From: a virus
IMG/VR virus record: IMGVR_UViG_3300046796_000345
Coordinates: 1-25,437 of that record
Length of the DNA: 25,437 nt
Strand: one strand, 5' to 3'
The number at the start of each line of letters is the position of its first letter. Within the stretch, counting starts at the first letter, position 1. Positions 1-25,437 of this stretch are shown here, in pieces. The notes beneath the pieces were generated by a model. It saw only the letters and a list, made by a program, of their open reading frames with translations, did not search any database and had not been told where the DNA came from. A program made the translations under genes and the position numbers.

Positions 1-163
1 GCTCAGCTTCCGGCATCCTGGCTTGCAGAACCGCATCTCGGATCACTTTCGGTTTCTTCGGCTTTGGTTTTGCCGGAGCTGTTCTCCGCTGCTGGCTCGC
101 GCCGGCCGGCGGCGTCGAAGTCTCCTGCCACAAGTCATCCGGCATCTTCGTCAGGTCAGGCAT
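1..163 (-). CDS. Partial gene downstream of parA; candidate ParB-like partner
   Basis: Fifty-four codons are readable before the window edge cuts the gene. The ATG (161-163) lies inside the last codons of parA, whose stop is at 156-158, so the two genes overlap by 8 bp and are probably translationally coupled. The readable product begins MPDLTKMPDDLWQE and continues with a Pro/Lys-rich stretch (PAKPKPKKPK) and then VIRDAVLQARMPEAE. A gene overlapping the 3' end of a small ParA is usually the DNA-binding partner (ParB, ParG or similar), and the basic linker fits DNA binding. No DNA-binding motif is visible in the part present, so the partner role rests on position only. Confidence 0.6.
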   Translation of the reverse strand, partial: MPDLTKMPDDLWQETSTPPAGASQQRRTAPAKPKPKKPKVIRDAVLQARMPEAE

Positions 164-779
164 CGCACTCTACTCCTTCTACACGGGCTTTAATTCGGCT
201 CCAAAATGCGCGCATCTCTGCCGCCGCCTCACGGTTCACGTCTGCCCCCACGCGCCCCTCAATCGACGTGTCTGCGTACGCGGATCGATCGCGCACGATC
301 ATTAGGATCTCTCCATGCCTCGATAGAAACTCCACGGTCTTGCTGAAAATCTTCGTGTTTGGCTTGCCCCGATTGACTGTGAATGCGAACGGCCGTTGCA
401 GGCTCTTGATCATGCTCACTGTTGGCCCCGTTGCGCGCGCGTCGTGCCCGCTCGGACACACCGGCACGATCACCAGGTCAGCGCCGCCGATCAATTCGGC
501 CATATCCTCACCGCGGCTCGGCGTTGTGTCGATGAAACACCACCTGGCGCCCATCTTTTCCAAGCCGGCGCGCGTGGCCGCAAGCGAGTGGGTGAGTTCC
601 ACGCGCCGAGGCGTCTCCTCTTTCCGCGCATGGTGCCAGTTCGCGAGCGAGGCTTGCGGATCCGTGTCGATCACATACACCGGCCCATCGCCCGCGCGTT
701 CGGCCTCCACAGCGACATTCGAGCAGAGGGTTGTTTTCCCGCTGCCGCCCTTTTGTGAGTTGAACACCACGATTCTCAT
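156..779 (-). CDS. parA: ParA-type partition ATPase
   Basis: A 207-residue deviant Walker ATPase of the ParA/MinD family, of the small type without an N-terminal helix-turn-helix (type Ib-like). Visible motifs are the deviant Walker A KGGSGKTT (10-17, signature lysine K10), Walker A' IDTDPQAS with D40, and Walker B CFIDTTPS with D84. ParA proteins bind ATP, dimerise on nonspecific DNA and move plasmids or chromosomes through a ParB-type partner. I chose the ATG at 777-779 because it puts KGG at residue 10 and has a GGGGGAAG sequence 11 nt upstream; an in-frame ATG at 798-800 would add seven residues but has no ribosome binding site. The gene is downstream of the iteron array and overlaps a possible partner gene, which suggests plasmid-like maintenance. 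Confidence 0.93.
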   Translation of the reverse strand: MRIVVFNSQKGGSGKTTLCSNVAVEAERAGDGPVYVIDTDPQASLANWHHARKEETPRRVELTHSLAATRAGLEKMGARWCFIDTTPSRGEDMAELIGGADLVIVPVCPSGHDARATGPTVSMIKSLQRPFAFTVNRGKPNTKIFSKTVEFLSRHGEILMIVRDRSAYADTSIEGRVGADVNREAAAEMRAFWSRIKARVEGVECDA

Positions 780-780
780 G

Positions 781-890
781 TTTGTAATAACTTCCCCCAT
801 TCAATCAACACACGATTTAATTCAACCGTTTCAATGTTTGTATATAACACATGAACATCGTGCTTTGATTGAAAACATTGCAAATATCAG
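781..890. promoter_or_regulatory. AT-rich block upstream of parA with inverted repeats
   Basis: By my count 781-880 is about 32% GC, in a window that is otherwise roughly two thirds GC. It contains two pairs of inverted repeats: tcaatcaa (801-808) with ttgattga (865-872), and caatgttt (832-839) with aaacattg (873-880). On the - strand a TTATATAC element near 841-849 could be a -10 box for parA, but no convincing -35 is seen. The block could be the parA promoter and operator, a DNA unwinding element of an origin, or both. Confidence 0.5.
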
Positions 891-1078
891 GCTTGCAGTC
901 CGGGATCGCTCGATTTCGGAGTCTCGGCGCCAGCTCAGGATGCCCAAAGAACGGCCCAGGCTTCGATATGAGCGCAGGGGAGTCGTGAAGCGGCTAAAGA
1001 CGCGGCGGCCGCTGGTCGGACCTCCTGGCGGCGCCCACGGACGGTCGGCAAGTGGCCTTGTTTCTGCCCCGAGCGCGA
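891..1078. other. Non-coding spacer between the AT-rich block and the iterons
   Basis: No convincing gene is present on either strand. The short open frames here have no ribosome binding site and no recognisable product. Base composition returns to high GC. I see no further repeat or hairpin of note. Confidence 0.4.
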
Positions 1079-1363
1079 CAGTCCGGGTAAGGCAGTCCGG
1101 GCAAAATCTTGGCTTCGACTTACCCGGACTGTACTAACTGCCATGTTTGCTTACGCTTACGCCGTACAGTCCGGGCAGTCCGGGTTTTCCGGGCAGAAAA
1201 CATCTCCGCGTAGCGCGCGCAGCGCGCGCGCGCGCGTGTAGAGAAAATAGTGCGCTTTTACCCGGACTGCCCGGACTGGAATAGGTAAGTTGATGTAAAT
1301 ACGACACTTAGTACAGTCCGGGTAACAATTTTTACCTGGACTGTACCCGGACTGCCCGGACTG
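1079..1363. repeat. Iteron-like array of 9-bp repeats, candidate origin or centromere
   Basis: The 9-mer cagtccggg occurs exactly ten times. Five copies are in + orientation (1079-1087, 1093-1101, 1167-1175, 1176-1184, 1314-1322) and five are inverted (1123-1131, 1261-1269, 1270-1278, 1346-1354, 1355-1363). Near copies lie at 1188-1196 and 1335-1343. Abutting pairs at 1167-1184 and 1261-1278 form an 18-bp perfect inverted repeat centred near 1222, on an alternating purine-pyrimidine CG run (1222-1240). A 24-bp direct repeat is shared by 1259-1282 and 1344-1367. Such arrays are typical binding sites for a replication initiator or a ParB-type protein. The position between a helicase gene and parA supports either role. 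Confidence 0.85.
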
Positions 1364-1366
1364 GAA

Positions 1367-2728
1367 TTACTCGGATTGGTCGTGCGCGAGCCGATCGAAT
1401 AGCCCGGTTGTGCGCTGGTGCTGCTCGAAGGCGGTCGCGGCGTCTGCCCAGGAAGGGAACTCCCACACGCGGGCCCGGTCGCCGCTTGCCCATAGTTTGT
1501 GCTCGGCCAGGGTTGGAAGGACCGCGAGGAGTTGCCGGGCGAAATGCGCTGTATTGACCGGGTAAGACACGCGGGTTTCCGTCATTTCCCGCAGGTAGTC
1601 TGTGTAGACATCATCCTTCGACACGCGCGACCCGAACGGTAGCGGTTCCGGGCGCCGCACGATGGCATCCTCGGAGATCCGGCCGAACAGCCACGACATA
1701 AACGGGCTCAAGCTCCGGATTTGCTGCTCGTTGCGGTAGTGCGTCACCGCCGGGCTCTCGGTCGGGATCGCCAACCGATCGGGGAGTTCGCGACGTTGGA
1801 GGTCGTAGAAGAACCCGATCAGGGCCGGGCCGTTGATCTCCGCATAGAGCGCGTCGAAATACTCCTGATTGCCCACCATGCCATCCCAGGTCTGACTGAT
1901 GACGAAGCGCCGATCGCCGGCGGCGAGTTGGAGCACCCAATCCTCATTCGACATCATCACGAGATGAAGGCAATTTCGCTGCTGGAAGGCGTCTCGCCCT
2001 TTCCGCTCAATCGACACTACGTTGTCCGTGATCAGCGACTTGAGGACGTTGCCGCCCGCCCGATCGCCGGCAAATAAGGCTTCTTCCGCGATTGCACAAA
2101 TCACGTCGCCCAGGTGCGCGTTGAACTTTCCGACAAGCTGAGACGGGCTGACGAGCTGATAGCAGCATTGCGGGCCGATCATGCGCCGGAGCATCAACCC
2201 GAGCGAACTTTTCCCGGTACCGAACCCGCCTTTCAGCACGAGCGCCAGGCCGCCTGGCTGGTGCGGCCGTTGAATCATCGATCCGATGAAATTCAGAATG
2301 AAAGTTTCCATTTCAGGATCGTCGTTCGCGAGGACGCGCCGAATATGCGTGGTGATCGTGGGGTAGTCGTGCGGCTTGATCTCGTCGGGCGTGAACCCGA
2401 AGCCCTGAAAGCGGTTGTAGACCGACTTTGGGAGTTTCGCGCCCGGCGTGGGGTCGAACACCATATGTTCAAACCGCCGCGCCTTCGGATGGCGCAGCCA
2501 CCACTGGCCTTGTGGCACCTCCACCATCTTGCCCGCGTGTTCTTCGATGACGCCGAAGCCTTCCGTCATCATCACGAAGCTGCGCTCGTCCATACCGACA
2601 AGCCGCACTAGCCCCATGTCATCCTCAACCCGGCGCATCACGCGGCACTTGTCGCCGTCGCCGGCGATGAAATATTTTTGATTAAATTCGAGGAGGACTT
2701 GTTCTGCGTCTGCTTCCTGGCGGGCCAT
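1367..2728 (-). CDS. Superfamily 3 replicative helicase (D5/DUF5906-like)
   Basis: A 453-residue protein with an SF3/AAA+ helicase core. Walker A is KGGFGTGKSS (166-175). The Walker B-like segment is VICAIAEEALF (209-219, acidic pair E215/E216). The sensor asparagine lies in MMSNED (N261), and an arginine pair follows at R273/R274. The family drives DNA unwinding in phages and plasmids, often fused to an N-terminal primase domain; the roughly 100 residues ahead of the helicase here are too short for a full primase. The C-terminal 150 residues (SKDDVYTDYLR) resemble the winged-helix tail common in these proteins. The ATG at 2726-2728 lies one base after the stop of the preceding gene, so the two form an operon. 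The iteron array begins just after its stop codon. Confidence 0.85.
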   Translation of the reverse strand: MARQEADAEQVLLEFNQKYFIAGDGDKCRVMRRVEDDMGLVRLVGMDERSFVMMTEGFGVIEEHAGKMVEVPQGQWWLRHPKARRFEHMVFDPTPGAKLPKSVYNRFQGFGFTPDEIKPHDYPTITTHIRRVLANDDPEMETFILNFIGSMIQRPHQPGGLALVLKGGFGTGKSSLGLMLRRMIGPQCCYQLVSPSQLVGKFNAHLGDVICAIAEEALFAGDRAGGNVLKSLITDNVVSIERKGRDAFQQRNCLHLVMMSNEDWVLQLAAGDRRFVISQTWDGMVGNQEYFDALYAEINGPALIGFFYDLQRRELPDRLAIPTESPAVTHYRNEQQIRSLSPFMSWLFGRISEDAIVRRPEPLPFGSRVSKDDVYTDYLREMTETRVSYPVNTAHFARQLLAVLPTLAEHKLWASGDRARVWEFPSWADAATAFEQHQRTTGLFDRLAHDQSE

Positions 2729-2729
2729 G

Positions 2730-2972
2730 CTATTGACCCCCCATTAACAATTCGCGCGCTTCGCGCAGCTCCGCGTGCAGCTCTCGGACCCGAAGCTCTA
2801 GGGCCTCAATGCGCTTGTGGTACTCATGGAGTTTGGCGAGCGCCAAACTGAGCATTTCGCGGTATTCCCCAATCCGCACTTTGGGGCATTTAGAAGGTGT
2901 CCAGAGAGGTTCGGGTCGCTTGGCTAGTACTGGCGGGAAAGACGGAGTTTTGCTAGGATCGTGGTCCGGCAT
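2730..2972 (-). CDS. Small coiled-coil protein, function unknown
   Basis: Eighty residues. The N-terminal third is proline-rich and polar (PSKTPSFPPV). From about residue 35 the sequence forms a strong predicted coiled coil with heptad leucines (LSLALAKLHEYHKRIEALEL, then RVRELHAELREARELL). The start at 2970-2972 is well supported by a GGGAGGG ribosome binding site 5 nt upstream. It is the first gene of the leftward operon and lies directly ahead of the helicase, so it may be a helicase or initiator accessory protein. I do not recognise a family. A small terminase role is possible but unsupported. Confidence 0.75.
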   Translation of the reverse strand: MPDHDPSKTPSFPPVLAKRPEPLWTPSKCPKVRIGEYREMLSLALAKLHEYHKRIEALELRVRELHAELREARELLMGGQ

Positions 2973-3336
2973 GTGACCCTCCCTAAGTGGGTCATTTGGA
3001 ACAGCTCACGGGTGCAAACCGTGCCTGTTCAACTTTCGCGCAACGAAATGCCCGATCGACCTCCCGATCGGGCGCCATGAACGGTAACACACCGAAACGC
3101 GCGGGCCCAAACAACACAACGCCCGGCCAGGATGGTTAATCCCGGCCGGGCCTCATCCACGGACCCCCCCCGTGAAATGAACGCGGGGCTGTTTCGCGCG
3201 GAGTTCGTCGCGAACTCCCATCCTCAACCCAACGATTGCAGCTCTGACGCTACACCAACACTCCCGATCCGACAACTGCGGGAAAACCCGCACGCCCTAA
3301 GCCCGTGCTACCCTCGGGCCTTCGACATTGCCCCCA
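2973..3336. other. Divergent intergenic region with a series of hairpins
   Basis: These 364 bases separate the leftward replication operon from the rightward packaging operon and hold no credible gene. Inverted repeats follow one another: gaacag/ctgttc with inner cacgg/ccgtg (2999-3030); gcccgatcg/cgatcgggc (3050-3073); gcccggcc/ggccgggc with inner ggat/atcc (3121-3151); ggagttcg/cgaactcc (3200-3218); tgcggg/cccgca around aaaa (3277-3292); gcccg/cgggc (3301-3319). A further one (3320-3345) covers the terminase start. None is followed by a T-run, so they are not classic intrinsic terminators. Both divergent promoters must lie here, but I cannot identify -35/-10 boxes. Confidence 0.6.
2974..2994. 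promoter_or_regulatory. Inverted repeat spanning the leftward operon's ribosome binding site
   Basis: The arms tgaccc (2974-2979) and gggtca (2989-2994) flank a 9-nt spacer and sit just upstream of the leftward start codon, spanning its Shine-Dalgarno sequence. It could be an operator or an RNA hairpin that limits translation. Six-base arms are short, so confidence is low. Confidence 0.3.
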
Positions 3337-3345
3337 ATGGCGAAG
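3320..3345 (+). promoter_or_regulatory. Hairpin over the terminase start codon
   Basis: The sequence cttcg-a-cattg-cccc-caatg-g-cgaag folds into two 5-bp stems separated by a single A·G mismatch with a CCCC loop. The start codon ATG (3337-3339) lies in the 3' arm. No Shine-Dalgarno sequence is visible upstream. The hairpin could repress or time translation of the terminase ATPase. Confidence 0.5.
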
Positions 3346-4524
3346 AAGCCGAAGCCCAAACCGAAACGTGACTCACGCCCGCGTGTGCCCGGCCATGTGC
3401 CGAAGCGCCTGCGGCCGCGTCGTGTGATCACGGCGGCGGGTGTGGCAGACTCGATCGCGCGGCCGGTGGAGATGGCACCACCCACAGAGCTGATGTGGGA
3501 CACGCCAACGCTGGGGAGCCTGCCGGCGCCCGCTATCTCGTCGGCAGAATCTTCGCCGGCCGCACTCGCGCCGCCGGTCCCCGATCATCCCGTCACGCAC
3601 GGCGTAGCCCGCTGCCGCTGGTGTGGCGGCCGGTTCTACCTGGCGCACGCCGCGCCGCCGCAATGGCTCTGCCTCACGCCCGCGTGCGCGGAACGCCAGG
3701 TCGCCGCGTCCCTCGCGCGCACCCTGCCCGACAACGCGAAACCTGATGGCGGATCGCCCTGGCTGTTCCTGCCGCTGCCGGTCAACATCGATCTCGCGGA
3801 CTCACCACACAAGCGCACGCTGCTCGCCGGCGCCGCCGGGAGCTCAAAATCGTTTGGTGCAAGGTGGCTTGCATACCGCGAGTGTTTGAACCGGCCGGGC
3901 TTGCGCGTGATCCTACTGCGGACCACGTACGATGAAATCTACAAGAACCATTCCCAGTACATGCCGGCCGAAGCGGTCGATCTCCAACGCTACGGCCACG
4001 GGTACGTGAAATTCGCGGGCGGCAACTACAAAGCGATCTACTTCGCGAACGGCTCCGCGTTCCTGATGGGCGTGTGCGCGAACGAAGCGGACATCGCGAA
4101 GCATCTCGGCGCCGACCACGATCTGATCATCGTGGAAGAAGCGGTGAATTTTCAGCCCCGTGCCCTGACGGAGCTGCCGACGCGCGATCGGGCGTCCCCC
4201 ACGGCGCGCGCGCTCGGCGCGACGGACGGGAAAACGTGGATGCTCTCGAATCCTGGCGGCCAGGGCATGCTGACGCTCGAAGATTTCTACATCACGAAGA
4301 AACCCGATCCGCGCGAGTACCCGACCTACAACCCCGACATCCACGGCTACATCCTCGCAACGCTTGAGGACAATCCGTACCTGCCGGAGGACTACGCGGA
4401 AAAAAATCTCTCGGGCCTGTCGGCGGCGCGGTACCGCCAGCTCCGGTACGGCGACTGGTCCGTGTTCGTCGGCCAGTTCTTCGAGTTCGATACGAACGCG
4501 CACGTTCGCGAACTGGCGCTCTAG
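3337..4524 (+). CDS. terL: Large terminase, ATPase half only (no nuclease domain)
   Basis: A 395-residue product. Residues 1-90 are basic and disordered, and residues 93-117 form a zinc-knuckle-like cluster (C93, C96, C112, C117). The packaging ATPase follows: Walker A LAGAAGSSKS (163-172), Walker B LIIVEE (263-268, catalytic E268) and coupling motif LSNPGG (303-308). The end, YRQLRYGDW...GQFFEFDTNAHV, is the sequence that normally leads directly into the RNase H-like nuclease, but the gene stops five residues later (TAG 4522-4524). The missing half appears as a separate gene at 5435-6067. The protein would translocate DNA into the prohead through the portal. I prefer the ATG at 3337 to the in-frame TTG at 3328. 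Neither has a visible ribosome binding site. Confidence 0.9.
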   Translation: MAKKPKPKPKRDSRPRVPGHVPKRLRPRRVITAAGVADSIARPVEMAPPTELMWDTPTLGSLPAPAISSAESSPAALAPPVPDHPVTHGVARCRWCGGRFYLAHAAPPQWLCLTPACAERQVAASLARTLPDNAKPDGGSPWLFLPLPVNIDLADSPHKRTLLAGAAGSSKSFGARWLAYRECLNRPGLRVILLRTTYDEIYKNHSQYMPAEAVDLQRYGHGYVKFAGGNYKAIYFANGSAFLMGVCANEADIAKHLGADHDLIIVEEAVNFQPRALTELPTRDRASPTARALGATDGKTWMLSNPGGQGMLTLEDFYITKKPDPREYPTYNPDIHGYILATLEDNPYLPEDYAEKNLSGLSAARYRQLRYGDWSVFVGQFFEFDTNAHVRELAL

Positions 4525-4531
4525 GTGTAGA

Positions 4532-4549
4532 TTGTGGGCATGACCACAA
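4532..4549 (+). promoter_or_regulatory. Hairpin presenting the J-domain gene start codon
   Basis: The arms ttgtgg (4532-4537) and ccacaa (4544-4549) enclose the loop gcatga, which contains the ATG at 4540-4542. The gene has no strong Shine-Dalgarno sequence, so the start codon may be presented in a hairpin loop. This is a small structure and could be chance. Confidence 0.3.
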
Positions 4550-5169
4550 ATGAGAGATGGCCGCTCTCGTGGCCGTCCGGCTGGAAGCGCACCGTCCGCA
4601 CACAACGGAAGCGTGCGCGGTTCGGCACGAAGCGGCCAGGCGACCTCGCGATGCGCGACATGACGATGACGAGCGCGTTAGCCCGGCTGTTGTCGGAGCT
4701 GCGCCGGCTCGGCGTGCGCGACGGCGACGTGATCATTTCCACCAACGTGCGGCTGCGGCTCGATGGCTTGCCCTACGCCGGCGAGAAAGAACCCGACGAC
4801 GTAGGCGCCGCGGTGTACTTCAAACTCAAGGGCCAGGATCGGGTCCTGGCGTGCGACGTGTGGACGCGCGTGGCCGACAACCTCACGGCGATTGCTCACC
4901 ACATCGACGCGATCCGCGCGATCGATCGCTATGGCGTCGGAAACCTCGAGCAGGCATTTGCCGGCTATACCGCGCTGCCGGCGAAGGGGCAGACGTGGCG
5001 CACGACGTTGGGCTTCGCGCCCGATCAGCCTGTCACCCGCGAGGAGGTAGACGCGGCGTTTCGCGAGCGGGCGCGCAGCGCGCATCCCGACGCGGAGCAG
5101 GGCAGTCACGATGCAATGGCGTCTCTAACCGAAGCGCGGCTCGAAGCGCGCAAGGAACTCGGCGCATGA
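4540..5169 (+). CDS. J-domain (DnaJ-like) phage protein
   Basis: A 209-residue protein. It resembles a phage/prophage family that I know as J-domain-containing proteins: an N-terminal WPLSWPSGWKRT block, a middle domain (ISTNVRLRLDGLPY, EPDDVGAAVYFKLKG, ACDVWTRVADNLTAIAHHI) and a C-terminal J-like segment with the HPD tripeptide at 182-184. HPD is the J-domain motif that activates the ATPase of Hsp70/DnaK. The segment is short and lacks the full four-helix layout, so Hsp70 binding is inference. The ATG at 4540 is chosen over the GTG at 4534 because the WPL block then starts at the usual distance. The gene lies between the two halves of the terminase, and its stop overlaps the next start (ATGA). 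Confidence 0.8.
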   Translation: MTTNERWPLSWPSGWKRTVRTQRKRARFGTKRPGDLAMRDMTMTSALARLLSELRRLGVRDGDVIISTNVRLRLDGLPYAGEKEPDDVGAAVYFKLKGQDRVLACDVWTRVADNLTAIAHHIDAIRAIDRYGVGNLEQAFAGYTALPAKGQTWRTTLGFAPDQPVTREEVDAAFRERARSAHPDAEQGSHDAMASLTEARLEARKELGA

Positions 5170-5438
5170 CGGCCGCCGATGCCCTCACCGTCCTGGCGTT
5201 GAGCGGTGTGTTAATTCTCGCGTTCGTCGCCGGCCGCCTCGTCGAGCAGCGCGAACAGAAAGGGCCCGATGACCCTCTCCGACGTGATCGGCGCCCTCGC
5301 CATGATGGCGCTCTGGTTCCTGGTGGTCGAGCTGATGGTGCGATCGAACCGTCCAACCCGCGAGACGCCAAAACGTGGGACGAAATCCAAGCCGACACGT
5401 TGACGTTCTGCTCCGACGCGCGCAAGGTTGAGCGGTGA
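5166..5438 (+). CDS. Small single-pass membrane protein
   Basis: Ninety residues. A hydrophobic segment at about residues 6-24 (LTVLALSGVLILAFVAG) is followed by a charged region (RLVEQREQKG) and a polar tail ending TFCSDARKVER. The start overlaps the J-domain gene (ATGA) and the end overlaps the GTG of the nuclease-like gene (GTGA), so three genes are chained by 4-bp overlaps. The layout of an N-terminal anchor and a soluble tail, with another membrane ORF nested in a different frame, recalls Rz/Rz1 spanin pairs, but there is no lipobox and the location is not a lysis cassette. The function is unknown. Confidence 0.6.
   Translation: MTAADALTVLALSGVLILAFVAGRLVEQREQKGPDDPLRRDRRPRHDGALVPGGRADGAIEPSNPRDAKTWDEIQADTLTFCSDARKVER
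5269..5403 (+). CDS. Possible nested small membrane protein (alternative frame)
   Basis: A 44-codon frame lies entirely within the preceding gene in the +1 frame. It starts at ATG 5269, with a weak AAAGGG element 5 nt upstream. The product has one strong hydrophobic helix (VIGALAMMALWFLVVELMV, residues 6-24) followed by a very basic tail (RSNRPTRETPKRGTKSKPTR). This inner-membrane-like design is unusual for a chance frame in GC-rich DNA, but the outer frame also looks coding. Which of the two is expressed cannot be settled from the sequence. Confidence 0.35.
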   Translation: MTLSDVIGALAMMALWFLVVELMVRSNRPTRETPKRGTKSKPTR

Positions 5439-6067
5439 CACCTGGCATTTACCCGGTGAGCGGCGCGATGTACTGGTCGCAAACGGAGCCGGCCTGGATG
5501 GGCGTGTTTATCGGGCTCCCGGACGGCCGTCAGTACTGCCGCTATGAGCTGACCTGGCGCGGGACGCCGCCGGAAGATGCGGCAAAGGACATTGCGGAGT
5601 TCCGGCGCCGCGTCGTGCCGTCCCTCGGCGCGGTGTGGGCGCAACCGTCGCTGTGGCCGGAGAAAGTCACGGGCCCGTCGATCGCCGCCGTGTTCGCCTA
5701 CGCGGGCGTCACGCTCCGCAAGGGCAACGACGATCGCGTCAATGGCTGGTCCCGGCTGCGCTCTTGGCTGCGGCCGCGCGCGTACGGCGATGACTGGTCG
5801 CCGGGCTTGATCGTCCATCCCGTCTGCACGCGGCTCATTCGCACGCTGCCGTCGCTGGTCGCCGCGCCCGGCGATCCGGATGACGTGCAGGATTCGCCGC
5901 TCGCGTTCCCCGCGCATGCGGTGCGGTTCTTCCTGATGGGCCAGCCGCCGCCCTGGCAACCCGTGCCGGCGCCCGAACCGGGCCCCGATACGTGGGGTGC
6001 GGTTTTGCACAAATTCCGCGATCGGTCGTCCCGTACACTCGTCGGAGCAGATCTCGTCAAACGCTGA
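5435..6067 (+). CDS. Split-off terminase nuclease-like half, catalytic acids substituted
   Basis: A 210-residue protein starting at GTG, coupled to the preceding gene by GTGA. Its order of motifs matches the RNase H-like C-terminal domain of large terminases. MYWSQTEPAWMGVFIG lies where family members have MDWG; GAVWAQPSLW...GPSIAAVF where they have a DPS segment; then DDRVNGWSRLRSWL, HPVCTRLIRTLPSLV, DPDDVQD and finally AHAVRFFLM where others have ADxxRY. On this alignment the three metal-binding aspartates are Y13, Q70 and H161. The frame is intact, so the fold is probably kept while DNA cleavage is lost. The protein would be expected to associate with the ATPase half at 3337-4524. The domain identity rests on remembered family patterns, not on a search. 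Confidence 0.75.
   Translation: MTPGIYPVSGAMYWSQTEPAWMGVFIGLPDGRQYCRYELTWRGTPPEDAAKDIAEFRRRVVPSLGAVWAQPSLWPEKVTGPSIAAVFAYAGVTLRKGNDDRVNGWSRLRSWLRPRAYGDDWSPGLIVHPVCTRLIRTLPSLVAAPGDPDDVQDSPLAFPAHAVRFFLMGQPPPWQPVPAPEPGPDTWGAVLHKFRDRSSRTLVGADLVKR
6012..6067 (+). repeat. Direct repeat, copy 1 (41-bp perfect core)
   Basis: 6027-6067 is identical to 6311-6351 (41 bp). Both copies are preceded at the same distance by aattccgcg (6012-6020 and 6296-6304), with a 6-bp block of mismatch between (6021-6026). This copy encodes the C-terminus of the nuclease-like protein (SRTLVGADLVKR and stop) and precedes the first small membrane protein. Confidence 0.95.
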
Positions 6068-6096
6068 ACCCCGTCTCGACCCCCCGGAGGTTAGCT

Positions 6097-6282
6097 ATGG
6101 GCCTGATTGGCCTCGTCCTCGTCCTCGTCATTATCGGCGTCTGTCTTTGGCTGATTGAGTCGTACATTCCCATGTCCCCGCCGATCAAAGTCGCGCTGCG
6201 CGTCGTGGTGGTGATCGTGCTCGTGCTCTGGCTGCTCCAAACCTTCGTGGGCGACATCCCCCTGCCGAGATTTCACCGCTGA
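6097..6282 (+). CDS. Thivi_2564-like small membrane protein, paralog 1
   Basis: Sixty-one residues. Two hydrophobic segments (about 3-20 and 34-51) flank a conserved turn, SYIPMSPPIKV, which is the pattern I recall for the Thivi_2564 family of short bacterial membrane proteins of unknown role. The start at 6097 is set by a GGAGG at 6086-6090, 6 nt upstream; a longer in-frame extension to 5992 is only overlap with the previous gene. A second copy lies at 6365-6553. Two-helix small membrane proteins in phages can act as holins, but nothing else here supports lysis. Confidence 0.8.
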   Translation: MGLIGLVLVLVIIGVCLWLIESYIPMSPPIKVALRVVVVIVLVLWLLQTFVGDIPLPRFHR

Positions 6283-6295
6283 TGGGACAATCAGC

Positions 6296-6351
6296 AATTC
6301 CGCGGCGCCACGTCCCGTACACTCGTCGGAGCAGATCTCGTCAAACGCTGA
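6296..6351 (+). repeat. Direct repeat, copy 2 (41-bp perfect core)
   Basis: This copy, 284 bp downstream of copy 1, is non-coding and lies 13 bp before the GTG of the second small membrane protein. It keeps the full 41-bp identity (6311-6351) although the two following genes have diverged considerably. That contrast suggests a regulatory role or local gene conversion rather than a passive remnant. Confidence 0.95.
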
Positions 6352-6364
6352 GAGTCGAATCGAC

Positions 6365-6553
6365 GTGCTTCTCTTAATCGTTCTCGTCATATTGGGCGTT
6401 TGTCTATACCTGTTAGACCAAGACGTACCGATGTCGCCGCCGATCAAAGTCGTGACCCTCCTCGTCGGCCTGGCGCTGATCTATGCCCTCGCGCTCGTGT
6501 TGACGCAATCGTCGCTGCCCGAGCCGGGCATTGGCATTCCCGATTTACGGTGA
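6365..6553 (+). CDS. Thivi_2564-like small membrane protein, paralog 2
   Basis: Sixty-two residues with a GTG start. It shares with its upstream paralog the first helix ending GVCLYLL, the turn VPMSPPIKV, and a second hydrophobic segment (LLVGLALIYALALVL). The rest has diverged, and the tail (SSLPEPGIGIPDLR) differs in sequence while keeping an IPLP/IPDL-like ending. No clear Shine-Dalgarno sequence precedes it, unlike paralog 1. The arrangement of repeat and gene twice in a row indicates a tandem duplication. Its stop overlaps the next start (TGATG). Confidence 0.75.
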   Translation: MLLLIVLVILGVCLYLLDQDVPMSPPIKVVTLLVGLALIYALALVLTQSSLPEPGIGIPDLR

Positions 6554-6792
6554 TGGCCGGCGCGCGCCGCCTTGTTCTGTCGATCGCGTCTCCGCTCTGC
6601 GACCAGCGCGCGCCGTGTCCGCGCGCCGGTCGTGCCGTGTACGGTAGGCCACGGAAGATCGGGGACGCGATCAACTGCACGATCCGGTGCGTGACGTGCG
6701 GCGCGACGGGGGAGGAAAGCCGGAACATCGAGGGGGCCCCAAAGTCGTACATCGATCGGTATCTCCACCGCCGCTCGACAACAGGCGTATGA
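6553..6792 (+). CDS. Small cysteine-containing protein, unknown
   Basis: Seventy-nine residues, starting at an ATG that overlaps the previous stop. Cysteines occur in a first pair (CDQRAPC) and a second group (CTIRCVTCGATG), a spacing that could bind one zinc ion. The rest is basic, with RPRKIGD in the middle and SYIDRYLHRR near the end. I do not recognise a family. It sits just before the portal gene, where phages often carry small accessory proteins. Confidence 0.6.
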   Translation: MAGARRLVLSIASPLCDQRAPCPRAGRAVYGRPRKIGDAINCTIRCVTCGATGEESRNIEGAPKSYIDRYLHRRSTTGV

Positions 6793-6801
6793 TCGCGGGC
6801 G

Positions 6802-8856
6802 ATGTTCCCGCCGAACCCCCTCGGCGGCGGACCCGCGCCCGATCCGATCGCGCCGGATCCTGCGCCCGATCCGGCCGCCCCCGATCCGCTCCTGGTCTTG
6901 CCCTGGTCCGACGAGGACACGGGGAAGTGGCGCAAGCGCGTCGAAACCGCGAAACAGGGCCTACGCGAGGTCGTGGATGAAGGCAAGAAGAACATCGAGC
7001 GGTACACGAACCGCTACCTGTCGCGCACCGATCTGACGCGCGATCTCGTCTCCATTCCGCAATCCTTCGCGTTCACCGAGAACAAAAAACCCCAACTCTT
7101 TTACCGTGTCCCGGAAGTGCAGCTCACCGGGAAACGGCCGCAAGCCGATGCGGTCGCGCCGGTCGTCCAGAAAATCCTCAATGACTATCTCGGGCCGGAG
7201 CACACGAACGTGCGCGTGCCGATGGCCGAGATCGTGTTCGACGTGATCTGCCCGACCGGGTACGGCGTAGTGAAAATCGGGTACGAGTCCGCGAGCGTGC
7301 CCGTGGACGTGCCGGGCGAACCGCCCGCGCCTGGCCTGCCGCCTGGCCCGCCGCGCACCGTTGAGGTGCCGGTCTACGAGAACTACTACGTGCGCCGCAT
7401 TTCCCCCGGCCGGCTCTTGCGCCCGATCGAATTCCACGGGCTCGACTACGACCTGGCGAACTGGATCGGGTTCACGTTCGAAGAAGATGCGCCCGAAAAA
7501 GGGCCCGGCACGAAAAGCGCGGATCCGACCGCGGACGAACAGATGCTCTCCAAGCCCACCGTCGATGCCCTCACGGGCCGCACGGTTCGCACGGGCGTGG
7601 AACTCTGGTACCGCCGCGCGTCGTTCGATCCGACCGTGAAGGATCCGAACGAACTGGCCGTGATCGTGCTGATGGACGGGGAGGACACGCCCCGCGAACA
7701 TCGGCCGTCGCCGCTCCAACGTCGCGGGCCAAACGGGAAGTGGATCGGGATCGCCGGCTTCCCCGTGAAGGTGCTCAAGGTCCGCTATGTGTCCGACTCG
7801 GCCGATGCGCCCAGTGACGTGAGCGTGACGCGCAATCTCTCGGACGAGCAATCGCGCGGACGCACGCAACTCCTCCGCGCACGCGATCGGAAGATGCCCA
7901 CCGTGATTTACGACAACACGCGGCCGGGGATCAAAGACCTGATGGACAAGATCGAGCGGAACGAATCGAACGGCTTCGTCGGCGTGCCGGGCGATCCGTC
8001 CGGGATTTTCCACGTCCTCGACAAAGGCTCAGTGGGTCAGGAGTCGTACAACTTCAACGACTACATCGAGCGCGACATCGAAAAATCGTGGGCCTTCGGC
8101 TCGAATCAACAGGGCGTGAATACCGACTCGGCGCGCACGGCCACGGAACTCTCGATCGTGCAGGAAGCGACCAACACGCGCATGGCGTACGAGCGCGACA
8201 TGGTGGCGTACTTCTTCACCGACAAGATCGCCCGCAACGTCCTCGGGCTCCTCCAACTGTTCGCGACGGAAGAATCGTTCGTCCGCATCGTCGGCCCCGA
8301 TGGCGCCGTGAGCTGGAAGGCGTGGAACGCCGACAGCATTCAAGGCGAGTTCGCGTTCACGATCAAAATCAATTCGCAGCTCCGGCCCGACTCGGCCGCC
8401 GACCTGAAGCGGATTACGGATGTCGTGAACTTCAGCGCCAAGTCGCCGTACGTGAACCAAATCGAACTCTGGCGCGTGGCGATGCAAGCGTGGGGCTTCG
8501 ATCCGAATCGCATCATCCGTCAGCCCGATCCGCCGAAGAAGGAAGAACCGAAACTCTCGATTTCGCTCTCGCTCTCGCCGGTCGATTTCGTGGATCCCCG
8601 GACGCGGGTCTACGCCCTGGCGCTCGCGAAAGCGGCCGGCGTGGAGCTGCCGGCGATGGCCCTGCCCGGCGACCAGGCGCAGCTCGCGGCGCCGCCGCCG
8701 GCCGTCCCCGGCCTGCCGCCCGCGCGCGTGGGCGACAACCTCCACACGCCAGGGACCGCGGCCGAAGCGGATCTCTTGAACAAGCACAAAGCGGAACAGA
8801 CCGGCCAGCTCGACGGCGCGGGTGCGGCGATGGCGCCAGCTACGCGCGTGCAGTAA
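6802..8856 (+). CDS. Portal protein
   Basis: A 684-residue protein of the podovirus portal type, the dodecameric ring at the capsid vertex through which DNA enters and leaves. Supporting features are a Pro/Asp-rich disordered N-terminus (1-35), a region of conserved portal character (YTNRYLSRTDLTRDLVSIP; KKPQLFYRVPEVQLTGKRP), and a helical core with SARTATELSIVQEATNTRMAYERD followed by ARNVLGLLQLFA. The C-terminal 90 residues are rich in Ala/Pro/Gln. Length and position after the terminase and before scaffold and capsid agree with the call. The ribosome binding site is weak. The protein would contact the terminase ATPase and later the adaptor at 15713-16726. Confidence 0.9.
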   Translation: MFPPNPLGGGPAPDPIAPDPAPDPAAPDPLLVLPWSDEDTGKWRKRVETAKQGLREVVDEGKKNIERYTNRYLSRTDLTRDLVSIPQSFAFTENKKPQLFYRVPEVQLTGKRPQADAVAPVVQKILNDYLGPEHTNVRVPMAEIVFDVICPTGYGVVKIGYESASVPVDVPGEPPAPGLPPGPPRTVEVPVYENYYVRRISPGRLLRPIEFHGLDYDLANWIGFTFEEDAPEKGPGTKSADPTADEQMLSKPTVDALTGRTVRTGVELWYRRASFDPTVKDPNELAVIVLMDGEDTPREHRPSPLQRRGPNGKWIGIAGFPVKVLKVRYVSDSADAPSDVSVTRNLSDEQSRGRTQLLRARDRKMPTVIYDNTRPGIKDLMDKIERNESNGFVGVPGDPSGIFHVLDKGSVGQESYNFNDYIERDIEKSWAFGSNQQGVNTDSARTATELSIVQEATNTRMAYERDMVAYFFTDKIARNVLGLLQLFATEESFVRIVGPDGAVSWKAWNADSIQGEFAFTIKINSQLRPDSAADLKRITDVVNFSAKSPYVNQIELWRVAMQAWGFDPNRIIRQPDPPKKEEPKLSISLSLSPVDFVDPRTRVYALALAKAAGVELPAMALPGDQAQLAAPPPAVPGLPPARVGDNLHTPGTAAEADLLNKHKAEQTGQLDGAGAAMAPATRVQ

Positions 8857-8867
8857 GCGGGGGACCG

Positions 8868-9020
8868 ATGCCCTACGTGTCCAAAGCACAGCAAGCGTGG
8901 GCCCACACGCCGGCCGGCCAGAAGGCCCTCGGCGGCGCGGCGAAGGTCGCGGAGTGGGATGCGGCGACCAAAGGGAAGTCGCTCCCCAAAGTCGTCCTCA
9001 AGGTCGCGAAAGGGAAGTGA
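8868..9020 (+). CDS. Small conserved head-region protein
   Basis: Fifty residues, preceded by GGGGGACCG 3-10 nt upstream of the ATG. The sequence opens PYVSKAQQAWAHTPAG, continues VAEWDAATKGKSLPKVV and ends in Lys-rich residues. I recall very similar short proteins (a VSKAQ start with EWDxAxxGxxLP) next to phage portal genes. No function is known to me. Confidence 0.7.
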   Translation: MPYVSKAQQAWAHTPAGQKALGGAAKVAEWDAATKGKSLPKVVLKVAKGK

Positions 9021-9030
9021 AGGCCCGCCC

Positions 9031-9351
9031 ATGCCGCTCTACGATCGCGTCTGCACCGCAGCGATGTGCTACTGGTCGAAAACTGACTGCATCGAGAAGT
9101 ACGACGCGCGTGACCTGGCCTGTCCGAATTGCGGGTTTCCAACGGTGCGCGAGTGGACGCGCCCGCCGGCGATGATCCCCGACACGTTCTCGACGCCGCT
9201 CGTCGATCGCGTGATGGACAAGACGCCGCAAGTATTCGAGTCGCGCAGCGCCCATCGAGACGCGATGCGCGCGCGCGGCTACGTCAATCGCGATGAGCAT
9301 GTCGGCCTGCCCGGCACGGACAAGTCGCCGCACACCACCCGGTGGATCTGA
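9031..9351 (+). CDS. FmdB-like zinc-ribbon phage protein
   Basis: A 106-residue protein with C7, C13 and C20 near the N-terminus and a CPNCG knuckle in the middle, followed by a segment ending RPPAMIPDTF. The C-terminus, VGLPGTDKSPHTTRW, resembles the tail of a protein often found near podovirus portal genes. The ATG at 9031 opens MPLYDRVC, the usual start of FmdB-like zinc ribbons, and is preferred over longer in-frame extensions. Zinc binding is likely; the role is unknown. The stop overlaps the next start (TGATG). Confidence 0.75.
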   Translation: MPLYDRVCTAAMCYWSKTDCIEKYDARDLACPNCGFPTVREWTRPPAMIPDTFSTPLVDRVMDKTPQVFESRSAHRDAMRARGYVNRDEHVGLPGTDKSPHTTRWI

Positions 9352-9632
9352 TGGAAGCCCCGGTGACAGGTCAGGTCACGCTCTACGACGGCGCCGGCAA
9401 CGCCATCGTGAAAGATCTCCCGGCCGTGCCGCTCACGACCGCGGAAGCGCGGTTCCTGCGCGAGTTCCGCCAATTCCTCCTGCGCGGCGAGCTGCAAATC
9501 AATTTCCGCTGCGCGCGCTGTCGCAAAAATCGGATGGGGCACGAAGGGTATCTCGACTGGACGATCACGCCCGACAAGATCATTTTCATGTGCGGGTGTC
9601 GGCAGATCGTCTACCTCGGTCACACGTTGTAG
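9351..9632 (+). CDS. Small zinc-ribbon-like protein
   Basis: Ninety-three residues. The N-terminal half is mixed, with a predicted helix (LTTAEARFLREFRQFLLRG). The C-terminal half carries CARCRKNRMGHEGYLDWTI followed by FMCGCRQIVYLG, a CxxC...CxC arrangement able to form a zinc ribbon. The start at 9351 overlaps the upstream stop by one base; an in-frame GTG at 9342 would extend it by three residues. No known family is recognised. Its place next to another zinc-ribbon gene suggests a shared head-assembly or regulatory context. Confidence 0.7.
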   Translation: MEAPVTGQVTLYDGAGNAIVKDLPAVPLTTAEARFLREFRQFLLRGELQINFRCARCRKNRMGHEGYLDWTITPDKIIFMCGCRQIVYLGHTL

Positions 9633-9647
9633 CAGGGGAGTCCGAAC

Positions 9648-10340
9648 ATGGCTGGTGATCTCCGTCGCGCCCTGATGAACCTGAGCCGTCCCACGGCCAT
9701 CCCGCGCACGCCCATGAGTGAAGTCGTCCCGACCTCGGCCGATGAGGCCGGCCAGGCCGGGGACGCGCCCGTGCTGAAAGCGGCCGATGGGAATGACGCC
9801 CTGACGCAGCTCGGGCAGATCGGCGGCCAGATGGGCGGCGGCGGCGGGATGGCGCGACCGCAGCCGATGGCCGGGATGCGGAAGTCCGACGCCGGCCCCG
9901 ATGCCGATCCGGACGATCAGGGCGGCCCCTCGGACGCGGATCAGGATGACGCGCTGCGCTCGGTGCAGATGATGGCTGGCTCCGCGAAGGGCGGCCCGAC
10001 CGACTGGACGCGCGCCACGCAAGTGCTCCCGCAGCTCAATGCGATCAGCCAAGCCGGGGAGGCGAATTTCAAGGCGCCCGGCGGCATGGTCCCGAAGATG
10101 GATCTCGGCAACCTCTCGCCCGATCAGGGCGCGGCGCTCGGCCAGGTCGCGCCGCCCGGATCGAAAGCCGCGGCGCTCGCGCAAGCGGCCCAAGCCGGCG
10201 CGGGCCTCGGCGGCCCGGTCGCGCGGGCGGCGACCCGCCCGGCGCCGCTCCCGGTCGGCGCCGCTCCCACGGGCGGATTCTTAGAACAACTGCGCCGCGC
10301 GCTGGCCGCGACCCCACGCGGCGGCAATTTCCCGCAGTAA
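9648..10340 (+). CDS. Low-complexity disordered protein of the head module
   Basis: A 230-residue protein with a good ribosome binding site (AGGGGAG, 8 nt before the ATG). It is rich in Gly, Ala, Pro, Asp and Met, with GGQMGGGGGM near residue 60, an acidic stretch (PDADPDDQ) and an Ala-rich C-terminus (AAALAQAAQAGAGLGG). The last 25 residues have a possible amphipathic helix (FLEQLRRALAA). It looks intrinsically disordered. It may be a minor head protein or scaffold accessory, but no family is recognised. Confidence 0.65.
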   Translation: MAGDLRRALMNLSRPTAIPRTPMSEVVPTSADEAGQAGDAPVLKAADGNDALTQLGQIGGQMGGGGGMARPQPMAGMRKSDAGPDADPDDQGGPSDADQDDALRSVQMMAGSAKGGPTDWTRATQVLPQLNAISQAGEANFKAPGGMVPKMDLGNLSPDQGAALGQVAPPGSKAAALAQAAQAGAGLGGPVARAATRPAPLPVGAAPTGGFLEQLRRALAATPRGGNFPQ

Positions 10341-10348
10341 GCACGCTG

Positions 10349-10882
10349 ATGTTCGACACGGTATTGATCACGGCGACGGCGCGCGCGGGCGAGGCGATGG
10401 GGTTGCCCTACTGGGCGCCGATGCTGCCCTCGACGCAGCAACCCACGGTCGAGTGGGAACCCGGCCAACGCGCGCCCGTCGCGGGCGTGGCCTTTCCGCT
10501 GTTCCCGGCCCCGATCGAAATCACGTTACAGGGCGCGGTGCTCGATGCCGATCGCGCGCGGTACCTCGAGCACGGCTGGCGCGTGCGCCCGGCCCCGCTC
10601 GCCCAGGAGAGTCTGATGACCACCACGGCCCTCGTTACCACCGTCAGTCTCGCGGCGCCCACCGAGGCCGCGATCGTCACGCCCGTCGCCCATCCCGACG
10701 CGGGCTATCTCGCGCTCCAACGCGCGGACGGCCAGTACCTCACCGTGGACAAGGACACGGGCGATCTCCGCTGGACGGCGACGGCCGGCGGGTGGGAACG
10801 GTTTCTCGATGGCGGATCGTGTTGGATCGCGCCGCGCGACGAGCGGACGTACATGCTCGCGAAGGGCACGACGGCGGCATGA
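10349..10882 (+). CDS. Protein with a beta-trefoil-like C-terminal domain
   Basis: A 177-residue protein. Residues 1-88 form an unrecognised N-terminal domain (PYWAPMLPSTQQPTVEWEPG). Residues 110-177 contain YLALQRADGQYLTVD...LRWTATAGGWERF, which matches the repeat pattern of fascin/ricin-type beta-trefoils (G-x-YL-x-V and G-W-E-x-F). Only about one repeat's worth is seen, so the fold is tentative. Carbohydrate binding is a common property of such domains. An internal ATG at 10616, in frame, has a GGAGAG ribosome binding site 5 nt upstream and could give a separate 88-residue product. The stop overlaps the next start (ATGA). Confidence 0.65.
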   Translation: MFDTVLITATARAGEAMGLPYWAPMLPSTQQPTVEWEPGQRAPVAGVAFPLFPAPIEITLQGAVLDADRARYLEHGWRVRPAPLAQESLMTTTALVTTVSLAAPTEAAIVTPVAHPDAGYLALQRADGQYLTVDKDTGDLRWTATAGGWERFLDGGSCWIAPRDERTYMLAKGTTAA

Positions 10883-11844
10883 CTGCGCTCGCGCCGCAAC
10901 TCGATCCGCTCCTGTTCTTCGGCGCCGGCCATCCGGCGACGAAGCCGCACACGGGCCCGTACTACGGCGCCCTGGCGATTCTCGGCAAGTACGGGTACGG
11001 CCCGCGCCCGAATCAGGAGAACAACTGCTTGTTTATCAACGAGCTGGATGTGATCGATCCGGACACGGCGGCGCGCGGGCTGCGCGACTACCTTGCGCGC
11101 GGCTACAGCGAAACCGCGTGCGGGCCGGCCGTCGCCAACGGCTATCACGGCCAGTACCCCGATACGCGCTGGTTGGAAGCCGGACCCGTCAACTACGCGA
11201 ACGTGCTGAAAACCCGGTTCGCCGGCCTCTCGCGTTCGCTGTTCGCCCTGCCGGATTTCGCGCCGTGGTTTGACCACGGGCTCTACGACTGGGATCGCAT
11301 CGAACATCAGCTCACGCCGTTTTACAGTCACCCCGCCGTACAGGGCGCCGTCAGTCGCGTGATCTCCGCGTGGGAAACGTACACGTCGATCGCGGAGATG
11401 CACAAGGTGTTCACCTGGCTCGCGCGCGTGTTCCCGACGCATGAGCGGTTCTGGCACAACCCGCCCGGTCACTTGTCGCCGGGGAACAGCGACGAGAACG
11501 AGGAGGCGTGCTGGCGCGAAGCGGCGCCCTACCTGCACGGGATGATGCTGCAAGCCGGGCCGCCCTCTGGCGAGGGCGGCGACGGCCGCACGCCGAAAGA
11601 GCAGATGACGTACGACCTGTGGGACATGCAGCGGCGGTTCCACGGGATCGACTCGCCGTGGGGCCCGCCGGTCCTCGGCGCGGATGGGAAACCCCTGCGG
11701 CTCTACTACCGCGAAGGCGTCACGTACGACCTGTATTGGCACGCGACTCCCGAGGCGGTCGCGCAGGAGTGGGGCGCGGCGGCGATGACCGTACCGCACG
11801 TCTCGGGGGCGCTCGATGGCTTCCCGGTCCATTCGACGCCCTAA
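10879..11844 (+). CDS. Putative TIM-barrel-like virion-associated protein
   Basis: A 321-residue protein translationally coupled to the trefoil-like gene. Tracts such as YLARGYSETACGP, NGYHGQYPDTRWLEAG, SRVISAWETYTSIAEMH, FPTHERFWHNPPGHLSPG and ACWREAAPYLHGMMLQ resemble a phage protein type that I associate with a glycoside-hydrolase-like TIM barrel located near capsid genes. Catalytic residues cannot be assigned from the sequence alone. The pairing with a possible carbohydrate-binding domain suggests interaction with host or environmental glycans, perhaps on the capsid surface. The longer in-frame extension back to 10453 is rejected because it would overlap the trefoil gene throughout. Confidence 0.55.
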   Translation: MTALAPQLDPLLFFGAGHPATKPHTGPYYGALAILGKYGYGPRPNQENNCLFINELDVIDPDTAARGLRDYLARGYSETACGPAVANGYHGQYPDTRWLEAGPVNYANVLKTRFAGLSRSLFALPDFAPWFDHGLYDWDRIEHQLTPFYSHPAVQGAVSRVISAWETYTSIAEMHKVFTWLARVFPTHERFWHNPPGHLSPGNSDENEEACWREAAPYLHGMMLQAGPPSGEGGDGRTPKEQMTYDLWDMQRRFHGIDSPWGPPVLGADGKPLRLYYREGVTYDLYWHATPEAVAQEWGAAAMTVPHVSGALDGFPVHSTP

Positions 11845-11867
11845 AGCAGTACAGCTAAGGTCTGTCC

Positions 11868-11887
11868 CTCGCGCGTGTGCGCGCGAG
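11868..11887. terminator. Hairpin after the TIM-like gene
   Basis: The arms ctcgcgcg (11868-11875) and cgcgcgag (11880-11887) form a perfect 8-bp stem with a TGTG loop. No T-run follows on the + strand. It could attenuate transcription ahead of the scaffold and capsid genes or be processed by RNase. Confidence 0.45.
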
Positions 11888-11893
11888 AGCAAA

Positions 11894-11919
11894 ACCCGCG
11901 CCGCCTCGCGCGCGCGGGT
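11894..11919. terminator. Second GC hairpin before the scaffold gene
   Basis: The arms acccgcgc (11894-11901) and gcgcgggt (11912-11919) form a perfect 8-bp stem. On the - strand the stem is followed by TTTT, so it would fit an intrinsic terminator for leftward transcription better than for rightward. The rest of 11845-11991 contains no gene and probably holds a promoter or leader for the capsid genes, though I cannot identify boxes. Confidence 0.4.
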
Positions 11920-11991
11920 GTAGGATGCGAACTTCCGTCGTAGTTCTGGCGCACCGCTGACCCGCGATAGTGATCAGCCCTGAGAGAAGTC

Positions 11992-13023
11992 ATGGACGAC
12001 TCAGCGACCCCGGTAGCAAGTCCAGCGAGCGAAACCGCGACCCCTTCGGGGGCGAGTGCCGAGTCGCGCCCGGCAAGTACTCCGAACGTCAGCGATCGAT
12101 CGAGCAGCACCACGCCCACGGACCCCCCGTCACCAAGTACCCCGGCTGAAGTTCCGACAAACTTCCGTGATGCCCTGCGCGATTCTTCACTGACGGCGGG
12201 CGTGCCCGCACGTCGCGGGCCGATACCGTACGATCGTCACGAAGCGATTCTCCAAAAAGCACGCGCGGACGCCGCCGCCGAACATCAGGCGTTCGTGAGT
12301 CGGTACCAAGGGTTGGACCGCCTCCAACCCGATCAGTGGGGCGCGATCAACGGCCTCCTGACCACGCTCGCGGCGAATCCGCTCGATGCGATCGGGCAGA
12401 TGATTGACGAGATCGGGCAAAACCCGGCGAGTCAGCGCCAGCTCCAAGCGTGGATTGCTCAGCGGTTCCCGTCCGGCCCGGCGCCGGCCGCGGCGCCGCC
12501 CGCGAAACCGACAGAGCCGGATGACCCGATGCCCGCACCCGATGCGGACGGCGGGTACACCCAGGCGGGCTTGGCAAAATTGCTCGCGTGGAATTCACGC
12601 CGCACGTTGGCGGAAGCCGCGAAGATCAATCAGCCTCTCCGCGATGAACTCGGCCGGATGCAGTCCGAACGGCAATATCGGGAACTGCACGCGCAAGCCG
12701 GCCAGTACGCGACCAACCTGCTCACGGAAGTCTCGGCCCTGCCGGGCTTCAAAGAGCATCAGGCCGCCATCAAAGAGCGATTCCTCGGTCTGAAATTCCC
12801 AAAAGGGACACCGAACGGGGACATCACCGCCGCGCTGTACAAATGCTATTTGGATGTCGTGGTTCCGACGCTCGCGCAGTCGGCCAAGCAAGACGTGCTG
12901 AACACGCTCGACCACAAGGCAAAGGCCAACACGGTGAACCCGCAGGGCCGCAGCAATGCGGTCCCGAAGGGCAAGCCGGTCGGCCTGCGCGAAGCCCTCG
13001 CGGCCGAGTTCTCGAACGGGTAA
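11992..13023 (+). CDS. Capsid scaffolding protein
   Basis: A 343-residue protein directly upstream of the major capsid gene. Residues 1-60 are Ser/Thr/Pro-rich and disordered. PYDRHEAILQKARADAAAE (about 79-97) and the helical segments around 130-160 and 190-250 (ARNVL-free, with QRQLQAWIAQRF and SERQYRELHAQAGQYATNLL) give the alpha-helical, charged profile of scaffolds. A Pro/Ala linker separates the two helical parts, and the C-terminus GLREALAAEFSNG is a likely capsid-binding helix. Scaffolds direct procapsid assembly and are then removed. A GAGAGAA sequence precedes the ATG. The identification is based on context and composition. Confidence 0.8.
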   Translation: MDDSATPVASPASETATPSGASAESRPASTPNVSDRSSSTTPTDPPSPSTPAEVPTNFRDALRDSSLTAGVPARRGPIPYDRHEAILQKARADAAAEHQAFVSRYQGLDRLQPDQWGAINGLLTTLAANPLDAIGQMIDEIGQNPASQRQLQAWIAQRFPSGPAPAAAPPAKPTEPDDPMPAPDADGGYTQAGLAKLLAWNSRRTLAEAAKINQPLRDELGRMQSERQYRELHAQAGQYATNLLTEVSALPGFKEHQAAIKERFLGLKFPKGTPNGDITAALYKCYLDVVVPTLAQSAKQDVLNTLDHKAKANTVNPQGRSNAVPKGKPVGLREALAAEFSNG

Positions 13024-13026
13024 CGG

Positions 13027-13046
13027 CCCGCGCCCTCCCGCGCGGG
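13027..13046 (+). terminator. GC hairpin between scaffold and capsid genes
   Basis: The arms cccgcgc (13027-13033) and gcgcggg (13040-13046) form a 7-bp stem with a 6-nt loop just after the scaffold stop. No T-run follows. It may adjust the ratio of scaffold to capsid by attenuation or by stabilising mRNA ends. Confidence 0.4.
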
Positions 13047-13084
13047 TCCCGCCCTCGACGCGAATCGCGACTGCGAGGACTTCG

Positions 13085-13106
13085 CGCCTTTGGTTTCACA
13101 AGGGCG
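13085..13106 (+). promoter_or_regulatory. Hairpin covering the capsid gene ribosome binding site
   Basis: The arms cgcctttg (13085-13092) and caagggcg (13099-13106) pair over 8 bp with one G·U, and the loop is gtttca. The only Shine-Dalgarno-like sequence of the capsid gene (AAGGG, 13100-13104) lies in the 3' arm, 8 nt before the ATG at 13113. Translation of the capsid gene may therefore be controlled by this structure. Confidence 0.4.
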
Positions 13107-13112
13107 TGACTC

Positions 13113-14090
13113 ATGGCTGATCCGAACATTGGTGAGCGCGTAGCGTCCACCTACGAAAAGGTCTATCCGAAGAAGCCGCAAGACAACGTATTCAATTCCC
13201 GCGCGCTGTTCTACGCGCTCGGGGACAACGGCTTCAAGCAGTCCGCCTCCGGCGGCCGGCTGTTTGAAAGTCCTGTGGAATACGCCGAAAACACCACGAT
13301 GGATATGGTGGGCGAGTTCGACGTACTTTCGACCACCCGGATCCCCGTGTTCGATGCCGCGCGCTACGATCAAAAGATCGTCGCCGGCACCATTTCCTAC
13401 AGCTATTTGGAAATGCGACAGAACCAGGGCACCGACGAGGCGAAGTTCGATCTCATCGCCGCGCGCATCGAGAACGGCCGCAATTCCCACATGGCCCTGA
13501 TCAATCGGCAGGCGTGGAGCACCACCGCGCCCGGTCCGCTCGATCTGACCTCCGTCCCCTCAATCATCAGCTCAACTCCCGCGGTGGGAATTATTGGTGG
13601 AATCAATGGCGCGACCTTCACCTGGTGGCGCAATCGCCAGAACAGCGGCGCGAAGTCACTCAATCCGTTTGACAACCTCGTCAACGCGATGGAGTTGACG
13701 TTCGACCAGTGCTCGCTCGGCGGGGTCAAGATGACGCCGACGCTGATCATCAGCGACTTGAGCACGTTCGTGGGCTACCAGTCGATCCTCGGCCCGCGGC
13801 TCCGGTACATGTCGCAGGACATGGGCAAGAAGGGCGATGCGGCCTTCATGAACAGCGCGATCATGTTCAAGTCGGTGCCGTATTGCTACGACGAGGACGC
13901 GCCGGCGGCGTCCGCGTACTTCCTCAACAACGAAGTCCTCAAGTTCGAATTTTTGCAGGGCGCGTTCTGTCAGCTCGACCCCGCGGTCGATCCGGCCAAC
14001 CAGTTGATGAACGTGCACAAAATGTACACGTTCGGCAATTTCATTTGCTCGGCGCGTCGGCACCTCGGCGTCGTCACCAACGTGAGCTAG
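13113..14090 (+). CDS. Major capsid protein
   Basis: A 325-residue protein after the scaffold gene, with the profile of an HK97-fold capsid protein. The N-terminal arm (ASTYEKVYPKKPQDNVFNSRALFYAL) is followed by a beta-rich spine and loop segment (YDQKIVAGTISYSYLEMRQNQG), the TWWRNRQNSGAKSLNPFDNL region, an aspartate-rich SDLSTFVGYQSILGPRLRY core and a C-terminal strand (FICSARRHLGVVTNVS). Length, context and a WWRN motif that I recall in several podovirus capsid proteins support the call. It assembles into the icosahedral shell. The 5' leader can form a hairpin over its ribosome binding site. Confidence 0.85.
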   Translation: MADPNIGERVASTYEKVYPKKPQDNVFNSRALFYALGDNGFKQSASGGRLFESPVEYAENTTMDMVGEFDVLSTTRIPVFDAARYDQKIVAGTISYSYLEMRQNQGTDEAKFDLIAARIENGRNSHMALINRQAWSTTAPGPLDLTSVPSIISSTPAVGIIGGINGATFTWWRNRQNSGAKSLNPFDNLVNAMELTFDQCSLGGVKMTPTLIISDLSTFVGYQSILGPRLRYMSQDMGKKGDAAFMNSAIMFKSVPYCYDEDAPAASAYFLNNEVLKFEFLQGAFCQLDPAVDPANQLMNVHKMYTFGNFICSARRHLGVVTNVS

Positions 14091-14102
14091 GGGAGGACAC
14101 CC

Positions 14103-14846
14103 ATGAATCTTTCATCCGTTCCCACGGTGTTCGCCGCAGACACGTTACTCAACGTGCCCACCGCGCCAGGTCGGGCCGGCACGCAGGCGTGGACGCGCGA
14201 CGGGCGCCGATTTCGCTTGGTCAAAAACAGCGTGGCGGGGGGCATCAGCTACGGACGCCTCCTGCAAGGGCCCGGACCCAACGCCGGGCACACGGGCCTG
14301 GTCCCCACGGCTGATGTTCCGATCGGCGCCCGGACGGTCCGCGTGACGGCGGGCGGCGGCGGCACAAATGTGCCGGCGAACACCTACGCCGGGGGCTTGC
14401 TCTACGTCACGGTCGGCGTCTTGTCCGGCCAGACGTACGCGATCAAAAGCCACGATCAAATTGTGGCCGCGCAACCGTTCTCGGTCACGCTCGAAGCCGA
14501 CGATCTGATCATCTCCGTGATCACCGCCTCCACGGATCGGGTCAGCCTCATCGCCAATCCGTATCAAGAAGCCGTGATCTCCGCGGGGACGGCCGCCGCC
14601 GCGGGCGCGATTGGCGTCACGACCTCCTCCGGGATCAATGCCGGAAACTGGGGGTATGTCCAAGTCGAAGGCTTGGCCGTCTGCCTGGCCGATGCGGCGA
14701 TTGCGGTCGGCCAGGCCGTCTCGCCGTCGATTACCACGGTCGGCTTGGTCGCCATCAACTCGGGCACGCTGCCGATCATTGGATCGGCGGTGACGGCCGC
14801 GACCGGCGCCGGGTCGGTGCTCGTCGTCTCGCTCGCGCTCCCGTAA
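14103..14846 (+). CDS. Capsid decoration-like / head-associated protein
   Basis: A 247-residue protein immediately downstream of the capsid gene, with a strong ribosome binding site (GGGGAGGA, 7 nt before ATG). It is rich in Gly, Ala, Thr and Val with many short beta strands and few charged residues. Examples are GARTVRVTAGGGGTNVPANTY, LLYVTVGVLSGQTYAIKSH and a C-terminal Ala/Gly-rich part (AAAGAIGVTTSSGINAGNWGYVQVEG). Proteins of this size and place usually bind the outer capsid surface as trimers and stabilise it. The name is an inference from position and composition. Confidence 0.65.
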   Translation: MNLSSVPTVFAADTLLNVPTAPGRAGTQAWTRDGRRFRLVKNSVAGGISYGRLLQGPGPNAGHTGLVPTADVPIGARTVRVTAGGGGTNVPANTYAGGLLYVTVGVLSGQTYAIKSHDQIVAAQPFSVTLEADDLIISVITASTDRVSLIANPYQEAVISAGTAAAAGAIGVTTSSGINAGNWGYVQVEGLAVCLADAAIAVGQAVSPSITTVGLVAINSGTLPIIGSAVTAATGAGSVLVVSLALP

Positions 14847-15048
14847 CGCGCTCGGGTCGCGCGCGCCGTCGTGCGTTGGCCGCCCACTGGGACTGTGGGG
14901 CGGCGACGGTGCGCGGCCACGCGGCCCTTGTGATGCGGCTGTCGATCGTTGGGCCTGCCGGTTCCACTCGTGCCAACTTGTCCCGGCCGGCCGGGCCCCC
15001 GATCGGCAGTCGCGTCGTGCTGGTGATTCCGCTCACGAGGTACCCACG
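14847..15048. other. Non-coding gap with hairpins after the capsid block
   Basis: These 202 bases hold no convincing gene. A stem of ccgcccac (14880-14887) with gtggggcgg (14895-14903, one bulged G) is terminator-like but lacks a T-run. A 14-bp perfect palindrome of cccggcc half-sites lies at 14982-14995. The gap probably separates the abundant capsid mRNA from the tail genes. Confidence 0.45.
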
Positions 15049-15678
15049 ATGGCGACTGACAAGTCCGCACCCGCCGATCTGCCCGTCACGCAGAATGTCT
15101 TGCTCGATGCGCTCAAGCTGCTCATCGATCAACAGGGGCCGAAAGCGGCCACGCTCAACGAGGACACGATCGGGCGCCTGCTCGCGAAGCTCGACGGGCG
15201 CGAGCATCGCGAGAATCCGAACAACCCGCGCATCAGCGTGTTTAGCTACCCGGAAGGGGAACGCGCGCGGCCGAAACCGAAGCTCCTGCGCGAGACGTGG
15301 CACAACTCGGCGCGCGTCCACGAAGCCGAATGCACGCCGGCGGAAGTGCTCGCGTTCAATGCCCTCTCCGAATCGCTGCCCAATCCCGGCGACGAGCGAT
15401 CGTCGCGGGACGGCCGGTGGATCGCGAAGGTGAGTCGGAACGGCGCGAAGCTCGTCGTCCTCATCCCCTGCAAAACGATCGAGGACCGCGCCGAAGCGAA
15501 CAACTCCTCGGTGCTGATGTTCTGCCGCGAGCTGGCGGAAGGGAAAGGCGCGATCACACCCGAGTCGATGGCCGCGGACCTGGCGCAGCTCAAGGCCGAT
15601 CGCGACCGCATGGAAGCCTTACTCAAGGCGAACGGGATCGTGCTGCCCGCCGCCACGGCTGCCGCGGCGCCCGCCTAA
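15049..15678 (+). CDS. Conserved phage structural hypothetical protein
   Basis: A 209-residue protein. The N-terminal helix (NVLLDALKLLIDQQG) precedes NPRISVFSYPEGERARPKPKL, then AECTPAEVLAFNAL, and a small beta domain (WIAKVSRNGAKLVVLIPCKT). The C-terminal coiled coil (DLAQLKADRDRMEALLKANG) ends in an Ala-rich tail. I recall proteins with the SVFxPEGE block between capsid and tail adaptor genes of podoviruses; the function is unknown. The region ahead of the ATG is the hairpin-rich gap, and no strong ribosome binding site is seen. Confidence 0.7.
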   Translation: MATDKSAPADLPVTQNVLLDALKLLIDQQGPKAATLNEDTIGRLLAKLDGREHRENPNNPRISVFSYPEGERARPKPKLLRETWHNSARVHEAECTPAEVLAFNALSESLPNPGDERSSRDGRWIAKVSRNGAKLVVLIPCKTIEDRAEANNSSVLMFCRELAEGKGAITPESMAADLAQLKADRDRMEALLKANGIVLPAATAAAAPA

Positions 15679-15712
15679 CGCGCGGGCCGCCCCGCGCACG
15701 CCCGGAGGGACG

Positions 15713-16726
15713 ATGACGCTCTCGGATCTCTTAATCGACTGCTGCACGCGGTTGAACTATCCGCCCGATCTGACGGTGGCCGACCCGAAGGTGCTCGCGC
15801 GGCTGACCGCGTTTCTCAATCAAACGCAGTTCGAAATTTTCGGCCAACCCTCGTACAAAGGGCTGCTCAAAATCGAAACGCCGCTGCAAACCGTGCCGGG
15901 GAAGGCCGCCTACGGCCTCCCGATCCATATCGATCGGATCACCGCGATCACGGATCCCACGCGCGAAGTGCGGCTCGGGATGATCTCGACCGATGCGTAC
16001 CGGCGCTATCTGCCCGATCCGACGCGGCAGACGGGCAACCCCTTGCAGTACGCCTTCGATGGCTGGTCGTCGGTGCAATTTCAGCCGGACGCGGGGAGTG
16101 ACGTGTTCGTGTTCTCGACGCCCGCCGACAACGGCACCACCATTTCCTGCATGGCTGTCACGAAGGGCGGGATCGGCTCGCCGAACTCGGATATTTGGCT
16201 GCGCCACACGGCCGTGCTCGACAGTACGGCGCCGGCCGGCGTGTTACTCGTGCCCGCGGTGGGCGGCTACATTTCCGATTTGGAAGTCGAAAAACCCGTC
16301 GTGGCGGGCACGGTCGATGTCATTCAGGGCAACCCCGCGCAATTCTTCATTGCGCGGATCCCGCACGGTCAATCGCGCGGGCGCTATGCCCAGCTCTATC
16401 TGGCCCCCACGCCCTCGGGGGCGTTCACCCTGACCGTGTTTGGGGAACGGCATGTGATCCCGCTGGTGGATCTGGGCGATTCCTCCGCGATTCCGCTCCG
16501 CTTTCACTACCTCCTCGCCGCCGGTGCGCGGATGAAAGAGTACGAGCTGCGTGGCGACACGACCCGCTACGGCATCGCGCGGCGCGAATACGACGGGGCC
16601 CTCGCCTTCCTCAATAGCTGGGTCAGCACGCAACCGGATGGCGCCGACGTGATGGTGCCCGACGATCACCGCTCGGGCGGTACGTCCGTGCTCGGCCCGT
16701 GGTTCCCCGCGTCCAGTTACCGCTAA
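15713..16726 (+). CDS. Head-tail adaptor (gatekeeper-type) protein
   Basis: A 337-residue protein with a strong ribosome binding site (GGAGG, 4 nt before ATG). The N-terminal helical part (LLIDCCTRLNYPPD, ARLTAFLNQTQFEIF) followed by a beta domain with Tyr/Pro-rich repeats (YGLPIHIDRITAITDPTREVRLGMI) resembles adaptors of the P22 gp4 / T7 gp11 type, which attach under the portal. The middle (170-260) is a beta-rich insertion, and the C-terminal helix (HYLLAAGARMKEYELRGD) returns to the adaptor pattern. The large insertion may be an added domain. Moderate certainty. Confidence 0.7.
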   Translation: MTLSDLLIDCCTRLNYPPDLTVADPKVLARLTAFLNQTQFEIFGQPSYKGLLKIETPLQTVPGKAAYGLPIHIDRITAITDPTREVRLGMISTDAYRRYLPDPTRQTGNPLQYAFDGWSSVQFQPDAGSDVFVFSTPADNGTTISCMAVTKGGIGSPNSDIWLRHTAVLDSTAPAGVLLVPAVGGYISDLEVEKPVVAGTVDVIQGNPAQFFIARIPHGQSRGRYAQLYLAPTPSGAFTLTVFGERHVIPLVDLGDSSAIPLRFHYLLAAGARMKEYELRGDTTRYGIARREYDGALAFLNSWVSTQPDGADVMVPDDHRSGGTSVLGPWFPASSYR

Positions 16727-16738
16727 GGAGTCCGCACC

Positions 16739-17104
16739 ATGCCCCGCCGCAAAACCGACAACGATTCCCCGCCCGTGGAGCTTGCGCCCGCGCCCGATCT
16801 GCCCGAGGTCGAGCCCCCCGCGCCCCCGCCGGCCGCGCCTGTCCCGCCGGCCGCCGCGCCGGCGCCCGCGGCGCTCGCGGCCGGGTTCACCTTCGTGCTG
16901 GTGAGTGCGGCCCGCGGGTTCCTCCGCGCCGTCACGATTCCGAACAATGAACCGCCGATCACGGTCGGCGCGACCGCCAGCGGGCCGAACGGCTTCGGCC
17001 TGCTCGCATTTCGCGGCACGCTCTATTCGCATGTCGGGGACTTCGCGCTCGACCCCGCGCATCCCGACTTGTTCGGCTTCCCGGTGTACGTCGAGGTGCC
17101 CTGA
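16739..17104 (+). CDS. Small protein with a disordered Ala/Pro N-terminus
   Basis: A 121-residue protein with a clear AAGGAG ribosome binding site. Residues 1-48 are almost entirely Pro, Ala, Glu and Val (PAPPPAAPVPPAAAPAPAA), a flexible linker. Residues 49-121 form a compact beta-rich domain (FTFVLVSAARGFLRAVTIPN, GLLAFRGTLYSHVGDF). It lies between the adaptor and the large tail protein, so it may be a minor tail or neck protein. Its family is not recognised. Confidence 0.65.
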   Translation: MPRRKTDNDSPPVELAPAPDLPEVEPPAPPPAAPVPPAAAPAPAALAAGFTFVLVSAARGFLRAVTIPNNEPPITVGATASGPNGFGLLAFRGTLYSHVGDFALDPAHPDLFGFPVYVEVP

Positions 17105-19150
17105 GTGGCCCTCAAGGCCGGCACACAGATCGTGACGTGGGATCGCTGTTACGGCCGCGACGGGCGGCCCGGTCCCAGTGAACTCCGCGATCATGTGCTC
17201 GCGCAATTCGCCACGAACGTGGCGTTGACCCTCGATGGCCTCCCGACCCGGCGCGCAGGCGCCAGCGCGATCGTGTTCGTCGGCGTGCCCTTCACGGGCC
17301 TCGTCAAACTCGGGCGGTTCTTCGGCACCTTTGAATCGCCGGGCATCACGGATGAGTACCTGTTCTGGATCGATCAGAACGGTCAACAACTGTGGGCCCG
17401 GTTTATCGGCACGCCCGCCGCGCAGAAGGCGATCGACGACCCCAACGATCCGGTCCTGGCCCCGATCACCACGAGCTATTGCCAGTTCAACGGTAAGATG
17501 TACCGCGCCGCGCTGACGGCGTTCGATCGCCTGCATGTGCTCGATCCGCAGAATCCCACGCTCGTGCGCCGCGTGGGCCTCGGGGCGCCGGCCGCGCCCA
17601 CCGTCGCGCCGAATACCAGCGGGCCGCCCGGCCCTGGCGGCCTCCGGTACTACCGCATTCAACTCAAGGTGAAGAAGGCGAGCGGCGTCACCCAACTGCA
17701 ATCGAATCTCGGGACCGCGGTCGGGTTCACACCGCCGCCCGTCAACGTGTTCGTGACGCCCCCGACCTCCGTCGAGCGGTTCACCCATTACGTCGTGTTC
17801 GCCTCGTCCGATGCCGCGCTCTACTACAACATCTCCGGCGATCTGGACATCACCACCACGCCGACATTCGAGGACGCACACGCGCCGGCCAGCTACGCGA
17901 GCTTTCCCGTGGCGCCGGACGAAGGCGCGTACAACACCTGGCCGAGTGTGAAGTACCTCCTCTCGGGTGTCGATCGCCTGATCGGGTTCGGCGCGTTCGG
18001 CGGCGCGGACGCGCAGGCCGGGAATGTCTCGACGCCCGGCCGCGTCTGGTTCTCGCCGGTCCTCGGGACCAGCAACACCGATGACGATGAGCGGGTGCCC
18101 GTCGTCCTCGCGGGCGACACGCCCCAACAGAACTGGATCGATGTCGGCCGCGGGATTGGCGAAACCGATCGCGGCCTGGGCGGGCCCATCGACGGCAACG
18201 TGCTCGTGTTCCAATCGCGCGGGATCTATCTGCTCGTGCCCACCGGCAACGTCCTGGCGCCCTTCAAGCGCGTCACGATCTCGACCGATGTCGGCGCGAT
18301 CGAAGGCTCCATCTTCGCCGGCCAGGATGAAATGGGGCGCCCGTGCGTCATGTGGCTCGATGAGACAGCCGGACCCTATCGGTATGGGGCCGCCGGCTTG
18401 CAGTGGTTGGGTTTTGACGTGCAAGACGAATGGGCGAAATTCAATCGCACGGCGCCCGAGTTCTCCCGCGCGCATGGCGTCTACCACAACGACACGCACA
18501 CCGCGCGGTTTTGGATCTGTCAGGGCACGACGATCGGGATCGGTACCCCGAATCGCGGGCTCACGTTTCACTCCCGGTTCGGGAAGGACACCGGACCCAC
18601 GGGCGTGCGGTTCGGCTGGACGGTGGACGATGGCACCTGGGCGGCGGCGGGGCATTCGGTGATGGCGCGGCGCAGCGCGACCGGCCTCGGCGCGGCGGCG
18701 ACGGCCGTCTTTCAGCCGATCGTGACGACGGGCGCCACGCTCCTGATCCGCGATGTCACGCAAACGACCGACGCCGGGCATGCCTACTTCGCGACCCTGC
18801 GATCGAAAGTGCTCGACCTGGGCGGCGCGGAGTTCCAAGTCAAACAACTCGTCACCGATTGGCTCTACCTGCAGGCCGATCGCGCGCCGACCGACTTGCG
18901 CGTGGCGCTCTATCGCAATTTTCTCGACCAGGCCCCAATCACGGCGGATCGCACGCTCGCGCCGCCGCTCCAATCGGCCGAATCGAAGGTGTTGATCCGG
19001 TACGAAGGGCTCCTCGTGCAAGACGCCTACGTGCTGCAACTGGAACTGAGCGATGTGCCGCTGACGGTCGCCGGCGCGAATTGGGATCTCGATCTTGTCT
19101 CGCTGCCGATTGAAGTCCGCAGTCAGGAACGGTGGAACACAAGTGCCTGA
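17105..19150 (+). CDS. Large tail (stabilisation / nozzle-type) protein
   Basis: A 681-residue protein starting at GTG directly after the previous stop. It consists almost wholly of beta strands with repeated blade-like stretches (LTLDGLPTRRAGAS; LFWIDQNGQQLWARF; RLIGFGAFGGADAQAG; GNVLVFQSRGIYLLVP; YHNDTHTARFWICQG). This suggests a beta-propeller of the sort found in podovirus nozzle and stabilisation proteins (T7 gp12, P22 gp10). It would sit between the adaptor and the distal tail. The C-terminal 130 residues have a jelly-roll character. The assignment follows position, size and composition. Confidence 0.7.
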   Translation: MALKAGTQIVTWDRCYGRDGRPGPSELRDHVLAQFATNVALTLDGLPTRRAGASAIVFVGVPFTGLVKLGRFFGTFESPGITDEYLFWIDQNGQQLWARFIGTPAAQKAIDDPNDPVLAPITTSYCQFNGKMYRAALTAFDRLHVLDPQNPTLVRRVGLGAPAAPTVAPNTSGPPGPGGLRYYRIQLKVKKASGVTQLQSNLGTAVGFTPPPVNVFVTPPTSVERFTHYVVFASSDAALYYNISGDLDITTTPTFEDAHAPASYASFPVAPDEGAYNTWPSVKYLLSGVDRLIGFGAFGGADAQAGNVSTPGRVWFSPVLGTSNTDDDERVPVVLAGDTPQQNWIDVGRGIGETDRGLGGPIDGNVLVFQSRGIYLLVPTGNVLAPFKRVTISTDVGAIEGSIFAGQDEMGRPCVMWLDETAGPYRYGAAGLQWLGFDVQDEWAKFNRTAPEFSRAHGVYHNDTHTARFWICQGTTIGIGTPNRGLTFHSRFGKDTGPTGVRFGWTVDDGTWAAAGHSVMARRSATGLGAAATAVFQPIVTTGATLLIRDVTQTTDAGHAYFATLRSKVLDLGGAEFQVKQLVTDWLYLQADRAPTDLRVALYRNFLDQAPITADRTLAPPLQSAESKVLIRYEGLLVQDAYVLQLELSDVPLTVAGANWDLDLVSLPIEVRSQERWNTSA

Positions 19151-19664
19151 CCGCCCGCCGCCGTCCCTCGTGTATCCGGCGTTCCAAACGCCGGGGGGCC
19201 TTCCCCCGCAATCGGTGCGGGAATATCAGTCTGCCTACGCGCAGACCGAAGCGGTGTCCCGGCAGCTCGACCGCCGCACCGATGGCCGCTGGCGCGACTA
19301 TGACCCGCTCAGCGCCTCGGTGTGGACGGCGACCCCGCCCGCCGTCCTCACGTGGGACAAGAGCGCCCTGCCGGCCTTGCGCTACAAGCGCGTCGGATCG
19401 GACTTGCGCGTGAGCGCGTTTCTCCTGAGTGGCACGCTCTCCGCGAATTCCGCCACCGTGTTTCTCCGGTTGCCGGAGGGGTTGCGCGCGACCCACACCG
19501 CGCGCGCGATCGGGGAGTACGCGAACACCTCGACCGCCGGGCCCTGCATCGCGTACCTCGTCGCCGGCGACTCCGCGATCGGCTTCTACCGCTTTGACGG
19601 CAACTGGCTGGCGGGCCCGATGCATGCGGCCGTGCAAATGGTGATCGAAGTGGAGGATCCGTAA
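19143..19664 (+). CDS. Tail-associated protein with C-terminal beta domain
   Basis: A 173-residue protein starting at GTG inside the last codons of the tail gene (8-bp overlap). Residues 1-60 are polar and helical (PQSVREYQSAYAQTEAVSRQLDRR). Residues 70-173 form a beta-sandwich-like domain (LRVSAFLLSGTLSANSATVFLRLPEG, IAYLVAGDSAIGFYRFDG, AAVQMVIEVEDP). Its size and location fit a small tail fibre or appendage head domain, but no receptor-binding signature is evident. The in-frame extension to 19095 is not used because it would lie fully within the tail gene. Confidence 0.65.
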   Translation: MPDRPPPSLVYPAFQTPGGLPPQSVREYQSAYAQTEAVSRQLDRRTDGRWRDYDPLSASVWTATPPAVLTWDKSALPALRYKRVGSDLRVSAFLLSGTLSANSATVFLRLPEGLRATHTARAIGEYANTSTAGPCIAYLVAGDSAIGFYRFDGNWLAGPMHAAVQMVIEVEDP

Positions 19665-19665
19665 C

Positions 19666-20802
19666 ATGGCAACCAACCCCGGCGGCGGTGTCGGCCAGCA
19701 ATCCGACGAGGAAATCGCCCTCAATCGCCAGCGCGAAGAAGATCAGCGCAATCAAGTTCAGCAAGATCAGGCCAACGCCGGCACGCCCGATCCGGTCGTC
19801 CAGACGACAGCCGGCCCTGGCGATGCGAAAGCCGATCCAGGCCCGCAGCGGATGATCGACTCGGCCGATGCCGCCGCGCAGCCGCAACCGATCACGCAGG
19901 CCGCGCCCGCGCCGGCCGACACGTTCAAGGCGGATGACATTGCGAATGTCGTGCGCGACACGCAGACGCCCGCCGCGGCCCCGGCCGCCGCGGCGCCCGA
20001 TACCAGTCAGGCCGATCTTGAAGCCCTGATGACGCAGCGGTACCACTCGGACCCGAATGCCGTCAACGCGCAGCTCGCCGCGGCCGGCGGCCAGGGTGTG
20101 GCGCCCGGCAACCTCGGGCCGACGACGCCAGGGGCGCCGACCGTCGATTCCCTCCTGCAATCGAAGCTCGTCGAGATGATGGGCCGCGGGGTCACGCCCT
20201 CGGAGAACGATCCGGAAATCAAAGCCACGCTCGACGCCGCGCGCGCCGCCGGCCAGCGAGCCGAAACCCGGAACCAGGCGGATCTCGCGGAACGGATGGC
20301 GTACTCGGGGCAGAGCGGATCGGGCGCCGCGGACGCTGCGCGCCAGGGGCTCGCGCAGAACCGCGCCGCGACCGAACAGCAGATCACCGCGGCGACCTAC
20401 TCGGACGCGGCCAATCGCCGCATCACGGAACTCCAAAACACGCTCAAGCTCGCCGGCGACCAGCTCGACGCGAAAGCGAAGAACGCGCTGCAACTGCAAA
20501 TCGCGCAACTCCAAGATGCGACCGATCGCATGCAGATCGGGGAAGGCGGCCGGCAGTTCGATACGGGCATGGCCGAGAAGATCCGCGAATACGGGCTCGA
20601 CTACGCGCTCCAGCAAGCCGGCATGGCGGCGTCCGGGAGCGCGGCGAGCGCGGCGGCGGCGGAACGCGCGCGCGAGTTCGATGCGAACCTCGGGCTCGAC
20701 ACGCGCAAACAGACGTTTGCCGAACAGTCGTACACGCAGGATCAGAACAGCGGCGGCGTGCTCGGATTACTGCAACGATGGGCTCAGGCCGCAGGCCAGT
20801 AA
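19666..20802 (+). CDS. Probable internal virion protein, Gln/Ala-rich
   Basis: A 378-residue protein with a GGAGG ribosome binding site 9-10 nt upstream. The N-terminal 115 residues are Gln/Ala/Pro-rich and disordered. Helical segments follow (DLEALMTQRYHSDPNAVNAQL, AARAAGQRAETRNQADLAERM) and then a long helix (RRITELQNTLKLAGDQLDAKAK, NALQLQIAQLQDATDRMQIGEG). Such proteins in podoviruses are stored inside the capsid and ejected ahead of DNA, forming a channel through the envelope. The YSGQSGSGAAD segment resembles sequences seen in other phage internal proteins. Assignment is by composition and position. Confidence 0.6.
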   Translation: MATNPGGGVGQQSDEEIALNRQREEDQRNQVQQDQANAGTPDPVVQTTAGPGDAKADPGPQRMIDSADAAAQPQPITQAAPAPADTFKADDIANVVRDTQTPAAAPAAAAPDTSQADLEALMTQRYHSDPNAVNAQLAAAGGQGVAPGNLGPTTPGAPTVDSLLQSKLVEMMGRGVTPSENDPEIKATLDAARAAGQRAETRNQADLAERMAYSGQSGSGAADAARQGLAQNRAATEQQITAATYSDAANRRITELQNTLKLAGDQLDAKAKNALQLQIAQLQDATDRMQIGEGGRQFDTGMAEKIREYGLDYALQQAGMAASGSAASAAAAERAREFDANLGLDTRKQTFAEQSYTQDQNSGGVLGLLQRWAQAAGQ

Positions 20803-20814
20803 GGAACGCGCATC

Positions 20815-22101
20815 ATGCCAAATCTTCCGCAGGCGACACCCGACGAGATCGTCACGCCCGGCACCCGGTATATCAACGGGCAACTGATGACGTGGCAACC
20901 GAATTCGCAGATCGACGAGGCCATGAACTACCTCGGGATCTCGCGCGAGCAAGCGGCGCGGATGAACGGGTACCAGGGGGACATGGCCGACATCGACACG
21001 CCCGGCACGGGCGCCGGCAACTGGGTGCCCGGCACGTACGCGCCCGATCACTTCCTCCGCAACCTCGGGATCTTCCTGGGGATGGGCGCGGCGGGCGGAC
21101 TCGGCGCGGGCCTGATCGGCGCGGCGGCGGGCGGCGGCGCGGCATCGGCGGCCGGCGGTGGGGCCGGGGCCGGCGCCGGCACGGCCGCCGCGACCGGGGC
21201 GGGCACGGCGGCGGCGACCGGCGGCACAGCCGCGGGGGGGGGCGCGGGAGCCGGCACGGCCGCGGCGACTGGGGGCACGGCGGCGGGGGTCGGCGCGGGC
21301 GCGGGCACGGCGGCCGGCGTGGGCACGGGCGCGGCGGCGGGCGGCGCGGGGGCCGGCACCACGGCCGCGAGCACCGGCGGCATTCTCAGCACGATCGGGA
21401 AGGTCTACAACAGCAAGGCCGGCGAGGCGATCAAAACCGGGCTGGACGTGGCCGGCGCGGTGGAGAAGGGCCGGGCCGCGGAACGCGCGCAGACCGATGC
21501 CGCCAATGCCGCGCGCTACAACGCGGAACGCGCCAACGCGATCACTAACTTTTCGGCGCCGCTCGGCCGCGCCGAGCAAGTCGGCCTGGGCGACATCATG
21601 GCGAACTGGCAACCGCTCACGTACGAGAATGGGAAATTCTCGGGCGGCCTCTCGCCGGCGCTGCTCGGCCCGAACTCGCGCGCCGCGGGCCAGGCGCTCT
21701 CGAAAACTGCCCTCGATGCGATGCTCTCGGGCAACCCCGCGGGCCTGCCGACCATTCCCGATCGCGTGAGCCCGACCGGCGTCGATACCGCGCTCAACGT
21801 CGCCGGCACCCTCGGCGGCGCGGCGGGCGCGTACGATGCGGCACAGACGGCGAAGAAACAGAACACGGCGCTGCAGACCATCATCGACACCTACGGGCGC
21901 CCGCGGCCAGGCGCGGCGACCACGGCCGGCGTGGCGCCCGATCCGGGCCGGGCCGCGTCGATGCTCTACAACGATGTGTCGTCGCCCTCTATCTCGTTCG
22001 CGCCGCGCGGCCCGGACACGAGCGACCCGATGGATTTGGTCAATATGCCGGCGAATCGCGCGCTGCTCGGCCGCACGAGCTCCGGCAGCGGCCGATTCTG
22101 A
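20815..22101 (+). CDS. Probable internal virion / DNA ejection protein with Gly/Ala-rich segment
   Basis: A 428-residue protein. Residues 1-82 form a folded-looking domain (EIVTPGTRYINGQLMTWQPN, DEAMNYLGISREQAARM). Residues 83-188 begin with a hydrophobic helix (LRNLGIFLGMGAAGGLGAGLIGAAAG) and pass into a nearly pure Gly/Ala/Thr tract with in-frame repeats. The C-terminal half has helical segments (KTGLDVAGAVEKGRAAERAQ; AAGAYDAAQTAKKQNTAL) and a Pro/Ser-rich tail. Small ejection proteins such as P22 gp7 or T7 gp14 have comparable glycine-rich membrane-active segments; the analogy is inferred. The ribosome binding site is AAGGA, and spacing to neighbours is about 12 bp. Confidence 0.6.
   Translation: MPNLPQATPDEIVTPGTRYINGQLMTWQPNSQIDEAMNYLGISREQAARMNGYQGDMADIDTPGTGAGNWVPGTYAPDHFLRNLGIFLGMGAAGGLGAGLIGAAAGGGAASAAGGGAGAGAGTAAATGAGTAAATGGTAAGGGAGAGTAAATGGTAAGVGAGAGTAAGVGTGAAAGGAGAGTTAASTGGILSTIGKVYNSKAGEAIKTGLDVAGAVEKGRAAERAQTDAANAARYNAERANAITNFSAPLGRAEQVGLGDIMANWQPLTYENGKFSGGLSPALLGPNSRAAGQALSKTALDAMLSGNPAGLPTIPDRVSPTGVDTALNVAGTLGGAAGAYDAAQTAKKQNTALQTIIDTYGRPRPGAATTAGVAPDPGRAASMLYNDVSSPSISFAPRGPDTSDPMDLVNMPANRALLGRTSSGSGRF
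21160..21372 (+). repeat. Gly/Ala coding tandem repeat
   Basis: This tract encodes residues 116-186 of the ejection-like protein. The approximate 16-17-residue unit GAGAGTAAATGGTAAG is seen two to three times with drift (starting near residues 118, 143 and 160). The DNA is almost entirely G and C with frequent GGC, GCG and GGG codons, so slippage-driven length variation is likely. Confidence 0.7.
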
Positions 22102-22113
22102 GGAGGGTGGATT

Positions 22114-23394
22114 ATGGCGGGGAACACGCTCCCGGAAGGCGGCTTCAACTTCCCGATCAGCCTCAAGGGGATCGGCGGCTGGCAGGGCGCCCAGCAAGGA
22201 CTCGAGGAAGTGGTTCGGCAGCGGGCCTTCGATGCCGCGCAGGAACGCGCGCGCATGGTGCAAGACGCCAAGACCGCGATCGACTTCCGGCACCAGCAGG
22301 CCGAAGAAGATCAGCTCGCGCAGACGGCGGCGCAATTCCAAGCGAATCAGCCGATCCGCGATGCCACGGTGTCGCATCTCAATGCCGAGACAACCGATCT
22401 CGGGAACAAGCCCGATCAGCTTCGACAAGCGCACGAAAACGCAATGGCGCTCGCCTCGCAAAACAATGATTGGGCCACGGTGCGGGCCCACCAGGCCGCG
22501 ATCGATGCGCTCGATCGGCAGAATCAGCAAAACACCTTCGTGGGCGGCCAGAACGATCTGACGCGCAAAAACGCGCTCACGATCGCGGGCATGCCGGCGC
22601 GGTCGCAGCTCGGGCCCGGCGGCGGCGGCGCTGGCGGGATCAGTCCAGACGTGATCAACAACATTGCCGAGGGGATCGTGAGCGGGAAACAGCCGCCCGT
22701 GCTGACCGGCTTGTACCGCATGGCCGGGCCCGTACGCTCGGCCTTGCAAGAGCGTGGCTTCGATCTCTCGTCGGCCCAACAAGATTGGAGTGCCTCGCAG
22801 CGGTGGATCAACACCGTCAACAGCACGCAGTACAAGGGCCTGCGCGACTCGATTCAGTTCACGCAGAATTCGATCCCGATGGTCCGCGATCTCGTCACTC
22901 AATGGGACTCGGCCGGCCTGCCGCTCTTGAGTGCCGCGAATCTCGCGCTCGCCAAGTCGGGCGCGAAAGGCCAAGACGCACAGGAGTTAGCGCGGAAACT
23001 CGATGGCGCGATGGGAGAAATGCAAGCCAACCTCGCGACGATTTATCGATCGGGCTACTCGCCCACGAACACGGCGCTCGAAAGCGCGGCGAAATCGCTC
23101 TCCGGGGATTGGTCGAGAAAAGCGGCGCTCGGGTCGCTCGATCAGATCGAACGGATCGTCAGCTACCGAGATCAGGCCATGCAGCAAGTGGGCCCGATGA
23201 CGGGGCGCGACGAGAACCAGTACGCGCCGCGTGGGAACGCGCCGCCACCCGACACGGGCGGCGCCTCGGGCAACCTGCCGCCGGTCACGTCCTCGTGGAC
23301 GATCGACGCGAACGGCAACCCCGTCAAGAAAGCCCCCGGCGCGTCGTCGAGCGGTGGCGCGAAGTACGACGAATTCGGCAATCCCATTCGGTGA
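22114..23394 (+). CDS. Probable internal virion protein, helical
   Basis: A 426-residue protein with a strong ribosome binding site (GGAGGG, 6 nt before ATG). Residues 30-150 are a long Gln/Ala-rich helical region (EEVVRQRAFDAAQERARMVQ). The domain at about 180-350 (IAEGIVSGKQPPVLTGLYRM; QDWSASQRWINTVNSTQYKG; FTQNSIPMVRDLVTQWDSAG; RSGYSPTNTALESAAKSL) matches a helical segment that I recall in structural proteins of podoviruses and related metagenomic phages. The C-terminus is Pro/Gly/Ser-rich, ending KYDEFGNPIR. A role in DNA ejection is inferred from position among similar proteins. Confidence 0.65.
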   Translation: MAGNTLPEGGFNFPISLKGIGGWQGAQQGLEEVVRQRAFDAAQERARMVQDAKTAIDFRHQQAEEDQLAQTAAQFQANQPIRDATVSHLNAETTDLGNKPDQLRQAHENAMALASQNNDWATVRAHQAAIDALDRQNQQNTFVGGQNDLTRKNALTIAGMPARSQLGPGGGGAGGISPDVINNIAEGIVSGKQPPVLTGLYRMAGPVRSALQERGFDLSSAQQDWSASQRWINTVNSTQYKGLRDSIQFTQNSIPMVRDLVTQWDSAGLPLLSAANLALAKSGAKGQDAQELARKLDGAMGEMQANLATIYRSGYSPTNTALESAAKSLSGDWSRKAALGSLDQIERIVSYRDQAMQQVGPMTGRDENQYAPRGNAPPPDTGGASGNLPPVTSSWTIDANGNPVKKAPGASSSGGAKYDEFGNPIR

Positions 23395-23400
23395 GCGATC

Positions 23401-25437
23401 ATGCCGCAAACCAAAACCATCACGATCGGCGGCCGGCCCGTCACGGTGCCGATCGACATCACGCCCGATCAAATCCGCGCGCTCGCAGCGCAGATGCGTG
23501 CGCCGGCCGAACCCGCCGCGGCCGATCCGACGCGCACGGTTCCGCCCGATCCGACCGGCACACGCATCATTGAAGTGAACGGCCAGCGGCATGAAATACC
23601 GGCCTCGGCCACACCCGCGCAGGAAGAAGCGATCGTCAATCAGATCGCCGTCGAGTCGCGCGGCTCGTCGCCCTGGCGCTTTGCGAGCGAGCTGATGACC
23701 AACGCGGGCCTGACCCCTTCCGGGCTCATGTCCGGCGCCGCCGCGATCCTCCGGCATGATCCGTTCAGCGGTGCCGGGCTGGTGAGTGCCTACCGGGAAG
23801 GCCGTGGGCTCGCGCAGGATCCGAAGGCGACGATCGCGGCGAGTCCGCTCGCGCCCGTGCTCCGCCTCGGGAACGTCCCGCAAGCGATCCGCGAGGGCCG
23901 CTACACCGATGCGGCGAACGAAGCCGCCGCGTCCGTTCCTATCGTGGGCCCGTTCGCGGAGCATGAAGCCCAACTGATCAAGCAGGGCGATTATGCCGGC
24001 GCCCTCGGGGCGCCCGTCGGCGCGATTGCACCGCTGTTCCTGCCGGAGCTGGCCGAATCGCGAGTCGGCGCCGCCGTGGCTGATGCCGTGCCCAAAGTCG
24101 TGATGAAAGTCGTGCGCGCGCCGGGGGCCGTCGTCGAGGCCGCGCGCGCGCCGAGCACCAAAGTCGCGGCGCGCAGCGCCAAGCTCGCCACGCAAGACCT
24201 GGCCGAAGCCGGCAATCGCGCCCGGTACGACGCCGCCACGCGCGCGACCCGCGAGGCCGATGCGCTCGCGGCCGCCCGCGCGCAGGCCGTCTATGACGCG
24301 AAGCTCCGCGCGCAGCAAACCGGGCTCGCCGGCACCGATGCCGGCGCCGAGGCCGGCGCCTCGGCCGCCGAAGCGGAGCTGAGCGCCGCGCGCCAGGTGT
24401 ACGACGCCAAGCGGGCCGTCCATGAAACGAATCAGGACGCGATCCAACAGGCCGCGCAGGATCGCCATGCGGCGAGTCAGGCCGCGCACGACAATGCGCT
24501 GGCCGTGCGCGAGCAGGCCGCCCGCGCGCTCTATGACGCCGATCGCGTCGTCCACGAGGCCAAGACCGCGGCCGCGCACGACACCGCCCTAGCGCAGTAC
24601 GCCGCGAAGAAAGCCGTCTATGATCAGGCCGGCGAGATCGAAGCGCAGACGGCGCGCGCCGAGTACGACGCCCGCCGCGCCGCCGCCGAAGGGACCGACG
24701 CGAACCGCGCCGACGCCGCGCGTCAACAGTACGAAGCGCGACTCGCCGCACAGGGACAGACGCAAGCCGGGCTCGAAGATTGGGCCGGCGCGCGCCAGGC
24801 CGCCGCCGACGCGCAGCAGGCGCCCGTCATCGACGCCGTACGTGAACGCCTGTCACTGATGGATCCGACCAACATCGTGACCGATCGGCTCAAGGCGCCG
24901 CCGGAAGGGGCGCCGGCCGGCACGCCCGGCACGATCGAAACGACCCAGTTCCAGCTCCCGAGTCTCGAAACGCGCACGGCGCAGGACTACGCCAAGCGGC
25001 TACAACTGATCCGGCAGACCGGCGGCGAGCTGCCGGTCGTCGGGCGCCCGCCGGCCGTGCCCGATCTCCCGCTGCGGCCACAGCCCGCGATCCCCGGCTT
25101 TGTCTCTCCGGCCGCGCGCGCCTTCCCGGAGTACGTGCCGGCCGCCCGCGCGCCGTTTCCCGACTTCGTACCGCCGCGCGTGGATCCGTTCGCGGAGTAC
25201 GTGCCGAACCCGCAACCGTCCTTCGCGGAGTTCGTGCCGCCGCCGCGGAAAGAATTCGGGCCCTTCGTGCCGCCGTCGATCACGTCGCGCAGCTCAATGG
25301 CCGCGCGCCCGATGGCGGAATTCGTGCCGCCCGATCCCACGGTGATTAAGGATTACGTCCCGCTCGACCGCGAAGTGCTGCCGCCGGCCACGGGCCCGCA
25401 GACCCGCGGCGGCGAACTGGCGCTCAAGTACGGCCTG
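23401..25437 (+). CDS. Large internal virion-like protein, C-terminus beyond window
   Basis: Open for 679 codons to the window edge. Residues 1-60 contain two short beta segments (ITIGGRPVTVPIDI and RIIEVNGQRHEIPAS). Residues 80-250 hold hydrophobic helices (GLMSGAAAILRHDPFSGAG; GAPVGAIAPLFLPELAESRV). Residues 255-480 form a long Ala-rich helix with repeated YDA, whose tyrosines (276, 298, 334, 378, 407, 422, 444) keep an 11/3 phase. Residues 567-654 carry a proline-rich 11-residue repeat ending F/Y-V-P. The size and helix content fit the largest ejected protein of a podovirus. No lytic transglycosylase motif is visible in the part present. The ATG at 23401 follows the previous stop by 6 bp. 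Confidence 0.7.
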   Translation, partial: MPQTKTITIGGRPVTVPIDITPDQIRALAAQMRAPAEPAAADPTRTVPPDPTGTRIIEVNGQRHEIPASATPAQEEAIVNQIAVESRGSSPWRFASELMTNAGLTPSGLMSGAAAILRHDPFSGAGLVSAYREGRGLAQDPKATIAASPLAPVLRLGNVPQAIREGRYTDAANEAAASVPIVGPFAEHEAQLIKQGDYAGALGAPVGAIAPLFLPELAESRVGAAVADAVPKVVMKVVRAPGAVVEAARAPSTKVAARSAKLATQDLAEAGNRARYDAATRATREADALAAARAQAVYDAKLRAQQTGLAGTDAGAEAGASAAEAELSAARQVYDAKRAVHETNQDAIQQAAQDRHAASQAAHDNALAVREQAARALYDADRVVHEAKTAAAHDTALAQYAAKKAVYDQAGEIEAQTARAEYDARRAAAEGTDANRADAARQQYEARLAAQGQTQAGLEDWAGARQAAADAQQAPVIDAVRERLSLMDPTNIVTDRLKAPPEGAPAGTPGTIETTQFQLPSLETRTAQDYAKRLQLIRQTGGELPVVGRPPAVPDLPLRPQPAIPGFVSPAARAFPEYVPAARAPFPDFVPPRVDPFAEYVPNPQPSFAEFVPPPRKEFGPFVPPSITSRSSMAARPMAEFVPPDPTVIKDYVPLDREVLPPATGPQTRGGELALKYGL
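25099..25362 (+). repeat. Coding repeat of 11 residues ending F/Y-V-P
   Basis: F or Y followed by V-P (V-S in the first) recurs at residues 567, 578, 589, 600, 611, 622, 641 and 652 of the protein. Spacing is exactly 11 residues (33 nt) except for one 19-residue step. Typical units are AARAPFPDFVP, PRVDPFAEYVP, NPQPSFAEFVP and PPRKEFGPFVP. Codons vary between units, so the repeat is old and held at protein level. Confidence 0.9.

Follow-up and report, generated by a model that had tools for sequence, protein, structure and literature searches.

The nuclease domain is reported to be fully functional in all packaging ATPases except those of phi29-like phages (PMC7672431). The C-terminal domain (CTD) of phi29 gp16 is a vestigial nuclease that has Tyr in place of Asp1 and still binds DNA; the authors of that study tied the loss to the unit-length genome of this phage (PMC7672431). 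A different departure from the usual large terminase (TerL) is known from Jug phages, in which terL is interrupted by group I introns and nuclease genes lie between the fragments (PMC12363816). Intron cases were the only split terminases that we found in the PMC open-access literature, where we likewise met no description of a clade with a nuclease half that is separate as well as acid-less. Detachment alone may not be new, since intron-split terL genes are known and two PHROG families annotated as "terminase large subunit" (5653 and 10250; 199 and 228 positions) match a nuclease half in size. The nuclease half of one relative described below (L024) matches these families, and the nuclease-fold protein studied here gave no match to either profile. 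As a possible precedent for a split we also considered the 181-aa "DNA-packaging protein" of Caulobacter phage Sansa, and rejected it because the Sansa terL is of normal length.

Here we analyzed a 25,437-base viral record, itself a fragment (IMG/VR IMGVR_UViG_3300046796_000345; hereafter, the window), for which a preliminary description had proposed that TerL is divided into separate ATPase and nuclease-like genes with two other genes between them. The relevant features are as follows.

3337..4524, + strand: ATPase half of TerL (395 aa; motifs and profile matches), ending at the ATPase/nuclease boundary
4540..5169, + strand: J-domain-like cargo gene (209 aa; phrog_9210, E 1.9e-52; HPD in SAHPDAEQG)
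5166..5438, + strand: cargo gene for a small membrane protein (90 aa with a single hydrophobic stretch), coupled to the J-domain gene by an ATGA overlap
5435..6067, + strand: nuclease-fold half of TerL (210 aa, GTG start, GTGA-coupled; tblastn and AF2 model)
6802..8856, + strand: portal protein (SU10-like), given for context

Terminase domains encoded by separate genes

The product of ORF 3337-4524 has the ASCE ATPase domain of a TerL, with Walker A (GAAGSSKS), Walker B (DLIIVEE) and coupling (SNPGG) motifs, and it matches the Terminase_3 (3e-6) and phrog_2 (1.5e-16) profiles. Its N-terminal part contains a zinc-finger-like CxxC...C....C module (residues ~88-121) that is kept in all six of the related ATPases. 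The protein ends with ...GQFFEFDTNAHVRELAL, and alignment shows that fused TerLs run on from this point through a linker of ~15-20 residues into the first nuclease strand, confirming that the ATPase gene stops where a standard TerL enters its nuclease domain.

The start of ORF 5435-6067 coincides almost exactly with that first strand. This ORF is collinear with the C-terminal region of fused TerLs (2e-15 for the best tblastn match, MT836592), and the ATPase half matches MT836592 directly upstream of the same region. Sequence searches of the PDB returned nothing useful. An AF2 model built from a seven-sequence alignment (A8) reached a mean pLDDT of 79.7 and a pTM of 0.71; with four sequences the pLDDT was 40.8, and the increase followed the addition of L023, L024 and L010. 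The model superimposes on the D6E terminase nuclease with a Z-score of 17.5 (rmsd 2.4 Å over 151 residues) and on other TerL nucleases with lower scores (SPP1, 14.6; P22, 14.1; T4, 12.9; G20c, 12.9). In a Foldseek search TerL nuclease domains ranked first, with D6E TerL as the top match (E 2e-6). By its predicted RNase H/RuvC fold, the second gene is a stand-alone TerL nuclease domain. The proposal that a separate gene carries the downstream part of the terminase is upheld by the tblastn match and by this fold, and the split itself survives the structural comparison. The locus therefore resembles canonical TerLs (Geobacillus phage D6E, SPP1, P22, T4) in its ATPase motifs, nuclease fold and domain order, whereas those proteins combine both domains and the catalytic acids in one chain and here there are two chains lacking the acids.

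Both genes are intact and under purifying selection. Between the window and the related contig L003, dN/dS (NG86) was 0.21 for the nuclease-like gene, 0.26 for the ATPase gene and 0.19 for the portal gene, and because the value for the nuclease half matches that of the portal gene we conclude, in agreement with the preliminary description, that the halves are not decaying. Within the 25.4-kb window fragment, to which the check for a complete terL elsewhere was confined, there was a single phrog_2 match and no second TerL ATPase.

Relatives and interchangeable genes at the boundary

Scans of IMG/VR identified the relatives L002, L003 (also L006 and L016), L004, L017, L023 and L024; scans of genome contigs with portal and nuclease patterns gave no match. 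One of these, the contig L002 from sample 3300046780, is distinct from the window record and matches its arrangement at 100% identity. L003, L004, L017 and L023 share the boundary at which the terminase is divided, and each has different gap content; fused relatives were found as well. In a tree of the ATPases, the five split members group together in a single clade (100/98), which L024 joins as sister (100/99). We conclude from these five distinct split members, all of them on fragmentary records, that a group of uncultured bacterial viruses encodes TerL as two separate proteins.

L024 has an intact catalytic triad and no insert, and its two ORFs, which lie in different frames, share 46 nt. 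This may be a genuine split at an early stage, or else a fused gene into which a sequencing error introduced a frameshift; if the split is real, it preceded the loss of the acids described below. A partial ORF (3-293) upstream of its terL had no significant family match. With its overlapping halves and intact triad, L024 might contain a frame break, and so lends something to the explanation that the halves belong to an ordinary terL, either disrupted through decay or an assembly error or rejoined by intron splicing or frameshifting. We consider this explanation very improbable for the group as a whole, given that the same split recurs in five distinct contigs as well as in the identical L002, that each half has its own start and is under purifying selection, and that rejoining is opposed at both levels: in the window and L004 the nuclease frame contains stops that block frameshifting, and an Rfam search of 73.9 kb, including all gaps, matched no family and hence no known intron. 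The two-polypeptide TerL of the preliminary description thus stands, with intact halves under selection, a split recurring in four other contigs and no route found for rejoining them.

The genes at the boundary vary with lineage. The window carries the J-domain and small membrane genes there, as originally described. The J-domain assignment combines an HPD motif with a weak Pfam DnaJ match (E 0.012, 16.1 bits, below the 27.8 cut-off). Of the start/stop couplings that had been reported, those between the J-domain and membrane genes (ATGA, 5166) and between the membrane and nuclease genes (GTGA, 5435) are present; the ATPase and J-domain genes do not overlap, as the ATPase stop lies at 4524 and the next start is a GTG at 4534 or an ATG at 4540. 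A hydrophobic 44-aa ORF (5269-5403) is nested wholly within the membrane gene in another frame, an arrangement reminiscent of nested lysis genes.

The corresponding gap holds a 222-aa low-complexity gene in L003, a single 38-codon ORF overlapping at both ends in L004, an HNH endonuclease gene and small genes in L017, and, in L023, a 75-aa ORF together with a gene for a membrane protein of 59 aa, a relative of the 6097-6282 product of the window. None of these four split relatives has the J-domain gene. Members of phrog_9210 in other phages are encoded away from terL; in Sansa the gene adjoins recombination genes, ~39 kb from the annotated terL. Since the split relatives carry other genes at this place and lack the J-domain gene, it is interchangeable passenger cargo and not a motor subunit. 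Its position between the halves and the overlap of the two downstream starts with their preceding genes would suit a genuine third motor subunit, the chaperone-like component envisaged earlier, yet with different genes at that place in the relatives and family members distant from terL elsewhere, we give that idea almost no credence.

How the boundary came to be interrupted is a separate question. Like the intron-split terL of Jug phages, this locus has terL fragments with a nuclease gene between them in one lineage, the HNH gene of L017 (2370-3332; Pfam HNH, 2.7e-11), whose start overlaps the 3' end of the ATPase gene. We can tentatively picture the split as the scar of an invasion of the terL boundary by a homing endonuclease or mobile intron, after which the halves stayed apart, the site gathered cargo and the nuclease half drifted to a non-catalytic role; introns and homing endonucleases do split terL in Jug phages (PMC12363816). 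This history concerns origin and is compatible with the mechanism that we favor below, but we consider it less likely than not, as Pfam HNH was matched in L017 alone among seven records and Rfam introns in none of the seven. In Jug phages splicing restores the reading frame, whereas here no group I or group II intron was matched between the halves and the cargo is varied and non-intron.

Loss of the metal-binding acids

To compare catalytic residues, we aligned six split pairs (window, L003, L004, L017, L023 and L024) with 16 fused TerLs. In the window's protein the catalytic positions are occupied by Y13, Q70, A157/F158 and H161, so that the conserved metal-binding acids of the TerL nuclease are absent. 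The first-strand Asp (D1) and the conserved C-terminal Asp (D3) are present in all 16 fused TerLs and in L024, and in none of the five clade members. In the order window, L003, L004, L017, L023, the D1 column reads Y, Y, Y, H, H; the D2 column reads Q, Q, Q, D, N (Asp lost in four of five); the D3 column, within the C-terminal DH...D motif, reads H, H, N, R, L; and the D/E/H column preceding D3 reads A, A, A, S, L. The association of acid loss with the split clade gave p = 4e-5 in a Fisher test that ignores shared ancestry, and because the five members share ancestry the loss comes nearer to a single event than to five independent ones. The earlier term "nuclease-like" is accordingly apt for the fold and not for the metal-binding acids, whose loss the preliminary description had overlooked.

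The structural comparison agrees with the alignment: if the first strand is ungapped, the superimposed ranges place D1 of T4, P22, SPP1 and G20c at model residue 13, a tyrosine, where we take D1 to be D401 in T4, D266 in SPP1 and D294 in G20c. In P22, D1 is D321 (PMC7672431).

From the lost acids, we propose that the product of 5435-6067 probably no longer cuts DNA; L017 retains the D2 Asp, and the D1 His of L017 and L023 could in principle bind metal. That the protein remains an active nuclease through substitute metal ligands (His, Asn, or neighboring Asp/Glu) is unlikely. The preserved RNase H fold, the D2 Asp of L017 and conserved acids such as D30, E38 and D100 are in keeping with activity, but the first-strand Asp, invariant across the 17 comparison rows, has become Tyr or His in five of five clade members, and the C-terminal acidic motif has become A/S/L and H/N/R/L.

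Two fused TerLs show other changes in this domain. That of L007 (556-1878; MT836592, a fecal phage) has a Pro in the D2 column (LAPPDLW), with D1 and D3 intact. That of L008 (3125-5173; Rhodobacteraceae phage LS06-2018-MD07) carries an intein-like insertion in its nuclease domain, between the catalytic EDH and the next helix.

Proposed packaging motor and neighboring genes

One of the closest known parallels is phi29 gp16, which likewise retains an RNase H-fold domain from the TerL nuclease after losing the acids, with the first-strand Asp replaced by Tyr. By fold and residues, the window's protein is such a vestigial domain, and it is probably inactive. In contrast to gp16, which joins ATPase and CTD in one polypeptide and serves a protein-primed, unit-length genome, the domain here is encoded by a separate gene and belongs to another TerL type. 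No match to the protein-primed polymerase family DNA_pol_B_2 (PF03175) was obtained in the seven records, all of which are fragments.

We favor, with a probability of roughly two in three, a two-protein TerL motor in which the second protein is an acid-less nuclease-fold subunit kept in trans and the boundary between the genes is a tolerated insertion site. In this model, the first protein would be a complete ASCE ATPase and translocase, and the second an RNase H/RuvC-fold nuclease domain devoid of metal-binding acids and probably non-cutting, which may be retained to dock on the portal, to grip DNA or to regulate the ATPase. Passengers at the boundary would differ by lineage, the J-domain gene being one of them. 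Cutting of genome ends would fall to another nuclease, or might be unnecessary. That such a subunit can be worth keeping follows from two precedents, the DNA binding of the gp16 CTD and the behavior of D6E TerL, in which removal of the nuclease domain raises the ATPase kcat from 7.8 to 457.7 per min (PMC5727402), so that a TerL nuclease domain does more than cut. The predicted structure draws on seven sequences, and because all records are fragments, a functional nuclease or another TerL may be encoded beyond the recovered DNA. The wider proposition, that these viruses form a tailed-phage clade beyond the phi29 group with two TerL proteins, a dead nuclease-fold subunit of structural or regulatory function in trans and genome ends made by something other than the terminase, we regard as evenly balanced.

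A clade whose nuclease is detached and disarmed would be a natural separation-of-function mutant, allowing a direct test of the non-cutting roles of the nuclease fold in portal docking, DNA grip and ATPase control, and it prompts one to ask by what means these phages form genome ends. It also carries a warning that a TerL nuclease half standing alone, or an odd gene adjoining it, should not be taken for a new motor part before relatives have been compared.

Several features of the surrounding DNA were also observed. A 69-nt stretch (6012-6080) that includes the 3' end of the nuclease-like gene is repeated at 6296-6364 with 83% identity, and the small membrane gene at 6097-6282 has a diverged copy at 6365-6553, the two repeats together forming a tandem duplication. 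A zinc-ribbon gene at 6553-6792, whose product weakly matches the restriction-alleviation protein Lar, is kept in L003 and L004. Divergent from the packaging genes, on the minus strand, are a ParA-like partition gene (156-800) and a P4-type primase/helicase gene (DUF5906; 1367-2728), both types of gene being also present in L016; these genes may suggest a phage-plasmid lifestyle.
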